DNA of 64,000 bases from Elusimicrobium minutum Pei191 (GCF_000020145.1 NC_010644.1:1116001-1180000), one strand, 5' to 3'. Shown: positions 1 through 64,000, numbered from the stretch's first letter. The notes: a model not told the origin generated them from the sequence alone. Translations and numbers: made by a program.

Positions 1-683
1 AACCCCGCTGACACAAGTTCGCCCCGTTCAACCACAACGCTGCTTATTTCCCCGTCTATAGGAGCTACTAAAGTTGTTTCCCCCACGTAACTTTTTATTT
101 CGGCTACAGCGCCTAAAGACTGGTCTTTAGCGGCACGGGCGGCCGTTTTATCTTCAACCCTGGTTCCCGTTATAGCCATATCATAACGGGCTTTGGCGGC
201 TTCAGTGTCGCTTTTGGCGGCGTTATACTGCGCTTGGGCCTCGTCATTTTTTTGGGCGGAAACCACGCCGCCTAAATATAACTCGTTAACTCTATCATAG
301 GTTTTTTTAGCAAGGTCTTCCGCCACTAAAGTTTTTTGCCAAAGGCTGTAAGCGGCAGTTTTGTCCTCTTCCCTGGTACCCGTTTGCGCTTTTTTATACT
401 GCGCTTCCGCCATGCGGGAAGCGGCCAAAGCCTGTTCTGACTTGGCCATAATCTCAGGTGAATCTATTTTAGCAAGCACGGTTCCCTGCTTAACAAAGTC
501 CCCTTCCGTTACAAAAACTTCCTCAATACGGCCCGTTACTTTCGGGGCTACGCTTATTTGCCTTATAACAACTTCGCCCTGTAAAATAAGATATTTAGGC
601 TTAAATATAAAAAACAAAATTATAAGCGTAAAAACTATTAATGACCCTATTATTATTTTCCTGGCAGATTTAAACTTCAACAT
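1..683 (-). CDS. HlyD-family membrane fusion protein (partial, C-terminus outside window)
   Basis: Periplasmic adaptor of a multidrug or secretion efflux system, linking an inner-membrane pump to the TolC-type channel encoded just upstream. The reading frame is open on the minus strand from an ATG at 683 to the window edge. A GGAGG Shine-Dalgarno lies about 10 nt upstream of the ATG. Residues about 9-27 form a single N-terminal membrane anchor. A biotinyl-lipoyl-like half follows (around VAPKVTGRIEEVFVTEGDF), then a long helical hairpin with two near-repeats (TGTREEDKTA and TGTRVEDKTA), then the start of the second lipoyl half (LVAPIDGEI). It follows marR and tolC on the same strand, so one efflux operon is likely. 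The pump permease probably lies to the left of the window. That is inference. Confidence 0.9.
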   Translation of the reverse strand, partial: MLKFKSARKIIIGSLIVFTLIILFFIFKPKYLILQGEVVIRQISVAPKVTGRIEEVFVTEGDFVKQGTVLAKIDSPEIMAKSEQALAASRMAEAQYKKAQTGTREEDKTAAYSLWQKTLVAEDLAKKTYDRVNELYLGGVVSAQKNDEAQAQYNAAKSDTEAAKARYDMAITGTRVEDKTAARAAKDQSLGAVAEIKSYVGETTLVAPIDGEISSVVVERGELVSAG

Positions 684-717
684 TATTGGTATCCTCCAAA
701 TTCACGGCTCGCTTTTT

Positions 718-2079
718 TTAAAGACATTTGCCCTGGTATTTGGCAAAGTCCTGTGTCCGCCCGGTTAAGCTGAGCAGGTTTGAAAGCGACACGACAAAAT
801 CGTATGAAGCGGACAAACTGTCCAACTCCGCTTTTAAAAGCTGGGTTCTTGCCATATTTACTTCTAAAGAGGTTCCCGTACCCGCTTTGTAAGCCAAAGT
901 TCTCATTCTTAAAAATTCTTTGGCAAATTTAATTTCCTCACGCACAGCCTCATAATTATAAACGGCGTTTAACATTTTTTTATGAAAATGTTCTACGTAA
1001 GTATCAATGTCTTTTAACTGTTTTTCTTTTAAGAAATCAACCATTTCCCTTTGGCGTTTTGCGGCTTTGCTTCTGTTGTATCCGCCAAAACCTTCAAAAA
1101 TATTCCATTCAAAACCTACGCCGTAAGCGTATTCCGGTTCTAAAATAGTTAAATCATGCTCATGCAGTTCGCGCGTTCCGAATAAATAAACGGAAGGCAT
1201 AAACGTGGATTTTTGCGCCTTTATATTGGCGTCGGCCGCTTTCTTTTTAGAATTTAAAATTCTTAAAGAATAGTGGTTTTGAAAAGCCAGTTTTTTAAAG
1301 TATTCCAAAGTATCAACGTCCTCTTTATGGCATACAAATAAATCTGAAACCGTGTTAACGGGCTCACTCTCAGACAATAGGCTTTGCAGCATAACTGAGG
1401 CGAGTTCCCGGTCGTTTAAAGAGGAGTTAAAATCCCTTCTGGCCTGTGTATAGGAAAGATCGGCCGACATTTTTTCCACCTTTGCTATAGTACCCGCTTT
1501 AAACATTTTTGCGCTGTTATCGGCGTGCTCCCTTGTGCTGTTCATATATTCGCGTCTTACTTTTACCACTTTTTTAGCCAGCATGGCGCGGAAATATTTT
1601 GTACTTACATCAACCAAAACATTATCGCGCGCGCCGTCAAGTTTGGCCACGGCTTCTTCTAAAGAAGATTTCGCCGCTATATTAGCCGCCCTTATTTTAC
1701 CCCCCGTAAAAACCGGCATTGACGCAACAGCCTGCGCCTTAAAAAAATTATCGTCTTGAACCTGAGTGTAAAAATCAGGCAAAATAACAGACGGAGGATA
1801 AAGCGGCTGTATAGCGTCCCTTATAGAATTTAAATCTATGCCTATAGGGTCATTTATCCTTGTGTATTTGCCCTGTACGCCTATTTTTGGAAAATACAGT
1901 CCCGCAGCGGCCCTGTTTTCCGCCGCCGCGCGGTAAACGTCTTTTTGAACGGCTAAAATATTTTCATCAATCGCTAAAGTGCGGTTTAAAGCGTTTTCAA
2001 ATGTATAGTCTTTAGCATAAGAAAATACGGCTGTTAAAATAAAAACCGCCGCCCCGCATTGTTTAATTATTTTCATCAC
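718..2079 (-). CDS. TolC-family outer membrane efflux protein
   Basis: Outer-membrane channel of a tripartite export system. The 453-residue product begins with a signal peptide (MMKIIKQCGAAVFILTAVFSYA, cut near residue 22). It then shows the two helical repeats of the outer-membrane efflux protein fold, with typical text such as ENALNRTLAIDENILAVQKD at the start and YEAVREEIKFAKEFLRMRTLAYKAGTGTSLEVNMARTQL split across the C-terminal repeat. Length is normal for the family. It overlaps marR by 17 nt and is followed after 34 nt by hlyD, so the three are probably cotranscribed and controlled by the MarR protein. The substrate cannot be read from sequence. Confidence 0.93.
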   Translation of the reverse strand: MMKIIKQCGAAVFILTAVFSYAKDYTFENALNRTLAIDENILAVQKDVYRAAAENRAAAGLYFPKIGVQGKYTRINDPIGIDLNSIRDAIQPLYPPSVILPDFYTQVQDDNFFKAQAVASMPVFTGGKIRAANIAAKSSLEEAVAKLDGARDNVLVDVSTKYFRAMLAKKVVKVRREYMNSTREHADNSAKMFKAGTIAKVEKMSADLSYTQARRDFNSSLNDRELASVMLQSLLSESEPVNTVSDLFVCHKEDVDTLEYFKKLAFQNHYSLRILNSKKKAADANIKAQKSTFMPSVYLFGTRELHEHDLTILEPEYAYGVGFEWNIFEGFGGYNRSKAAKRQREMVDFLKEKQLKDIDTYVEHFHKKMLNAVYNYEAVREEIKFAKEFLRMRTLAYKAGTGTSLEVNMARTQLLKAELDSLSASYDFVVSLSNLLSLTGRTQDFAKYQGKCL

Positions 2080-2566
2080 CTTTCTCCAAACAATAAAGCC
2101 ATTTCATAAGTCCCTGAGAAATATTACCTTTTGCCGCCATAGGCACATTTTTGGAAAGTGCTAAAATAAGCGCCCTGTACTTGGGCCATAATAAAGAGCA
2201 AAGGCTTTCTCCTTTAGCGGTAAGTTTTATAAGCTTGTTGCGTCTGTCTTTTTTATCTTCTTTTTTGGTAACAAGTTTATCTTTATAAAGTTTATCTATT
2301 AATCTTGTGATATTGCACTGGCTTACAAGCATTTTTTTACTTATTTCAACCTGGTTCACGCTGTTTGCCCCGCCATAAGATTTTAGAACCATCAAAATGT
2401 TAAACTGCGCGCTTGAAAGGCCGTAACTTTTTAAATAGTTATTTATAATCCTTTCTATTCTGGTATATAAAAGAGCCAAGACATGAAACATCACGACATC
2501 CGGCTCCTGCGCGGAGTTTATAACGCTAAATTTTTTTATATATTTTAACTGCTCTTTTGTAAGCAT
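2063..2566 (-). CDS. MarR-family transcriptional regulator
   Basis: Winged-helix repressor, 167 residues, first gene of the marR-tolC-hlyD operon. The helix-turn-helix and wing are visible around residues 75-125: VEISKKMLVSQCNITRLIDKL followed by the wing motif DKKDRRNKLIKLTAKGE, which matches the MarR D-x-R-x5-LT signature. The last codons overlap the start of tolC. The gene is probably autoregulated, because palindromic TTAACAT sites lie about 25-50 nt upstream of its ATG. A ligand such as an aromatic acid or drug is expected from the family but not shown. Confidence 0.92.
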   Translation of the reverse strand: MLTKEQLKYIKKFSVINSAQEPDVVMFHVLALLYTRIERIINNYLKSYGLSSAQFNILMVLKSYGGANSVNQVEISKKMLVSQCNITRLIDKLYKDKLVTKKEDKKDRRNKLIKLTAKGESLCSLLWPKYRALILALSKNVPMAAKGNISQGLMKWLYCLEKGDENN

Positions 2567-2589
2567 AATTTCATTATATAAAAAGATTG

Positions 2590-2618
2590 CTTAACATAGT
2601 AAAAATTAACATGTTAAG
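2590..2618. promoter_or_regulatory. Candidate MarR operator
   Basis: A perfect 12-bp palindrome TTAACATGTTAA lies at 2606-2617, and a second TTAACAT half-site lies at 2591-2597. Together CTTAACAT (2590-2597) and ATGTTAAG (2611-2618) also form an 8-bp inverted repeat. The position immediately upstream of marR (start 2566) and the size suit a MarR dimer site. Binding is inferred. Confidence 0.5.
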
Positions 2619-3011
2619 TTTTCTTTCCGCGTTTTGCGCCGCGTAAGTAAAAAAGCCTTACCGGGCCTCCCCTTAATTCGGCTCCATAATAAAATAAAAA
2701 TCTTTTAAAATTGAGGCCTTTGAAGGCAAAATTTTTAATCTTGGACATAAGTTTTTTAACTATAGATTTTATTTCTTTAAGCGGGTAATTTTTTGTCATA
2801 TCGCAAAATTGTTTTTATCTGTCGCCGCCCGGCCCTCCTTTAAATAGGGCAGTTTTAATATCATAAAGGTTTCTATTATTGTTCTTAAGGTTAAAATTGT
2901 GCTTTAATATATTATGCGGCATATGATTAAAGTAATACTGTAATTTGCCCGGAATTTTTGGCAGTATAAATAGGTTTTGCTTTACTAAATTAAAAAGACA
3001 GGATATAAAGT

Positions 3012-4115
3012 ATGAGAATTTACGATGATATACAGTTAGACTATTGCGATGTTTTATTAAGGCCCAAACGCTCGCGTTTATCTTCCCGCTCGGAAGTGGA
3101 TATTGAAAGAGAATATGATTTTAAATGGTGCCCTTTAAAAATAAAAGGAACGGGCGTAATGGCGGCCAACATGTCTACTACAGGCACATTTGAAATAGCC
3201 AAAATAATGCAAAAGTATAAATTATTTACCGCGCTTCACAAACATTACACGGCGGAAGAACTTATTAAATTTTTAAAAGATAATAAAAAGAATTTTAAAA
3301 CCAACGGCTATATTTTTATAAGTTCGGGCGTGTCGGAAGAGGACTACAAAAAAATACAAAAAGTAATGAAAACAAAACTTATAAATAATATATGTATTGA
3401 CGTGGCAAACGGCTATTCACCCTACCTTATAAATTATGTTAAAAAAGTGCGCGCGGCTTACCCCAAATGCTTAATAATGGCCGGCAACGTAGTTACCGGC
3501 GACATGACGGAAGACCTTCTTCTTAACGGGGCGGATATTGTTAAGGTTGGTATAGGCCCCGGCTCCGTATGCACAACGCGCAAATTAACGGGCGTGGGCA
3601 GGCCGCAGTTTTCAACGGTTATAGAATGTTCGGACGCTGCGCACGGCGTTGGCGGTATGATATGCGCCGACGGCGGCTGCACCGTAGCGGGCGATGTATG
3701 CAAAAGTTTTTGCGCGGGGGCGGATTTTATTATGTTAGGCGGCATGCTTGCCGGGCATGAGGAAAGCGCGGGCGACGTTATTAAAAGAGTATATATTACC
3801 ACCGAAGTTGAAGACACGGGCGACGAACAGCTTAAATATGTTTTAAAAGAAAAATATTTTAAAAAATTTTACGGCATGAGCTCGGAATACGCGCAGGATT
3901 TATTTTACGGCGGGCTTAAAAAATACAGGGCAAGCGAAGGCAAACTTGTTGAAATCCCCTACCGCGGCGAAATAGAAAAAACTATTTTAGCTATCTTGGG
4001 CGGGGTAAGAAGCGCAATGACTTATGTTGGCGCTAAACGAATAAAAGACATGCCTAAATGCGCCACATTCTACCGTGTAAACAGGCAGTTAAACACGGTT
4101 TTCGGCAACGAATAA
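3012..4115 (+). CDS. guaC: GMP reductase
   Basis: NADPH-dependent reductive deamination of GMP to IMP, linking guanine and adenine nucleotide pools in the cytoplasm. The 367-residue TIM barrel of the IMPDH/GMPR family carries the catalytic loop GIGPGSVCTTR with Cys187 as the nucleophile, and the phosphate-binding segments ICADGGC and DFIMLGGMLAGHEE. No CBS domains are present, which separates it from IMP dehydrogenase. The N-terminal text (YDDIQLDYCDVLLRPKRS) is typical of the GuaC branch. The start is supported by an AGGAT element 8 nt upstream. The gene is monocistronic and ends in a strong terminator. Confidence 0.93.
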   Translation: MRIYDDIQLDYCDVLLRPKRSRLSSRSEVDIEREYDFKWCPLKIKGTGVMAANMSTTGTFEIAKIMQKYKLFTALHKHYTAEELIKFLKDNKKNFKTNGYIFISSGVSEEDYKKIQKVMKTKLINNICIDVANGYSPYLINYVKKVRAAYPKCLIMAGNVVTGDMTEDLLLNGADIVKVGIGPGSVCTTRKLTGVGRPQFSTVIECSDAAHGVGGMICADGGCTVAGDVCKSFCAGADFIMLGGMLAGHEESAGDVIKRVYITTEVEDTGDEQLKYVLKEKYFKKFYGMSSEYAQDLFYGGLKKYRASEGKLVEIPYRGEIEKTILAILGGVRSAMTYVGAKRIKDMPKCATFYRVNRQLNTVFGNE

Positions 4116-4126
4116 AGTTTATATAT

Positions 4127-4155
4127 AAAAACCCCGCCGTTTGGCGGGTTTTTTT
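4127..4155 (+). terminator. Intrinsic terminator of guaC
   Basis: CCCGCC/GGCGGG stem with a GTTT loop followed by seven T, starting 12 nt after the guaC stop. It also forms the left end of a longer repeated intergenic module. Confidence 0.85.
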
Positions 4156-4290
4156 GTCTCAAAGCTTTGCTTTGTGATTTCACTCAACAACAAACAGTAA
4201 CGCCTCCAGCTTGCTGCTGCGGAGGCGTTGTAAAATCAGAATACTATACATCCTCCGGTTTACGAAGGATGCGTTTTATAAAGTATCCAT

Positions 4291-4321
4291 AAAAAACCCG
4301 ACCAAACGGCGGGGTTTTTTT
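4291..4321 (-). terminator. Terminator of the radical SAM gene
   Basis: On the minus strand CCCCG...CGGGT with loop CCGTTTGGT is followed by six T, right after the stop of the gene ending at 4323. The stem and loop are nearly the same as in the guaC terminator, inverted. Confidence 0.8.
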
Positions 4322-4322
4322 G

Positions 4323-5210
4323 TTAGAAAAGCTCAAGCTGCTCTTTAATTTCCTGCGGTTTTTTATAAGCAGCAATAATATCTTTCATATTATAGAGAAT
4401 GCCAAACTTATCGCATTCTTTTTTAAATGCGCGCGTAAGCTGGTTTGTTTTGGGGCTTTGGCAGGAGTAAGACTCGCCGAAAGCGGTTATATATTTTTCC
4501 TTAGCGTAGGGAAAAAGGTCCGCTATTTTATTATAAAAATAATCCCGCTGGTTATCTCTTAAAGTAACTCCGAAGTACGAATATATAAACTTAGCCCCCG
4601 CGGCAGCCGTTTGGCGGACAATACTTAAAATATTATCTTCAGTATCATTAATAAAAGGTAAAACGGGCATTAACAAAACACCGCAAAATATGCCGTTATC
4701 CGAAAGCTGTTTTAAAGCCGCAAAGCGTTCAGAAGACGGTGAAACGTTAGGCTCAATTTGTTTAGACAAAGAGTCCTGAGCGCAGGTTATTGTTATTTTT
4801 ATAATAACGCTTGAACGGGTGCAAATACTTTTAATAATATCAATATCTCTTGTTACAAGCGGGCTTTTTGTGGCTAAAGCAAGGCCAAAACCGTAACGAT
4901 CTATTTCTTTTAAAGCGTTTCTTGTAAGATTGTGTTTTGATTCTTGAGGGTTATACGGGTCGCTCATAGCGCCGGAGGCGATTAAGCCTTTTTGGCGTTT
5001 GCGGCTAAGCTCAAAAGATATTTTAGCAACGGCATCCTCCTTAGCGCGGACTTCGTCAAAATTTTCAATTCGGTAGCATTGGCTGCGGCTGTCGCAATAT
5101 ATACAGCCGTGGCTGCAACCCCTGTATATATTCATATTATAATCTGTGGCAAACCAAAAGAGCGAAGGCTTGACTTTAGTTATTAAAGTTTTGGCGGGTA
5201 TATACTTCAT
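4323..5210 (-). CDS. SPL-family radical SAM protein
   Basis: Iron-sulfur enzyme of the spore-photoproduct-lyase-like radical SAM group (the group often labelled PA0069/Rv2578c). The [4Fe-4S] motif CSHGCIYC (Cys32, Cys36, Cys39) sits near the N-terminus in the family context NMNIYRGCSHGCIYC. This is followed by GAMSDPYNPQE, which resembles the SAM-binding GTxxDPYQPxE segment of this group, and ALATKSPLVTRDID. The length of 295 residues is normal. The substrate is unknown for this subgroup; a DNA-photolesion role should not be assumed. No neighbour suggests a pathway. Confidence 0.85.
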   Translation of the reverse strand: MKYIPAKTLITKVKPSLFWFATDYNMNIYRGCSHGCIYCDSRSQCYRIENFDEVRAKEDAVAKISFELSRKRQKGLIASGAMSDPYNPQESKHNLTRNALKEIDRYGFGLALATKSPLVTRDIDIIKSICTRSSVIIKITITCAQDSLSKQIEPNVSPSSERFAALKQLSDNGIFCGVLLMPVLPFINDTEDNILSIVRQTAAAGAKFIYSYFGVTLRDNQRDYFYNKIADLFPYAKEKYITAFGESYSCQSPKTNQLTRAFKKECDKFGILYNMKDIIAAYKKPQEIKEQLELF

Positions 5211-5246
5211 AAGAGTTCATTTTATCATTTTAAGTTTTATAAAACT

Positions 5247-5269
5247 AAACCCCCGGAAAAGCGGGGGTT
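5247..5269 (-). terminator. Terminator of the 5'-nucleotidase gene
   Basis: AACCCCC/GGGGGTT stem with a short GAAAA-type loop, followed on the minus strand by a T-rich tract, just downstream of the stop at 5277. Confidence 0.7.
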
Positions 5270-5276
5270 CGGTAAA

Positions 5277-6755
5277 TTATTTAATTTTTATTCTACCCGT
5301 TTTGGGCGGTGTTAACATGGAGTCTTTTAAAAGGGCTTCTTTAACGGTTTTATTTAATTTTATTTCAAGTTCGCGTTTTTTAGCCTGCGGTATATTTTCA
5401 AAAGATTTTGCTTCATATTTAGAGGTAAAAACTATAAAGCTGCTTGTGGCTACAAGATATTCTTTTTCACGCTCGAGCGGGCGTCCGTTTAGCTTTATAT
5501 TAACGAAAGAGGCTTTGCCTTCCTCATTAAAAGTTATTTCGGCTTTTATGTTTTTACTGAACTGGAAAAAAGAAAATTCTTTAATAGTTGTATTTAGCAT
5601 AAGGTCGTAAATAAAAGAGCCTTTTACCTTAACTAAAGACATATTGTCCTCATAAGGCATGGTTTGCTTTAAATCACGCTCGGTTAAACGGCCTTTTGGC
5701 AAATCAGCCTTAAAAGAAGTGGTGTTAATAAGGGCGAAATCAACCTTTTCCCCCGCGGATAAAGCGCGGTTATAAAAAACGTCCGCCGCGAAGTTTGCCA
5801 TCTCGGTATCTAAAACAGAATCTTTTTTCCTTTGGTAATAAAAACATTCTTTTGCCTCGCAAAGGGGCGTTTCATAAGACATGTCTTTTATATTTAAAAC
5901 AAGTTCTTTTATTTCACGGTCCTCATCTTGCGGTTTATTTATTACTAAAGGTATTGTTTTGGCTGACGAGCCTTTATAAACGCCTGTATTATCGTCAAAA
6001 TTTAAAATTATTTTTGACACGTTTAAAAGCCTGCTGCCCGATTCAATAAATAAAACATTATTTTTTTTCTCAATTTTATTTACATGCAAATGCCCGCCTA
6101 AAGAAACATGTAGCGCATACTCTTTTAAAGCGGCGATATCTTGTGGCGTTACTTGGGCTGACTTATCATAAGAAGAAGCATGCATAAGCAAAATTACGGC
6201 GGCGGGGTTTTGTTTTTGCGCTTCGGCGGCTGCAATTTTATAACTTTCCAAAGCGTTGTTTACTTTATAATCTTTATTACCCGGCCCCGTAAGACCGATA
6301 CCGATAACAGCTATTTTAACACCGTTAATTTTATAAGTTTTATAAGGTTTAGCGTTTGGAATGCCTTCTATATTAGATACTAAAATATCGGCCTTTAAAT
6401 TTTGGGCGGCAGAGTCTAAAGCATTTTTACCAAAATCAAACTCATGGTTGCCTATGGTAACCGCGTTGTACCCAAGCTCATTATAAAGAGTTACGGCGGC
6501 GGCTCCTTTTGTGGCATTAACCTCTATATTACCCTGCATAAAATCGCCGCTGTCTAAAAGCAAATAATCTTTACCGGCGGAATCTTGTTTAATAAAAGCG
6601 GCTAAAGCGGCAAAGCCGCCCTTGGTTTCCTCCACCCCTGAACCTATGGGGAAAAAATATCCGTGCGTATCGCTTGTATGGTAAACAATTACTTCCTTGC
6701 CTTGCAAAACGGCCAAAAGAGATATAAATAAAAATAGAAGGGTTAACTTTCTCAT
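5277..6755 (-). CDS. UshA-like periplasmic 5'-nucleotidase / metallophosphatase
   Basis: Secreted two-domain nucleotidase that likely hydrolyses nucleotides (and perhaps other phosphate esters) in the periplasm. Residues 1-19 are a signal peptide (LTLLFLFISLLAVLQG). The calcineurin-like domain shows all metal motifs in order: SDTHG (about 28-32), LDSGDFMQGN, IGNHEFDFG, LLMHAS and LGGHLHVNK. The C-terminal 5'-nucleotidase domain follows from about residue 310 (ALINTTSFKADLPKGRLTERD, MPYEDNMSLVKVKG). The 492-residue length is usual. It stands alone with its own terminator. Its place near purine genes fits nucleotide salvage, but that is inference. Confidence 0.9.
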   Translation of the reverse strand: MRKLTLLFLFISLLAVLQGKEVIVYHTSDTHGYFFPIGSGVEETKGGFAALAAFIKQDSAGKDYLLLDSGDFMQGNIEVNATKGAAAVTLYNELGYNAVTIGNHEFDFGKNALDSAAQNLKADILVSNIEGIPNAKPYKTYKINGVKIAVIGIGLTGPGNKDYKVNNALESYKIAAAEAQKQNPAAVILLMHASSYDKSAQVTPQDIAALKEYALHVSLGGHLHVNKIEKKNNVLFIESGSRLLNVSKIILNFDDNTGVYKGSSAKTIPLVINKPQDEDREIKELVLNIKDMSYETPLCEAKECFYYQRKKDSVLDTEMANFAADVFYNRALSAGEKVDFALINTTSFKADLPKGRLTERDLKQTMPYEDNMSLVKVKGSFIYDLMLNTTIKEFSFFQFSKNIKAEITFNEEGKASFVNIKLNGRPLEREKEYLVATSSFIVFTSKYEAKSFENIPQAKKRELEIKLNKTVKEALLKDSMLTPPKTGRIKIK

Positions 6756-6887
6756 ATATAAAAATTGTAACCTTTATTGTAATAGACTTACAAGTGTCTA
6801 AAGGCCTATTTACGCGTGGGTCCCCATGAATTTGCATACCCTTTAATAAATTTGTTAAAATAAATAAGTTTAAAGAACTGTTCTACT

Positions 6888-8060
6888 ATGATAAAAAAAC
6901 TTAAAAAAGAATATAAAAAAGCCGTATTAGAGTTATCTAACGGTATAAAGATGGAAGGACGTCTTATCGGAGCGGACGCAATGGTAAGCGGAGAGATGGT
7001 TTTTTCAACCGGAATGCTTGCCTACAGCGAAGCGATGACAGACCCTTCCTATCTCGGACAAATTTTAGTCTTTAGCTTTTCATTAATTGGAAACTACGGA
7101 ATCCCCTCTTTTAAAGAAGGGGATTTTTTTATGCCGCACGGTTATGAAAGCGCCGGCATTAAAACGCAGGGCATAATAGTGTCCGATACTTTTGACGACT
7201 GTTTTCACTACGAAAAAGGCAACAACATTAAAACTTGGATGAAGGATAACGGCGTGCCCGGCATAGCCGGTATAGACACAAGATACCTTGTGCAAATGAT
7301 ACGCGACTCTAAGGGGCCTTTATTCGGCCGCATAGTGCCGGAAGGCAAAAGCTCTTCTTACAACAGCACCAAGTTTGAGTTTTTAAAACATTTTAAGAAA
7401 ACGGATTATGTGGACCCGTCCAAATATAATCTTTTGCCTTCGGCTTCGGTTAAAAAACCTGTTACTCTTGGCAAAGGCGATATCAAAATAGCGCTGTTAG
7501 ATTTTGGCGTAAAAAGAAATATTATAAGAATATTTACGGACTACGGCTGCACGGTAACGGTTTACCCCTGGGATACAGATGTTGACACTGTTGAAACGGA
7601 CGCATGGGTGCTTAGCAACGGCCCCGGCGACCCTAAACAAACGGGCGATTTAATACAAAGAGTAAAAAAACTTATTAAAGGCGATAAACCGATACTCGGC
7701 ATCTGTTTAGGCCACCAGGTTTTGGCTTTGGCGGCGGGCGCAAAAACAAAAAAATTAAAACGCGGACACCGCAGTTTTAACCAGCCTGTTTTTGACGTTA
7801 AAACCAGAAAAGCCTTTATGAGCAGCCAAAACCATAGTTTTGAGGTGGACAAAGCCTCCCTCCCCAAAGAATGGGAAGTGTGGTTTGAAAACGCTAACGA
7901 TTTTACCATTGAAGGCCTTAAACACAAAACAAAACCTTTTATGACGACGCAGTTCCACCCGGAAGCCTCAGGCGGGCCCAATGACACGGCCTGGGTTATA
8001 AAAGATTTTGTTTCCCTTATAAAAAAATCGAATAAGACTGTAAAAAAAGGAAAGAAATAA
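6888..8060 (+). CDS. carA: Carbamoyl-phosphate synthase small (glutaminase) subunit
   Basis: Hydrolyses glutamine and passes ammonia to CarB for carbamoyl phosphate, the precursor of pyrimidines and arginine. The N-terminal CPSase_sm_chain domain (LSNGIKMEGRLIGA..GEMVFSTGM) is followed by a class I glutaminase domain with NGPGDP, the nucleophile motif GICLGHQ and the HPEAS His-Glu pair. The length (390) is normal. A short gap of one base separates it from carB, so the two are co-translated. Nothing like a pyrimidine attenuator was recognised in the 130 bp upstream. Confidence 0.96.
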   Translation: MIKKLKKEYKKAVLELSNGIKMEGRLIGADAMVSGEMVFSTGMLAYSEAMTDPSYLGQILVFSFSLIGNYGIPSFKEGDFFMPHGYESAGIKTQGIIVSDTFDDCFHYEKGNNIKTWMKDNGVPGIAGIDTRYLVQMIRDSKGPLFGRIVPEGKSSSYNSTKFEFLKHFKKTDYVDPSKYNLLPSASVKKPVTLGKGDIKIALLDFGVKRNIIRIFTDYGCTVTVYPWDTDVDTVETDAWVLSNGPGDPKQTGDLIQRVKKLIKGDKPILGICLGHQVLALAAGAKTKKLKRGHRSFNQPVFDVKTRKAFMSSQNHSFEVDKASLPKEWEVWFENANDFTIEGLKHKTKPFMTTQFHPEASGGPNDTAWVIKDFVSLIKKSNKTVKKGKK

Positions 8061-8061
8061 T

Positions 8062-11000
8062 ATGCCCATTCTTAATTTTTTAAAACCTAAAAACGGTAAA
8101 AAACAAAAAGTTTTATTGCTCGGTTCGGGTGCGTTATCAATAGGCCAGGCGGGCGAGTTTGATTATTCCGGCTCGCAGGCTATTAAAGCTTTGGAGGAAG
8201 AAGGCTTAGAAGTAATTGTTCTTAACCCTAACATAGCCTCCGTGCAGACAAACCCCGCTCCCAACAAAAAGATTTACCTTTACCCCGTAACACCTTTTTG
8301 GATTGAAAAAATTATTAAAAAAGAAAGACCCGTGGCTTTAATAGCGGGATTCGGCGGCCAGACCTCTTTAAACTGCGCTATCGAACTTCATAATAACGGC
8401 GTTTTAAAAAAATACGGCGTTAAAGTTTTAGGCACGCCAGTAAGCTCTTTAGAAATGTCCGAAGACAGAGATTTATTTTCCAAAAGAATGCATGAAATAG
8501 GCGTTCCCACCCCTCCCAGTAAAGCGGTTGAAACCGTGGAAGAAGCTTTAAAAACAGCGCTTGAAATAGGCTACCCCGTTATAACCCGCTCGGCCTACGC
8601 TTTAGGCGGTTTAGGCAGCGGTTTAGCTGAAAACCCCGAACAACTTGAAAAGCTGGCCTCCTCTGCGCTTACTTCCAGCCCGCAGATTTTAATTGAAAAA
8701 TCCCTCCACGGCTGGAAAGAAATTGAATATGAGGTAATGCGCGACGCGTGCGGGAACTCCATAACAATTTGTAATATGGAAAACTTTGACCCCATGGGCA
8801 TACACACGGGCGACTCCATTGTTATAGCGCCGTGCCAAACCTTAAATAACAGGGAAAATAATATGCTCCGCGACGCGGCTTTAAATATTGTTAAAAGCAT
8901 AGGCGTTGTGGGTGAATGTAACGTCCAATTCGCTTTAAGCCCTTTTACGCTTGAATATTACGTAATTGAAATTAACGCAAGGCTTTCACGCTCAAGCGCT
9001 TTGGCAAGCAAAGCCACGGGTTACCCGATAGCGTTTGTGGCGGCCAAGGTTGTAAGCGGTTTTGATTTACTTGAACTTAAAAACCCCGTTACGGGCACAA
9101 CGTCCGCTTTTTACGAACCGTCGCTTGACTATGTTTCATTAAAAGTACCTAGATGGGATTTGAAAAAATTTACCGGCGTTTCTAAAGAATTAGGCACGCA
9201 GATGAAGTCCGTGGGTGAAGTTATGTCCATAGGACGCAACTTTTGCGAGGTTGTGCAAAAGGCCCTTCGCATGGTGCAGGAAGACGAAGAAGGCTTAATG
9301 AAAGAAGTTTTTGCCGGTACGTCCGATAAAGAGCTTCTTAAAGAAGCCGCGCACCCTACAAACTTAAGAATTTTTGCCATTTATGAACTTTTTAAAAGAG
9401 GTTTTAGCGTAGATAAAGTAAAAAATGTTACCAAGATTGAACCTTGGTTTTTAAGCCATTTATTTTACTTAGCAAAACTTGAAAATGAAGTAGCCACATT
9501 TTTTAAAGGCGTAAAAGCGCCCAAAAAACTTACGGCCGACTTTATAAAAAAACAGTTTACCAATATAGATACGGAATATTTGAGAAGGTTAAAAAGCAGG
9601 GGATTTTCCGACTACCAGCTTACAAAACTTTTACTTTCCGTAATTTCCCCCAAAGAGAAATTTACGAATAAAGAAATTAATTCTTTATCTTTAGGACTTA
9701 GGGAATTAAGAAAGAAAATGAATATAGTGCCCGTGGTTAAACAAATTGACACAACCTCCGCCGAATATTACACGACTTCAAATTATTTGTATCTTACTTA
9801 CGACGGCACTCACAATGATATCACGCTAAAAAAGAAAAACAAAAGTATTATTACGCTTGGCAGCGGCAGCTACCGCATAGGCAGCAGTTTGGAATTTGAC
9901 TGGTGCTCTGTTATGACAAGCAAATACTTTAAACAGCAAAAAGACGACAGTATTATTATTAACTGCAACCCCGAAACCGTCTCGACCGACTTTAACAGCT
10001 CGGACAGATTATATTTTGAGGAACTTTCTTTTGAGCGCGTTATGGATATTATTGATTTTGAATCCCCCAAAGGCGTTGTGGCCTGCATGGGCGGGCAAAA
10101 CCCCAATAACCTTACGCCTTATTTAAGCAGAGTGGGAGTTAATATTTTAGGGCACAGTTTTGAAACCGTTGAAAAAGCGGAAAACAGAACAAAGTTTTCA
10201 GCAATACTGGATTCTTTAAATATAGACCAGCCCAAATGGACGTCAGCCGCTTCAAGAAAGGAAGTTAATGACTTTGTTAAAGAAGTAGGCTTTCCTGTTC
10301 TTATAAGACCGAGTTTTGTTTTATCGGGCACGCTTATGAACGTGGCTAACGACCAAAAATCTTTGGACTACTATTTGTCGCTTACCAAAGATATTTCGGC
10401 AGATTACCCTGTGGTGCTGTCCCAGTTTATTTTAGACGCCAAGGAACTTGAGTGCGACGGCGTTGCCAAAAACGGCGAGGTGCTGCTTTCCTTTATTTCC
10501 GAACACGTTGAAAACGCAGGCGTTCACAGCGGCGACGCTACATTGGTTTTTCCAGCGGAAAAAATTTATACAAAAACAGCCAATTCAATTAGAGATATCG
10601 TTAGAAAAATAGCTAAAGGGCTTAACCTTAACGGGCCTTTTAATATACAGTTTATAGCTAAAGATAACGACGTAAAAGTAATTGAGTGTAACGCGCGCGC
10701 TTCACGCTCGTTCCCGTTTATAACAAAAGTTTCGGGCCAAAACCTGGCGGAGTTTTCCTGCAAAGTCATGAACAATGAAAAAGTTGATAAAGTGTTTATG
10801 GATGAGTCGGAAATTCCTTATACAGGCGTTAAAGCAAGCATGTTCAGCTTTCAAAGGCTTGACGGAGCCGACCCTATTTTAGGAGTTGAAATGGCCTCCA
10901 CCGGCGAAGTGGGCTGCATAGGGGCAAATTTTAACGAGGCCATGCTTTTGGCTATGGAATCAACGCATATAAAAATGCCAAAAAAAGGTATTTTACTAAG

Positions 11001-11370
11001 TACTGGCCGTGAAAAAGATAAGATTAAATTTATGGAAGTGATTGATAACGTCTATAAATTCGGTCTGCCTGTTTACGCTACGCTGGGCACCGCAAATTAC
11101 CTTAAAGAACACGGCTATGATGCTATACCCGTTATGTACCACCATGACCCAAAGCCCGTTGACGTAATAAAACAACGCAAGGTGGACTTTGTGGTTAACG
11201 TGCATAAAAGCTTGGAACTTGACGAGCTTGAACATAACTCGGCCATAAGAAAAACGGCTGTTAAATCAAACTGTTCGCTTTTAACAAACCTTGAAAAAGC
11301 GATAGCTTATTTTAAAGCGTTTGATTCTTATAAAGCATTATCTGAAAAAGACGACTTAATACATTTGTAA
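8062..11370 (+). CDS. carB: Carbamoyl-phosphate synthase large subunit
   Basis: Makes carbamoyl phosphate from bicarbonate, ammonia and two ATP. The 1102-residue protein has the expected two homologous ATP-grasp halves. The first runs from GSGALSIGQAGEFDYSG through EKSLHGWKEIEYEVMRD and EINARLSRSSALASKATGYP. The second runs from GSGSYRIGSSLEFDWCSV through ECNARASRSFPFITKVSG. An MGS-like allosteric domain follows (KKGILLSTGREKDKIKFMEV to ATLGTANYL). Compared with Escherichia coli, some motif positions in the second half differ (for example SYRIGSSLEFDW for the usual RIGQGIEFDYC), a modest divergence that does not suggest loss of function. It ends in a strong terminator. Confidence 0.96.
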   Translation: MPILNFLKPKNGKKQKVLLLGSGALSIGQAGEFDYSGSQAIKALEEEGLEVIVLNPNIASVQTNPAPNKKIYLYPVTPFWIEKIIKKERPVALIAGFGGQTSLNCAIELHNNGVLKKYGVKVLGTPVSSLEMSEDRDLFSKRMHEIGVPTPPSKAVETVEEALKTALEIGYPVITRSAYALGGLGSGLAENPEQLEKLASSALTSSPQILIEKSLHGWKEIEYEVMRDACGNSITICNMENFDPMGIHTGDSIVIAPCQTLNNRENNMLRDAALNIVKSIGVVGECNVQFALSPFTLEYYVIEINARLSRSSALASKATGYPIAFVAAKVVSGFDLLELKNPVTGTTSAFYEPSLDYVSLKVPRWDLKKFTGVSKELGTQMKSVGEVMSIGRNFCEVVQKALRMVQEDEEGLMKEVFAGTSDKELLKEAAHPTNLRIFAIYELFKRGFSVDKVKNVTKIEPWFLSHLFYLAKLENEVATFFKGVKAPKKLTADFIKKQFTNIDTEYLRRLKSRGFSDYQLTKLLLSVISPKEKFTNKEINSLSLGLRELRKKMNIVPVVKQIDTTSAEYYTTSNYLYLTYDGTHNDITLKKKNKSIITLGSGSYRIGSSLEFDWCSVMTSKYFKQQKDDSIIINCNPETVSTDFNSSDRLYFEELSFERVMDIIDFESPKGVVACMGGQNPNNLTPYLSRVGVNILGHSFETVEKAENRTKFSAILDSLNIDQPKWTSAASRKEVNDFVKEVGFPVLIRPSFVLSGTLMNVANDQKSLDYYLSLTKDISADYPVVLSQFILDAKELECDGVAKNGEVLLSFISEHVENAGVHSGDATLVFPAEKIYTKTANSIRDIVRKIAKGLNLNGPFNIQFIAKDNDVKVIECNARASRSFPFITKVSGQNLAEFSCKVMNNEKVDKVFMDESEIPYTGVKASMFSFQRLDGADPILGVEMASTGEVGCIGANFNEAMLLAMESTHIKMPKKGILLSTGREKDKIKFMEVIDNVYKFGLPVYATLGTANYLKEHGYDAIPVMYHHDPKPVDVIKQRKVDFVVNVHKSLELDELEHNSAIRKTAVKSNCSLLTNLEKAIAYFKAFDSYKALSEKDDLIHL

Positions 11371-11378
11371 TTAAATAA

Positions 11379-11412
11379 AAAAGCCCGCGGTCTAAGTCCG
11401 CGGGCTTTTTTG
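11379..11412 (+). terminator. Terminator of carAB
   Basis: AAGCCCGCGG/CCGCGGGCTT stem with loop TCTAAGT and a T run, 9 nt after the carB stop. Confidence 0.9.
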
Positions 11413-11578
11413 TTGTTATGAGATTACAAAACTCCCTTGCGTAAGCCGGGGATGGATAGTATCTTGATTTCACAACACCTCCGCCTTGTTGCTGCGGAGG
11501 TGTTGTTGTTTGCTGCTAGGTGAATCACAAAGCGAAGCTTTAAAACAAAAGAAACCCAGGTATGCGCTCGGGGAATTT
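11379..11578. repeat. Multi-hairpin intergenic repeat, copy B (inverted)
   Basis: Read on the minus strand it shows the same parts as copy A: CCCC...TGGG hairpin then TTTCTTTTG; AAAGCTTCGCTTT; TGTGATTCACC; AGCAAACAACAA; a perfect 12-bp stem CAACACCTCCGC/GCGGAGGTGTTG (11471-11504 region); GAAATCAAGATACTATCCATCC; GGCTTACG; and a terminator hairpin at the far end. It lies between convergent carB and the GyrI-like gene. Confidence 0.78.
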
Positions 11579-11581
11579 CAT

Positions 11582-11968
11582 TTAAACCGCTAAATAAATT
11601 TTAATTGTTTCACCCGGTATGTAAACCTCAAAATCCACCGTGTATTTACGCTTAATGTCCGAAGTCCAAATCTTTTGCCACTCCCCTGCAATACATTCAT
11701 TATTTTCGGACTTTGTATCCCAAATATAATAATTACCGGCGGGGATAACAAACTCCTCCCCATTAGCACCGGCGCTTCCCACAATAAAATCAAACGCGCC
11801 CTTATAATCGCTTTCATAATTTGTGTAAACCGCGTAAACAGCCTCTGTAATTGGAGAATTGTCTATAAAAAAATTTTCCCACGCTATTTTAAATAAGTCA
11901 GGTGTTTTATTGTTTGCCCTGGCTTTTAAACCGTTAATTGTTATTTGTTTTTCTATATTTTGAATCAT
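11582..11968 (-). CDS. GyrI-like / AraC effector-binding domain protein
   Basis: Single-domain 128-residue protein with the GyrI-like small-molecule-binding fold seen at the C-terminus of AraC-type regulators and in stand-alone YdeE-like proteins. Typical segments are VYAVYTNYESDYKGAFDFIVGSA, split by the family's usual loop, then VIPAGNYYIWD and YTVDFEVYIPG near the end. There is no DNA-binding domain. Its start overlaps the purF stop by 4 nt, so it is co-translated with purF. A functional link to purine synthesis is not known. A role in binding a small cationic ligand is only the family expectation. Confidence 0.75.
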   Translation of the reverse strand: MIQNIEKQITINGLKARANNKTPDLFKIAWENFFIDNSPITEAVYAVYTNYESDYKGAFDFIVGSAGANGEEFVIPAGNYYIWDTKSENNECIAGEWQKIWTSDIKRKYTVDFEVYIPGETIKIYLAV

Positions 11969-13335
11969 ACCTTTAACCCGGTAGGGTATTTACCTGTAAA
12001 ACATGCCGCGCAATAACCGCCGCATTTACCCTTTTTATTTTGTTCATTCCCCGCCACGGCCGCAAGCATGTTATTAATTTTAATAAACGTTACGCTTTCA
12101 GCGCCGATAAATTCCGCAATATCCTTTTCATTCATACGGGTGGACATAAGTTCTTTTTTTGTTGGGGTGTCTATCCCATAAAAACATGGCGATATAACTT
12201 TAGGGGCAGACAATGCCAAATGAACTTCTTTAGCGCCGCAATCTTTAAGTAACTTTACTATTTTTTTTGATGTTGTGCCGCGAACTAAAGAGTCATCTAC
12301 CAAAACAATTTTTTTACCCATAATACTGGTTTTAATGGGAAATAACTTCATTTTAACCAAATGCTCCCTAAGTTCTTGCGTTGGCATAATAAATGAGCGG
12401 CCCATATAGTGGTTTCTAACTAAACCTTGCTCAAAATCGATGCCGGATTCTTTAGCAAAACCTAACGCGGCAAACATGCCGCTGTCGGGCACGGGCATAG
12501 CAATATCAGCCTTAATACCCTTCATTTGTCTGGCAAGCTGCGCGCCCATAGCCATGCGTGATACGGCAACCTCTTGGCCTTGCACACGGCTTGCCGGCAT
12601 GGAAAAATAAACTTGTTCAAATACACAAACCGCTTTATCTTTTTTATCAAAAATATAGGATTTTTTTATTTTCCCTTTTTGTATAGTAATAATCTCACCG
12701 GGGGCAAGCTCTTTAATAACTTTGCCGCCTAAAAGCTCAACGGCTATAGTTTCCGATGTCAGTATATAAGATTTGCCAAGCTTGCCTAAAACTAAGGAGC
12801 GTATACCATGCGGGTCACGCACGCCTATCATTTTACTGCCTTGTAATAAAATTAAAGCATAGGCGCCGTTAAGCTTTTTTAATGCTTTAGGTAATGCGGT
12901 TTCAAGATCGCCTTTTTCGCGCTCTATCATATGCATAATATGTTCACTGTCGGAACTATGCGCAAAAATCGCGCCTGTTTTTTGCAGCATAAAAGCAAGC
13001 TGCTTATCGTTTGCTATATTGCCGTTATGGGCAAGTATAACACGCCCGTGTTTACAGTCAAACCAAAACGGCTGTGTATTTTCCAGCGAGCTTTTGCCCC
13101 CTGTAGCATAACGGACATGCCCCACCGCGATATCGCCATTAAGCCCGGCTAAATATTCAGGTTTAAATACATATGAAACATTACCCATGCCTCTATGGAC
13201 ACGGGTAATATTATTTTTTGTATCGGATGAAATTATACCGGCGGATTCCTGCCCCCGGTGCTGCAGGCTCAGCAACCCCTGAAACACTATGTTAGCCGCA
13301 TCTTTATTGTTTTCTACGCCGAAAACACCACACAT
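11965..13335 (-). CDS. purF: Amidophosphoribosyltransferase
   Basis: First committed step of de novo purine synthesis: PRPP plus glutamine to phosphoribosylamine. The sequence starts MCGVFGV, so removal of Met exposes the catalytic N-terminal Cys of the class II glutaminase domain. Other glutaminase motifs are LQHRGQESAGI, GHVRYAT and LAHNGNIAN. The PRTase domain has the PRPP loop KKIVLVDDSLVRGTTSKKI in two contiguous pieces. The C-terminus keeps cysteines (CGGYCAACF) like those that bind [4Fe-4S] in the Bacillus type, together with the internal ones. A GGGAG ribosome site precedes the ATG. Length is 456. Confidence 0.95.
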   Translation of the reverse strand: MCGVFGVENNKDAANIVFQGLLSLQHRGQESAGIISSDTKNNITRVHRGMGNVSYVFKPEYLAGLNGDIAVGHVRYATGGKSSLENTQPFWFDCKHGRVILAHNGNIANDKQLAFMLQKTGAIFAHSSDSEHIMHMIEREKGDLETALPKALKKLNGAYALILLQGSKMIGVRDPHGIRSLVLGKLGKSYILTSETIAVELLGGKVIKELAPGEIITIQKGKIKKSYIFDKKDKAVCVFEQVYFSMPASRVQGQEVAVSRMAMGAQLARQMKGIKADIAMPVPDSGMFAALGFAKESGIDFEQGLVRNHYMGRSFIMPTQELREHLVKMKLFPIKTSIMGKKIVLVDDSLVRGTTSKKIVKLLKDCGAKEVHLALSAPKVISPCFYGIDTPTKKELMSTRMNEKDIAEFIGAESVTFIKINNMLAAVAGNEQNKKGKCGGYCAACFTGKYPTGLKV

Positions 13336-13532
13336 ATCCAGCTCCCGGTAAAAGTGTTATATTAATATTTTATCTTTTTTGTAAAATGTATGCATGAAAG
13401 AGATAATTAAAAAAATGCCTGCTGACTTTTAAAAAAAAGCCATGGCAAAATAAAAAGTCTTTACTTTTTTATAGATAAAAGGCCGCGTAACTGCTCGGGT
13501 ACATATTAAGTTAAGATTTTAGCAAGTTTTTA

Positions 13533-13549
13533 TTTTGGCAAAGCCAAAA
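13533..13549. promoter_or_regulatory. Perfect short palindrome upstream of purF
   Basis: TTTTGGC-AAA-GCCAAAA, a 7-bp perfect inverted repeat about 200 bp upstream of the purF start. It could be a regulator site or a weak terminator. The remaining 13336-13530 is AT-rich and shows no gene. Confidence 0.3.
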
Positions 13550-13571
13550 CAGCTAATTTTTTTTGTACAGC

Positions 13572-13606
13572 AAAAAGCTCCGCATTTTACAATGCGGAGC
13601 TTTATT
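13572..13606 (-). terminator. Terminator of perR-rbr
   Basis: A perfect 13-bp stem AAAGCTCCGCATT/AATGCGGAGCTTT with loop TTAC, flanked by A and T tracts, downstream of the rubrerythrin stop. Confidence 0.85.
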
Positions 13607-13652
13607 GTTTTCTCTCCCCCAACTATTTAATAAGTATAGCCCCAATCATAGC

Positions 13653-14192
13653 TTAATAATTAATCTTCCTGATTTCAAAGTATGCTTTTGCATATTTGCA
13701 AACAGGGCATACTTCCGGAGCGTCTTTATTTTCGCAGGTAAAACCGCAGTTAATACACTGCCATACAACTTTTTCGTCCTGCTTAAACACCTTGTCGCCT
13801 TCAATGTTGGCAAAAAGTTTTCTATATCTTTCTTCATGCTGTTTTTCAATTTCAGCTACTTTTTTAAATAAAAAAGCTATATCTTTAAAACCTTCTTCTT
13901 CAGCGTCTTTGGCCATGTTGGCATACATATCTGTCCATTCATAGTTTTCGCCTTTGGCAGCGTCTTCTAAATTCTCTAACGTTGAAGGAATGTTGCCTTC
14001 ATGAAGAAATTTAAACCATAGTTTTGCGTGTTCACGCTCATTTTTAGCGGTTTCTTTAAAGATTTTACTTATTTGTATATATCCTTCTTCTTTGGCTTTT
14101 TTAGCATAGTAGCCGTACTTCATCCTCGCCTGGGATTCTCCAGCAAAAGCTATTTGAAGGTTTTTTTCTGTTTTTGTACCTTTTAATTTCAT
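13653..14192 (-). CDS. rbr: Rubrerythrin
   Basis: Cytoplasmic peroxidase that reduces hydrogen peroxide using electrons from rubredoxin-like partners; typical of anaerobes. The 179-residue protein has an N-terminal four-helix ferritin-like diiron domain ([30 protein letters not shown], and [14 protein letters not shown] for the second ExxH). A C-terminal rubredoxin domain has two CxxC knuckles (CINCGF and CPVCKY). It is coupled to the PerR-like gene by an ATGA overlap and has its own AAGGAG site. PerR control through the upstream palindrome is likely. Confidence 0.95.
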
Positions 14193-14590
14193 TGTTTTCT
14201 CTCCTTATTTTTATCCTTTTTACAATTTTTACACATGCCCTTTAAAACTAATCCGCCGGGTTCAATATCAAGCCCGTTCTTTTTAGCTATAAGGTTTAAA
14301 ATCTCATAAAAATTACCGTCTATGTCAATATCAAATATTCGCGAACACTTTGCGCATATAAAATGCGCATGGTTATGCGTATTATAGTCAAAGTGTTCAC
14401 TGTTACCCATGCCCCTTATTTTACGTATTACCCCTATATCTGAAAGTAAATTTAAATTTCTATAAACAGTACCCAGGCTTAAAGACGGATTATCCTTTTT
14501 TAAACTGTTATAAACATAATCAGCAGTCGGATGAATAGGATTACTTTTTAAAGCGTTTAAAATAATTTCTCTTTGTTTTGAATATCTCAT
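14189..14590 (-). CDS. PerR/Fur-family metalloregulator
   Basis: Metal-dependent repressor, 133 residues, probably a peroxide sensor because it is paired with rubrerythrin. It has the N-terminal winged helix ([30 protein letters not shown], in two segments), the histidine-rich metal motif [11 protein letters not shown], and a second CxxC (CKNC) completing the structural zinc site. The Fur-typical third helix SLGTVYRNL is clear. It overlaps rbr. The choice of PerR over Fur rests on context and on the operator, not on a diagnostic residue. Confidence 0.88.
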
Positions 14591-14611
14591 ATTTAAGCCT
14601 TTTTAGAATCT

Positions 14612-14638
14612 TAATAATAGTAACAATTACTATTATTA
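14612..14638. promoter_or_regulatory. PerR/Fur-type operator
   Basis: Perfect inverted repeat TAATAATAGTAA-CAA-TTACTATTATTA, 12-bp arms and a 3-bp centre, 22 bp upstream of the perR start. It resembles the AT-rich Per/Fur box. It very likely autoregulates perR-rbr. Confidence 0.7.
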
Positions 14639-14730
14639 TAAATAAATACTCTTTTGTCAACTCTTTTTATTTTTATATGTTAGAAAAAATAGCACTATCT
14701 TACCTTTAATAGAGATAAGAGTTTTATAAA

Positions 14731-14927
14731 ACTCCCCAGGGTCACGTGCTGGGCTTCTTTTGTTTAAAAACTTCACCTTATTATTTTATTTAGCAACAAA
14801 CAACAACGCCTCCCCGGCAACAAAACTGGGAGGGGGTAAATCAGGATACTATCCCTCCCCCTTCTTATAGAGAGGGTGCCCTGTACTTCCATAAAAAAAC
14901 TCCTTCGCGTTCCGCGAAGAAGTTTTA
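14731..14927. repeat. Multi-hairpin intergenic repeat, copy C
   Basis: Same order of parts as copies A and B, in plus orientation: CCCCAG...CTGGGC hairpin with TTCTTTTG; CTTCACC; AGCAACAAACAACAACGCCTCC; stem CCTCCC/GGGAGG; AAATCAGGATACTATCC; second stem CCCTC/GAGGG; CCATAAAAAA; and the hairpin CTTCGCG/CGCGAAG. Here the left hairpin follows no plus-strand gene, so it belongs to the element rather than to a gene. The right hairpin (14898-14927) probably also ends the minus-strand gene at 14955. Confidence 0.7.
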
Positions 14928-14954
14928 TATATAAAAGCTATCTTAATAATTTAT

Positions 14955-15773
14955 TTAAAAAGGTAGATAGGTATATTCGTCTATCATATAAAGTTCCACT
15001 TTGGGATCTTTTAACATTTTGCGCTCCATAAAAAGTTTTTTAGCGCTTGGGCGTTTGGTAGTGCTGTAATGTATGGCCTTTTTCATATTGGGAAAATATG
15101 TTTTTAAATAATGGTATTTCCCTATACTACCGGCTAAAGCAAAAGGTTCATATTCGTCAATAATACGCTGCATTTCATTATTAACAGCTTCTCTTTTAGC
15201 GGGGTCGCCGCCGTCTTTATCCATTTCATGAGGTACTTGATAAATCAAAAGAAGACTCTGCTTTTTAAGTTTTTTGGCGGTTTCTTCGCCGGCCCCGCCG
15301 CCTATTTCAAAAAAGAAATTGGCGCGCGGAATATTAAACTTATCAGCCAAGGCAAGTATTTCATTAATATTATCTTCACTCAAATCGCTTTTTAAATCCA
15401 TCCAAAAAAGGTTGTCATCTGGGCTTTCAAGAGCGGAAAAAATATCCTCCAAATTAGTCCAATAACCAAATTTCTTTTTAATATCATCATGCGCTACTAT
15501 TATTTTTCCGTCATCTAAAACCATAATATCAAACTCAAAACCTTTAAAAGTGTTCTCTTTGATTTTGGCTCTTTTTAACGTATTAACCTGATGTAGAAAT
15601 ACAACATTATGATAACTTGTGCCTTTATAGGTTTCCGTTTCATGTACACGGCTTATAGGCTTAATATTATTGAATTTACTCTCCACATAAAAAAACGCCG
15701 CAAACAGACTCACAAGAGGTATCACTATGATTACAAAAAGTGCGGCTAAAGTATATAAAAATGCTTTCTTCAT
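14955..15773 (-). CDS. Membrane-anchored GDPD-like protein
   Basis: A 272-residue protein with one N-terminal membrane segment (FLYTLAALFVIIVIPLVSLF) and a TIM-barrel-like domain resembling glycerophosphodiester phosphodiesterases. KGFEFDIMVLDDGKIIVAHDD matches the GDPD motif GxExDVxxTxDGxxVxxHD, and FLHQVNTLKRAK stands where the usual HRG..EN motif lies. The His-Arg and Glu-Asn pairs are therefore altered, so activity is uncertain. The ATG at 15773 is chosen because the membrane segment follows directly; a longer frame to 15899 has no convincing ribosome site. Related GDPD-like families with degenerate motifs exist, so substrate is open. Confidence 0.6.
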   Translation of the reverse strand: MKKAFLYTLAALFVIIVIPLVSLFAAFFYVESKFNNIKPISRVHETETYKGTSYHNVVFLHQVNTLKRAKIKENTFKGFEFDIMVLDDGKIIVAHDDIKKKFGYWTNLEDIFSALESPDDNLFWMDLKSDLSEDNINEILALADKFNIPRANFFFEIGGGAGEETAKKLKKQSLLLIYQVPHEMDKDGGDPAKREAVNNEMQRIIDEYEPFALAGSIGKYHYLKTYFPNMKKAIHYSTTKRPSAKKLFMERKMLKDPKVELYMIDEYTYLPF

Positions 15774-15943
15774 AAAAAACATTATAACAAAACAATCTTG
15801 GCAGGTAAAGAAAAAATAACTATTTCTATTTATATTCTCCTTTTTAACAGATTTCTTTAATATCTGCATAAACAATCTTTTTAAAATTACTTTATACAAA
15901 TTAAAATTATAAAAAATCTAGTTTTTTATCTTACACCCTTTAT

Positions 15944-15970
15944 GTTAAACCTCTGCGGCAGAGGTTTAAC
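15944..15970. promoter_or_regulatory. Perfect 27-bp palindrome between divergent genes
   Basis: GTTAAACCTCTG-CGG-CAGAGGTTTAAC, with 12-bp perfect arms. It lies between the divergent GDPD-like gene and the lipoprotein gene (start 16017). There is no T run close on either side, so an operator or a 5'-leader hairpin is more likely than a terminator. The regulator is unknown. Confidence 0.45.
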
Positions 15971-16016
15971 GATTTTTGCATATTGTATTTTAATATTATT
16001 CATTTATTCTATAAAT

Positions 16017-16385
16017 ATGAAGACTTTAAAAATTTTAATATTTTTAATACTTATTATTTTGACAGCCTGTAAAAAAGAGGATGTTAACGGCGCGTCTAAA
16101 TACTGCTCTATGGAAAAACCTATCCTTTCAACAGTATCCCCCGCGACAGAACCCGAAATAATTGTTTTGTTTAACGAGCAATCGGCCATAGCCGCTGCGG
16201 AAGAGGAATTGGGTTATATTTTGGGACAGGAGCTTATGTCCGCACAAAAACCTTTCAAGGCTGCCGGATGCGACAATATGTGGGTTGTATACGGTACAAA
16301 TGAGGTCGGCACCCTAAGCGGGGCTGTGCATATTATTTTAAGAAAACAAGATGGGAAAATCCTGCAGGTATTTTATGAAAAATAA
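16017..16385 (+). CDS. Lipoprotein with NTF2-fold immunity-like domain
   Basis: A 122-residue lipoprotein. The signal sequence ends in the lipobox LTAC with Cys18. The mature part matches the YbbC/YhhH-type NTF2-fold immunity domain: AIAAAEEELGYILGQ, KPFKAAGCDNMWVVYGT, then GGxxxIxL-type text GAVHIILRKQDGKILQV. In other bacteria such domains protect against contact-dependent or Rhs-type toxins, but no toxin gene is nearby, so an immunity role is not supported by context. The start is placed at the Met directly before the signal peptide; the longer frame from 15942 runs through the palindrome. Confidence 0.65.
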   Translation: MKTLKILIFLILIILTACKKEDVNGASKYCSMEKPILSTVSPATEPEIIVLFNEQSAIAAAEEELGYILGQELMSAQKPFKAAGCDNMWVVYGTNEVGTLSGAVHIILRKQDGKILQVFYEK

Positions 16386-16542
16386 AATGCCCGCGTCAAA
16401 ATCCATAATTTCTTTTGATTCAAAAAGTCTTCCATGTTTAGACAAACAACATCACATCCGCTTTGCCTCGCGGCTATAATGCAACAGCAGGATTTTCCAT
16501 CTTCCGCCTTAAGCAGGCCTTTGTTAAGCTCTAATAAATAAT

Positions 16543-16575
16543 AAAAAGCCGCGCTTAAACAGCGCGGCTTTTTAT
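16543..16575 (+). terminator. Intrinsic terminator
   Basis: AAAAAGCCGCGCT/AGCGCGGCTTTTT with loop TAAAC, 157 bp beyond the lipoprotein stop. The gap before it (16386-16542) shows weak similarity to the intergenic repeat core (CAAACAACATCACATCCGC..GGATTTTCCATC) and may be a degenerate fourth copy. Confidence 0.7.
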
Positions 16576-17329
16576 TATTTCTAACAATCTAAACCCTTTG
16601 TAAGTCTTTTACTTCACTTCTGTTATCCTGTGTCCAACCGCTGTATAGCATATAAAGTATAATTAATTTATATTAATTAGTCAATGTGCTTTTTTATCGG
16701 GCAAAATTTCGCCTAAACTTGTGATAATTGTGAGTGCCGCCCGGCAGCGTCTATTATAATAATATAGAATAAAAAGTTTTTGTCCGCGTATTTAAAAATA
16801 CTTTTAACCGCCGCCGCGCGCTTTCCAACCTTTAAAAAACGTTTAACTGCTTTTCCGTATATATTTTTTATCCGCCACACCTGTCAAAATATCAAGAATA
16901 TGCTTTTTACGCCTCCGGTAATAAAGAGCGCTAACCATGTTTAAAAAAGCATCAATATAACAGGTTTAACCAAACTTTTATGTTATTAAGAATATTTTTA
17001 AATTGGGAACTTTTTTAAATCTGGCCCACAGGCCTTAAACATAACGCTGTTAAAAAAATACCGGCCGCGTTTCCTGCCCGCACCGGAGATTTAAGTAAAT
17101 ATTTTTTAATTTTTAAAGGGGCCGTAGATTTTGCCCGGGCAAAAAATCCACTAAAACAAATCCGGCCCCTTAATATTTATGGCATTTTGCTTGCCACCCC
17201 AACCTTAATAACCCTATTATATATGATATTCATAATGATTATTATAAATAATTATTATATATGATTATTATATCATAGGATTAGGCAAAAAAATATGATA
17301 TTCTTAATTGTATTTAAAAAGAGGTTAAA
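16576..17329. other. Gene-free region with structured and AT-rich segments
   Basis: About 750 bp without a credible gene. It contains a nested inverted repeat at 17116-17171: outer arms AAGGGGCCG/CGGCCCCTT, and an inner near-palindrome GATTTTGCCCGGGCAAAAAATC. It also holds an AT-rich block (17210-17280) built from repeated TTATATATGAT/GATTATTATA words, which may hold the promoter and operators of the epimerase gene. Decayed coding sequence is possible but no frame is convincing. Confidence 0.5.
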
Positions 17330-18256
17330 ATGTTTGACAGAAAATATACATGGGCTATAACGGGCGGAGCGGGGTTTATAGGCTCGCACACAGTACGTGA
17401 ACTTTTAAAAAACGGCCAAAATGTTATTGTCATAGATAATACCAAACACATAGGCAAAACCCCTTTAGCGCCCTTTGCCGACCGGGTTACCTTTTTAAAC
17501 TTTGACGTAAGAAATTTTGAAAATATCCTTAACGCTTTAAAAAATGTTGATTATGTTATCCATTTAGCGGCCTTGGTGTCGGTAGCGGAATCAATGCACA
17601 ACCCTCAGTTATCGCTTGAAATAAATATACACGGCACAGCCAATGTTTTGGAAGCCGCCAGACTAAACAAAGTTAAACGTTTTATTTTCGCGTCATCCAG
17701 CGCGGTATACGGCAATAACCCGGACGCGCCTTACCAGGAAACAGCCCAAACAAACATTCAATCCCCATATGCTTTAGGCAAACTGGCGGGGGACGAGCTT
17801 TGCCAAATGTACACTGATTTATACGGGCTTGAAACTGTTATATTAAGATACTTTAACGTCTTTGGCCCCGGGCAGGACGCCGACTCACCTTATTCGGCCG
17901 TTATAGCTAAATTTATAGCTTTAGCTAAAGAAAATAAGTCTTATAATATCCAGTGGGACGGCACCCAAACACGTGATTTTATTTATGTGTCGGACGTGGC
18001 CAACGCCAACCTGCTTGCCGCCGCTAAAGCTAAACCCGGCGAAATTTACAATGTAGCCAGCGGACAAACAACCACTTTACTAAAACTTACCGAAATGATT
18101 GACGCCGTCAGCGGCGTTAAAAATAAAAAAGAATTCTCCCCCAAAAGAGAAGGCGACGTAAAACATTCCGCAGCGGTTATTTCTAAAATAGAAAAACTTG
18201 GTTTTAAGACTACGATATCTTTGCAAGAAGGCCTTAAACTTATGTGGAATAAATAA
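17330..18256 (+). CDS. NAD-dependent sugar-nucleotide epimerase/dehydratase
   Basis: Extended short-chain dehydrogenase of the UDP-glucose 4-epimerase type, 308 residues, acting on nucleotide sugars for envelope polysaccharide. The Rossmann motif GGAGFIGSH opens the protein. FASSSAVYG and the catalytic YALGK (Tyr and Lys of YxxxK) follow, with RYFNVFGPGQ and RDFIYVSDVANANLLA in the substrate region. An AGAGG site precedes the ATG. The exact substrate (UDP-Glc, UDP-GlcNAc, dTDP sugars) cannot be fixed from sequence. It is not in an obvious operon. Confidence 0.88.
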   Translation: MFDRKYTWAITGGAGFIGSHTVRELLKNGQNVIVIDNTKHIGKTPLAPFADRVTFLNFDVRNFENILNALKNVDYVIHLAALVSVAESMHNPQLSLEINIHGTANVLEAARLNKVKRFIFASSSAVYGNNPDAPYQETAQTNIQSPYALGKLAGDELCQMYTDLYGLETVILRYFNVFGPGQDADSPYSAVIAKFIALAKENKSYNIQWDGTQTRDFIYVSDVANANLLAAAKAKPGEIYNVASGQTTTLLKLTEMIDAVSGVKNKKEFSPKREGDVKHSAAVISKIEKLGFKTTISLQEGLKLMWNK

Positions 18257-18314
18257 CACCCCTGCTTTATACGACAAAAAAGCCCGTTATTTAAGAACTT
18301 GGCAAAATTACCCC

Positions 18315-18361
18315 TTGAAAAAATAGTTATACAGTTGTATAATAATTATACAGTTGTATAA
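18315..18361 (+). promoter_or_regulatory. Promoter and tandem TetR operators of the efflux operon
   Basis: A sigma70-type promoter: TTGAAA (18315-18320), 17 bp, TATAAT (18338-18343). Two identical perfect 16-bp palindromes TTATACAGTTGTATAA lie at 18327-18342 and 18346-18361. The first covers the spacer and -10 box, the second covers the start region, so the next gene (TetR) probably represses its own operon here. Confidence 0.8.
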
Positions 18362-18377
18362 AAAAGGCGGTGGCATT

Positions 18378-19004
18378 ATGGGAAGAACTTCTTCCGGCAA
18401 CGATACAAAACTTATAAAAACAGGTTTAGAATTAGCTAAAAAAAACGGCCTTGGCGGTTTTAGCGTGCGTCAACTTTGCGCTAAAAGCAAAGTCAATTTA
18501 GGTATGTTTCATTATTATTTTGGCACTAAAGATAATTTTGACAAAGTTATTTTAAACGAAATATACCAAACAATGATATTAAGAATGAAAACCTCTTTAG
18601 AAGGAACTCCCGAGGAAAATACCCGTAAACTTTTATACGCGGTTTGGGACTTTATAGCCGAAAACCGTATTTTGCTTTCCTCTTTAGCGGGTGATGTTTT
18701 TAGCGGCAATAAAAATATAATCAAATATATAAGCGAAAATTTTACCGAACATATTTTTATAATGTTGGGCGAGCTTGAAAAAGCGCATAAAAACAAACAG
18801 TTAAACACCCCTTCCGCGGCCGACGCTTTAATCCTTATCATCCCCCCCTTGGCTTTGCCTAATATTTTATTCGGTTTGGCTGAAAGGGTTGATATAGGGC
18901 TGCTTAACAAATTAAAATCAAAGTTAATTTCTTTAAAAGCTGATATGAACCAAAAAAGGCGCATAGACATGCTTATTAATTTAGTGTTTAAGAGGGAAAA
19001 ATGA
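18378..19004 (+). CDS. TetR/AcrR-family regulator
   Basis: A 208-residue ligand-responsive repressor, first gene of a seven-gene efflux operon. The N-terminal helix-turn-helix is clear (GGFSVRQLCAKSKVNLGMFHYYF in the usual A..AGVS..T.Y.HF position). The ATG at 18378 is preferred over an upstream TTG at 18354, because that TTG lies inside the operator/start region while the ATG has an AAAGGCGG site. The stop overlaps the start of tolC by ATGA. Confidence 0.92.
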   Translation: MGRTSSGNDTKLIKTGLELAKKNGLGGFSVRQLCAKSKVNLGMFHYYFGTKDNFDKVILNEIYQTMILRMKTSLEGTPEENTRKLLYAVWDFIAENRILLSSLAGDVFSGNKNIIKYISENFTEHIFIMLGELEKAHKNKQLNTPSAADALILIIPPLALPNILFGLAERVDIGLLNKLKSKLISLKADMNQKRRIDMLINLVFKREK

Positions 19005-20344
19005 AAAAACATATATTAACGTTGCCTGTCATTTTACTTTTAGCCGCTGCTGCTCAATCAGCGCCGGTAAAAACAATATCTTTGGAAAAATGCCAGCAGG
19101 ACGCGCTGTCTTACTCAAATGAAATAAAACAAAAAGCCCAAGCGGTTCAAGCCGCTTTACATACCTATAAAGAAACAAAATCTTCTTTTTACCCTTCTTT
19201 ATATATAGACGCTAAAGGCTCCTGGGTGTCTGAAGTGCCAAAAGTTGAGTTGGGGCCTGTTAACAAGGAATTTGGCGATAATTGGGGCTACTCCGCAGGG
19301 CCTACTTTGGAATACATGTTATTTGATTATAATGGGCGTTCCTCGGCCGCTAAGGGCGGGGCCGCGGCGCATAAAGCCGCGCAGGAAGATCTTGCTTTCG
19401 CGCAAAAATCCGTAAAACTGCAAGTGCGCCAGGTTTACTTTGCCGTACAGCAGGATTTGGAAAGAATGTATTTTATGGCCGAGCAGCTTAAAGTGGCAGA
19501 TAAGCAGCTTGCGGATATAACTTCCGCCTTAAAAGCGGGCTCAAAAAGCAATTTGGACCTTGCCATGGCAAAAAAACAACAGCTTAAGGCAAAGGTAAAC
19601 GTAAGCTCCGCCCGCAGCTCTTTGGGCGTGCATTTAAGGGAGCTTTTTAAATTAACAGGAAACGATTACGGCATAGACCCTTCCTACCCAGCGGACTGGA
19701 GAATAATAATAAATAAAGAAGACAGACCCGCCAGTTCATTAGTAAAGGCGGACCCCCTGCAAAACACTTTAAACGATTTTAAAGCTTTGTCATTACTTGA
19801 GTTTGACCAAAATTCCCCCGCGCTTATAGCCGCGCAAAACACTGCGGACTATTACCTGTACATGGCGCAAAGCATGAAGTCGGCCCTTTACCCGACATTA
19901 TCGGCCAGTGCGGGAGCGTATTGGGAATATCCTAATAACGGTATTTTAAGAGAACACGTTTTCTTAGGCCGCGCGGGAGCGCAGTTAAGAATGCCTTTAT
20001 TTGAAGGAAGCAAAACCCGCAACAAAGCCGCCGCGCAGGAAAGCAAAGGCAGAGAAGCATCTTATCAAAGAGCACAGCTGGAAGACGAACTTAAATCTTT
20101 ATTTTACTCTTCTAAGAGCATGCTTTATTCCTTAGAAGTGCAAACCGAATTTATAAAGCAAATGATTGAGCAAAGTTCCAAAGCGGCCAAACTTACTTAC
20201 GACGCTTATAAAGCGGGCTCAGTAACATTTTTAGAAGTGGACAGCGCCAACCTCGGCCTTCTTGAAAGCCGGATCGCGCTTGCGGATGTTTATATTGAAA
20301 CTCTTAACCGTTTAGCGGTAATAGATAATTTAGGAACAAATTAG
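19001..20344 (+). CDS. TolC-family outer membrane efflux protein
   Basis: Outer-membrane channel of the exporter encoded by this operon. The 447-residue protein has a signal peptide ending near SAP (residues 1-21) and two outer-membrane-efflux repeats. Motifs such as YEAYKAGSVTFLEVDSAN-like text near the C-terminus (YDAYKAGSVTFLEVDSANL) are typical. It differs from the TolC protein at 718-2079 and serves a different pump. It is coupled to tetR and followed after 9 nt by hlyD. Confidence 0.92.
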   Translation: MKKHILTLPVILLLAAAAQSAPVKTISLEKCQQDALSYSNEIKQKAQAVQAALHTYKETKSSFYPSLYIDAKGSWVSEVPKVELGPVNKEFGDNWGYSAGPTLEYMLFDYNGRSSAAKGGAAAHKAAQEDLAFAQKSVKLQVRQVYFAVQQDLERMYFMAEQLKVADKQLADITSALKAGSKSNLDLAMAKKQQLKAKVNVSSARSSLGVHLRELFKLTGNDYGIDPSYPADWRIIINKEDRPASSLVKADPLQNTLNDFKALSLLEFDQNSPALIAAQNTADYYLYMAQSMKSALYPTLSASAGAYWEYPNNGILREHVFLGRAGAQLRMPLFEGSKTRNKAAAQESKGREASYQRAQLEDELKSLFYSSKSMLYSLEVQTEFIKQMIEQSSKAAKLTYDAYKAGSVTFLEVDSANLGLLESRIALADVYIETLNRLAVIDNLGTN

Positions 20345-20353
20345 GAGATATTT

Positions 20354-21073
20354 ATGAAAAAAGCGGCAATCGCGGCAGTTGTGGTTTTACTTATTTTAGT
20401 TGTTGTGGCGTTAATGTTTTTCAGGCAGCGCCCATTTAACTACAGCGGCGTTATAGAGGCTGTTGAAATCAACGTGCCCACACGCTTAAATGACGTTATA
20501 ACCAAACTTCACGCGGATGAAGGCGGGATTATAACGGCGGGGCAAGTTCTTGCGGAACTTGAGTGCAAACAAACAGATCTTGAACTTGACATAGCCGAGA
20601 AAGAATTTAAAAGAGCCCAAACTCTTTTAAAATCCTCAGCCGGGTCCAGGGAAAATTATGACCTCAGAAGCAACCTCTTTGAACAGGCCGCCCTTGCTAA
20701 AAGCTGGTGTAAAATAAACAGCCCTATTGACGGCAAAGTGCTGCACAGATTTTATGAAGAGGGCGAGTTTGCCCCCGCCGGTAAAAAAGTTTTTACCGTG
20801 GCTGATCTTAATTATGTTGACGCCTGGGTATATGTGGAACACGACATGCTCTCAAACCTTAAAACAGGGCAGGAAATTAAAGCCGTTTTACCGGAAACGG
20901 GCCAAAGGTTTGAAGGCGTTATATTAACAATTAACGACGATGCGGAATTTACCCCCAAAAACGTGCAAACCAGACAGGAAAGGCAGCGCCTTGTATTCGG
21001 CATAAAAACAAGATTTAAAAATGATTCAAGACAAAGCCTTAAACCCGGCATGACATTAGAAGTCCAATTTTAG
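20354..21073 (+). CDS. HlyD-family periplasmic adaptor
   Basis: A 239-residue adaptor with an N-terminal membrane anchor (AAIAAVVVLLILVVVALMFF). The two lipoyl halves are separated by an unusually short helical hairpin; VPTRLNDVITKLHADEGGII and SPIDGKVLHRFYEEGEFAPAG are recognisable. It is the counterpart of YbhG/YhiI in Escherichia coli exporters that combine an adaptor with YbhF-type ATPases. A GGAG site lies 8 nt before the ATG. Confidence 0.88.
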   Translation: MKKAAIAAVVVLLILVVVALMFFRQRPFNYSGVIEAVEINVPTRLNDVITKLHADEGGIITAGQVLAELECKQTDLELDIAEKEFKRAQTLLKSSAGSRENYDLRSNLFEQAALAKSWCKINSPIDGKVLHRFYEEGEFAPAGKKVFTVADLNYVDAWVYVEHDMLSNLKTGQEIKAVLPETGQRFEGVILTINDDAEFTPKNVQTRQERQRLVFGIKTRFKNDSRQSLKPGMTLEVQF

Positions 21074-21086
21074 CAGGGGAATTTTT

Positions 21087-21806
21087 ATGGCCGTAGAAGC
21101 GGATATACTAAAAGTAAGCAAAAAAATGGGCGCAACGCCCGCGTTAAACCGGGTTTCAGCTGTGTTTGAAGCGGGTATAGTGCACGGCGTTATCGGCCCC
21201 AACGGGGCGGGCAAAACAACGCTTATGCGTTTAACCGCCGGCTTACTTACGGCTGACAGCGGGCAGATTAAATATAAAAATGACGGTAAAGAAATATACC
21301 TTCAGCAAGTAAAAAATATAACGGCCTACTTCCCGCAAGAACCAAGCCTTTACCCTGATTTAAGCTGTATGGAACATTTGGAATTTTTTAGAGATCTTTA
21401 CAGTATCGAACAAAAAGAATTTGAAAAAAGAAGCGGGGAATTACTTTTAGCCACCGGAATGGAACCTTTTAAAGAACGCGCCGCGGGCAAACTGTCGGGC
21501 GGGATGTATAAAAAACTTGGACTTATGTGTGTTTTACTTAACAGGCCAAAACTTCTTTTGCTTGACGAGCCTACAATAGGCGTTGACCCGCTAAGCCGCC
21601 AGCAACTTTGGGATTTGGTTTACAAGTTCGCGGGCAAAGACATGACCATTATTGTTAACACTTCCTATATGGACGAGGCCGAACGCTGCGCCAGAGTTCA
21701 TGTGCTTGATAAAGGAAGTGTAATAGCAAACGGAACGCCAAAAGAATTAATTGAAAAATTTAAAATAACAAATTTTGCGGATATATTTTTAAAACATGAC
21801 AAATAA
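21087..21806 (+). CDS. ABC exporter ATPase, YbhF N-terminal-half type
   Basis: A 239-residue nucleotide-binding subunit. It has Walker A GPNGAGKTT, signature LSGGMYKKLGL and Walker B LLLLDEP. The H-loop His is replaced by Ser (NTSYMDEAE). As I recall, the same change occurs in the first half of the fused YbhF/RbbA ATPases, so this gene corresponds to that half. ATP hydrolysis is expected to be asymmetric, with the partner at 21796 supplying a normal H-loop. It overlaps that partner by 11 nt. Confidence 0.88.
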   Translation: MAVEADILKVSKKMGATPALNRVSAVFEAGIVHGVIGPNGAGKTTLMRLTAGLLTADSGQIKYKNDGKEIYLQQVKNITAYFPQEPSLYPDLSCMEHLEFFRDLYSIEQKEFEKRSGELLLATGMEPFKERAAGKLSGGMYKKLGLMCVLLNRPKLLLLDEPTIGVDPLSRQQLWDLVYKFAGKDMTIIVNTSYMDEAERCARVHVLDKGSVIANGTPKELIEKFKITNFADIFLKHDK

Positions 21807-22731
21807 TAATGAAAATATAATTGAGGTAAACAACTTAACTATTGCCTTCGGCTCTTTTAAAGCCGTGGACGGGATTTCTTTTGACGTTAAAAAAGGGGAA
21901 ATTTTTGGTTTTTTAGGCGCGAACGGGGCAGGAAAAACAACAACTATAAGAACCATATGCGGCATTTTAAACCCCAGTTCGGGCACGGTTAAAGTAAACG
22001 GTAAGGATGTTTCCTCCTCCACGGCGGTATTAAAACCTTTTATAAGTTATATGTCCCAAAAATTTACGCTTTACCCGGATTTAACCATTAAAGAAAATAT
22101 TTATTTCGCAGGAAGCCTTTATAATATGTCGAAAAATAAAATAGAACAAAGAGCTAAAGAAATTTTTAAATTTATTAATTTAGAAAGCGACACCGATTCT
22201 TTAGTAAAAAATTTGCCCGGCGGAATAAAACAAATGATAGCCTTGGGGGCCACTCTTTTGCACGACCCCGAAATCGTGTTTTTAGACGAGCCTACAGCGG
22301 GCACATCCCCCTCCACAAGGGAGGATTTTTGGAAACTTATTAAACTTTTGGCCCAAAACGGAAAAACAATTTTTGTAACAACGCATTATATGGACGAGGC
22401 TGAGTACTGCAACAGGATAGTTCTTATGGAAAGGGGCAAAATTATAGCTTTTGACACTCCCGAAAATTTGAAAAAAACCTTTTTCCCCCGCGCGCCGAAA
22501 CAGCTTGTTTTTAAACAGCCTAAGCAAGCCGAGGTAAGGCAAGAGTTTTACAAAGAAAAGATAGGCGTTTTAGCAGTGTTTGGCAATGACCTCAGGGTGG
22601 AAGTGGAAGACGAGGAAAAATTTGAAATTTTACAGAAAAAATATAAAGATGTTTTTGAAACTAACGAAAGCGCCCCTACGCTTGAAGACGTGTTTTTAAA
22701 GGCGCTCCGCCAAAAAGGAGGACCCGAATAA
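21796..22731 (+). CDS. ABC exporter ATPase, YbhF C-terminal-half type
   Basis: A 311-residue nucleotide-binding subunit. It has Walker A GANGAGKTTT, Walker B VFLDEP and a normal H-loop (TTHYMDEAEYC), but a modified signature LPGGIKQ. An extra C-terminal domain of about 80 residues is present. In the Escherichia coli YbhF/RbbA proteins the two ATPase halves are fused; here they are separate genes. Together they power the ABC-2 permeases encoded next. The stop overlaps the next start (TAATG). Confidence 0.88.
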   Translation: MTNNNENIIEVNNLTIAFGSFKAVDGISFDVKKGEIFGFLGANGAGKTTTIRTICGILNPSSGTVKVNGKDVSSSTAVLKPFISYMSQKFTLYPDLTIKENIYFAGSLYNMSKNKIEQRAKEIFKFINLESDTDSLVKNLPGGIKQMIALGATLLHDPEIVFLDEPTAGTSPSTREDFWKLIKLLAQNGKTIFVTTHYMDEAEYCNRIVLMERGKIIAFDTPENLKKTFFPRAPKQLVFKQPKQAEVRQEFYKEKIGVLAVFGNDLRVEVEDEEKFEILQKKYKDVFETNESAPTLEDVFLKALRQKGGPE

Positions 22732-23882
22732 TGCTGTCTTTAAAACGCGCGCGCTCAATAGCGTTAAAGGAATATAAGCACATATTAAGGGACCCTTTTA
22801 CCCTTGCGGTCACGTTGCTTTTGCCTTTAATATTTGTGGCCTTTTTCGGCTTTGTTATAGATTTGGATTACAAAAATATCCGCGTATCAGTAAGAGATGA
22901 TGACCAAAGTTCAACCTCGCGTAAATTTTTAAATGAGTTATCTTCATCGGGTTATTTTAAATTGACGCCCCTGCAAGGCGACTTGCAGACAGAGGCCGTT
23001 TTAAACAGAAACGATACCGCGTCCGTTTTAATTATAAAAAAAGATTTTGGCAAAAATATTTTAAAAGGCGATTTTTCCAACCCCGGCCGAGCGCAGCTTA
23101 TGATTGACGGCAGCGACAATGCCAAATCAGGCATTTTGCTAAGCTATATAACGCTTGCCGTTCAAAAAGCAAATTCCGTTTTTATAAAAAATAACCCCGA
23201 GCTTTCCGAATTGCAAGGAGCCGGCGCAAATCCTTCCGACTTAATAAGAACTCGTTTTTTATTTAACCCGGAACTTAACAGCCACTGGTTTATAGTGCCC
23301 GCTTTAAACACTATTATAATTGGGTTTTTAGCCATTGTTTTAACGGCGCTTACCGTGGCAAGGGAATGGGAAAACGGATCAATGGAGCTTTTGCTTTCAA
23401 CCCCCGTAAGGCCTACGGAAATAGTGATAGGCAAATTATTTCCCTATTTTACGCTTACCTTTTTTGATATTTTAATTGTGTTTGTTTTATCTATATTCGT
23501 ATTTAAAATACCTTTTTTGGGAAGCTTCGCTTTATTTATATTAGCCTGCTGTATTTATATAGCGGGCGCGCTGGCTTTAGGGCTTTGCATATCGGTAGCT
23601 ACGCGCGTTCAGCAAACGGCCATACAGTTTGCTTTCGCCATAGGTTTGCTGCCTTCGTTTATATTTTCAGGCTTTATATTTCCCATTGAAAACATGCCCG
23701 TATTTTTCAGATACTTTACAATCATATTCCCCCAGCGCTGGTTTTTAACCATAAGCAGAAGTCTGTTTTTAAGCGACCCGGGCGTTCAAACGATGGCGTT
23801 TCCTTTTTTAGCTATAACGGTGTTCGCCGCAGTAATGATTTTAACGGCGATAAAAATTTTTAAAACGGATGTGGAACCATGA
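22731..23882 (+). CDS. ABC-2 type permease, YbhS/YbhR-like
   Basis: A 383-residue inner-membrane permease of the ABC-2 exporter family. One membrane helix lies near the N-terminus (FTLAVTLLLPLIFVAFFGF), then a large periplasmic domain (about residues 45-175), then five helices at the C-terminus. Family text AREWENGSMELLLSTPVRPTEI, read in pieces, marks the cytoplasmic coupling loop. It overlaps the next permease by ATGA. The two probably form a heterodimeric channel for drugs or lipophilic cations. Confidence 0.88.
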   Translation: MLSLKRARSIALKEYKHILRDPFTLAVTLLLPLIFVAFFGFVIDLDYKNIRVSVRDDDQSSTSRKFLNELSSSGYFKLTPLQGDLQTEAVLNRNDTASVLIIKKDFGKNILKGDFSNPGRAQLMIDGSDNAKSGILLSYITLAVQKANSVFIKNNPELSELQGAGANPSDLIRTRFLFNPELNSHWFIVPALNTIIIGFLAIVLTALTVAREWENGSMELLLSTPVRPTEIVIGKLFPYFTLTFFDILIVFVLSIFVFKIPFLGSFALFILACCIYIAGALALGLCISVATRVQQTAIQFAFAIGLLPSFIFSGFIFPIENMPVFFRYFTIIFPQRWFLTISRSLFLSDPGVQTMAFPFLAITVFAAVMILTAIKIFKTDVEP

Positions 23883-24994
23883 TAAGAATACGCGCTATAA
23901 ACGGTTTTATACAAAAAGAATTTATGCAAATCCTGCGCGACCGCCAAATGATAGCCGCGCTTGTATTTGTTCCTATTTTACAGCTTGTAATGTTTGGCAG
24001 CGCGCTTACGAGCGAAGTAAAAAACATAAAATTTGTGGTAGTGTCAAAACCAACCACGATATCAAGGCAGATAGAAACGCGGGCGCTTGCCTCGGGCTGG
24101 TTTAAAAAGGTAAAAAGCGTTAACGGCGCGCAGGTATCCGACCCTGTTCTTCTTTTAACGGAGCAAAAAGCGGAAGCCGTGCTTGTAGCGCCTAAAGAAG
24201 GTTTTGAATACGCTCTTGAACACGGCGGCAAGCCCATACAACTTTTAATAAACGCCACCAACGCCCAGCGCGCCCAGCAGGTGGACAGTTATATAAAACA
24301 AATAATACTTTCCGTGGCTGAAGATAACAGCTATGACTTAAGCGCCGCGGGGCTGATTAATATAGACATACGCATTATGTACAACCATTACATGAACACT
24401 TCGGACTTTATGATACCGGCGCTTATGTCCATGGCAAGTTTTATAGTAATTTTACTTGTTTGCAGCATGTCGATAGCTAAAGAAAAAGAAACAGGCACCA
24501 TGGAAAAGCTAATCGCGTCGCCCGCTTCGGCGGAAGAAATTATAATAGGCAAAACCGCGCCTTATTTTATTATAGGCATATTTATAATTTTATTTATGTT
24601 ATCAATAGGGTTAATAGTATTTTCCGTACCGTTGCGGGGGCATTTTTGGCAGCTGCTTGTTACGGGTTTTGTGCTTTTACTTTCGGCCTTATCCATAGCC
24701 ACGCTTTTAAGCACAATAGTAAAAACGCAGCAGCAGGCCATGATGGCAAGTATTTTATTTATAATGCCCGCCATACTGCTTTCAGGCGTATTTTTCCCCG
24801 TGGAAAATATTCCGCTCCAGTTCCGCTGGCTTTCATATTTAAATCCGCTTACATATACAATGGCTAACTTCAGAAGTTTTATGCTTAAAGGAGGCGACCT
24901 TATTACATTTTGGCAAAACACGCTGATAACTTTAATAATGGGTATTATTTTAGCGTGCGCCGCTTATAAAAACTTTAAATCAACCTTAAATTAA
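23879..24994 (+). CDS. ABC-2 type permease, YbhR-like
   Basis: A 371-residue second permease of the exporter, with the same topology as its neighbour: an N-terminal helix, a periplasmic domain, then five helices. KEKETGTMEKLIASPASAEEIIIGK in two pieces is the coupling-loop consensus, and PAILLSGVFFPVENIPL is the conserved pore-proximal segment. It is the last gene of the operon and is followed by an intrinsic terminator. Confidence 0.88.
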   Translation: MIRIRAINGFIQKEFMQILRDRQMIAALVFVPILQLVMFGSALTSEVKNIKFVVVSKPTTISRQIETRALASGWFKKVKSVNGAQVSDPVLLLTEQKAEAVLVAPKEGFEYALEHGGKPIQLLINATNAQRAQQVDSYIKQIILSVAEDNSYDLSAAGLINIDIRIMYNHYMNTSDFMIPALMSMASFIVILLVCSMSIAKEKETGTMEKLIASPASAEEIIIGKTAPYFIIGIFIILFMLSIGLIVFSVPLRGHFWQLLVTGFVLLLSALSIATLLSTIVKTQQQAMMASILFIMPAILLSGVFFPVENIPLQFRWLSYLNPLTYTMANFRSFMLKGGDLITFWQNTLITLIMGIILACAAYKNFKSTLN

Positions 24995-25000
24995 CAAACA

Positions 25001-25031
25001 AAAAAAGCGCTTTAATTAAGGCGCTTTTTTT
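25001..25031. terminator. Bidirectional terminator
   Basis: AAAAAAGCGC...GCGCTTTTTT between the convergent permease and ddh genes. Confidence 0.8.
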
Positions 25032-25039
25032 ATATTCTG

Positions 25040-25921
25040 CTACACAAGTTTTTTAATATTTTCTTCCCTGGTGCCTTCAAGCAGTGTTACCAAAGGCAAA
25101 TCAATTACGGTGTAAGCACCGGGTGGAATTCTTAAGGCGGCCCTGGCGCAGGCTACTAAAACATGGGCCGTGGTTTTAGGGTTATTAACAGTCATTTTAA
25201 AATCCGCCGTGATTTCATCCCCCTCCATATGCACATTACCCCCGTGGGAGGCGTCTTTATAATCCGCCGCTTTGGGTACAACCTCAATTTCTAAAGGGTC
25301 GTGGGCAAAATAATCATCCGCCCTCATATTATCATAAACCTGTTCTTTTGTTTGACTGCCGTCAAGTTCAACATAAACAAGGCGTTTGTGTTTGCCTTTT
25401 TCTAAAGGAAGGGTTATTGAAACGGCGTCTTTAACGCCTTTTACGCTTTTTGCCACAACGCTGTGCCCCATAGACATACCGGGGCCGAAATTCGTGTAAA
25501 TAGGATAATGCGGGTCAAGCGCTTTAAAAACAGCCCGTATCATACTGTCTGAACCTGGGTCCCACCCGGCGGAAACCACGGCTGCCGCGTTATTTGCTTT
25601 AGCAGTTTTGTCAAGTTTATTAACGGTATTATATACTTCCGAATGAATATCAAAGCTGTCAACTACACTGATGCCTTTTGATAAATAATACCCGGCTGTT
25701 TCCGGCATGTTTTTTGAAGGTAAGCATAAAATAACAACTTCCGGTTTTACGGGCATTTCATCAATATTATTATACTGTTTAACGCCTTCAATTATTTCAG
25801 CGCCGGCCGCGCGGCGTATTACGCCCGCGCACTCCAAATCCCCGCTTTTAGCCAAAGCCTTTATTGCGTAAAGGCCGGTGTTTCCCAACCCGACGACAGC
25901 AACTTTACTTTTCACATTCAA
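25040..25921 (-). CDS. ddh: meso-Diaminopimelate D-dehydrogenase
   Basis: NADPH-dependent enzyme that interconverts tetrahydrodipicolinate and meso-diaminopimelate in one step, supplying lysine and the peptidoglycan cross-linker. The 293-residue protein starts with a Rossmann motif (AVVGLGNTGLYAI). It shows family segments VVSAGWDPGSDSMIRA, FGPGMSMGHSVVAKSVKGVKDA in two pieces, and DASHGGNVHMEG. The dehydrogenase is found in a limited set of bacteria and bypasses the acylated DAP route. The gene stands alone, with only about 100 bp to its divergent neighbour. Confidence 0.93.
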   Translation of the reverse strand: MNVKSKVAVVGLGNTGLYAIKALAKSGDLECAGVIRRAAGAEIIEGVKQYNNIDEMPVKPEVVILCLPSKNMPETAGYYLSKGISVVDSFDIHSEVYNTVNKLDKTAKANNAAAVVSAGWDPGSDSMIRAVFKALDPHYPIYTNFGPGMSMGHSVVAKSVKGVKDAVSITLPLEKGKHKRLVYVELDGSQTKEQVYDNMRADDYFAHDPLEIEVVPKAADYKDASHGGNVHMEGDEITADFKMTVNNPKTTAHVLVACARAALRIPPGAYTVIDLPLVTLLEGTREENIKKLV

Positions 25922-26028
25922 TCCCCCTAAAATCAGATATTATATTTTATAAAATTTACAGAATTGTAAAAAACATTTTTTCCTCTTACTCTTTTTAAGA
26001 TTGTTATAATATTATTAAGAGGTTAACT

Positions 26029-26910
26029 ATGCAAAATGACTACTCGCCTAAAGTAAAAAAGCTATTTGAAAAATACCAGCGCGACGAAGAAACCGCGCAC
26101 ATGCTTTACACAAAAATAGCCGCCCGTGAAAAGAGCAAGTACAATAAAAAAATACTTATGCAAATAGCTTCTGACGAAAAAGAACATGCCCTTGTATGGA
26201 AACGCTACTGCGGCAAAAACATAAAACCCAGCAAATTAAAATTTTTATGGTACAGCTTTTTAGCCCGCGTTATGGGATACACTTTTGTCATAAAACTTAT
26301 GGAAAAGAATGAATATACGGGTATTAACGATTTACTTGTTATCGAAAATGAAGTTCCTGAAGTAAAAGAAATAATACGCCAGGAAAAAGAACATGAGGAG
26401 AAACTGAGAGGTTTGCTTGATGAGGACCGATTAAAATATATAGGAGCTATTATACTCGGGTTAAATGACGCCCTTGTTGAGCTTACAGGCACTATAGCCG
26501 GCCTTACTTTTGCACTTACAAGCACAAAACTTGTAGCCGTGGCGGGCATTATTACGGGAACAGCAGCCACGCTCTCAATGGCCGCTTCAAACTATTTAGC
26601 TGAAAGAGCCAATGGGAACCCTAACGCCCTAAAAGCAAGTTTTTATACCGGTATAGCTTACCTTGTAACAGTTATCCTTTTGGTTTTGCCTTATTTAATC
26701 TATCCTAACAATAGATATATACTCGCGTTTATTACAACGCTTGCGATAATGATTTTTATAATATTTTTCTTTAATTATTATATTTCCGTAGCAAAATCAC
26801 TGTCGTTTTTTAAAAAATTTACCGAAATGGCCTGCATAAGTTTAGGCGTGACCTTAATAGCTTTCGGTATAGGTATAGCGGCAAAACATTTTCTAAATAT
26901 TGATGTTTAA
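26029..26910 (+). CDS. Ferritin-like / VIT1-CCC1 fusion protein
   Basis: A 293-residue membrane protein. The N-terminal half (about 1-145) is a ferritin-like diiron domain with Glu and ExxH ligands (DEETAHMLYTKIAARE, SDEKEHALVWKRY, EVPEVKEIIRQEKEHEE in pieces). The C-terminal half is a VIT1/CCC1 transporter with five helices, beginning YIGAIILGLNDALVELTG and containing GTAATLSMAASNYLAERA. The family is thought to move iron or manganese and to couple it to iron oxidation. An AGAGG site precedes the ATG. Confidence 0.9.
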   Translation: MQNDYSPKVKKLFEKYQRDEETAHMLYTKIAAREKSKYNKKILMQIASDEKEHALVWKRYCGKNIKPSKLKFLWYSFLARVMGYTFVIKLMEKNEYTGINDLLVIENEVPEVKEIIRQEKEHEEKLRGLLDEDRLKYIGAIILGLNDALVELTGTIAGLTFALTSTKLVAVAGIITGTAATLSMAASNYLAERANGNPNALKASFYTGIAYLVTVILLVLPYLIYPNNRYILAFITTLAIMIFIIFFFNYYISVAKSLSFFKKFTEMACISLGVTLIAFGIGIAAKHFLNIDV

Positions 26911-26990
26911 TATACAACGCTTACAAAGAGGCTTTTTAAGATATAATTTATTTAAATTGTTAAAATAAACGGAGCTGACCTTTACTAGCT

Positions 26991-28436
26991 ATGAAAATAA
27001 AATTAATATCTTTTTTAACCGCTTCTCTTATAATGTTTAGTATTTTTGCCCATGCGCAAAATATAGCGGACACGGCAACACCGCAACAGGTAAATATAGT
27101 TGTGCAGACAAAAGTCCAAACAACTCCGAAAAATACCGCCGCATTAACTGCGAACGATGGTTCTGCCGCCAGCCCGTCAAAAGACGCGCAAATAACGCCT
27201 ATTAAAGTCGAATCTAAATACTTTATAATAACAATAGTAAAAGATTTAAAAATATCTTACATATTACTAAAGCAACTGGTGATTGCCCTTATAATTTTAT
27301 TAATCACGTTGCTTTTAATAAAAATTATTAACGTCCTATATTACCAGATAATAAACTTGATTTGGAAAAAGAAAGATAAAACAAACGACGCCTTGCATAA
27401 TATTATAGACATAGGCAGGCAGACAAAGTTTCTTTTGGCTTTTATAAGAGTTATAAGATTTATTTTAATAGCGTTAATTCTATATATTTTCTGCTCTTCT
27501 TTTTTATTTCTTTTTCCGGTAACAAAAGGTATAGCTTCTAAACTTTTTTTACTTATAAAAGGTCCTTTGGTGTCATTTGTCATAGCTGTGTGGGATTATC
27601 TGCCCAATCTGATAGCCATTATAATAATATTGGCCATTTCTTACGGTTTGTCTAAATTTATGCGTCTTGCCGCGAAAAGGGTTGCCACAGGCAAAACAGT
27701 TATAAAAGATTTTGACCCGGACTGGGCCATTCCCACTTACCATATAACTCTGGTTGTACTTATTGCTTTTACTTTTATCTTTTTATTCCCGCATTTACCC
27801 AAATCCAACTCCGCTGTTTTTAAAGGCATTTCTGTATTTTTAGGCGTGCTTTTATCCTTAGGTTCAACAACCTTTATAAGCAATATAGTATCGGGTTTTG
27901 TTATAACGTATATGAGTCCTTTCAAACTTGGAGATTTAATTAAAATGGGCGACAATGTAGGAAACGTAATTGAAAAAAACGGCCTTGTAACCCGCATAAA
28001 AACAATAAAAAATGAAGTTGTTACAATACCAAACTCAACTATAATGACGTCAAACACTATTAATTATACGGTGTCCGCAAAAGAATACGGACTGATGCTG
28101 TATGCAGAAGTATACGTAGCTTATGACGTACCGTGGGAAAAGGTTAACGGCGCGCTTATGCAAGCTGCCCAAAACATGCCCGATATTCTTAAAACCCCGC
28201 CGCCTATTGTTATACAAACAGGGTTAGAAAATTCTTATGCTAAATACCAGCTAAATGTTTTTACAGATAACGCGAATAAAATGTTTGATATCTACAGCGT
28301 TCTTTATAAAAATATTCAAGATTCTTTTACAAAAGAAAAAATAGAGCTTGCCGTGCCTGAAATTTTATCTTTAAAAACACAGCCGTACCAACCCCCAAAC
28401 CCCATTTTACAACCTGGCGAGGACATAAAAAAATAA
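26991..28436 (+). CDS. MscS-family mechanosensitive channel
   Basis: A 481-residue inner-membrane channel released by membrane tension. A signal peptide (cut near HAQ, residue 23) and a Thr/Ala-rich periplasmic stretch are followed by four or five helices. The pore and beta-domain text is VFLGVLLSLGSTTFISNIVSGF, read across the pore helix, then FKLGDLIKMGDNVGNVIEKNGL and VVTIPNSTIMTSNTINYT. The C-terminal alpha/beta vestibule ends in a short Pro-rich tail. The ribosome site is poor (GGAG lies about 18 nt away), so the start is the least certain part. Confidence 0.88.
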   Translation: MKIKLISFLTASLIMFSIFAHAQNIADTATPQQVNIVVQTKVQTTPKNTAALTANDGSAASPSKDAQITPIKVESKYFIITIVKDLKISYILLKQLVIALIILLITLLLIKIINVLYYQIINLIWKKKDKTNDALHNIIDIGRQTKFLLAFIRVIRFILIALILYIFCSSFLFLFPVTKGIASKLFLLIKGPLVSFVIAVWDYLPNLIAIIIILAISYGLSKFMRLAAKRVATGKTVIKDFDPDWAIPTYHITLVVLIAFTFIFLFPHLPKSNSAVFKGISVFLGVLLSLGSTTFISNIVSGFVITYMSPFKLGDLIKMGDNVGNVIEKNGLVTRIKTIKNEVVTIPNSTIMTSNTINYTVSAKEYGLMLYAEVYVAYDVPWEKVNGALMQAAQNMPDILKTPPPIVIQTGLENSYAKYQLNVFTDNANKMFDIYSVLYKNIQDSFTKEKIELAVPEILSLKTQPYQPPNPILQPGEDIKK

Positions 28437-28440
28437 AATA

Positions 28441-28467
28441 AAAAAGCCTATTAAAATAGGCTTTTTT
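28441..28467 (+). terminator. Terminator of the mscS-like gene
   Basis: AAAAAGCCTA/TAGGCTTTTTT with loop TTAAAA, directly after the stop. Confidence 0.85.
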
Positions 28468-28504
28468 ATCTCTTTTTACCCAAAGATATTTTAACTGGCT
28501 TTTT

Positions 28505-28537
28505 ACCCTATAAAATGATATAAACTTGATATAGGGT
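28505..28537. promoter_or_regulatory. Inverted repeat upstream of hemerythrin
   Basis: ACCCTATA (28505-28512) and TATAGGGT (28530-28537), perfect 8-bp arms 17 bp apart, 38 bp before the hemerythrin ATG. A regulator site is plausible; no regulator is assigned. Confidence 0.35.
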
Positions 28538-28574
28538 CAGATACGCGACAGCAGACGCGCAAAAGGGGTTTAAA

Positions 28575-28988
28575 ATGGTTTACGCTTGGGATAAAAATTT
28601 AGAAACCGGCAATGAAATAATTGATAGGCAGCACAAACAGCTTTTTGAAATGCTCAATAATCTTATTATCGCGCATCAGGAAGCGCGAGGGCCGGTTGAA
28701 CTGGACGCCGCGCTTAAATTTATGACAGAATACACCGTCCGCCATTTTGAAGATGAGGAAGCGCTGCAAATAAAATACCGCTATCCCAATTACGAAGAAC
28801 ACAAAAACCAACATAATCATTTCAAATTTGTAATAAAAGACCTGGTGCAGCAGCTTGTTGAAGAGGGGTATAGCAAACATATGGTTGAAAAAACCATAAG
28901 GATAATAGCCTCCTGGCTTATTACACATATCAAAGGCGACGATCTTGAACTTGCCAAACATATAAGAAAAATTGATTTACAGGAATAG
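28575..28988 (+). CDS. Bacteriohemerythrin
   Basis: Single-domain oxygen-binding diiron protein, 137 residues. The ligand series is present in order: IDRQHKQLF, TVRHFEDEE, EHKNQHNHF and LITHIKGDD, giving the five His and two acidic ligands of the family. There is no attached chemotaxis or signalling domain, so it probably binds, scavenges or delivers oxygen in the cytoplasm of this anaerobe. It is monocistronic with its own terminator. Confidence 0.93.
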   Translation: MVYAWDKNLETGNEIIDRQHKQLFEMLNNLIIAHQEARGPVELDAALKFMTEYTVRHFEDEEALQIKYRYPNYEEHKNQHNHFKFVIKDLVQQLVEEGYSKHMVEKTIRIIASWLITHIKGDDLELAKHIRKIDLQE

Positions 28989-29001
28989 GTTTACTTAAAA
29001 T

Positions 29002-29032
29002 AAAAAGGGCTCCTTTCGGAGCCCTTTTTTTA
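29002..29032. terminator. Bidirectional terminator (hemerythrin / fhs)
   Basis: AAAAAGGGCTCC/GGAGCCCTTTTTT with a 4-nt loop, between the convergent hemerythrin and fhs genes. Confidence 0.88.
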
Positions 29033-29049
29033 TTTTGTCTTTTTAAAAG

Positions 29050-30720
29050 TTATGATAAACCTTTTATAACGCCCTCGGATGAAATATCAATTTTTTCAGC
29101 CGCGGGGAACTTTGGAAGCCCCGGCATTGTCATAATATTACCCGTTAACATAACGACAAAGCCCGCTCCGGCGGAAATCCTGGCTTCACGAACTTCAATG
29201 GTAAAGCCTTCGGGCCTTCCGTAAAGTTTTGGATTATCCGAAAAAGAATACTGGGTTTTAGCCATACAAACCGGGATATTGCCAAAGCCCATAGCCTCGT
29301 ATTTCTTTATTGAGTCTAAAGCTTTTTTATCAAAAAACACGTCTTTGGCTCCGTAAATATTTTTTACTATTTTTTTTGTTTTTTCTTCTAAACTGTCTTC
29401 CGATTCATAAGTAAACCGAAATTTGCTTTTGTTTTTTGAAATAATATCCACAACTTTTTTAGCAAGCTGGATACCGCCCTCGCCGCCCTTGGCAAACACG
29501 TCCGAAAGCTCAACAGGCACGCCTATTTTTTTGCAATGCGCTTTTACGGCGGCGATTTCCTCTTTGGAATCGCCGCTGAAAATATTTATGGCCACAACAG
29601 GCGGCACGCCGAATTTTTTAACGTTTTCAATATGTTTATCTAAATTAACAAGCCCGCGTATTACTGCCTGTTTATCAAGATGGGTTAATTTATCTTTGCT
29701 TACGCCGCCGTGCATTTTAAGCGCGCGCACAGTGGCTACAATAATCGCTACTTTGGGTGTAAGTCCCGCGTAGCGGCATTTTATGTTAAAAAATTTCTCG
29801 GCGCCTAAATCAGCGCCAAAACCCGCCTCCGTAACAATATAGTCGGCAAGTTTTAAAGCGGTTTTTGTTGCTATAACGCTGTTGCATCCATGCGCGATAT
29901 TGGCAAAAGGACCGCCGTGTATAATGGCGGGTACGTTTTCTAAAGTTTGCACAAGGTTAGGTTTAATGGCGTCTTTAAGTAAGGCGGCCATAGCGCCTTC
30001 CGCTTTAAGCATGCCGGCGGTAACGGGTTTATCCGCGAAATTATACCCGACTATAACTTTAGAAAGTCTTTTTTTAAGGTCGGCCAAACTTTCGGAGAGA
30101 CACAAAATAGCCATAACTTCAGAAGCTACGGTTATATCAAAACTGTCTTCCCTGGGAAACCCGTTACCTTTGCCGCCTAAAGCGACAACTATGTTTCTTA
30201 AAGCGCGGTCATTGATATCAACAACACGGTGCCATACTATGCGTCTTTCGTCTATACCCAGTTCATTACCCTGGTGTATGTGATTGTCAATAATAGCTGA
30301 TAACAAATTATTAGCGGCTGTGATCGCGTGCATATCCCCCGTGAAATGAAGGTTAATATCCTCCATAGGAACAACCTGGGAATATCCGCCCCCCGCCGCG
30401 CCGCCTTTAATGCCCATACACGGCCCTAAAGAAGGTTCGCGCAGCGCGACAATGGCTTTTTTACCTATCTTAGCCAAAGCCTGCGCCAGCCCCACGGTTG
30501 TGGTTGATTTACCTTCACCCGCGGCAGTTGGTGAAATGGCCGTAACTAAAATAAGGTTGCCGTCAGGTTTCTTTTGCAATTTTTTTATGCAGTCAAAAGA
30601 AAGTTTTGCCTTATAGTGTCCGTAAAGTTCTATTTGGGATTTTTTTATACCCAATTTTACGGCCACTTTGGCGATAGGCCATACTTTAGCGCGCTGCGCA
30701 ATTTCGATATCGCTTAACAT
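29050..30720 (-). CDS. fhs: Formate--tetrahydrofolate ligase
   Basis: ATP-dependent activation of formate to 10-formyltetrahydrofolate for one-carbon metabolism. The 556-residue protein has the P-loop [16 protein letters not shown] near residue 65 and the family segments [20 protein letters not shown], in two pieces, and [14 protein letters not shown] at the C-terminus. Its ATG immediately follows the stop codon of the small nrdD partner gene and has no obvious own ribosome site. Translation is therefore probably coupled to the nrd genes. Confidence 0.96.
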
Positions 30721-30870
30721 TTATTTTAAACCGTGTTTTACTCTTTCATGTTCTTCGCATCTTTTTGCGTCGTTCCATTTATCCATGGTGCCCACGAGAT
30801 ACCCGGTTATACGTCTGATACGCTCAAAGCCTACGCCTTGTCCGTTTTTGTTTAATTTATTGTTTTCCAT
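30721..30870 (-). CDS. Separate glycyl-radical tail of class III ribonucleotide reductase
   Basis: A 49-residue protein. FERIRRITGYLVGTMDKWND and EEHERVKHGLK match the C-terminal end of ordinary NrdD proteins. In Escherichia coli that end reads RRVCGYLG..NAGKQEE..RRVKH and carries the glycyl radical. The Gly of RITGYL would be the radical residue here. The large NrdD encoded just upstream stops after its zinc motif and lacks this segment, so the two products must act together. The start has its own strong GGAGGGG site. It lies in the same frame as nrdD, 18 nt after a TAA stop. Small stand-alone NrdD-tail proteins are annotated in some bacteria, so the split may not be unique. Confidence 0.85.
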   Translation of the reverse strand: MENNKLNKNGQGVGFERIRRITGYLVGTMDKWNDAKRCEEHERVKHGLK

Positions 30871-30888
30871 ATTTTTCCCCTCCAAAAG

Positions 30889-33129
30889 TTAACTGCAAAA
30901 ATTATTATGTTTAACTGCTTCGCCTTCTCTTCGGCCGCAGCGCGGGCAGACATCGTTAATTATGCCTACGTAACCGCAAACAGGGTCCCTGTCCACGGGA
31001 TGGTTTACCGAACCGTATCCTATGCCTTTATCATGCATATAGCGGATAACGGACATAAACGCTTCCAAATTATTAAGCGGGTCACCGTTCATTTCAACAT
31101 AGGTTATATGGCCCGCGGGCGTAAGTGCGTGGTAAGGCGCCTCTTTATTAATTTTTTCAAAAGCGGAAATATCATAATAAACGGGAACATGAAAAGAGTT
31201 AGTGTAATAATCTCTGTCAGTTACCCCTTTTATTACGCCGTATCTTTTTTTATCCATCCTTACAAAACGGCCCGAAAGGCCTTCCGCGGGAGTGGCAAGC
31301 AAACTAAAATTCATACCCGTTTCTTTAGCTTTTTGCTTGCAGAAGTCGTCCATATATTTAATAATGGCAATGCCTTTTTGCTGCATTTCGTCGCTTTCGC
31401 CGTGATGGTGCCCGAAAAGAGATACAAGCGTTTCCGCCAAACCTATAAATCCTATGGAAAGAGTTCCGTGTTTAAGAACTTCCCTTATTTCATCGTCCGG
31501 CCCTAATGAGTCGCTCCCAAGCCAAACGCCCTCACCCATTAAGAAAGGAAAGTTGCGCACTTTCTTTTTGGCCTGTATTTCAAACCTGTCAAGCAGCTGC
31601 TGCGCTACAAGGTTAAGCATGGATTCTAAAGATTTATAAAAAGCTTTTTCATCGCCTTTGGCCTCAATGGCAAGCCTGGGTAGGTTAATTGACGTAAAAG
31701 AAAGATTGCCCCTGCCAAAAGTAGTTTGTTTGTTTATATCGTGCACGTTAGCTATAACGCGCGTGCGGCAGCCCATTGTGGCTACTTCGGTATCGGGGTT
31801 ACCCGGTTTATAAAACTGCAGGTTAAAAGGCGCGTCTAAATTTGTAAAGTTAGGAAACAAACGTTTAGCGCTGCAGCGGCAGGCAAGTTTAAATAAATCA
31901 TAGTTAGGATCTGTTTCATTAAAGTTTACGCCCGCTTTTAATTTAAATATTTGAATGGGGAATATGGGCGTTTCCCCATGGCCCAGGCCCGCTTCCGTAG
32001 CCAAAATAATATTTTTTATTACCAGGCGGCCTTCGGGCGAGGTGTCCGTCCCGTAATTAATTGACGAAAACGGCGTTTGCGCTCCCGCGCGGGAATGCAT
32101 TGAGTTTAAATTATGAACAACCGACTCCATTGCCTGGTAAGTGCGTTTATCAATTTCTTTTTCGGACTCTTTTAAGGTAAAATCTATTATTTTTTTAGCC
32201 GTTTGGGCGTTTATGCTTTGCGTTAAAGCTTTAGTCAAATACTCAATATTTTTTTCATTTCCGCTTAAAGCTATTTTTACGCCGCTTTCTTTTTCAGCGC
32301 CGCTTATAAGAGAGGCTACTTCCTCTTTATTCCATTCTTTATCTGAGGATAAATTTAACGACTTATATAAATTATCAATAAAAATACGTCTGTAACTTTT
32401 TGCTACGCCTTTTGCCAAAGCATAGTCAAAATTGGGAATGCTCTGCCCGCCGTGCTGATCGTTTTGGTTAGACTGTATGGCAATGCACGCCAAAGCCGCG
32501 TAGCTTTGAATGTCTTGCGGTTCTCTTAAATGGCCGTGGCCGGTATTAAAACCGCCGGTAAAAAGCCTGTCAACGTCAATTTGGCAGCAGGTGGTGGTTA
32601 AAGAATAAAAATCAAAATCATGAATATGAATCCAGCCTTCCTCATAAGCTTTGGCCTGGGCTTCCGTAAGAAGATACGCTTTATTATAGGATTTAGCCGC
32701 CGCGGAACCTAACTGGAGCATGCTTCCCATAGCGGTATTGCCGTCAACATTGGCGTTGTCTCTTTTTAAGTTGGAGTTTCTTGCGTCGGCGTTTGTAATT
32801 TCGTCGCATTCCTGCATAAGAGCGGTGTTTGACTCTCTTACTCTGGTGCGTTTTGCCCTGTATAAAATATATGATTTAGCGGTTTCTTCATAGCCGTTAT
32901 GCATCAACGCGCGTTCAACCTCGTCTTGAATATCTTCAATAAAGTAGTTGTCCTTGCCTTTTTCCGCTAATGTATTCCCCACCTCATTAGCTAAACGGGC
33001 CGCGGCGGCCGCGTCTTCCTGCCCTGTGGCGGCAAGCGATTTTAAAATAGCGTTTGCTATTTTTTTCTCATCATATAAGACGATTCTGCCGTCTCTTTTT
33101 GTAATAGTAAGCACCTTAGTCATAAGCAT
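30889..33129 (-). CDS. nrdD: Anaerobic (class III) ribonucleoside-triphosphate reductase, large part
   Basis: Reduces ribonucleotides to deoxyribonucleotides without oxygen. Residues 5-95 are an ATP-cone allosteric domain (LTITKRDGRIVLYDEKKIAN..YILYRAKR). The barrel follows, with SMHSRAGAQTPFSSINYGTDTS in two pieces and KLACRCSAKRLFPNF, and the C-terminal region GYGSVNHPVDRDPVCGY..CPRCGRREGEA carries the zinc cysteines. The frame ends at NNFCS, before the glycyl-radical loop that full-length homologues carry; that loop is encoded by the next small gene. The start has an AAGGAG site. It lies between nrdG and the tail gene. Confidence 0.94.
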   Translation of the reverse strand: MLMTKVLTITKRDGRIVLYDEKKIANAILKSLAATGQEDAAAAARLANEVGNTLAEKGKDNYFIEDIQDEVERALMHNGYEETAKSYILYRAKRTRVRESNTALMQECDEITNADARNSNLKRDNANVDGNTAMGSMLQLGSAAAKSYNKAYLLTEAQAKAYEEGWIHIHDFDFYSLTTTCCQIDVDRLFTGGFNTGHGHLREPQDIQSYAALACIAIQSNQNDQHGGQSIPNFDYALAKGVAKSYRRIFIDNLYKSLNLSSDKEWNKEEVASLISGAEKESGVKIALSGNEKNIEYLTKALTQSINAQTAKKIIDFTLKESEKEIDKRTYQAMESVVHNLNSMHSRAGAQTPFSSINYGTDTSPEGRLVIKNIILATEAGLGHGETPIFPIQIFKLKAGVNFNETDPNYDLFKLACRCSAKRLFPNFTNLDAPFNLQFYKPGNPDTEVATMGCRTRVIANVHDINKQTTFGRGNLSFTSINLPRLAIEAKGDEKAFYKSLESMLNLVAQQLLDRFEIQAKKKVRNFPFLMGEGVWLGSDSLGPDDEIREVLKHGTLSIGFIGLAETLVSLFGHHHGESDEMQQKGIAIIKYMDDFCKQKAKETGMNFSLLATPAEGLSGRFVRMDKKRYGVIKGVTDRDYYTNSFHVPVYYDISAFEKINKEAPYHALTPAGHITYVEMNGDPLNNLEAFMSVIRYMHDKGIGYGSVNHPVDRDPVCGYVGIINDVCPRCGRREGEAVKHNNFCS

Positions 33130-33140
33130 GTATGTTCTCC

Positions 33141-33656
33141 TTAAAGTGTGTCAGCCGTAACGGCTTTCCCCGCTTTTTCACTTTTTTTTATGTCAATTAT
33201 CCTTTGGTTTTGCGAACCTCGGAATTTTAAATTCAAACTTTTTTGTTCAAGTATAAAAGGCCCGTCTATAAGAAAGTCCGTTTCTTTAAGAAGTTCGGCC
33301 CAACCGTTTTTTTTGTCAGCCCCTTCAACAAGCGTTTCATATATATATCCAGTATATGTAACAATGTCTTTACCCGTTTGCTTTACCATTTTAGCCAGCT
33401 TGGCAAGCGGTTTGGCCTGAATAAAAGGCTCCCCCCCGCTTAACGTAATACCCCTAAGCAGAGGATTAATTTTAAACCTTTCAAAAATATCTTTTATATG
33501 AACGAGTTTCCCGCCTTGCATGGGAATTGTTTGGGGATTATGGCATCCTTTACAAGAGTGAGGACAACCCTGCGTAAAAACAGTAAATCTGTACCCCGGC
33601 CCGTCCACTATAGATTCTTCAATAATGCCTGAAATTTGTAAATAATCATCTTGCAT
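33141..33656 (-). CDS. nrdG: Anaerobic ribonucleotide reductase activating protein
   Basis: Radical SAM activase that abstracts hydrogen from the NrdD glycine. The 171-residue protein has the [4Fe-4S] motif CPHSCKGC (CxxxCxxC) preceded by FTVFTQG, and the SAM-contact segment TLSGGEPF. It is the first gene of nrdG-nrdD-tail-fhs; in many bacteria nrdG instead follows nrdD. Its substrate glycine would sit on the separate tail protein. Confidence 0.94.
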   Translation of the reverse strand: MQDDYLQISGIIEESIVDGPGYRFTVFTQGCPHSCKGCHNPQTIPMQGGKLVHIKDIFERFKINPLLRGITLSGGEPFIQAKPLAKLAKMVKQTGKDIVTYTGYIYETLVEGADKKNGWAELLKETDFLIDGPFILEQKSLNLKFRGSQNQRIIDIKKSEKAGKAVTADTL

Positions 33657-33864
33657 AAAAAGCCTTCTAAAAAGATAAAACCACCCTTTTTAAACATATT
33701 CCCCTGCAGGCGTTTTATTTATTTTTACATAAAAAAAACGTTTTTGCAAATCACGAGGTAGAACACAAAGAGCAAAAGGCAAAAAATCTCATTTTTACGT
33801 CTGAAATTTTTTGTCGTATTTTATTTTTCAGCGTTAAATAATACAAAAGAATTAAATATAAAGC
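33657..33864. other. Intergenic region upstream of nrdG
   Basis: AT-rich, no ORF of note. It must hold the nrdG promoter. No NrdR box pair or cobalamin riboswitch was recognised. Confidence 0.5.
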
Positions 33865-33964
33865 TGTAACAATATTTGTTACAATATACTAAATATTTCA
33901 TTTGTACTTATTTTTTAAGCATTTTGTATTGACAAAGCGTAAAATTGTAACTATAATAATTACA
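33865..33964 (+). promoter_or_regulatory. Consensus promoter and two operators of the Rrf2 gene
   Basis: Promoter TTGACA (33929-33934), 17 bp, TATAAT (33952-33957). Two related 19-bp near-palindromes are TGTAACAATATTTGTTACA (33865-33883) and TGTAACTATAATAATTACA (33946-33964). The second covers the -10 box and start site, so autorepression by the Rrf2 protein is likely. The first lies 81 bp upstream, between the two divergent transcription units. Confidence 0.75.
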
Positions 33965-33973
33965 GGTCACAGT

Positions 33974-34426
33974 ATGAAAACAAATACCCGTTTCACAACT
34001 GCCGTGCATATTTTAGCGTTGCTTGCCTTAAATAAAAAAGAGGCAAACACCTCCGCCCTGCTGGCAAAAAGCGTTAACACAAACCCTGTTGTGGTAAGAA
34101 GAATACTCTCTATGTTAAAGAAAGCGAACATTGTTGACAGCAAACCCGGCGTTAAAGGCGTAACACTTAAAAGAGGGCCGCTTACAATTTCACTTCTGGA
34201 AATTTATGATGCCGTTAAAAGCCCGTCGGACACGTTTTTTCCTCTTCACAAAAACCCGAGTAAAGAATGTTTTATTGGAGCGAATATACATTCCGCTTTA
34301 TACGATCCTTTAAAAGAAGCTTCCCAGGCGGCTGAAAAAATACTTTCAAAGTACTCCTTAAAAGATATAACCCGCCCTATAACTAAAAAAGAACTTTTAA
34401 GAGTAAGCAGATTTGTTTTTAACTAA
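33974..34426 (+). CDS. Rrf2-family transcriptional regulator
   Basis: A 150-residue winged-helix regulator. The family text is clear: FTTAVHILALLALNK, NPVVVRRILSMLKKANIV and a wing with KPGVKGVTLKR. Only one Cys (KECFIG) is present, so the three-Cys Fe-S ligand set of IscR/NsrR is missing; it is closer to the YwnA-like cluster-free branch. The ATG at 33974 is chosen because the promoter -10 box lies at 33952-33957, which excludes the longer frame. A possible effect on the divergent nrd genes is inference. Confidence 0.88.
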   Translation: MKTNTRFTTAVHILALLALNKKEANTSALLAKSVNTNPVVVRRILSMLKKANIVDSKPGVKGVTLKRGPLTISLLEIYDAVKSPSDTFFPLHKNPSKECFIGANIHSALYDPLKEASQAAEKILSKYSLKDITRPITKKELLRVSRFVFN

Positions 34427-34522
34427 AACACGCTGCAAAAACAAAATCTTATATTTAAATTTTAGCCAACGAACAAGAGATAGCAAACAGTCCCGGGTTT
34501 TAAAATTAAATAACAAACATAA

Positions 34523-34559
34523 AAAATTCCGCGCTTTAAAGCGCGGAATTTTATTTTTT
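34523..34559. terminator. Bidirectional terminator
   Basis: AAAATTCCGCGCTT/AAGCGCGGAATTTT, a near-perfect palindrome between the convergent rrf2 and permease genes. Confidence 0.85.
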
Positions 34560-36039
34560 AAACATTTTCAGGTTTTCTTCTTTTCCTGTTGCGCATTTTG
34601 CTGTGTTTTCTGCCATATAAGAAATATATGGAAAAACCTACAGCGCTCCAAACAAAAAGTCGCATCCACGTTTCAACAGGCAAAGCAAGCATTTGTGCGC
34701 CGCAGATGATTAAACCTAATATAGGGACCAATGGAACAAAAGGCGTTTTAAAAGGCCTTTTGATTTCAGGGCGTGTTTTTCTTAAAACTATAATAGAGAT
34801 GCAAACTATTACAAACGCCGCCAGCGTGCCTATGGAAACCATTTCACCCAAAACGTTAATGGGCAAAAAACCCGCGATTAGCGAAGCGAGCAGACAGGTA
34901 ACAAAAGTAGCATTGCTTGGCGTTTGGTATTTTTTGTTAATCGCTGAAAAGAATTTAGGCAAAAGGCCGTCATGCGCCATAGAAAAGAAAATACGGGCCT
35001 GCCCCATAAGCATAACAAGAATTACCGTTGTAAGGCCGGAAATCGCGCCTATTTTTATCAGCGGGCTTAACCAAACCAAACCTGCTCTGTCAATGGCAAG
35101 CGCTATAGGAGCGGGAACGGAAAGTTCCGTATAATGCACAATACCTGTCATAACCGCGGTAACAAGAACATAAAGAATAGTACAGGCAAAAAGTGACATT
35201 ATGATAGCGCGCGGCATATCACGTTGCGGGTTTTTGGCTTCCTGAGCGGCTGTTGAAACAGCATCAAAACCGATATAAGCAAAGAAAATAACGCCCGCGC
35301 CTCTTAATATACCGGACCAGCCAAACTGGCCGAAATGGCCCGTGTTCTCAGGTATGTAAGGCACCCAGTTGCTAGTGTCAATATGCCAGAGACCAAAGCC
35401 GATAAATAAAAGTATTACCGTTACTTTTACGCAGACTATAACATTGTTTAAAGCGGCCGAACGCCTTGTTCCCCTAATAAGCAAAACAGATAATATAGCA
35501 ACAATAAACACTGCCGGCAAGTTAATGATACAGCCTGTTAAAGACCATTCGCCCGCCATATGCGCAAAAGGCGCACCCGCGAGTTTTGCCGGAATATGAA
35601 GGCCTATACCTTCTAAAAAGCTAATCACGTAGCCTGACCAGCCCACCGCGACCGTGCCGCCGGCAAATAAATATTCAAGCACCAAATCCCAGCCTATAAA
35701 CCAGGCTACAAACTCACCTAAGGTGGCGTAACTGTAAGCGTAAGCGCTGCCAGCTATAGGAAGCATTGAAGCGAATTCCGCGTAACAAAGCCCCGCCATG
35801 GCGCAGCCCATAGCCGAGATAATAAAGGATATAGTAAGCGCGGGCCCCGCATAATTAGCGGCGGCAGTGCCGGTAAGAACAAAAATACCTGTGCCTACTA
35901 TAGCGCCTATACCAAGGGCAACCAAATGCCATAAAGAAAGAGAGCGCTTAAGCCCGTCTTCCGTTTCTAAAGACTCGGTTATAATAAGTTCAACCGGTTT
36001 TCTTCTAAATAATAATTTCGCTTTCCTCATATTCTCCAA
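34558..36039 (-). CDS. APC-family amino-acid permease
   Basis: A 493-residue inner-membrane transporter of the cationic-amino-acid branch (YfnA/CAT-like). About 12 membrane helices are visible. The first carries the APC substrate motif GIGAIVGTGIFVLTG, preceded by ESLETEDGLKRSLSLWHLVALG, typical of this branch. FFAYIGFDAVSTAAQEAKNPQRDMPRAI, in two pieces, is the conserved helix 6-7 region. It likely imports amino acids. No coupled gene suggests the substrate. Confidence 0.9.
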   Translation of the reverse strand: MENMRKAKLLFRRKPVELIITESLETEDGLKRSLSLWHLVALGIGAIVGTGIFVLTGTAAANYAGPALTISFIISAMGCAMAGLCYAEFASMLPIAGSAYAYSYATLGEFVAWFIGWDLVLEYLFAGGTVAVGWSGYVISFLEGIGLHIPAKLAGAPFAHMAGEWSLTGCIINLPAVFIVAILSVLLIRGTRRSAALNNVIVCVKVTVILLFIGFGLWHIDTSNWVPYIPENTGHFGQFGWSGILRGAGVIFFAYIGFDAVSTAAQEAKNPQRDMPRAIIMSLFACTILYVLVTAVMTGIVHYTELSVPAPIALAIDRAGLVWLSPLIKIGAISGLTTVILVMLMGQARIFFSMAHDGLLPKFFSAINKKYQTPSNATFVTCLLASLIAGFLPINVLGEMVSIGTLAAFVIVCISIIVLRKTRPEIKRPFKTPFVPLVPILGLIICGAQMLALPVETWMRLFVWSAVGFSIYFLYGRKHSKMRNRKRRKPENV

Positions 36040-36314
36040 TTATCTTAAATAGATTACATTTAATTATATTAAATATCAACGTCTTACCCCGACAGTAAAA
36101 AGTCCTATAAAAAGGTCCTACCCCGTCGGTCATCGCGCAAGCGTCAAACCCGGTTTTAACAATAAAAGCCGCATGCAATATGAAAAATATTTTAGCCTGC
36201 TTAAGCCAAAGCCGGATACAAGCCGCCGTTGGGGAAGTATACGCCGCTGCAATTTTTAACGACAAAATTTCTATAAAATGTTAATATATCTTAAATTTAT
36301 TACAGGAGTATTTT
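36040..36314. other. Intergenic region before the pilin gene
   Basis: No convincing gene. It holds the permease promoter (minus) and the pilin promoter (plus). A weak direct repeat AAAAAGTCCTA/AAAAAGGTCCTA lies near 36095-36122. Confidence 0.4.
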
Positions 36315-36845
36315 ATGTTAAACAGAAATATGTTTTTTTGTTCTATCTTTCGAATTAAAAATAAAGGCTTTACGCTTATAGAGTTGCTTGTAGTTGTTTT
36401 AATTATAGGTATATTGGCTGCTATTGCGCTGCCGCAATACCAAAAAACTGTAAGGAAATCGCGCACGGCGGAAGTTCTTACATTGGGCAGAGCGTTGCGT
36501 GATTCAATGAACAGAACGTTGCTGCAGGACCCGGTTGCTTTTGATAATTTTGACTATATCCCCGAACAATATTTAGAATTGCTAGATGTGCAATTTCCCT
36601 ATCCGCTAATTGACGGAGGTACACGCCAAGTATTTAAAAATTTTTATGAGATTGAATTTTCGCCGGAAGATATTTCCTTTTCTATACAATGGGATGAATT
36701 GGGAAATAAAATTAGATTTACAAATAATAAAGCCGCGTCTCCGGGGGCTATATATTGTTATTCCAGATATCAACACTCCGTGTCGTTTTGTACAATGTTG
36801 GGCGGCAAAAATTGCGCGGTAGGAGCGGAATGCAGAATAGACTAA
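36315..36845 (+). CDS. Type IV pilin-like prepilin
   Basis: A 176-residue prepilin. A basic leader of 18 residues ends in the PilD site KNKG^FTLIELLVVVLIIGILAA, with the conserved Glu at position 5 after the cut, and a hydrophobic helix follows. The globular part has four cysteines near the end (IYCYSRY, SFCTML, KNCAVG, AECRID) that can form disulfides. A GGAG site precedes the ATG. No pilus assembly gene is in the window. It could be a major pilin, minor pilin or pseudopilin. Confidence 0.88.
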   Translation: MLNRNMFFCSIFRIKNKGFTLIELLVVVLIIGILAAIALPQYQKTVRKSRTAEVLTLGRALRDSMNRTLLQDPVAFDNFDYIPEQYLELLDVQFPYPLIDGGTRQVFKNFYEIEFSPEDISFSIQWDELGNKIRFTNNKAASPGAIYCYSRYQHSVSFCTMLGGKNCAVGAECRID

Positions 36846-37090
36846 AAGTTAAATTCCTGTGCCGCCCGGCCAAGGTTTAAAAACATAAAATATTTTTTAA
36901 ACGGTTTTATTATCAGCAAAAAATATTCAAACCGCAATTTAACATGAAATTAAGTTTAATCTGGGACAGGAATTTTAATCTTGCAGCGCTGCCTTTAATA
37001 TGTTTTTAATAGCGGCGTATTAAAAATTATAATCTCTAGAAAAAACCTCCTCAAAAAATATTTCTATGGACTAAAAAATAAAACTATCCT
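36846..37090. other. Intergenic region after the pilin gene
   Basis: About 245 bp, AT-rich, no ORF or recognised RNA. It ends at an intrinsic terminator. Confidence 0.4.
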
Positions 37091-37123
37091 AAAAAGGGCC
37101 GCCTGTTGAAGCGGCCCTTTTTT
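37091..37123 (+). terminator. Intrinsic terminator before the riboswitch
   Basis: AAAAGGGCCGC/GCGGCCCTTTT with loop CTGTTGAA and T run. Confidence 0.82.
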
Positions 37124-37140
37124 AAAAATAGAAAATTTTT

Positions 37141-37169
37141 TTGTAAAAAATAAAATATAAAAGTAAAAT
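37141..37169 (+). promoter_or_regulatory. Likely promoter of the mgtA leader
   Basis: TTGTAA (37141-37146), 17 bp, TAAAAT (37164-37169), a few bases before the start of the M-box. Other AT-rich hexamers nearby are possible. Confidence 0.45.
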
Positions 37170-37180
37170 ATATATAGTAA

Positions 37181-37330
37181 GGAACTTCGGTAGGTGAGGC
37201 TCCTAGGGATACGGATTGATACCGCAAAGCAATGGAGACATTGCGAGAAGGTTATCAGACTATGTCGAAACCAAGGCATAATCTAACTCAATTTCACTGC
37301 CCTATAAAGCTAAAACTTGAACGGTGTCGG
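37181..37330 (+). ncRNA. M-box (ykoK-type) magnesium riboswitch
   Basis: The RNA leader shows the conserved M-box blocks in order: CTTCGGTAGGTGAGGCTCCT, GGATACGG...ACCGC, GAGACATTGCGAGAAGG (the CGAAAG-like loop region), GTCGAAACCAAGGC, CACTGCCCTATAAAGCTAAAA and a closing strand. It directly precedes an mgtA gene and is followed by an intrinsic terminator as expression platform. By family knowledge, high Mg2+ folds the aptamer and favours termination. Confidence 0.92.
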
Positions 37331-37405
37331 GTACAAAAAATATCCGTGCGAAACATAATTGTAAAACAACTTATTAAAAGCTGTTTTGATATAGCAATTT
37401 TTATT

Positions 37406-37439
37406 CTCCCGCCGTTTCAGTTTACGGCGGGAGTTTTTT
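37406..37439 (+). terminator. Riboswitch-controlled terminator
   Basis: CTCCCGCCGT/ACGGCGGGAG perfect 10-bp stem and T run, 33 bp before the mgtA ATG. It is the expression platform of the M-box. Confidence 0.88.
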
Positions 37440-37471
37440 ATGCCATTTAAAAAAACGGAAGTAACATTATT

Positions 37472-40162
37472 ATGAAGAAAAAAATAATTAAATCCCTCGC
37501 CATAAGCAAAGCAAGGCAGTTAATAAAAGCTAAAAGAAGGCTGCTTGCCTCCGCTCAGGAAAACAAAGAAAACCTGTTTATACAATATAAAAATAATTTC
37601 GCGGGCTATGATGAACAGACCGTGCTTGAAATGCGCCAGGAGCACGGAAGCAATGAAATAAGTCATAAGGAAGGCCCCTATGTTTTAACAAGAATATCGG
37701 ATTCTTTTATAAACCCGTTTACCGTTGTACTTTTCGCGTTGTCCGTAGTATCTTTATTTACAGACGTTTTTCTTGCCGAGCCCGGACAAAAAGATTACAG
37801 CGCGGTTATAATCATAGTCATTATGGTACTAATAAGCGGTATGCTTAGGTTTATACAGGAAATACGCTCTGATAAAGCGGCGCAAAAACTGCATGAAATG
37901 GTTGAAACAACTATTTCTGTACAGCGTAAAGAAGGCCGAAACGAAATACCTATAAAAGAATTAGTTGTGGGCGATATAATATATTTATCCGCCGGGGACA
38001 TGGTGCCCGCGGACGGCAGGGTATTATTCGCCAAAGACTTGTTTATAAGCCAGTCCTCTTTAACCGGTGAAAGTGAACCTGTTGAAAAATTTAGCAACCC
38101 GCTCAGCCAAAAAACAAAAAACCCCTTAGATTTAAATAACCTTGTTTTTATGGGAAGCAACGTTATAAGCGGCTCGGCCGTGGCGATAATAATGGCAACG
38201 GGCGACAATACCGTATTCGGTTCAATATCACAGCAAATATCGGGCAAGAAAAAGCCCACAAGCTTTGAAAAAGGCGTTAACTCAGTTTCCTGGGTGCTTA
38301 TACGCTTTATGCTTATAATGGTGCCTATAGTATTTTTTGTTAACGGTTTTACAAAAGGCAATTGGGTTGAATCTTTAATGTTTGCCCTTTCCGTAGCGGT
38401 CGGGCTCACTCCTGAAATGCTGCCCATGATTGTTACCACAAACCTGGCTAAGGGCGCTATTTCAATGTCAAAGAAAAAGGTAATAGTAAAAAACCTTAAT
38501 TCTATACAGAATTTCGGCGCTATGGATATTTTATGCACCGATAAAACCGGCACAATAACGCAAGATAAAGTGGCGCTTATCTATTCTTTAGACATACACG
38601 GTAATAAAGACGAACGCATACTCAGGCACGCTCTTTTAAATTCTTATTACCAAACAGGTTTAAAAAACCTTATGGACGTGGCTATTATCAACTATGCAAA
38701 AGAACATGCCATAAACCCGTTTATAGAAAATTATAAAAAAGTAGATGAAATACCCTTTGATTTTAACCGCAGGCGCATGAGCGTTGTTGTTGAGGACGGC
38801 AGCGGCAAAACCCAATTAATAACAAAAGGCGCTATTGAAGAAATGCTTTCCGCCTGCAGTTATGTTGAGTACCAGGGCAAAGTAGAACCGATAACGGAAG
38901 ATCTAAAACAGGAAATAAGGCAAACGTCCGAAAAATACAATGAAGACGGCATGAGAGTGCTGGCCATAGCGCAAAAAACAAATCCCTCTCCCGCGGGGGC
39001 ATTTTCCGTGGAAGACGAATCCCAAATGGTTATGATGGGGTACCTTGCGTTTTTAGATCCGCCGAAAGACAGTTCGGCCGAAGCAATTAAAACCCTTCAT
39101 GATTACGGAGTGGAAGTTAAAGTACTTACCGGCGATAACGACTCTGTAACCCGCTGCGTATGCAAGCAAGTGGGTATGAATGTGGACAAAATCCTGCTTG
39201 GCAGCGATATAGAGGAAATGAGCGGGGCCGAACTAAACGCAGCGGTTGAAAAATGTAATGTATTTGCCAAACTTTCCCCCCAGCAAAAAACGCGTGTGGT
39301 AAGCGCGCTGCGCGCAAACGGACACACCGTAGGCTTTATGGGCGACGGCATCAACGACGCCGCCGCCATGAAAGAAGCCGACGTGGGCATATCGGTAGAC
39401 AGCGCGGTAGACATAGCAAAAGAATCAGCCAATATCATTTTGCTTGAAAAAAATCTTATGGTATTAGAAGAAGGCGTTATAGAAGGCAGAAAAACTTACG
39501 CTAACACAATAAAATATATAAAGATGACGGCAAGCTCAAACTTCGGCAATATGTTTTCCGTTTTGGCGGCAAGCGCTTTTTTGCCTTTTCTGCCCATGCT
39601 GCCCATACAAATCCTTATATTAAACCTTATCTATGACACTTCCTGCACTTCTATACCTTGGGATAATGTTGACAGGGATTATTTAAAAACCCCCAGAAGG
39701 TGGGACGCGGGTTCCATAAGCAAATTTATGTTGTGGCTCGGCCCCACAAGCTCTGTATTTGACATACTTACCTATATTGTAATGTTCTTTGTAATATGCC
39801 CCTTGGTAGCTGGCGGGCCTTTCCATACGCTTGGCGCGGAAGCGCAGGTAATTTTTATAGCGTTGTTCCATACCGGCTGGTTTGTGGAGTCTTTATGGTC
39901 ACAAACGCTTGTTATTTATATGTTAAGAACGCCTCATATACCGTTTATACAAAGTAACGCTTCTTTGGCGGTAATTACGCTTACCAGCTTGGGCATTATT
40001 GCCGGCACTGTAATACCTTATACGGTTTTAGGCAAATGGCTTGATATGCACCCGTTGCCTTTTGTTTACTTTCCGTTTCTTATAGCGGTGATTCTGCTTT
40101 ATATGACATTAACAACAAGCGTAAAAAAGTTATTTATAAGAAAATACGGCGAACTACTATAG
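37472..40162 (+). CDS. mgtA: Magnesium-transporting P-type ATPase
   Basis: P3B-type ATPase importing Mg2+ at low external concentration. The 896-residue length fits MgtA/MgtB. Motifs: [11 protein letters not shown] (actuator), [20 protein letters not shown] (helix 4), the phosphorylation site [19 protein letters not shown] (nucleotide domain), and [30 protein letters not shown] in the hinge, read in pieces. Ten helices are expected. Control by the upstream Mg2+ riboswitch agrees with the function. Confidence 0.95.
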
Positions 40163-40216
40163 AGTTAAAAGAATATTTATTTGTTACAATGATTAATGTT
40201 AGGGAGGGCTAACAAT

Positions 40217-40927
40217 ATGAATAACTTTTATGAACTAAATAAAGAAAAATACATGGCTGTCGTTGCCGCGATAGAAAAACATATCGAACCATATATAAAA
40301 GAACATTTTTCAGACTCAGAAACAGCGGAAATAATTAAAACCGCGCGCAGCGATTTTGAAGCTTTGTACCCCGGTCTTCCTTTTATAGGCGAAGCTAACC
40401 CGCTTACAGTAAATTTAGTAGGCGCGGCCTATGAGATGGGAATATACAGCGGATTGGAAAAAAGAGGGCTTTCTCTTAAAATAATATCGCATATTAACCA
40501 ACTGGCCTTAAAGGATTACAGCGCTTCAGCCATGACGCCGCAAAGCGTAGAATTTGTGCGTAATGCCGCTCTCAGTAAAGAAACGATTGAAGCGGCTGCG
40601 GCAGAATCACAGAAAAAAAAGTATACGGGTGACTGGGTGTCTGAATATCTGCCCCCGGAGCCCGGCAGCGGTTTTGACACAGGCGTAAAATACACGCATT
40701 GCGGCATTATAGATTTATACAGAAAATACGGTAAAGAAAGATATTTGCCTTATATTTGTTTAAACGATTACCCTATGTACGGCGCGATGGGGATTTCTTT
40801 TAAAAGAACAAAAACGCTGGCCCACGGCGCTGATTGCTGTGATTTTTGTTTTAAGCTAAAAGGCGGCAAAATGCCTTCTTTTATAGAAGATCCCGAAGAA
40901 TTGGAAGAATTTAAAAATACAAAATAA
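40217..40927 (+). CDS. ATC-hydrolase-like protein
   Basis: A 236-residue protein of the L-2-amino-thiazoline-4-carboxylic acid hydrolase family. The C-terminal family segment is recognisable: KYTHCGIIDLYRKYG, PYICLNDYPMYGAMGISFKR in the Cxx-DYP region, and THGADCCDFCFK-like text (LAHGADCCDFCFK) with the conserved Cys-Cys-Asp. Most members have unknown roles, so cysteine or thiazoline chemistry is only a guess. The ATG at 40217 has a strong GGGAGGG site, which excludes the ATG at 40196. Confidence 0.75.
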   Translation: MNNFYELNKEKYMAVVAAIEKHIEPYIKEHFSDSETAEIIKTARSDFEALYPGLPFIGEANPLTVNLVGAAYEMGIYSGLEKRGLSLKIISHINQLALKDYSASAMTPQSVEFVRNAALSKETIEAAAAESQKKKYTGDWVSEYLPPEPGSGFDTGVKYTHCGIIDLYRKYGKERYLPYICLNDYPMYGAMGISFKRTKTLAHGADCCDFCFKLKGGKMPSFIEDPEELEEFKNTK

Positions 40928-40966
40928 TATTTTTAAAATTAAAAATATTTTTAAACAGTAAAAAAT

Positions 40967-40997
40967 AAAAGCCCCGCTTCTTTTGAAGGGGCTTTTT
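40967..40997 (+). terminator. Terminator of the ATC-hydrolase-like gene
   Basis: AAAAGCCCC...GGGGCTTTTT hairpin. Confidence 0.82.
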
Positions 40998-41131
40998 AAT
41001 GTTGTACATTAACACAATAAACCTTTTTAGAACAAGATATAAGGCGCGCGTAATTATTAGTTTTACCGCACATACCTTTGAACAAACAATTATTTGTATA
41101 ATTGTTTATATTTTTATAAGAGAGTTAATAT

Positions 41132-41566
41132 ATGAACAGAATAAACCTTATCTGCCTGGGAGTTGAAGATTTGGCAAAATCTTTAAAATTTTACAAAGGA
41201 ATCGGGTTTAAAACCCTGGAAAAGGACAGCAATCCTCCTATTGTTTTTTTTAATAACCAAGGCTCCAAGCTGGAGCTCTTTAATATCCATGAACTTGCAA
41301 AAGATATAGATGCAAAAAACCCTCCCAAAATTTTAAAAGGCGGTTTTTCGGGAATTACCCTTGCCTGCAATATGAAGTCAGAACAAGAAGTTGACGACAT
41401 GATGCGGATTATTGAACAACACGGCGGAGTAGTTGTTAAACAACCCCAAAAGGTTTTTTGGGGAGGCTACAGCGGATATTTTCAAGACCCAGACGGTTAC
41501 TATTGGGAGGTAGCATACGGCCCAAACTGGAAATTTGATGAAAACGACATGTTAGTATTAGAATAA
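41132..41566 (+). CDS. VOC-superfamily (glyoxalase-like) protein
   Basis: A 144-residue protein with the paired beta-alpha-beta-beta-beta units of the vicinal oxygen chelate fold. NLICLGVEDLAKSLKFYKGIGF opens the first half and GGYSGYFQDPDGYYWEVAYGPN closes the second with the usual DPDG..WE metal Glu. It is related to lactoylglutathione lyase and antibiotic-resistance dioxygenase-like proteins. The substrate is unknown. Monocistronic. Confidence 0.85.
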   Translation: MNRINLICLGVEDLAKSLKFYKGIGFKTLEKDSNPPIVFFNNQGSKLELFNIHELAKDIDAKNPPKILKGGFSGITLACNMKSEQEVDDMMRIIEQHGGVVVKQPQKVFWGGYSGYFQDPDGYYWEVAYGPNWKFDENDMLVLE

Positions 41567-41579
41567 AAATCAGACAACT

Positions 41580-41616
41580 AAAAAAGGCCTTCATAAAAAT
41601 ATGAAGACCTTTTTTA
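41580..41616. terminator. Bidirectional terminator
   Basis: AAAAAGGCCTTCAT...ATGAAGACCTTTTTT between the VOC gene and the tRNA gene on the other strand. Confidence 0.78.
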
Positions 41617-41618
41617 AA

Positions 41619-41693
41619 TGGTGCCCCCAACAGGAATCGAACCTATATCACCTGCTTAGAAGGCAGATGCTCTATCCATTGAGCTATGGGGGC
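41619..41693 (-). tRNA. tRNA-Arg (anticodon UCU)
   Basis: The minus strand folds into a normal cloverleaf. The acceptor stem is GCCCCCA/TGGGGGC with discriminator A and an encoded CCA. The D-arm is AGCTCAATGGATAGAGC, the anticodon arm is CTGCCTTCTAAGCAG with anticodon TCT, and the T-arm is AGGTTCGATTCCT. It reads AGA codons. Confidence 0.96.
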
Positions 41694-42036
41694 AAAATTT
41701 CACTGCCTAAACATAACACTGTTGTAAGCGCTAAATTTAGAACATATATATTTTATCAAAATTTAATAAATCTATCAAAAAAATTTACTCCCCTACGACG
41801 TTAATAAGCAAAAATATCAAAAACACCATCCTTTTAAAATTTTATATTGTCAATATTTGCCTCGCATAAATATAAAAAAGCTTTTGCGGTTTTTATTTAG
41901 CAGAGTTAAACAAATAATGCTTTTTTAACTCTTATAATATTATGTCCTAACCAAAAGCCCCAGATGAAAATAGGTCTTTAGGCTCTTGTTACACTTTAAA
42001 TTTATATTTACATTATTAATAATAAGGTATATTACT
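41694..42036. other. Intergenic region
   Basis: About 340 bp, AT-rich, with no gene, repeat or RNA recognised. It must contain the tRNA promoter on the minus strand. Confidence 0.4.
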
Positions 42037-43395
42037 ATGAAAAATACCTTATCATTTATCTTTACTTTATTATTTTTATTTGAGGCGCATACTTGCGCCA
42101 CAGCCACTACAAACACTGCCAGACTTGACGTATACAGCAATAACAAGAACCCTTTTTAGCTAAAAAACTTGCCGTCAATGAGACTATTATCTACTGCATT
42201 TATATACGTGGCAGCGGCAAGGATATCACAGACCGCCAAGATTTTGAACAATATATAAAACTTGCCATTAAACTGTGGACAGCTTACCCCGCCCGTATTA
42301 TCAGGCAGTAAGGCAGAGAAAGCAAGCTTAAAGAAGTTTTAGAAGCTTTGGAAAGGGAGCTAAACCTTATCTTGCTGCCACATTGCAATTTAGCGTCGTA
42401 TCAGGAAAAATATAAATACCTGCTTAATCCGCAGCCTGAGGAATATAACAAAACGGCGGATATTTCTTTTTTTTGAGGATGTTTATTTCGCCAAACTTCA
42501 CGGTTTTGAAAAAATTTCACCGTTTTTTACTCATAGTCCGGTGCCGCATATAGTTCTTAACTCAAGGGTAGATTGGAACCACTCAAACCCCAAAAACCAA
42601 AATGATTTTATAAAAGAACAAGCCGAAAAATTTAAAAAAATAAGAGCCGCTATAATATCAACGCCAAACAGTGATTATCAGGCTATGGATATAGCTTTAA
42701 AAAACCTTGAAGATTTTAATAGAAAAGATAAAAATAAAATATTTAGCCTTTTCCATATATTGACCCATGAAATAGGCCACCCTATAAGTTTATCTTACCA
42801 ATACCCAAAAGCCTTAGACAGCATGGATAAGATTTACGGAACAATAGAACCAAGAAGAAGCCTTATGGACAGCGTCGGCACTTTGGACGGTATGGTTTTA
42901 CTTTTTGATGATGCTTTAGGAATTAGAAGAAAAAATTTTAACTCTTTATGCAACAATGATATTAAATTTTCTTACGGGAAAGAGTCCTTTAAAGGCAAAA
43001 AAGTATGTACGTATGACGACACCTACTCAATGACTTATAATGAGAACACTAAAGATACCGGTATTTATGAATATGAATTAAGCAATTATGTAAGCACTTA
43101 TTCCAAAGAAGAATCCGAACTGATTGACAAAAGTTTTGACTTTTCAAAGATGTCAAAAAATACCGGTGGTTATCAAACGTCAATGGGAAACATGTGGATA
43201 CTAGATTTTGACGACAGTGAAAAACGCATTTCAATAGGCATACACAAAACTATTCTTACTCTCAGAGCTGGCGCAACGCATAAACAAATTTTAACCGAAG
43301 AATTTAACAATGCGGGAAAATTACTGCGCTACACGCTTGAAATTTACTATAACGGCAATTTAATTGAAACAAAAATCATAAACCCCAAAAAGTAA
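42037..43395 (+). pseudogene. Broken secreted zinc-metalloprotease-like gene
   Basis: The ATG at 42037 opens a signal peptide (KNTLSFIFTLLFLFEAHTCA). The frame stops at 42157 at a run of five T. A one-base shift restores a frame that continues with LAKKLAVNETIIYCIYIRGS. That frame meets a TAA at 42309, continues, then breaks again at a run of eight T near 42466-42474. The last frame (from 42475) carries the metalloprotease motif LTHEIGHP (HExxH) and runs to 43395. Two of three lesions are in homopolymers, so sequencing error or slippage is possible for those, but the TAA at 42309 is a separate lesion. The family was not identified. Confidence 0.75.
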
Positions 43396-43399
43396 CCGC

Positions 43400-43888
43400 T
43401 TATATCAACGCTTTGTAAAAAGCCTGTTTCCATAAAGCTGTTTTCTCTTCCAAACTTTTTGCCGCGTAAGCGGGGCTGGTGGAAGGAAGATAGAAGTATT
43501 TAACCTCTTCAAAAGGGGCAAAAAATCTTTTATAAAAACGCCCGGCCCCTTTACCGTTAAAAAATATGGCGCGCACGCTTTTACGCGAGCGTAAAAAAAC
43601 ATCTATTTTATTAGGCGTAAAGTTTTTTATTTCACTGTCTAAAGAGCCTTGCCTCTCGCACTCATTAAGAACATCCCACAAAGCAAGATTATTATTTATA
43701 ATTAAATTCTTTTTATCTTTATATTGAGCTGAAATTTCCGCCCCGAAACATTTAAACAAAACAGGCCAAAAGGCGTTTCTCGGGTGGGCATAATATTCCC
43801 CCCTTAAAAGAGACTCTTCCCCCGGCATTGTGCCTAAAATTAAAATCTTAGGTTCTTTGGAAGTTATAAAACTAAAAGATTTTTTCAT
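43400..43888 (-). CDS. DNA-deoxyinosine (hypoxanthine) glycosylase, UDG family 6
   Basis: A 162-residue base-excision repair enzyme that removes hypoxanthine from DNA. Typical motifs: LILGTMPGEESLLRGEYYAHPRNAFW, in two pieces, near the N-terminus (motif with GTMPG and the HPRN.FW segment), ALWDVL, IFFNGKGA and LPSTSPAYA near the end. The length is normal for the family. The gene ends convergently against the decayed gene, 4 bp away. Confidence 0.9.
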   Translation of the reverse strand: MKKSFSFITSKEPKILILGTMPGEESLLRGEYYAHPRNAFWPVLFKCFGAEISAQYKDKKNLIINNNLALWDVLNECERQGSLDSEIKNFTPNKIDVFLRSRKSVRAIFFNGKGAGRFYKRFFAPFEEVKYFYLPSTSPAYAAKSLEEKTALWKQAFYKALI

Positions 43889-43900
43889 TTTTCCGTAAAT

Positions 43901-43926
43901 AAAAAAGCCCCTTAAAAAGGGGCTTT
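43901..43926 (-). terminator. Terminator of the PTS permease gene
   Basis: GCCCCTT/AAGGGGC stem with an A run on the left (T run in the minus transcript), just after the stop at 43930. Confidence 0.8.
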
Positions 43927-43929
43927 AAA

Positions 43930-45270
43930 TTAAAAAACCACCGGGTCCTCAAAGCCGATAAACCAGGCGGCGATAAACCCGCAAATATAAGAAACAAACA
44001 ACCCCGCCAGGTACACCGCAGGCATTGTTGTAAGGGGAACTAAAGGAATGCCCGATATACCGCCTATAACAAAAGCGCCTACCTGAAAACTCGCCACAAT
44101 AGCGCCGCCGAAACCTCCACCTATACAAGCGGCCAAAAATGGCCTGCCCAATGGCAGTGTAACGCCGTAAATCAAAGGTTCGCCAACGCCAAGCACGGCA
44201 ACGGGGAGGCCCGACCAAATTGTTTTTTTAAGTTTTTTATTTTTTGTTTTAATTAAAACAGCTATGGCCGCGCCCACTTGGCCCGCGCCGGCCATGGCAA
44301 GTATAGGAAATAAAACAGTATATCCATACACCTCAATTAGCTGCGCGTGTATCGGGGTTAACCCTTGATGAAGACCAAGCATAACAAGCGGCAAAAACGC
44401 GAATGAAAGCAAATACCCCGCCACAAAGCCGCCTTTGGCTATGGCAAAGTTAACAAACTGCACTATACCTAAAGACAGGAAACCGCCTAAAGGCTGCAGC
44501 GCAATAAGCGCGGCGGTACCCGCTATTAAAATAACAAGCACGGGCGTCAAAAATAAATCTAAAGAGTTAGGCATAAGCTTCCGTATTTTAACTTCAAGCC
44601 AGCTGGCGAAAATAACCACCATTAAAACAGCTATAACACCGCCGCGGCCCGGCACAAGGTTTTCGCCAAACAGTTTAATGTCCGCAAGCATAGGGTTTGT
44701 TAAAATAACGGCCATAACGCCGCCTATCATTGGCGATCCGCCAAATTCGCGCGCGGTATTAATGCCCACAAAAACGCTTAATCCCACAACAACCGCGTTG
44801 CCGAATATACTTAATATCTGGGATAAATTGGTTACGCTCCAGCCCGGCGCGTATTTAATTAAAATATTGTTAACGGCCATTATAAGACCGCAGCCCACAA
44901 AAGCGGGTATTAACGGAATAAAAATATTAGCTATTTTTTTAAGCATGACTTTAGCGGGGGTTTGGTTTTTTTCTTTTAACTCTTCCCTTAGCGTATATGC
45001 TATTGAAGACGTCCCCAAAGGCATTGAAACCAATTTGGCAAACTCATCAGCCACTTTGCCCGCTTTACCGGGCCCCAGAATAACCTGCAGCTGCAGCCCG
45101 TTATCCACAATTCCGTAAACTTCCTCAATGGCTTTAATTTTTTCAACGTCAATTATTTTTCTGTTTTTTACACCCATTCTTAAACGGGTCATACAAACCG
45201 AAACGCCCGTTATATTTTCTTTTCCGCCGGCTATTTGTAAAATTTGTCCGGCTAATTGTTTATAATCCAT
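43930..45270 (-). CDS. PTS EIIBC permease, N-acetylmuramate/sucrose-type
   Basis: A 446-residue phosphotransferase-system permease with fused B and C domains. The IIB domain has the phospho-Cys motif VCMTRLRMGV, very close to the CMTRLRLGV of MurP, and VILGPGKAGKVADE. The IIC domain spans about ten helices with the conserved GVGEPLIYGVTLPLGRPF loop. N-acetylmuramic acid is the best guess for substrate; other sugars of the glucose family are possible. No EIIA or MurQ gene is adjacent, so EIIA must be supplied elsewhere. The ATG at 45270 has a GGGAGAT site; a longer frame from 45294 has none. Confidence 0.85.
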   Translation of the reverse strand: MDYKQLAGQILQIAGGKENITGVSVCMTRLRMGVKNRKIIDVEKIKAIEEVYGIVDNGLQLQVILGPGKAGKVADEFAKLVSMPLGTSSIAYTLREELKEKNQTPAKVMLKKIANIFIPLIPAFVGCGLIMAVNNILIKYAPGWSVTNLSQILSIFGNAVVVGLSVFVGINTAREFGGSPMIGGVMAVILTNPMLADIKLFGENLVPGRGGVIAVLMVVIFASWLEVKIRKLMPNSLDLFLTPVLVILIAGTAALIALQPLGGFLSLGIVQFVNFAIAKGGFVAGYLLSFAFLPLVMLGLHQGLTPIHAQLIEVYGYTVLFPILAMAGAGQVGAAIAVLIKTKNKKLKKTIWSGLPVAVLGVGEPLIYGVTLPLGRPFLAACIGGGFGGAIVASFQVGAFVIGGISGIPLVPLTTMPAVYLAGLFVSYICGFIAAWFIGFEDPVVF

Positions 45271-45383
45271 GATAAAATATCTCCCGACAGGCAATCCTGG
45301 TATAAAACAAGACTGCGCTTCATTTATAATTTTATAATAAAATGATACACTTTATTATCAGAACTTTAATAAAGGGCAGTAAA

Positions 45384-46577
45384 ATGGCTACATCTAAACT
45401 TTCGTTTTCCTATTCTAAAATGACGCTTTACCGCGAGTGTCCGCAAAAATATAAATTCCGTTATATACATAAAATACCGGAAGCTCCCAAATATTATTTC
45501 GCGTTCGGTTCGGCCATGCATAAAGCGCTTGAGTTTATTTACAGCGTTAAACAGCCGCCGTTTCCTTCCTTAGAACAAATTTTAGATTTTTTTGACGCCG
45601 ATTGGCGCAGCACAAGTTATCAGGACAAAGGCTATGCCAGCATTTCCAAAGAGCTTGAAGGATACGACGAAGGCCGCCGCATTTTAATATCTTACTACCA
45701 AAAACATAAAGACAGTTTTTTTATTCCTTTAGCCGTTGAATTTAGAACAACTTTAGATATTGATAATCTTTCCCTCATAAGCATTATTGACCGTGTTGAT
45801 TATTTTGGCAACGGAGCGTTGGCGATTACGGATTATAAAACTGGCAAAACCGTACAGCGCGAGCCCGACCAGCTTTATATGTACCAAAAGGTAATGCAAA
45901 ACTCTCCTGTTTTAAAAAACATCATAAATGAAAAAGAGGGCAAAGAAACGGAAGTAAAAATTGAAAAACTTTCCTTTTACCATTTACCGTCATTAAAAGT
46001 TATGGATTTTGAGCCCGCCCCCCAAAAAGAAATTGATGTTTTTTGGGAAGGCGTTTTAAAAACCGCCGATGAAATACGCGGCAAAAACTTTAACCCAGAT
46101 CCTTCCGAAAGCAAATGCCGCTGGTGCGATTACAAAGCAATGTGCCCTGTTTTTACGGGTATGGAGTTTGAGCAGTTTCAAAAAACGGAAAAGCCTGTAT
46201 TTTCAGATATCCCGGTAACAAATGAGGATATTTTATCTTCAAAAATAGACGAACTTGCCGAAACGGGGCAAAAATATTCTTCTTTAAAAAAAGAAATTAT
46301 TTCCTTAATGAAACAAAACAACTACAACCAACATTTCGGCTCAAATTACAAAGTTGAGCTTAAACAAAAAGAATTTTTAGATTTTGAAGACAAAGAAAAA
46401 GTTATAGAATTTTTAAAAGAAAAAAATCTTATTAAAAAAACGCTTGTACCTACGCAATGCTCAATAGAAGCGCTTTTGGACGACCCTTCCGTACCGGAAG
46501 ACGATAAAGCCCGCCTTAAAGAGCTTGGCGTTAACCGCGTTTCGGACGAGCTTCAAATAAAAAAGGTTGAAAAATAG
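45384..46577 (+). CDS. PD-(D/E)XK nuclease, AddB/RecB-C-terminal-like
   Basis: A 397-residue nuclease with the PDDEXK_1 fold: LSFSYSKMTLYRECPQKYKFRYI opens the domain, GSAMHKALE is motif I, and ALAITDYKTGK gives the catalytic D..K. Four cysteines (one in YRECPQKY and three in CRWCDYKAMC) match the iron-sulfur cluster of AddB/Cas4-type nucleases. There is no helicase domain and no CRISPR array nearby, so it is a stand-alone DNA-repair-type nuclease. The ATG at 45384 is used because of its AAGGG site. Confidence 0.88.
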   Translation: MATSKLSFSYSKMTLYRECPQKYKFRYIHKIPEAPKYYFAFGSAMHKALEFIYSVKQPPFPSLEQILDFFDADWRSTSYQDKGYASISKELEGYDEGRRILISYYQKHKDSFFIPLAVEFRTTLDIDNLSLISIIDRVDYFGNGALAITDYKTGKTVQREPDQLYMYQKVMQNSPVLKNIINEKEGKETEVKIEKLSFYHLPSLKVMDFEPAPQKEIDVFWEGVLKTADEIRGKNFNPDPSESKCRWCDYKAMCPVFTGMEFEQFQKTEKPVFSDIPVTNEDILSSKIDELAETGQKYSSLKKEIISLMKQNNYNQHFGSNYKVELKQKEFLDFEDKEKVIEFLKEKNLIKKTLVPTQCSIEALLDDPSVPEDDKARLKELGVNRVSDELQIKKVEK

Positions 46578-46578
46578 T

Positions 46579-48504
46579 ATGCAAAAAACACCGTCAAAAA
46601 TTAAAATCTCCCTAATTATAACGGCGGGATTTGCGATTGTTTTTACTTTGGCGAGGCTGGCTCTTTTGCTTATTTATCCAGACTATTTTAAAGAACTTAC
46701 CAAAACTGAAATTTTGTTTTCTTTTTTAAACGGGCTGCGCTTTGATTTCGGCATAATAGCTTTATTCGCGGGGCCGCTTTTACTGCTTTTTAACCTGCCC
46801 GTAAAATCAAAGATTTTTTTAAAAACAGTTTTATTCTTACTCGCTTTTGTTTTTATCGTTGTTACAGGCCTTTTAGCGGCTGATATTATTTATTTCGGCT
46901 ACTCTTTTAAGCATATTACCGAAGAAATTCTTATTTTAGGCAATGACGCCGGGTTTATATTCCAATATGTTTTTAGCAAAAAATTACTTTTGCTTGCAAT
47001 AATTGTTTTCGCCGCCGCTTTAATTGCGGCGGTAAACAAAATGGCAGATATATATTCCCGTGCGGAAACGCAAAATATTTTTAAATCCGCCTTAACCTCC
47101 GCAGTAATAATAATTTTAATTATCTTCGGAATACGCGGCAGGATTTTGGTAACTAATGAAAGCGGCACAAAATTCGCCCGTAAAGCCATAGGCATTGCGG
47201 ACGTTTATTTATACGCCGCAAATTCCGCCGCCGCTAATCTTACTTTAAACGGGGTATTTACCTCTTTCCACACCACAAGAAAGGGTAAGGTTGAACTTGT
47301 AAATAACTTTCCTTTAAACGAAGCTTTGGAAAACGCGCAAAACATTCTGTTTGAGCCGAAAGACATTCTTGTAAATAAAGATTTCCCTTTAATGCGCATA
47401 AGTCCCAAAAAAACAAACGCAGGCGAATATAATTTTTTTGTAGTCCTTTTGGAAGGCTGGAGCCCTTTTTATATTGATTCTTTGCAAGGCAAAAATTACG
47501 GCGTTACGCCTAATTTTGACAATATCGTAAAAAACGGCGTTAATATGACAAACGCTTACTCCGCCGGGGCAAGAAGCATATTCGGCTTTGGGGCGGCTTT
47601 CGCTGGCGTGCCTATGCTGCCAAGCCTTCCCGTTTTCGGTTACGGGCTGGAACTTTCTGATATCACCGCAATAGGCCGCCCTTTTAACGAGCGGGGATAT
47701 TACACAATTTTCGCACAGGCCTCGCACAGAGATTCTTACAGGATGTGCGCTTTAGCCTCAGGCCTTTTGGATATGCAAGACAGTTTCGGCAGGGAAGATA
47801 TTCCCGTTTTGCTTCCTTATAGGGAAAATGCTTCCTTCGGCTATGATTACGATATGCTTATGTTTACGGCTGATAAAGTGAAAAAACATGATAAATTTTT
47901 AGCCCTTACTTTTACCGCAATAACGCATGATCCTTTTACCGTCACCTTGGAAGAGTTTGAAAAATACCCCAGGGGTAGTTGGGAAAATGAATATCTTAAC
48001 TCCTTATACTACGCTGATTTCGCCATAGGCGAGCTTATTAAAAAAGCTAAAGAAGACGGCTGGTTTGACAATACTGTTTTTATTTTTTTATCCGACCACG
48101 GGCAAGGACAAAAAGGCCGTGACACAATTAAAACAAGAATGCAAATACCTTTTGTTATTTACGCTCCTAAAATATTAAAACCGCAAACAATTAATTACAC
48201 CGTTTCCCAGCTTGATTTGCTGCCCACTATATATAATCTCGCGGGTATTGAAAGCCCTTATACGGCTTTAGGTAAAGATATTTTCGGTTCGGACAAAGGG
48301 CGCGTTGCCTTTTTTGCCGAAGGTATTGATATCGGGCTTATGACTGATAAAGGCGCACTTAAACATAGCGGCTTAGGTATTTTAGGCGCGCAGTTTACCG
48401 AGCCTGATTTTGACGTAAAAAAAGCGGAAAGAGACCTTCTTTCCCTTGAAAAAGCGGGAACGTCTTTATTAAAAACCAACAAGTGGTATTTAAGCAAGCC
48501 TTAA
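46579..48504 (+). CDS. LtaS-like sulfatase-family membrane phosphotransferase
   Basis: A 641-residue inner-membrane protein. Five helices fill residues about 10-200, then a periplasmic sulfatase-like domain follows. Motifs: FFVVLLEGWSP (metal Glu), NAYSAGARSIFGF at the nucleophile position, GYDYDMLMF and IFLSDHGQGQKG (metal Asp-His). In LtaS and OpgB relatives the nucleophile is Thr; here the aligned residue is Ser. It may add phosphoglycerol or phosphoethanolamine-type groups to envelope glycans. The start follows the preceding stop by one base; a TTG at 46567 is an alternative. Confidence 0.85.
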   Translation: MQKTPSKIKISLIITAGFAIVFTLARLALLLIYPDYFKELTKTEILFSFLNGLRFDFGIIALFAGPLLLLFNLPVKSKIFLKTVLFLLAFVFIVVTGLLAADIIYFGYSFKHITEEILILGNDAGFIFQYVFSKKLLLLAIIVFAAALIAAVNKMADIYSRAETQNIFKSALTSAVIIILIIFGIRGRILVTNESGTKFARKAIGIADVYLYAANSAAANLTLNGVFTSFHTTRKGKVELVNNFPLNEALENAQNILFEPKDILVNKDFPLMRISPKKTNAGEYNFFVVLLEGWSPFYIDSLQGKNYGVTPNFDNIVKNGVNMTNAYSAGARSIFGFGAAFAGVPMLPSLPVFGYGLELSDITAIGRPFNERGYYTIFAQASHRDSYRMCALASGLLDMQDSFGREDIPVLLPYRENASFGYDYDMLMFTADKVKKHDKFLALTFTAITHDPFTVTLEEFEKYPRGSWENEYLNSLYYADFAIGELIKKAKEDGWFDNTVFIFLSDHGQGQKGRDTIKTRMQIPFVIYAPKILKPQTINYTVSQLDLLPTIYNLAGIESPYTALGKDIFGSDKGRVAFFAEGIDIGLMTDKGALKHSGLGILGAQFTEPDFDVKKAERDLLSLEKAGTSLLKTNKWYLSKP

Positions 48505-48518
48505 TATATAATGTAATT

Positions 48519-49964
48519 ATGAACACAGAAAAAAATTATCTTGTGCTGGACCAGGGGTCCAGCGGGTCGCGCGTTTTTATTGTAAACGCCGAGGGCAAAA
48601 CACTCCATAAAAAATACCGGGAGCTTACCCCAAAACACTTAGGCCTTAACTTGGCCGAATACGACGGGGAGGAGCTTTTGCTCCAGCAATTTAACCTGCT
48701 TGAGGAAATAATGCAGCAAAATCCCGGCGGTAAAATAAAATCAATGGCGGTTTCCAGCCAGCGCTCGACAATAGTTTTGTGGGATAAAAATACTGGCAAA
48801 ACCTTATGCCCCGTTTTAACCTGGCAAGACGGCCGCGGAGCCGAATACGCAAATAAAGTAAAAATGAGCCAGGAAGAAATTCACGCAAAAACGGGTTTAT
48901 ATAAAACGCCGTTTTATTCGGCTTCTAAAATAACATGGTGTTTAAATAACTATCCCCAGGCCAAAAAGGCGGCTGAGGAAGGCGCCCTTTTAATAGCGCC
49001 TGTGGCCACTTTTGTAATATGGCATCTGACTGGTAAAAAAGTTTTTGCGGTTGACCCTACTTTAGCGCAAAGAACGCTGCTTTTTAACATTAACACTTTT
49101 ACCTGGGATGACGACCTTATTGCCGCTTTTAATATACCCAAAAATGCTTTGCCCGAAATAAAAAATACCGTTGATAATTACGGCAGTTATAAAGGAATAC
49201 CGATAAAAGTATGCGTGGGGGACCAGCAGTCCGCCGCCATAGGCATAGGATCTGAAAAAGAAGGCGACGCTATTATAAACTACGGCACAGGCGCTTTTTT
49301 ACTTGTTAACACGGATAAAAATTTAAAAAGTATACCGGGCCTTTTAACTTCTGTAGGGCCGTCCACAAAAACTAACCCGAAAAATTTTATGCTTGAAGGC
49401 CCCGTTAACGCGGCAAGCGCCATTTTCCAATGGCTTAACAGCGTAGGCATAAATTTTGATTTAAATGATATAGACGATATTTACCAAAGAAGCAAAAACC
49501 CCGTTTATTTCCTGCCAGCTTTCGGCGGAATAGGCGCGCCTTACTGGGATTTTGAAACGCCTACCGTAATGGCCGGGTTTACAACGGCAAGCAAAAAGGA
49601 AGATATTATAGCAGGCGGCGTTAACAGCCTTGTTTTTATGCTTGCCGACATCGCTTTTTACATTCAAAAAGCCAATGTAAAAATTGATAATGTTAAAGTA
49701 TCGGGCGGGTTTGCAAAAAACCATTCTCTTTTGCAATTCCAGGCTGATATTTTAAACACAAAGCTCACCCAAACCTGCGAAAACGAAACCACCGCCATGG
49801 GCGCCGTATGTCTTATGGCTAAAGAAGACGGAGTTGACGTGTCTTCTTGGGAAATTTTTAACGCCCACAGGGTAATTAACCCTCAAATTACTGCGCTTGA
49901 AGCCATGGATTTATACCAAAAATGGCACCGTTTTTTTGACTGGTGCAGAAGTTTTAAAAAATAA
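48519..49964 (+). CDS. FGGY carbohydrate kinase, glycerol-kinase-like
   Basis: A 481-residue cytoplasmic sugar/polyol kinase. It starts LVLDQGSSGSRVFIV, the FGGY phosphate motif where glycerol kinase has DQGTTSSR. AVSSQRSTIVLWDKNTGK, LTWQDGR, YGTGAFLL, FLPAFGGIGAPYWD and VSGGFAKNHSLLQFQADIL, in pieces, all align to the glycerol-kinase branch. Glycerol as substrate is likely but not certain, since the GTTS motif is altered to GSSG. The ATG at 48519 is used; it overlaps no neighbour. Confidence 0.85.
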   Translation: MNTEKNYLVLDQGSSGSRVFIVNAEGKTLHKKYRELTPKHLGLNLAEYDGEELLLQQFNLLEEIMQQNPGGKIKSMAVSSQRSTIVLWDKNTGKTLCPVLTWQDGRGAEYANKVKMSQEEIHAKTGLYKTPFYSASKITWCLNNYPQAKKAAEEGALLIAPVATFVIWHLTGKKVFAVDPTLAQRTLLFNINTFTWDDDLIAAFNIPKNALPEIKNTVDNYGSYKGIPIKVCVGDQQSAAIGIGSEKEGDAIINYGTGAFLLVNTDKNLKSIPGLLTSVGPSTKTNPKNFMLEGPVNAASAIFQWLNSVGINFDLNDIDDIYQRSKNPVYFLPAFGGIGAPYWDFETPTVMAGFTTASKKEDIIAGGVNSLVFMLADIAFYIQKANVKIDNVKVSGGFAKNHSLLQFQADILNTKLTQTCENETTAMGAVCLMAKEDGVDVSSWEIFNAHRVINPQITALEAMDLYQKWHRFFDWCRSFKK

Positions 49965-50022
49965 AAATTCTGATATACAAACGCATTACAAATAGTGCGT
50001 GAAATTATTAATAAGATAAAAT

Positions 50023-50100
50023 AAAAACCCCCGCTAAGTTTTAAAATTTAACTTCAGTTAAAATTTAAAGCGCGTCTTTAAAAGACTTTGCGGGGGTAAA
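50023..50100. terminator. Long bidirectional terminator
   Basis: Outer stem CCCCCGC/GCGGGGG encloses an inner inverted repeat around TTTTAAAATTTAAC..GTTAAAATTTAAA, with A and T tracts on both sides. It separates the convergent kinase and ankyrin genes. Confidence 0.72.
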
Positions 50101-50105
50101 AATTA

Positions 50106-51134
50106 TTAGTTTTTCTTCTTTTCTAAAATTATGGGCTGCACTTTTTCAATAATCAAACCTTCGTCCATCTCGGCGTCGGGCCTTTCATATTGCTTCATAT
50201 CCTCCGTGCTGCCGGATATTCTGAGATTATTTTCAAAAGAAATATCCTCTGCTTTTTTAAAAGTTGTTTCCGTACCTATATATTTGGTTTTAGAGGCGTC
50301 CGCCTTAACCGCGCTTACGTCGGATTTAGCTTCTTTAGCGGCCTTTTTAGCTTCCGCTTTAGCGGCTTTTTCAGCTTCTTTTTCTTTCTGCTTTATGGCT
50401 TTTTGCACCTGTGAACTTCCAGCGTAGCTTTCAGCTAAAAAATCAGCGGTAACATCTCTTCCCGCTGGAGCCTGTAAGTCAGCGTTGGCATTTATTAAAG
50501 CGGCGGCGGAACCATCGTTGCCTGTTCTAAGCGCTATAACTAAAGGAGTTTCACCGCTTTTATCTTTTTGCTCAATTTTGGCGCCCGCTTTTAAAAGAAT
50601 GTTTACCGTCTTTTTATTGCCCCCGGCGGCGGCGTGGGCAAGAGGCGTTTTAAGCAAAACGTCCTGCCTGTGCACGCTTGCGCCTTTATTTATTAAATAA
50701 GAAACAACCTGGTGGTGCCCGCCGGCGGCGGCAACCATTAAAGGCGTTATGCCATATTGAGCCGGACTATCAATTTCCGCGCCCGCTTCCACAAGCAGTT
50801 GTATTATTTCCAAATTGCCTGTTTCAGCCGCTTTTATCAAAGGGGTAAAGCCTTCGTCATTTTTTTCATTAGGGTCAACCCTGGCGCGTAAAAGCGTTTT
50901 TACGCTGTCAACGTTTTGCGCTCTTACGGAACGGATTAAAGAAGTGTCATAAACGTATCTGCCTTTTACGCCATCCCTTTCACCCAATAGATAACCGGGA
51001 TAGGTTTTATAAGGATCTTCCGTCATCTGTTTAGCGTCTTTAGCAGTATACTGCATTTGATTAGATTGGCTTTCCGCCTGGGCATAAGAAAATACTGCTA
51101 AAGGTAAAATTAACAAAAAATATATTTTTTTCAT
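50106..51134 (-). CDS. Secreted ankyrin-repeat protein
   Basis: A 342-residue protein with a signal peptide (FLLILPLAVFSYAQA). About five ankyrin repeats lie between residues 65 and 235, each with G-TPL--AA--G---IV--L---GA spacing: GFTPLIKAAETGNLEIIQLL, GITPLMVAAAGGHHQVVSYL, KTPLAHAAAGGNKKTVNILL and GETPLVIALRTGNDGSAAAL. A Lys/Ala/Glu-rich coiled stretch follows (about 245-280). It probably mediates protein contacts in the periplasm. No partner is evident. Confidence 0.88.
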   Translation of the reverse strand: MKKIYFLLILPLAVFSYAQAESQSNQMQYTAKDAKQMTEDPYKTYPGYLLGERDGVKGRYVYDTSLIRSVRAQNVDSVKTLLRARVDPNEKNDEGFTPLIKAAETGNLEIIQLLVEAGAEIDSPAQYGITPLMVAAAGGHHQVVSYLINKGASVHRQDVLLKTPLAHAAAGGNKKTVNILLKAGAKIEQKDKSGETPLVIALRTGNDGSAAALINANADLQAPAGRDVTADFLAESYAGSSQVQKAIKQKEKEAEKAAKAEAKKAAKEAKSDVSAVKADASKTKYIGTETTFKKAEDISFENNLRISGSTEDMKQYERPDAEMDEGLIIEKVQPIILEKKKN

Positions 51135-51289
51135 ATTTATTCTCCCAACCTGAATATGCCGTCATGAATATTATACTATTAAATATATAAATTTATGATT
51201 AAACTGTGTAAAATGACTTTTATATAATATAAAATAATTATGCAAATATAATTAATTTCAGTATAGTATTTGTTTTGATAGTTATGTAT
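51135..51289. other. Promoter region of the ankyrin gene
   Basis: AT-rich 155 bp with no gene. Confidence 0.4.
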
Positions 51290-51405
51290 TATGTTTATTG
51301 GTATAGATTTATGTACTATTTTACCCATGGACCCTTCGTTATTTTACCCCCCGAAGGGATCTTACAAAGGGCTAGAACTTTCCCCCTCTAGCCCTTTATT
51401 TTTTT
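51290..51405 (+). ncRNA. Candidate small RNA with terminator
   Basis: Hairpin CCCTTCG/CGAAGGG (51332-51358) is followed 7 bp later by a perfect 11-bp terminator stem AAAGGGCTAGA/TCTAGCCCTTT (51366-51397) and a T run. No plus-strand gene precedes it for more than a kilobase, so the terminator needs another transcript. No known RNA family was recognised and no protein frame is convincing. Confidence 0.4.
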
Positions 51406-51542
51406 GCCTTAAAAACACCTGCTTAAATGGGATGCCTTTTTGTTCATCAAACCTAACTTTTTTAGACGAGCCGTAAAAATAATATTTGGTATTTTTAAAT
51501 GTTATAATTTGTATATATATTACTAAATGGAGGATTTACATC

Positions 51543-51713
51543 ATGGCACATAAAATTGACGGTGCTGTTTGTATTAACTGCGGAGCTTGTGAAGGCACCT
51601 GTCCCGTAAGCGCGATTTCCGAACAGGACGGCAAAAGAGTAATTGACCCAGCCGTTTGCATTGATTGCGGCGCCTGCGTATCAAGCTGCCCCGTAAGCTG
51701 CATCTCAGCGTAA
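51543..51713 (+). CDS. 2x[4Fe-4S] ferredoxin
   Basis: A 56-residue clostridial-type ferredoxin. Two clusters are set by CINCGACEGTCP and CIDCGACVSSCP, the two CxxCxxCxxxCP motifs. It carries low-potential electrons for anaerobic enzymes. A GGAGG site lies 9 nt before the ATG; the longer frame from 51486 is rejected. It lies alone, 105 bp before the feoB-like gene. Confidence 0.95.
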   Translation: MAHKIDGAVCINCGACEGTCPVSAISEQDGKRVIDPAVCIDCGACVSSCPVSCISA

Positions 51714-51818
51714 CAACATTTTAGCCGCTCTTATTTACAAGATAGCGGCTTTTATGGTAGACTAAAGTTAGGCATAACTTACAATTTTAAATCAGATTAA
51801 AAAAACAGGGCCTTTAAA

Positions 51819-53771
51819 ATGCAAGCAAATTCAGAAGAAAATATAATATCCCTTACCGAAATAAGACCGGATACAAACGTTACAGTCCATGAAATAACCT
51901 CTCAAGATCCCAAGCTTATAAAAAAATTCTCCTCCTTAGGAATTATCAAAGGCGCGCATATGGTTTTAAAAAAATCCAAAAGCCCTATGGTGCTTGAAGT
52001 AGCGGGCACAAAAGTAGCTTTGGGCCGCTCAATGGCGGAAAAGGTGCGTGTGAAATTTGACGTAAAAAAACTTGTGCTTGTGGGCAATCCCAACGTGGGC
52101 AAAAGCGTTATTTTTACCCGTCTTACAGGGATTAAGGCGGTGTCCTCCAATTTCCCGGGCACAACTATAGCGTTAAAACACAGCACCACCGGTATCGGCA
52201 GTGAGAAAGTTACGGTTTTTGACGTACCCGGCATTTATAATTTGGAAGCCTGTAGCAAGGCCGATAAAGAAGCCTGTGAAATTGTTTTAAAAAAAGATTA
52301 CGATGTTATGGTATGCGTGCTTGACGCACACCATTTTGAACGCTCTTTATACTTTGCGCTCGAAGCGCTGGCTTTAGGCAAACCTACTTTATTTTTAATT
52401 AACAAATATAAATCAGCAAAAGCAAAAGGTATTACAATTGACCCCAGAATGGTAAGCAAAATCCTTAAAACGCCTACTGTTGTTGTTGAAGGCTTAAGCG
52501 GCGAAGGATTTAAAACAGCCGCCCACGCTATAACAAAATTGCTTAAAAACCTTACCGTCTTTGAAACGCCAAAGATACCCGCCACAGACGAAGGGAAGTG
52601 GAAACTTATAGGCGAAATTGTTACAAAAGCACAAACTTTAAAACATAAACATCCTTCAATGTTGGAAATGTTTGCAGAATGGTGCACCCGCCCGTTAACG
52701 GGCCTTCCGATAGCGGCGGTAATATTAACAATATGTTTTTTTATAATACGCTTCGCGGGGGAAACCGCCATAGACACGCTAACCCCTTTATATGAAAACT
52801 ATTATCTGCCGTTTATAACATCCCTCTTTGCGGATAAAGGAATGCTTACCGTTATTTTGGTAGGCGGCGGGTCGGAAAATTCTTTCGGCATATTAACGGA
52901 CGCTCTGCAAATAGCTTTAATTGACGTTATGTCTTACGTTATCGCGTTTTACGCTATTTTGGAATTTTTGGCTGATTTGGGCTATTTACCCAGGCTTTCC
53001 GTTCTGCTTGACTCAATGCTTCATAAAGTGGGTATTCACGGTTACGGGGCAATACCTATAATAATGGGACTTGGATGTAAAGTTCCTGCGGTTATGGGCA
53101 TAAGAATTTTGGAAAGCAAAAGAGAAAAGTTTATAGCCTTAGTTTTACTATTAATGCTTGCGCCCTGCATTTCCCAAAGCGCAATGATTATAACCATTCT
53201 TTCCCCCCACGGCTTAAAATATGTCGCTATGGTTTTTGGTATTTTACTTATTACGGGTTTAGCCTCGGGCGCGTTTTTAAATAAAATAATGAAAGGCAAC
53301 CCGCCTGATATGTTTATGGAAATTCCTGCCTGGCAAATGCCTAAAATAAAGGACTGGCTGATAAAAGTATGGTACAGAATAAAAGAATATTTATTTGACG
53401 CCGTGCCTTTAATCATTTTCGGTATCTTTTTAATTAATATAGCGGAAATGACAGGCGTTTTGGACTGGCTTGCGAAAGTAACACAGGCCCCTATGCAGGC
53501 TTTGTTTGGTTTACCGGGTGAAACTTCTTCCGTAATGCTGCTTGGATTTTTAAGGAAAGACGTTTCTATTGCTCTTCTTTCGCCGTTTAACCTTACGGCG
53601 GCGCAACTTGTTACGGCCTGCGTGTTTATGACAATGTATGTGCCCTGCACTGCCACCGTTTTTGTTATGTTAAAAGAAGCGGGTATTAAGCAATCAGTAG
53701 TTATAATAGCTTTTACGCTTGCGATATCCACGGCTGTTGCTTCTGCGGTGCATTTTCTGTTTTTAATTTAA
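51819..53771 (+). CDS. feoB: FeoA-FeoB fusion ferrous iron transporter
   Basis: A 650-residue protein. Residues about 8-80 form a FeoA-like SH3 domain (SLTEIRPDTNVTVHEI..GIIKGAHMVL..VALGRSMAEKV). The FeoB GTPase follows, with G1 GNPNVGKS (89-96), G2 region NFPGTTIA and G3 DVPG (135-138). The expected G4 NxxD reads NKYK (195-198), so the guanine-specifying Asp is absent. The membrane part has the two Gate segments (GLGCKVPAVMGIRILESKREK; LLGFLRKDVSIALLSPF, each in pieces). It imports Fe2+. Short for FeoB, because the spacer domain is small. Confidence 0.9.
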   Translation: MQANSEENIISLTEIRPDTNVTVHEITSQDPKLIKKFSSLGIIKGAHMVLKKSKSPMVLEVAGTKVALGRSMAEKVRVKFDVKKLVLVGNPNVGKSVIFTRLTGIKAVSSNFPGTTIALKHSTTGIGSEKVTVFDVPGIYNLEACSKADKEACEIVLKKDYDVMVCVLDAHHFERSLYFALEALALGKPTLFLINKYKSAKAKGITIDPRMVSKILKTPTVVVEGLSGEGFKTAAHAITKLLKNLTVFETPKIPATDEGKWKLIGEIVTKAQTLKHKHPSMLEMFAEWCTRPLTGLPIAAVILTICFFIIRFAGETAIDTLTPLYENYYLPFITSLFADKGMLTVILVGGGSENSFGILTDALQIALIDVMSYVIAFYAILEFLADLGYLPRLSVLLDSMLHKVGIHGYGAIPIIMGLGCKVPAVMGIRILESKREKFIALVLLLMLAPCISQSAMIITILSPHGLKYVAMVFGILLITGLASGAFLNKIMKGNPPDMFMEIPAWQMPKIKDWLIKVWYRIKEYLFDAVPLIIFGIFLINIAEMTGVLDWLAKVTQAPMQALFGLPGETSSVMLLGFLRKDVSIALLSPFNLTAAQLVTACVFMTMYVPCTATVFVMLKEAGIKQSVVIIAFTLAISTAVASAVHFLFLI

Positions 53772-53790
53772 TTTTTAATAATATAATAAG

Positions 53791-53821
53791 AAAACCCCGG
53801 GTTAACGCCCGGGGTTTTTTG
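53791..53821. terminator. Bidirectional terminator
   Basis: AACCCCGGG/CCCGGGGTT with a short loop and flanking A and T tracts, between convergent feoB and the last gene of the phage-like cluster. Confidence 0.85.
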
Positions 53822-53833
53822 TTCACATTAGTA

Positions 53834-54115
53834 CTAACTTCTTTTAACCGAAGGCAGCGCCGCGCGTATACCAAATACCGCTAACGCTTCCGCAAAGCGG
53901 ATAAAGGCTTCGTTAGAAGCTATGTTTTTAATAAAATCAACAAGCCCGGTTACGCCGTTAATTCCTGTTAACTGCTCAACAAACATTAAAAGCGCTTCTA
54001 ACATAATTATCGCCGCTGCGATATAAGTTTTTTTACCCGATAAAAAGTTTTGTAAACCGGAAAAAAGGTTTTTTAACTTACTCGGAACAAAAAAATTAAG
54101 TATTTTTTTAATCAT
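53834..54115 (-). CDS. Holin-like small membrane protein
   Basis: A 93-residue protein with one clear membrane helix (TYIAAAIIMLEALLMFV) and a second moderately hydrophobic helix (FIRFAEALAVFGIRAA). It is the last gene of the cluster, next to the endolysin. Size, topology and position suggest a phage holin that lets the endolysin reach the cell wall. A GGAGAA site precedes the ATG. Confidence 0.65.
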   Translation of the reverse strand: MIKKILNFFVPSKLKNLFSGLQNFLSGKKTYIAAAIIMLEALLMFVEQLTGINGVTGLVDFIKNIASNEAFIRFAEALAVFGIRAALPSVKRS

Positions 54116-54203
54116 TTTTTCTCCTTCTTGGGGACTTTATATCCCGTCTTATAAATATCAAAAGAAAAGGATATTTTACTTCCCAAAATCTGTTTTAAAA
54201 GTC

Positions 54204-54677
54204 TTATAAGCATTGTTTCTTGCCAAAATCTTTAACCGCGCCGTCTTCTATAATAAAGCTTTCAAGAGACCTTGTTTTTGTTCTATACGGATAACCTAAA
54301 CTTATATGTATCCAAGACGAGGCCCCAAATTTTTCCCATATAAGCTGGCCGTAAAAAAGGTTTGAATTTCTAAGACGCAAAAAAATTTCCTCATTAGAAA
54401 CTTCTTCTAAAATAAAATCGGCCGCTTCGCCTTTTATATGCTGGCTGTTAGGCGCGCCGCCCAAAACTTTGTTTAAATCTGCGCATCTGAAAGCCGAGGT
54501 AATAAGCGGTTTTTTAGCGTACATATCATACACCCGTTCTAATATGTCTGCGCAAAGATTGTATAGCGCGTCTTTATATATAGCGGCTTCTATAATGTTA
54601 GATTCGGCAAAATTTTTATTATCGGTTTTCGCCAGTTCATAAAAAGAAAAGTTTTTACTTAATTCAAAATCGTTCAC
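54204..54677 (-). CDS. M15-type peptidase (phage endolysin)
   Basis: A 157-residue D-Ala-D-Ala carboxypeptidase-like enzyme (peptidase M15A). Zinc ligands are in SQHIKGEAADF (HxxxxxxD) and SWIHISL (second His); ITSAFRCADLN is the conserved substrate segment. No signal peptide is visible, as expected for holin-dependent release. It would cut peptidoglycan for particle release or injection. It overlaps the upstream small membrane protein by ATGA. Confidence 0.88.
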   Translation of the reverse strand: MNDFELSKNFSFYELAKTDNKNFAESNIIEAAIYKDALYNLCADILERVYDMYAKKPLITSAFRCADLNKVLGGAPNSQHIKGEAADFILEEVSNEEIFLRLRNSNLFYGQLIWEKFGASSWIHISLGYPYRTKTRSLESFIIEDGAVKDFGKKQCL

Positions 54678-54928
54678 TTTTTACCCCCCATAAGTATTTG
54701 TTTAATATCGCGTATATCTTCCGAAGAAGCGGATATCTTGGAATTCAAAACCAAATAATTTTGCTCAACTGCATTTAAACGTTGTTCAATATTTTCAAGC
54801 TTTTTAGGCGTTGTGATAGTTGATGCCAGCCAAAGAGAAAAGGATATAAACGCCGCTATAATAAAAATAATTGTTTTAGGTATTTCCATATACAATTTAG
54901 GCTGTTCTATAATTTCTTCACGCGTCAT
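54674..54928 (-). CDS. Small membrane coiled-coil protein of the lysis module
   Basis: An 84-residue protein with one membrane helix (TIIFIIAAFISFSLWLAS) and a C-terminal coiled coil (LENIEQRLNAVEQNYLVLNS). It resembles XhlA/Rz-like lysis accessories in size and layout, but no specific family was recognised. It overlaps both neighbours by 4 nt. Confidence 0.6.
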   Translation of the reverse strand: MTREEIIEQPKLYMEIPKTIIFIIAAFISFSLWLASTITTPKKLENIEQRLNAVEQNYLVLNSKISASSEDIRDIKQILMGGKK

Positions 54929-57297
54929 AAAACCTCCACGGCGTCAATACGCATTTGCCAGTTTTCAAGGTCAAACTCAACCCCTTCTATGCGCATAAAA
55001 ACACCGTTTAATGATTTATCCTGCTTGTTTGTTATAAGAGGCTCGGCGTAAGTTATTTTAAGGATATCGCCCAAATCCAATTGCGGAAGGAATTTGATTA
55101 TAATAACAGCACGTTTTTTTCTTTTACTCAAATAATCGTAAACTATTGCTGATATAGTGGCCGCCATGTCAACGCTGTCCGGCGGCAGTAAAGAAGCTGA
55201 AGCTAAACTAAGCTCACGCCTTCCGTTAATATCAATTGAATCGGGAAACCCTTCCCCCATTGTTTGCGGAGAGGCTGTCGCTTTATAGCCGCCAAAATCA
55301 GCGCTTATAACGTTATAAACGTAATCTACGCCGGAATTAATATTTTCCACCCGCACAATATCTTTAGAAGTTACTTCAATATAATTATTTTTATCTTCAT
55401 TTCTTGCGCGGAATAAAAATTTACTTTCCCGGTCAAAACCTATTTCAAAGGTGCTTAATTTGGAAAGTTCTTTCATAACATCAAGCGCGCTCATACCGCT
55501 TGTATTTACCATTCCTATATTGGCTTTACTGCTTCTCCATCCGAGCGACCAGGAATGCAAATAAGGTTTTAAAGAGGCGTTGTTAACGGTTAGCTTTGCC
55601 AGCCATCTTAATTGCGCGTAACGGGCCTGGCCGGAAGGAATTTCTCCGTCAGAAATAGCTATCCATCCGCTCCATTCTCCGTGTTCGGTTTCTTTAAATC
55701 GTATCTCACAGGCAGCTTCTACCCCGGAAGATACCGTTTGTGAAAGTTCAAATTTATCCCAAGAGCGGAAATTGCCGCCCAAATCAATTTCCCCCGATGT
55801 ATAACTGCCTTGCGGGCTGTAATCACAATACCAGTCCGGCGTAAAAGAAGCGTATTTAATATTGGAAATATTATTGCCTCCCGCCTGTGAATAAAAAACC
55901 GCTATTTGATAATTAGATACTTTATAAGTATTATCCGAACACAAAATGCCGTGATCAGTCCAAAATGAAACATTTATCGTTTTAGTAGGGCGGCTAAATA
56001 TTCGAAAGCTGCCGTCTTCATACCTTACAATCCTTATAAAGACGTCGCTTACCCTAAAAGCGTAATAATGTTCCTTACTTCCCAACAAGGCTAAAACGCC
56101 GTTATTTACCCGGTATATCCTTAAAATTAAAAACCCGTTTATACGCCTTTCAAAAGACAAAGCGTAACCGCTGGAACTTTGCCTTAATCCGTTATCGCTT
56201 ATAAAATGGTAAAAACATCTTTCACCGTCCCAATCGGGAGATGCGGAAAATTGCCACGTTCCGCAGGCTTTGTCCTGCCGGCTTCTTGCCGATACACACG
56301 CGTCGCTTAAAGAGCCGTTTATCATCACCCCGTTTACCGTTAAATTCCAGGAAACACTTGAGGTGGTTTCCATAACTTCCCATTCAAAATCAACATCAAA
56401 AGGAAATTCGGATGATAATGTAACGCTTGTCTTGTTATATTCAGTACCTTCGTATTTGCCTTTAAAAGGAAGTCCCGCGCCTTCTGAAAATTTATTAATA
56501 ACATTTGACCCGAAGGAAACCTCCTGTATATCTCTTTTATCTAGCATGGCGGCGTCAGCTATTTGTTTTATTATCCAGTTCATTTCTTTATCTTCATACC
56601 AATGGGAATATGAAAGCCAAATTTTTTCGTTTTCCTTTAGCGGATTTTTTAAACTAATTACAGCCGGCGTTTTATATATATTTAAATCAGAAACCTCGTA
56701 ATCATATGGGGAAAGAAGATTCGCGCTGTCATTAAAACAAAAACCGCGCCTTATTTCGTTTATCTTGGAAACGGAAGTTAATTGTGTGCATACGGAAGTT
56801 TCATTTAAAATAACAGCTTCCTCATTTAATGAGGTTAATTTTATTTCGCCGGCATCAATTTCCTGTAACTCGGCAAGACGTCCGGAAAGAGTAAAGTTTA
56901 CGGTTTTTTCCTCAGGGTAATAAACGGGCGAATTTAATATGTATCCTTCAAAAACAGGAACCGTTTCCGCGCCGCCCCGGCATACCGCGCCGGCGTAAAT
57001 AATAATTTTACTCTTGTGTATTATAGAATCTTCCTCAAAAAAAGAACCTCCTTCCCTAAACTCATTATTTTTATTTGAAAGCGTTATAACCGTATTCGGA
57101 GTATTCCACACGGCGTAATCCTCATTGTCTAATTTCCATTTAATTGAGGATATTTCAACAATCTTTTCCGATATATCTTGCACCGGATTAAAGCCGCCGC
57201 CGGGGTCCTTCTTACGGGGGAATAAAAAAGCCTTCTTTATATATTTGGGATTAGAAAGTTCTAAAGCGTTTTTTAAGTTTTCGGATATTTTTTGCAT
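54925..57297 (-). CDS. Phage tail tip / hub protein
   Basis: A 790-residue protein, the largest of the cluster. The N-terminus (SISEK-like start, VEISSIKWKLDNEDYAVWNT) and C-terminus (KRAVIIIKFLPQLDLGDILKITY and LENWQMRIDAVEV) have the all-beta style of baseplate or tail-tip hub proteins. The central part (CEIRFKETEHGEWSGWIAIS) resembles beta-sandwich carbohydrate- or receptor-contact domains. Position after the Dit-like gene supports a hub/fibre role in host contact. The exact family is not identified. Confidence 0.7.
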   Translation of the reverse strand: MQKISENLKNALELSNPKYIKKAFLFPRKKDPGGGFNPVQDISEKIVEISSIKWKLDNEDYAVWNTPNTVITLSNKNNEFREGGSFFEEDSIIHKSKIIIYAGAVCRGGAETVPVFEGYILNSPVYYPEEKTVNFTLSGRLAELQEIDAGEIKLTSLNEEAVILNETSVCTQLTSVSKINEIRRGFCFNDSANLLSPYDYEVSDLNIYKTPAVISLKNPLKENEKIWLSYSHWYEDKEMNWIIKQIADAAMLDKRDIQEVSFGSNVINKFSEGAGLPFKGKYEGTEYNKTSVTLSSEFPFDVDFEWEVMETTSSVSWNLTVNGVMINGSLSDACVSARSRQDKACGTWQFSASPDWDGERCFYHFISDNGLRQSSSGYALSFERRINGFLILRIYRVNNGVLALLGSKEHYYAFRVSDVFIRIVRYEDGSFRIFSRPTKTINVSFWTDHGILCSDNTYKVSNYQIAVFYSQAGGNNISNIKYASFTPDWYCDYSPQGSYTSGEIDLGGNFRSWDKFELSQTVSSGVEAACEIRFKETEHGEWSGWIAISDGEIPSGQARYAQLRWLAKLTVNNASLKPYLHSWSLGWRSSKANIGMVNTSGMSALDVMKELSKLSTFEIGFDRESKFLFRARNEDKNNYIEVTSKDIVRVENINSGVDYVYNVISADFGGYKATASPQTMGEGFPDSIDINGRRELSLASASLLPPDSVDMAATISAIVYDYLSKRKKRAVIIIKFLPQLDLGDILKITYAEPLITNKQDKSLNGVFMRIEGVEFDLENWQMRIDAVEVL

Positions 57298-57298
57298 A

Positions 57299-57952
57299 TT
57301 AACGCTCCGTCAGGTTTAGTTCCAAATCAAAAAGACCTGTTTTAATATTAAACTTTTCAGAAGGGGGTTTTATAAGGGCTAATTCATAAACCGCGCTTTC
57401 ATCTAACCCCGGGTTAAGTTCAAAAATTAAAAAAGAATATTTATCAAAAGCTTTTAATAAGTTTTCTTTTAGTTTAAAACCGCAATTGCTTATTACAAGG
57501 GTTCCCCCCGCTTTTTGATATTCTTTCCAAAGCATTAAAGAGCCGTTGTTTAAATAAAAATGCCCTTGCTTACTGTAATCGGCCCTTGTAAAAGAAACTG
57601 AGGTATTGCCTAAATTAAAAAGTTTTTTTACCAGCTTAAAACCGCTGGCTCTAATAGGATCATCAGCCATTAAAGTAATATTTAAAGAAACGGCGCTTGT
57701 CTCATTAAAATTAATAAACATATTGGGCGCTATTATTTCCCTGTTTAAAAATATTTCCACCCCGTTTTTTAAAACAACGGTTTTAATATTAGTTTCTTTA
57801 AAAAACAAAGCGTCAAAAGTTTCTTCTTTTTCAAAATTTACACTAAATTCTTTAAATAATTCTTCAAACTCAAAACCGTTGTAAATATCGGGCGCATTTA
57901 ACTTTGTAAACAAACCGGGGGTATAGATATTAATGGAGGAGTATTTAGTCAT
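57299..57952 (-). CDS. Putative distal tail protein
   Basis: A 217-residue protein between tape measure and tail hub, where siphophage and GTA clusters encode the distal tail (Dit) protein. Its size fits. The sequence is mostly beta-strand, with no diagnostic motif recognised, so the call rests on position and length. It overlaps the tape-measure stop by ATGA. Confidence 0.5.
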   Translation of the reverse strand: MTKYSSINIYTPGLFTKLNAPDIYNGFEFEELFKEFSVNFEKEETFDALFFKETNIKTVVLKNGVEIFLNREIIAPNMFINFNETSAVSLNITLMADDPIRASGFKLVKKLFNLGNTSVSFTRADYSKQGHFYLNNGSLMLWKEYQKAGGTLVISNCGFKLKENLLKAFDKYSFLIFELNPGLDESAVYELALIKPPSEKFNIKTGLFDLELNLTER

Positions 57953-58647
57953 AAAGAAACCTCAGTGCTTTTCTGTTTGCCGATTTTATAGTTAATTTTG
58001 GCGTATTCCACCGCCCAGGAAGCCCCCCGCCTTGCCGCGGAGGAAACTTCTTCTGCCAGTGTTCTTGCATCAAGCCCGCCCAAGCCGCCGTTTACGGTTA
58101 CGGGCGTGTTAACCGTAATATTAACACCGCCGCCGTTTATGCCCCCGCCGCTATTTGGAACTGAATATTGTTTTATTGAAGAAACCACATCCTTAGGCAA
58201 AACATATTCCCCTTCATGCAAAAGATACGGGCCTGTTTTGCCTATAGGGCCGCCGCTGCTTCTGGACCCCAGCATCCCCCCTATTCCGCCGCCAAATAAG
58301 TTCATAACGCCGCTTAAAGCGGATTTTGCTATCATCTGCGTTATCATGCTTGTAAAAGACTGGGTAATGGAAGCGAAAGTTTTTTTTGTAAGATCTTCTA
58401 AATTTAAAAAACTTTTAGAGGATTTATCAAAAAATTTTTGCATATGCGAGTTTGACCCTGCCGCCGCGCCGCTTATAAAGTTTTCCATTGCTTTAGAATA
58501 AGCGTTTGTTTTAACGCTAAGCTCTTCAAAAGAACATCCTATTTCGCGTGTGGTTTTGCCGGCTCTTGTTTCGGCCTCTTCAAAACCTTTGGGGTTAAAA
58601 ACCGCTCCAAGTTCTATAAAAAATTTACCTGCTTCTGTTTCACTCAT
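57949..58647 (-). CDS. Very short tail tape measure protein
   Basis: A 232-residue protein. The C-terminal part has the usual tape-measure end, GGPIGKTGPYLLHEGEYVLPK, in pieces, after a Gly-rich hydrophobic stretch (SALSGVMNLFGGGIGGMLG). The N-terminal half is helical. Most siphophage tape measures are 600-2000 residues; at about 0.15 nm per residue this one predicts a tail near 35 nm. From memory, the Rhodobacter GTA tape measure is of similar size (about 220). It starts inside the last codons of the frameshifted chaperone. Confidence 0.8.
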   Translation of the reverse strand: MSETEAGKFFIELGAVFNPKGFEEAETRAGKTTREIGCSFEELSVKTNAYSKAMENFISGAAAGSNSHMQKFFDKSSKSFLNLEDLTKKTFASITQSFTSMITQMIAKSALSGVMNLFGGGIGGMLGSRSSGGPIGKTGPYLLHEGEYVLPKDVVSSIKQYSVPNSGGGINGGGVNITVNTPVTVNGGLGGLDARTLAEEVSSAARRGASWAVEYAKINYKIGKQKSTEVSL

Positions 58648-58891
58648 ATTTAATTCCGATATTTTCTAAATTTTCTTCTGTTTCTTCCGTAGTTTCCACA
58701 GAGGGTAAAAACACCTCCGCGAAAACGCCGGCCAAAGCTTTTCTTTGCCTGGCCGCGGCCCGGCAGGCCCATACAAGCCAGCTTACGGAATGATTAAGAA
58801 TATATTCGGTTGTATACCCGAATACGGACGCTACAAGCCCTACGGCGTTCGAAACCGCGTCTAAATTTTCAACTTTTCGAACGCAGATTTG
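58640..58891 (-). CDS. Tail assembly chaperone, frameshift-expressed extension
   Basis: This frame has no ATG. It joins the chaperone gene at 58861-59223 by a -1 ribosomal frameshift at AAATTTC. The joint product would read ...ICANF then QICVRKVENLDAVSNAVG..., giving 111 + 83 = 194 residues. The extension carries AAARQRKALAGVFAEVF and an acidic end. This is the gpGT-type arrangement of tailed phages. The TTG at 58903 is not considered a real start. Confidence 0.85.
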   Translation of the reverse strand, partial: QICVRKVENLDAVSNAVGLVASVFGYTTEYILNHSVSWLVWACRAAARQRKALAGVFAEVFLPSVETTEETEENLENIGIKYE

Positions 58892-58897
58892 AAATTT
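58845..58897 (-). promoter_or_regulatory. -1 programmed ribosomal frameshift signal
   Basis: On the minus strand the slippery heptamer A-AAT-TTC (58891-58897) is in the correct zero-frame phase (GCA AAT TTC). A 6-nt spacer follows, then a perfect 10-bp stem GCGTTCGAAA/TTTCGAACGC (58875-58884 with 58845-58854) closing a 20-nt loop. Heptamer, spacer and stem all fit known -1 signals. Confidence 0.88.
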
Positions 58898-59223
58898 GCG
58901 CAAATCTCCTCAAAATTATTTACTTCCGTAATCGTTTTGATAAGAAGGGAAAGCTCTTGCATGGTAATACTTTCGGCTATGGGGCAATTTTCATCTAAAG
59001 CGAAATTGCTTAAAATATTTATAATTCTGCCCGCATCTTTTTCCGACGAGGCTTTAATAATTTTTAAAATAAAATTACCGTTTTTATCCTTGGAAACCTC
59101 ATTAAAAACCCCGCCTATCAAACTGCCTAAACATATTGTTTGCTTAAGGGTAAAAGGCTTAATTTCAATATCTTGGCCTAAAATATTTATTTTTATTTTT
59201 TTTCTGTCAATAAATATGTGCAT
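58861..59223 (-). CDS. Tail assembly chaperone, zero-frame product
   Basis: A 120-residue helical protein between the tail tube and tape measure genes, the standard position of the gpG-type chaperone. Most ribosomes would stop at 58861; a fraction shift to the extension frame. FTLKQTICLGSLIGGVFNEV and ITMQELSLLIKTITEVNNFEE are typical of chaperone helices but no named family was recognised. An AAGG site precedes the ATG. Confidence 0.82.
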   Translation of the reverse strand: MHIFIDRKKIKINILGQDIEIKPFTLKQTICLGSLIGGVFNEVSKDKNGNFILKIIKASSEKDAGRIINILSNFALDENCPIAESITMQELSLLIKTITEVNNFEEICANFKSAFEKLKI

Positions 59224-59228
59224 TTTGA

Positions 59229-59735
59229 TTAACCTTCGGTTACAGTTCCAAAACGTTGGTTGGAGGGCTTTTCCGTATCAGCCAAAACGTTAAACTCTAT
59301 ATCGGCAACAGTTTCACCGTCTCTTTTATAAACCTGTGTTGTTTTGCCGTTTATTTTACATTTCCAAAATGTATATTTCCTGTTTTTACCCTTCGGGCCT
59401 TTAACATTTATATAAACCGTGTAATACCCGCCGTCTGCGGTAGTAAGGTTAAGCCCTGCCGAGCCTTCATATTCAAGCCCCATGGCTGCGGCTAAATTTG
59501 TTAAAGTGGCCTCAGCCATAGTTGTTTTTATTTTTAAAGATTCCGAGGTTACCACCTGGTCAACGGCCGCAAGGTATTGGTCTACCATAATATCCTGAAG
59601 GGAAGTATCGTGCTCAATAGTTACGCCGCCTTTAATTAAACCCAAGTTTCTTGAATTTTCTTCCCCGATTCCATAAGGCGCTACTTGAATGGTATTTTCC
59701 CCCTGAACGCCAACTACTATATTTGTAAGTGCCAT
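59229..59735 (-). CDS. Major tail (tube) protein
   Basis: A 168-residue protein forming the tail tube. Typical text: LGLIKGGVTIEHDTSLQDIMVDQYLAAVDQ, in two pieces, and ADIEFNVLADTEK near the end, the beta-sandwich pattern of tube proteins. Position between the tail terminator and chaperone genes fits. A GGAG site precedes the ATG. Confidence 0.85.
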   Translation of the reverse strand: MALTNIVVGVQGENTIQVAPYGIGEENSRNLGLIKGGVTIEHDTSLQDIMVDQYLAAVDQVVTSESLKIKTTMAEATLTNLAAAMGLEYEGSAGLNLTTADGGYYTVYINVKGPKGKNRKYTFWKCKINGKTTQVYKRDGETVADIEFNVLADTEKPSNQRFGTVTEG

Positions 59736-59740
59736 AAAGT

Positions 59741-60136
59741 TTACTCCTGTTTATTTTTATATTTGAATATAAAGCTTAATGTACGGACATTTCTGTTAAG
59801 GTCGTCCGTATAGTCAGAACAAGCCGTTCTGGCCGAATAGAAAAGAAAACAATTTTCTAATTCCAAATTAGATCTTTCCTCGAAAAGCCCGTACAGCGTT
59901 TGAGATATATCTAAAATGTTTTCAAAAAGAAGAGATGTTATTGTAAAAGATATAGTTTCTTCTTTTAAAATTTCCTCCCTTTTAATGCCGCTGTTATTTC
60001 TGTAAACTATAAACGGCGCCAAAGACATTATTTTTGCCGTGTTAGGATATATTTTGCTGTCTTCTCTTGAGGCTGACAGCAGCGAAGATAATTTTTCGTT
60101 TGAAATAAGATATCCGTACAAATCCTTTGTCAGCAT
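59741..60136 (-). CDS. Tail terminator / completion protein
   Basis: A 131-residue protein in the position of the siphophage tail terminator (gpU or DUF3168-type). MLTKDLYGYLISNEKLSSLL and APFIVYRNNSG match the usual start of that fold (short helix, then a beta-strand with a PYIVY-like motif). It overlaps the preceding 50-codon gene by 7 nt. Confidence 0.7.
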   Translation of the reverse strand: MLTKDLYGYLISNEKLSSLLSASREDSKIYPNTAKIMSLAPFIVYRNNSGIKREEILKEETISFTITSLLFENILDISQTLYGLFEERSNLELENCFLFYSARTACSDYTDDLNRNVRTLSFIFKYKNKQE

Positions 60137-60282
60137 TTTCCCTCCTTTAAAAATTTTATCAGGGCTTGTTTTATACTTTCAGAATCCTTAAAATCCGTAT
60201 AAATATTAAAAGTTTTAAGTTTTTCTTTAAAAACCTTAAAAAGATCTTTAAAATCCTTGGAATTAAGATTAATTTTAAACAT
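60130..60282 (-). CDS. Small 50-residue protein of the neck region
   Basis: Not recognised. The frame MFKINLNSKDFKDLFKVF to IKFLKEGKC is Lys- and Phe-rich and likely helical. It is coupled on both sides: TAATG with the head-closure gene (after GGAGGTAAAG) and a 7-nt overlap with the tail terminator gene. Placement matches the slot of gp10-like neck proteins, but it is much shorter. The tight coupling argues that it is real. Confidence 0.65.
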   Translation of the reverse strand: MFKINLNSKDFKDLFKVFKEKLKTFNIYTDFKDSESIKQALIKFLKEGKC

Positions 60283-60608
60283 TATTCCTTTACCTCCAGA
60301 TAGAGGCATAAATACTCGTGCCCGCCGCCCATATTTAGTTGTCCGGTTATATGATATATTTTGCCTTCTATAATTATTCTTGAGGTTTTTTCCTCTATAT
60401 TTAGAAACTCGAGATATAAAACATGGGTTGAATGTTTATATTGTGAAAAGCCCGTGATCTTTTCCGCCGAACTTCTTGTTCTAAGGCGGCATTTTATGCC
60501 TTTATAAAAAGGCTGCCACGCTCGTTTCACTTCCCCCGTGGTTAGAGATTGCTCCTGCAAAGAAATCTCTATATCGCATACTTTATTTAATAATGAAGTA
60601 AAACTCAT
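60282..60608 (-). CDS. Head-tail stopper (head closure) protein
   Basis: A 108-residue protein of the phage head-closure type (HK97 gp7/SPP1 gp16-like, DUF1506/Phage_H_T_join style). It has the pattern VCDIEISLQEQSLTTGEVKRAW..GIKCRLRTRSS..HVLYLEFL..IEGKIYHITGQLNMGG, a beta-barrel with the usual Y.V.GI.. end. It follows the adaptor gene with a 4-nt overlap. Confidence 0.8.
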   Translation of the reverse strand: MSFTSLLNKVCDIEISLQEQSLTTGEVKRAWQPFYKGIKCRLRTRSSAEKITGFSQYKHSTHVLYLEFLNIEEKTSRIIIEGKIYHITGQLNMGGGHEYLCLYLEVKE

Positions 60609-61153
60609 AACCCTAATTTCCTATAATTTTCAAGCAAATCTAAGGTAATTTCAGGCATTGAATCGTTATATTCACCATAGCTTACGCTGTAATCGCCAAG
60701 CGTTTCTGCCTTTATATTACCCTCATTTTTTAAATAGATATGCTTTATCCAATGCCAAAGCGCCAGTTTAATATCTTTGGGAACGTTTTGTATTGTATCC
60801 GCTATGCCCGTTTTGTAGTTTATACAAACAGTGCCGAGGAAAGAACCTTCAATCTTTCTGATAATACCGTTAGTTCTATCAACATTAAACATTGAAAGAT
60901 TTATCTTCTCGGAATTTAAGGTTATCTCAAAAACTTCTTTAAGAGGATAAAAATTAGTTTGCATCGTTTTGGAAGGACGGTCAAAAAAATGAAATTCCGT
61001 TTCTATAATCCTTTCAATAACAAAACGGCCTAAATAAACCTCAACAGCCGAGGATAAACTTTCAACTAATATTTGTAAAACCTCATCATGGGTTTCGCCG
61101 CCAATGTTTAAATATTTTTTAACTTCCTCTAATCCGGTTAATAATCGCGTCAT
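60605..61153 (-). CDS. Head-tail adaptor (connector) protein
   Basis: A 182-residue helical protein of the HK97 gp6-like connector family: EVKKYLNIGGETHDEVLQIL, VESLSSAVEVYLGR, FYPLKEVFEI and KDIKLALWHWIKHIYL are typical. It forms the ring below the portal. It sits directly after the capsid gene, as in phages and GTAs. Confidence 0.83.
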   Translation of the reverse strand: MTRLLTGLEEVKKYLNIGGETHDEVLQILVESLSSAVEVYLGRFVIERIIETEFHFFDRPSKTMQTNFYPLKEVFEITLNSEKINLSMFNVDRTNGIIRKIEGSFLGTVCINYKTGIADTIQNVPKDIKLALWHWIKHIYLKNEGNIKAETLGDYSVSYGEYNDSMPEITLDLLENYRKLGL

Positions 61154-61167
61154 ATATTTTTTCCTAT

Positions 61168-61196
61168 ATACCGGTGTTATTTGGTAACACCGGTAT
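61168..61196. other. Perfect hairpin between capsid and adaptor genes
   Basis: ATACCGGTGTTA/TAACACCGGTAT, 12-bp perfect arms and a 5-nt loop, just after the capsid stop (61206). There is no T run, so it is probably an mRNA-stabilising or processing hairpin that favours more capsid than downstream product. Confidence 0.6.
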
Positions 61197-61205
61197 AAAA
61201 TTAAT

Positions 61206-62408
61206 TTATTTGAATTTAAGGCAGCTAAAGGCGCTTCCGAATGTAACGTCTATTGAAAGTGCCTGAGTAAAACGCAGCCAGGTTTGGTCTAACATAAATG
61301 CGGAGTCGGCCGTTTCGGAAGCCGCGTTCCATGAAGAGGCGTCCTGTGAAACTTTTACCGCCATTTCCTGTCTGGGTGAGATAAGAAGGTGTTTATTAAA
61401 ACGTCCGAAAAGAGCTATCGTTTTATCACCGTCGACATCATTAGGTATTTTAGAGCTTACGACATAAGGAGTGTTCCAAATTGTAGCCGGAGCGCCGCCC
61501 GCGGGGGGCTGCCACAAATAATTGCCGTTAGAGTCTTTTAATTTTAAAAGTTTGCTAAGACCGGTGCGGGAAAGGACCAAAACACTGCCTGCGGCGTTAG
61601 CATCGTTTAGTTGAAAAATTAAGTTAGCAATATCATCAAAAGAAACGTTTTGCCCGCCCATTGTTACATTTTGTAATCCTGCCGTGTTATAAACGCCGTT
61701 AAAAGGATCGCCGGCGGCCGTGTCGCCAACTAAGGAAACTCTTTCAACTTCCAATGCCATGGCTTCAGCCACAAGCTCGGATAAGAACTGCGTTAAATTA
61801 ATGGCGCTGTCTCTTATAAGCTCGTCCGTGCATTTGATAACTGTTGCCATTACTTTTGCTACCTGTTCAATTTGCCCAAACGCGGGGTTATTAATGCCCC
61901 TTACACCGTTCTCGGCAACCCAGCCTACGCTTAAATTAGAAATCTGCTTAGGTATTTGCCTTTTCCAAGAGCCCATGGGCACAACGTTGGCAATTTGCAT
62001 AATGGGTGAAATATCGGCCATTATACGGGCAACATGGTTTGAAAATTCCGTGGGAACAAGATATCCGCCGCCGCCAGCGCCTGATTCGGCTAAAACTGAT
62101 TTGCTGTCCGCGAAAGAAGCGTGCCTGTCTTTAGCCGCTAAAAGAAAGTTTTTCATGTTGCCAAACTTTCTGCCGTAATCGCTTGTCCAAGGTTTTTCAG
62201 GCGCGTGTTTTGAGGATTTTGAAAATTCGGCAAAACGTTCCAGAACATCGTCCGCCGAGGTAGGAAGTAAAGCCTTTCTTTGTTCGGGGTGAACTTTTTT
62301 TACTAAATCAGAAACTATGTTTTCAGCCTTTTCTTTAGTAATGCATGAATCGATTTTAGTTTCTAAAGTTTTTCTTAATTCTTTTATGGATTGCATTATT
62401 TCGTCCAT
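61206..62408 (-). CDS. HK97-fold major capsid protein
   Basis: A 400-residue protein. Residues about 1-60 are helical (KELRKTLETKIDSCITKEKA), like the delta/scaffold domain that is removed by a protease in HK97-type phages. The capsid fold follows: GGGGYLVPTEFSNHVARIM, VPMGSWKRQIPK, DELIRDSAINLTQFLSELVA and RQEMAVKVSQDASSWNAAS, in pieces. No prohead protease gene is present in the window. A GGAG site precedes the ATG. Confidence 0.93.
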   Translation of the reverse strand: MDEIMQSIKELRKTLETKIDSCITKEKAENIVSDLVKKVHPEQRKALLPTSADDVLERFAEFSKSSKHAPEKPWTSDYGRKFGNMKNFLLAAKDRHASFADSKSVLAESGAGGGGYLVPTEFSNHVARIMADISPIMQIANVVPMGSWKRQIPKQISNLSVGWVAENGVRGINNPAFGQIEQVAKVMATVIKCTDELIRDSAINLTQFLSELVAEAMALEVERVSLVGDTAAGDPFNGVYNTAGLQNVTMGGQNVSFDDIANLIFQLNDANAAGSVLVLSRTGLSKLLKLKDSNGNYLWQPPAGGAPATIWNTPYVVSSKIPNDVDGDKTIALFGRFNKHLLISPRQEMAVKVSQDASSWNAASETADSAFMLDQTWLRFTQALSIDVTFGSAFSCLKFK

Positions 62409-62506
62409 TAAAATTCTCCGTTATTAAGAAGTATGGACAAAAAAGCGGCACGCCTCTTTACTTCGAGCGTACCGTTTATAAAATTATTTAAAAAAATAAG
62501 ATTCAT
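62408..62506 (-). CDS. Leader ORF coupled to the capsid gene
   Basis: A 32-codon frame (MNLIFLNNFINGTLEVKRRA then AFLSILLNNGEF) starts after an AGAGG site and ends TAATG, sharing one base with the capsid ATG. The intrinsic terminator at 62439-62474 lies within it, so translation of the leader could decide whether transcription reaches the capsid gene. It could also be a chance frame or a remnant of an upstream phage gene. Confidence 0.4.
   Translation of the reverse strand: MNLIFLNNFINGTLEVKRRAAFLSILLNNGEF
62439..62474 (-). terminator. Intrinsic terminator upstream of the capsid gene
   Basis: Minus strand CGGTACGC/GCGTGCCG (one G-U pair) with a 13-nt loop and six T. It may end the O-antigen-ligase transcript, or act as an attenuator between the cluster promoter (62558-62586) and the capsid gene. 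A small upstream hairpin TAAGGG/CCCTTA lies at 62516-62533. Confidence 0.75.
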
Positions 62507-62557
62507 CCAAACCTCTAAGGGGTATTCCCTTATGATTTTGACGACTCTCCGAACAAA

Positions 62558-62586
62558 AGTATACCACAGGTTTTATGCTTTGTCAA
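62558..62586 (-). promoter_or_regulatory. Consensus promoter of the phage-like cluster
   Basis: Minus strand TTGACA (62581-62586), 17 bp, TATACT (62558-62563). The -35 box overlaps the stop region of the O-antigen-ligase gene. The predicted start near 62551 gives a leader of about 140 nt before the capsid ATG. Confidence 0.7.
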
Positions 62587-64000
62587 ATATTTGTTTATTT
62601 TTTATTTCGGCAAGAACGGCTTTTATAATTTCTTTATTTTCACTTTCTTCAGAAGTGTTTTTCAATATTTTTTCAAGCGTTAAAAATATTTTTTTAGAAT
62701 CCGCGTTTACGGTTTTTTTATCACGCTGCAAGATGTTTAATAAAAGTACATAATAATCGCTTTTTACGGGGTTAAGCTCAATGGCCGCAATGGTATTTTG
62801 GTAAGAGTCTTGGTACTTTTCTAAAGAATAGGCCATCAAAGCCGCGTTATAAAAAAGCTCGTCATAAGCTGAGTTTATGACGGAAGCAGCGGCAAAATCC
62901 TCAAAAGCGGCTTTATTTTCTTTAAACACGGCGTTTATTTTACCCCGTAAAAGAAGGGCGTTATAATTACCGCCGTAAGCGTTATGGGCGGAAGTAAAAT
63001 ATTCCTTTGCCAAGACGTAATTGTTTTTATTAAAAACCCTTACCGCCTTATGTTCTTTTACGGATGATATAAATATTTTTATGTCAAAAAACAAAGCGGC
63101 GGTGAAAATAAATATAAATATACAGCAAATAACCGGGGCCGGTTTGCCTTCCTCCATTTCAGAAGACAGAATGCCTAAGATAAAGAAAAATAAAAAAGCG
63201 GGCATTGTTATAAAAAGCGTAATGTTAAGCATATTATCAGCAAACATCGCCGCCAAAGACACAAGCAAAGCAAAAACCATATCTCTATTTTTAGTTTTTT
63301 TAGTAAAGTAACTAACACTTCTTTTACCAAAGATAACAACAAAAAATATAAAAGTTGCAAGGCCTAAAACGCCGCTTTCGGCAAGCAGTTGAAAAATAAA
63401 ATTGTGCGCCGCATTACCCTGCACTTTAAATACATATAAATCAGGCTTTTGGGCAAGGAGTTCCCCCTGCTTTACGGCGTAAAAAAGCTGAAAGTTGCCC
63501 CACCCCGCCCCGGCCGCGGGGTTTGAGGTAAAAATTTTAAAAGCGCCCTTCCAAAGCATTATACGCTGGTCATAGCTTTGAACCATGGGCCTTTCGGTTT
63601 TTAAAATATCTTTAACTTCATTTATTTTGGAAAATTTATTTTGCGCCGGGAAAGCAGTCAAAATAACAACCAAAATAAGCGCAAAAATACCAAGTTGTTT
63701 TTTATTTTGTTTTATATAGCTTCTGAAAGGCGCGTAAACCAGAAATAAAACCATACCGCCGGCTAAAGCGAGTAAAGAGGACCTTGCCCCGCATAATATA
63801 ATAAACAAAGCGTAAACAAGCAAAACAACGCCGTAAAAAGCTTTTTTATTATTTTCTAAAAACAAATACAAAGCGGGGAAAAACAGTACAACTAAAAAAG
63901 AAGATAAAAAGTTTGGGTTTCCGAATGTGCTTATAACCCCGGCGCGGATATTACCCGGCCATATTACCTCCCCCCCTGCTTTTTGCGCTAACCCGTAAAA
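62573..64000 (-). CDS. O-antigen ligase-like membrane protein with TPR tail (partial)
   Basis: The frame is open from the right window edge, so the N-terminus is missing; 475 residues are visible. The ligase domain shows STFGNPNFLSSFL, LCGARSSLLALAGG and the periplasmic loop with GAGWGNFQLFY..GNAAHNFIFQLLAESGVLGL, where His and Arg are typical of the WaaL/PglL (Wzy_C) family. About nine membrane helices are visible. From about residue 330 of the visible part a TPR-like region follows (KEYFTSAHNAYGGNYNALLL, AAIELNPVKSDYYVLLLNIL). It links glycans to lipid A-core or to proteins such as pilins. Confidence 0.88.
   Translation of the reverse strand, partial: FYGLAQKAGGEVIWPGNIRAGVISTFGNPNFLSSFLVVLFFPALYLFLENNKKAFYGVVLLVYALFIILCGARSSLLALAGGMVLFLVYAPFRSYIKQNKKQLGIFALILVVILTAFPAQNKFSKINEVKDILKTERPMVQSYDQRIMLWKGAFKIFTSNPAAGAGWGNFQLFYAVKQGELLAQKPDLYVFKVQGNAAHNFIFQLLAESGVLGLATFIFFVVIFGKRSVSYFTKKTKNRDMVFALLVSLAAMFADNMLNITLFITMPAFLFFFILGILSSEMEEGKPAPVICCIFIFIFTAALFFDIKIFISSVKEHKAVRVFNKNNYVLAKEYFTSAHNAYGGNYNALLLRGKINAVFKENKAAFEDFAAASVINSAYDELFYNAALMAYSLEKYQDSYQNTIAAIELNPVKSDYYVLLLNILQRDKKTVNADSKKIFLTLEKILKNTSEESENKEIIKAVLAEIKNKQIFDKA

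What the first reader, a model, noticed from the sequence alone, without database searches (positions are those of the whole stretch)
53834..62586. GTA-like or domesticated phage particle cluster without packaging or lysogeny genes
Seen: thirteen intact, tightly overlapping minus-strand genes run from major capsid through adaptor, stopper, terminator, tube, frameshifted chaperone, short tape measure, Dit-like, hub, lysis accessory, M15 endolysin and holin-like protein. There is no terminase, portal, prohead protease, integrase, repressor or replication gene. Host genes (feoB and an O-antigen ligase) flank it with no visible attachment site. Known: gene transfer agents have this order and these sizes, including a roughly 400-residue capsid and a roughly 220-residue tape measure (recalled for RcGTA). 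Inference: a maintained particle, with packaging genes elsewhere in the genome.
Basis: partly seen in the sequence, partly recalled or inferred. Interest (0 to 1): 0.82.

Follow-up and report, generated by a model that had tools for sequence, protein, structure and literature searches.

The report
Scattered domesticated phage particle with RNA switch
This gut bacterium, apparently Elusimicrobium minutum, and its relatives keep a complete, ancient set of virus-particle genes split over three distant chromosome sites that share the same start-of-message RNA hairpin and are probably switched on together by a matching antisense RNA, so it is very likely a new kind of gene transfer agent in a phylum where I found none reported.

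Summary
The window cluster (53834-62408, minus strand) holds 13 intact capsid-to-lysis genes. The only PF04860 portal (with an S78 protease) lies about 400 kb away, and TerS-TerL at a third site about 230 kb away. Across the family (90 genomes), 21 of 24 genomes outside one genus carry the capsid gene at 61-88% identity in one copy. Flanks are conserved, the gene tree follows RpoB (9 of 10 splits), and dN/dS is 0.01-0.30. Genera g3 and g4 keep the ancestral contiguous order. A related phage with replication genes has a 747-aa tape measure, against 232 aa here. One genus (66 genomes) has lost everything. Unexpectedly, all three loci share a promoter plus leader hairpin (GGGAGAGYCGTCA). A fourth locus, with a CI-like repressor, encodes a structured RNA carrying the exact complement, GACGGCTCTCC; this was predicted from relatives and then found once in this genome. 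I read it as a gene-transfer-agent-like viriform of Elusimicrobiaceae, controlled by an antisense RNA that blocks leader terminators. Packaging of host DNA, delivery, and the RNA mechanism are inferred, not shown.

The parts
61206..62408 (-). HK97-fold major capsid protein, 400 aa
   Evidence: PF05065 5.6e-45, PHROG 10; nearest solved chains are RcGTA capsids 6tba/6tb9, 7e-13
60605..61153 (-). head-tail adaptor, 182 aa
   Evidence: PF05135, PHROG 442
60282..60608 (-). stopper / head completion protein, 108 aa
   Evidence: PF05521 above cut-off
60130..60282 (-). 50-aa ORF where relatives and the phage have a 120-152 aa gp10-like gene; shrunken in this genus
59741..60136 (-). tail terminator-like, 131 aa (by position)
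   Evidence: no family hit; syntenic in 18 relatives
59229..59735 (-). tail tube protein, 168 aa; lacks the C-terminal domain of the 289-291 aa phage and g3 version
   Evidence: PHROG 476/2175; lengths
58861..59223 (-). tail assembly chaperone, first frame, 120 aa
   Evidence: position; conserved
58640..58903 (-). tail assembly chaperone, -1 frame extension
   Evidence: overlap in -1 frame
58891..58899 (-). GCAAATTTC, holding the A AAT TTC -1 slippery heptamer conserved in all homologues
57949..58647 (-). short tape measure protein, 232 aa (phage relative 747 aa)
   Evidence: PHROG 24 etc.; lengths
57299..57952 (-). Dit-like distal tail protein, 217 aa (by position)
   Evidence: syntenic; no family or solved-structure match
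54925..57297 (-). tail hub / tip with an inserted lectin-like domain, 790 aa
   Evidence: AlphaFold pLDDT 85; T5 tail tip 7zhj 8e-13, lambda tip, CBM66/ERGIC-53 lectin
54674..54928 (-). 84-aa single-TM lysis accessory (spanin-like, by position)
   Evidence: no Pfam hit
54204..54677 (-). M15 peptidase endolysin, 157 aa
   Evidence: PF08291 6.9e-16
53834..54115 (-). holin-like protein, 93 aa
   Evidence: position; conserved
62558..62586 (-). promoter TTGACA-17-TATACT
   Evidence: top hit of model R1 in the genome
62539..62550 (-). leader motif GGAGAGTCGTCA shared with the portal and TerS loci; complementary to the antisense RNA
62490..62549 (-). leader hairpin followed by a T-run (intrinsic-terminator-like attenuator)
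   Evidence: -20.4 kcal/mol, z -2.4; homologous leaders z down to -6.6
62438..62473 (-). second terminator-like hairpin in the leader
   Evidence: sequence, located

Best explanation
The cluster is the head-tail-lysis part of a complete tailed-phage particle that entered the ancestor of Elusimicrobiaceae, lost its replication and integration genes and much of its tape measure, and has been inherited vertically since. In this genome it is split: TerS-TerL (C1:936444-937986), portal-protease (C1:770720-772517) and capsid-tail-lysis (C1:1169834-1178408). Most likely it works as a gene transfer agent: capsid, protease and portal form a small head, TerL fills it with chromosomal DNA, a short lectin-bearing tail delivers it, and the lysis genes release it. 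Shown: gene content, dispersal, co-inheritance, purifying selection, the shared promoter/leader, the complementary RNA. Inferred: host-DNA packaging and delivery; and that a CI-like repressor holds off a structured RNA at a fourth locus whose GACGGCUCUCC pairs with the 5' arm of the leader hairpins, stopping terminator formation and switching all loci on together.
For: One copy of each packaging gene elsewhere in the genome. Full order TerS-TerL-portal-protease-capsid in g4, and TerL onward in g3. Synteny in 18 relatives plus conserved flanks. Tree congruence 9/10 splits. dN/dS 0.01-0.30. TerL ATPase and nuclease motifs intact. Phage relative with replication genes and long tape measure. Shared leader, absent at full length from g2. 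Antisense element predicted from g5, then found once, perfectly, in this genome in homologous context and in 14/14 repressor loci. Duplex energies -14 to -28 kcal/mol, z -2 to -6.
Against: No experiment shows particles or packaged DNA. This genus has shrunk the gp10-like gene and shows no fibre locus. TerS rests on position and homology only. Equilibrium cofolding gives a clear gain for some leaders but little for others (ddG -0.7 to -14), so invasion would need co-transcriptional timing; the TerS leader lacks a T-run. Leaders in the R1 model include this genome's own, so their recovery is partly by construction. Long-branch rows (g3, g4, phage) make the root of the particle tree unsure.
Confidence: 0.72

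Rival explanations
1. Decaying prophage remnant whose parts were scattered by rearrangement and are drifting.
For: No integrase or replication genes in the cluster; scattered parts; the gp10-like gene is shrunken in this genus.
Against: All core genes intact in all genomes examined, strong purifying selection, co-inheritance over at least five genera, shared promoters.
Confidence: 0.03
2. Domesticated particle that kills relatives (bacteriocin-like) or serves another non-transfer role, with packaging genes kept only for head maturation.
For: Lectin-bearing hub and LRR fibre-like operon could target competitors; PBSX-like precedents exist (own knowledge).
Against: Portal, protease, TerS and TerL with ATPase and nuclease motifs are all under strong selection; a killing tail alone would not need them.
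Confidence: 0.17
3. A still mobile phage or satellite that assembles from scattered modules.
For: A related phage exists.
Against: Three to four chromosomal loci, one copy each, same places in relatives, tree follows the host; no replication or integration module found in the cluster or next to the packaging genes.
Confidence: 0.03
4. Regulatory rival: the shared GGGAGAGYCGTC is a binding site for a protein (DNA- or RNA-binding antiterminator, perhaps Orf95/Orf132), and the inverted copy at the fourth locus is another site, not an antisense.
For: Orf95/102 and Orf132 are conserved next to the RNA and unassigned.
Against: The copy is always in the complementary orientation, inside a conserved multibranched RNA with covarying helices.
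Confidence: 0.3
5. Regulatory rival: the RNA represses, like the P4 CI RNA, by forcing termination in the leaders.
For: P4-type immunity RNAs pair with leader sequences (own knowledge).
Against: Here the RNA targets the 5' arm of the terminator hairpin itself, so pairing should open it; in g5 its promoter shares the repressor dyad with the capsid promoter.
Confidence: 0.15

Closest known systems
RcGTA (Rhodogtaviriformidae), Rhodobacter capsulatus
   Same: HK97-type siphovirus-like particle genes, short tape measure, genes scattered over several loci (five in RcGTA, PMC9662315), vertical inheritance; its capsid is the nearest solved chain
   Different: Different phylum, different phage ancestor (TerL is PBSX/Terminase_3 type), packaging genes detached from the capsid, RNA-leader regulon not described for RcGTA as far as I know
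FpGTA of Faecalibacterium (PMC12946183)
   Same: Gut bacterium, two operons about 125 kb apart, packages host DNA
   Different: Podovirus-like, Bacillota; there packaging was measured, here not
BhGTA / VSH-1 of Brachyspira (PMC9662315)
   Same: terL outside the structural cluster, single copy, co-diversified with host
   Different: No shown homology; there transfer was demonstrated
IMG/VR phage 3300023257_000134 / 3300022868_000068
   Same: Collinear TerL-to-hub module, capsid 57% identical
   Different: Has replication-type genes, 747-aa tape measure, longer tube and portal; no leader or antisense motif in the parts read
Small transcription activating RNAs (STARs, synthetic; PMC10465534)
   Same: Trans RNA prevents formation of a terminator hairpin upstream of the gene
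   Different: STARs are described there as a synthetic switch; here it would be natural and unproven
P4/N15 immunity RNAs (own knowledge)
   Same: Phage-derived structured RNA pairing with leader RNA
   Different: Those cause termination; here pairing should prevent it

Membership tests
Gene transfer agents as viriforms (criteria in PMC9662315) | Particle proteins derived from a caudoviricete ancestor | tested here: met
   Capsid, portal, protease, TerL, adaptor and tail families; collinear phage relative
Gene transfer agents as viriforms (criteria in PMC9662315) | Fully endogenized, often at several loci | tested here: met
   Three structural loci plus a regulatory locus in one chromosome
Gene transfer agents as viriforms (criteria in PMC9662315) | Vertical inheritance, co-diversification with host | tested here: met
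   9/10 splits shared with RpoB, permutation maximum 4 of 10; conserved flanks
Gene transfer agents as viriforms (criteria in PMC9662315) | Mostly random host DNA packaged | not testable with these tools
   Needs sequencing of DNase-protected DNA
Gene transfer agents as viriforms (criteria in PMC9662315) | Own genome too large or too scattered to be fully packaged | tested here: inconclusive
   Loci lie 160-400 kb apart, so no single head could carry all; head size unknown
Gene transfer agents as viriforms (criteria in PMC9662315) | Packaged DNA delivered to other cells | not testable with these tools
   Needs a transfer assay
Rhodogtaviriformidae (RcGTA-like) | Close kin to RcGTA genes, alphaproteobacterial lineage | tested here: not met
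   Capsid relatives of 61% identity or more only in Elusimicrobiaceae among 341 phylum genomes; RcGTA capsid match is distant (7e-13)
Active temperate prophage | Integrase, replication and lysogeny genes with structural genes in one attachable unit | tested here: not met
   None in the cluster or beside the packaging genes; single conserved places in relatives

The most novel reading that the evidence does not exclude
A natural antisense RNA, made from a CI-type-repressor-controlled locus, acts in trans as an antiterminator on 5'-leader hairpins of three (four in genus g5) unlinked operons, and so reunites a scattered gene transfer agent into one regulon; the leader evolved when the ancestral single operon broke up.
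Probability: 0.45. Interest if true: 0.92.

Novelty: new variant of a known kind. Interest (0 to 1): 0.86.

Why it matters
It would be an independent origin of gene transfer agents, in a phylum of gut and termite symbionts where the papers I could search report none. The family preserves the intermediate stages: intact operon (g4), partly split, fully split, lost (g2). It therefore makes testable how a phage becomes a scattered host organ. The RNA circuit offers an answer to how dispersed particle genes stay coordinated, and would be a natural counterpart of a switch known as a synthetic design.

Tried and rejected
Terminase search with PF03354 missed the real TerL (only weak 694-aa hits); the g4 TerL found it, and it is PF04466 type. 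Extra R1 hits before glgP (G069), a 74-aa gene and groES were judged chance or promoter-only. Apparent stops in two relatives' genes were alignment run-ons, not broken genes. Orf95 gave a weak model and no fold match, and no relative in viral contigs. The repressor is CI/S24-like, but by my reading of alignment A2 the catalytic Ser position is not conserved, so SOS cleavage is doubtful; no solved S24 homologue aligned to test this. Competence genes and the g5 endolysin were not searched for, for lack of searches.

Full report
Where this is. The window is bases 1,116,001-1,180,000 of a single-contig genome of 1,643,562 bases. Genera are coded g1 (own) to g6 by the tool.

Observation. Thirteen intact ORFs run on the minus strand from 62408 to 53834. 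Sequence families confirm capsid, adaptor, stopper, tube, tape measure and M15 endolysin. The 790-aa protein has no sequence match, but its model (pLDDT 85) resembles the T5 tail tip (8e-13) and the lambda tip, with an inserted lectin-like domain. The tail chaperone pair is joined by a -1 frame with an A AAT TTY heptamer kept in every homologue, phage included. A short 50-aa ORF lies where relatives have a gp10-like gene.

The missing genes exist. One PF04860 portal is found in this genome, at 771.3-772.5 kb, followed by an S78-type protease. TerL was missed by PF03354 but found with a relative's protein at 936.8-938.0 kb, preceded by a small TerS-like gene. The portal and TerL each gave one match in this genome and in 20 of 21 genomes searched; the few second matches in relatives are weaker and belong to other prophages.

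The ancestral order survives. In genus g4 (L048) the order is TerS-TerL-portal-protease-capsid-adaptor on one contig, and genus g3 (L049) shows the same from TerL on. In g6 and part of g5, portal-protease and TerS-TerL are still neighbours but away from the capsid; in g1 and the rest of g5 they are apart. So the operon broke up stepwise.

Distribution and inheritance. In 90 family genomes, the capsid gene at 61-88% identity is in 21 of 24 genomes outside g2; the three without it are incomplete. Outside the family, no more than 26% identity appears in about 250 phylum genomes. All 66 g2 genomes lack it, and their few TerL hits look like other prophages. RpoB places g2 beside g1, so g2 lost it. 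The particle-gene tree shares 9 of 10 splits with RpoB; random relabelling never exceeded 4. feoB flanks the cluster in g1 and in five g5 genomes, and loci A and B keep neighbours within g1. dN/dS (NG86, close pairs) is 0.01-0.30, with capsid 0.03-0.06 and portal 0.03-0.08. TerL ATPase and nuclease motifs are intact.

The phage it came from. Two IMG/VR contigs carry the same module in order, with capsid 57% and protease 63% identical, followed by genes read as replication-type: a RecA-like ATPase and a small ssDNA-binding-like protein (assigned by eye). Its tape measure is 747 aa, against about 370 in g3 and 218-247 in g1, g5 and g6; its tube is 291 aa, against 168-174. Shortening of the tape measure predicts a short tail.

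A shared leader. Upstream of TerS, portal and capsid, in g1 and g5, lies the same design: TTGACA, about 17 bases, an extended -10 (TTTGCTATATT or variants), then GGGAGAGYCGTCA opening a hairpin, with a T-run after it at the portal and capsid loci. The 5' arm is kept across loci while loops and 3' arms differ, which a terminator alone would not require. A model of 36 leaders found, as the best three places in this genome, exactly these three loci; the next hit matched the promoter half only. The leaders were in the training set, so the recovery is partly by construction, but the absence of other full-length hits is informative, and four g2 genomes have none. The same model found a locus it was not trained on: in g5, an operon of a 99-101 aa protein, a 391-397 aa LRR protein and a 60 aa protein, which looks like a fibre operon.

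The regulatory locus. In g5 the capsid promoter overlaps a dyad, TTTGATACNNTNGTATCA. Each g5 genome searched has this pattern once or twice; g1, g6 and the reversed-pattern controls have none. The second copy lies between a CI/S24-like repressor gene and a divergent RNA of about 110-130 bases with several helices, followed by a conserved 95-104 aa gene and, in several genomes, a 120-141 aa gene. The RNA shows GAGACGGCTCTCCC, the reverse complement of the leader motif. This predicted an antisense element in the window's own genome. The 11-mer GACGGCTCTCC occurs there once, at 621,979, in the same setting: divergent HTH repressor, multibranched RNA, homologous 95-aa gene, and a promoter that R1 had listed as a promoter-only hit. 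One chance match of an 11-mer would not be surprising; its context is what counts. An independent scan for the repressor found 14 Elusimicrobiaceae loci, all with the element, and 8 unrelated HTH genes, none with it; several of the 14 are the same species as before. Duplex energies with the leaders are -14 to -28 kcal/mol, z -2 to -6 against shuffled leaders. The closing and second helices of the RNA show compensatory changes.

How it likely works (inference). While the repressor sits on its dyad, the RNA (and in g5 the capsid operon) is off, and leaders at portal and capsid stop transcription early. When the repressor leaves, the RNA pairs with the first 12 or so leader bases as they emerge, the terminator arm cannot form, and the operons are read through; at TerS the pairing would free the start codon region. 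The particle then assembles, packages chromosomal DNA by TerL and leaves by lysis. In g4, whose operon is still whole, the TerS promoter itself carries GTATCA/TGATAC repeats, which fits direct repression before the split. Equilibrium folding supports strand exchange for some leaders but not all, so timing would matter.

Membership. Of the six viriform GTA criteria in PMC9662315, three are met here (phage-derived proteins, endogenized at several loci, vertical co-diversification), one is open (cannot package itself) and two need experiments (random host DNA, delivery). It works like a GTA on all evidence available; it is not filed as a proven one. It is not a member of the RcGTA family. Split GTAs have precedent (RcGTA five loci; FpGTA two operons, PMC12946183; Brachyspira terL, PMC9662315). 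Literature searches found no report of a GTA in Elusimicrobiota, within the open-access library only.

Noticed in passing
G085:C1:91324-92875 (L328), L325, L326, L334: Unlinked operon in g5 genomes under the same leader: 99-101 aa protein, 391-397 aa LRR protein (weak PF13306), about 60 aa protein. Likely receptor-binding fibre of the particle; not found in g1.
   Followed up: partly
window 60130-60282: The gp10-like gene between stopper and terminator is reduced to 35-50 aa in genus g1 but 120-142 aa in g3, g5 and g6.
   Followed up: partly
L082 against L080: The portal-protease cassette sits between lysA and the same TPR/ksgA genes in g1 genomes, but is inverted in G068 relative to the window's genome.
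   Followed up: no
L036, L045 and other g5 loci: The M15 endolysin is missing from the cluster in all g5 genomes (spanin-like gene directly followed by the holin-like gene); where their endolysin lies is unknown.
   Followed up: no
L327, L329, L331: Leader-like promoter before a 73-74 aa lysine-rich repeat protein (MAEKVLKLGVxREEGFLYFIDKDGDV...) in one g5 clade; function unknown.
   Followed up: no
G007:C3, G023:C9, G076:C39, G087:C2: Unrelated prophages with distant capsid, portal and TerL genes in the same family, including a second set in G076 and G087.
   Followed up: no
window 37179-37332: M-box (magnesium) riboswitch, Rfam RF00380, 85 bits.
   Followed up: no
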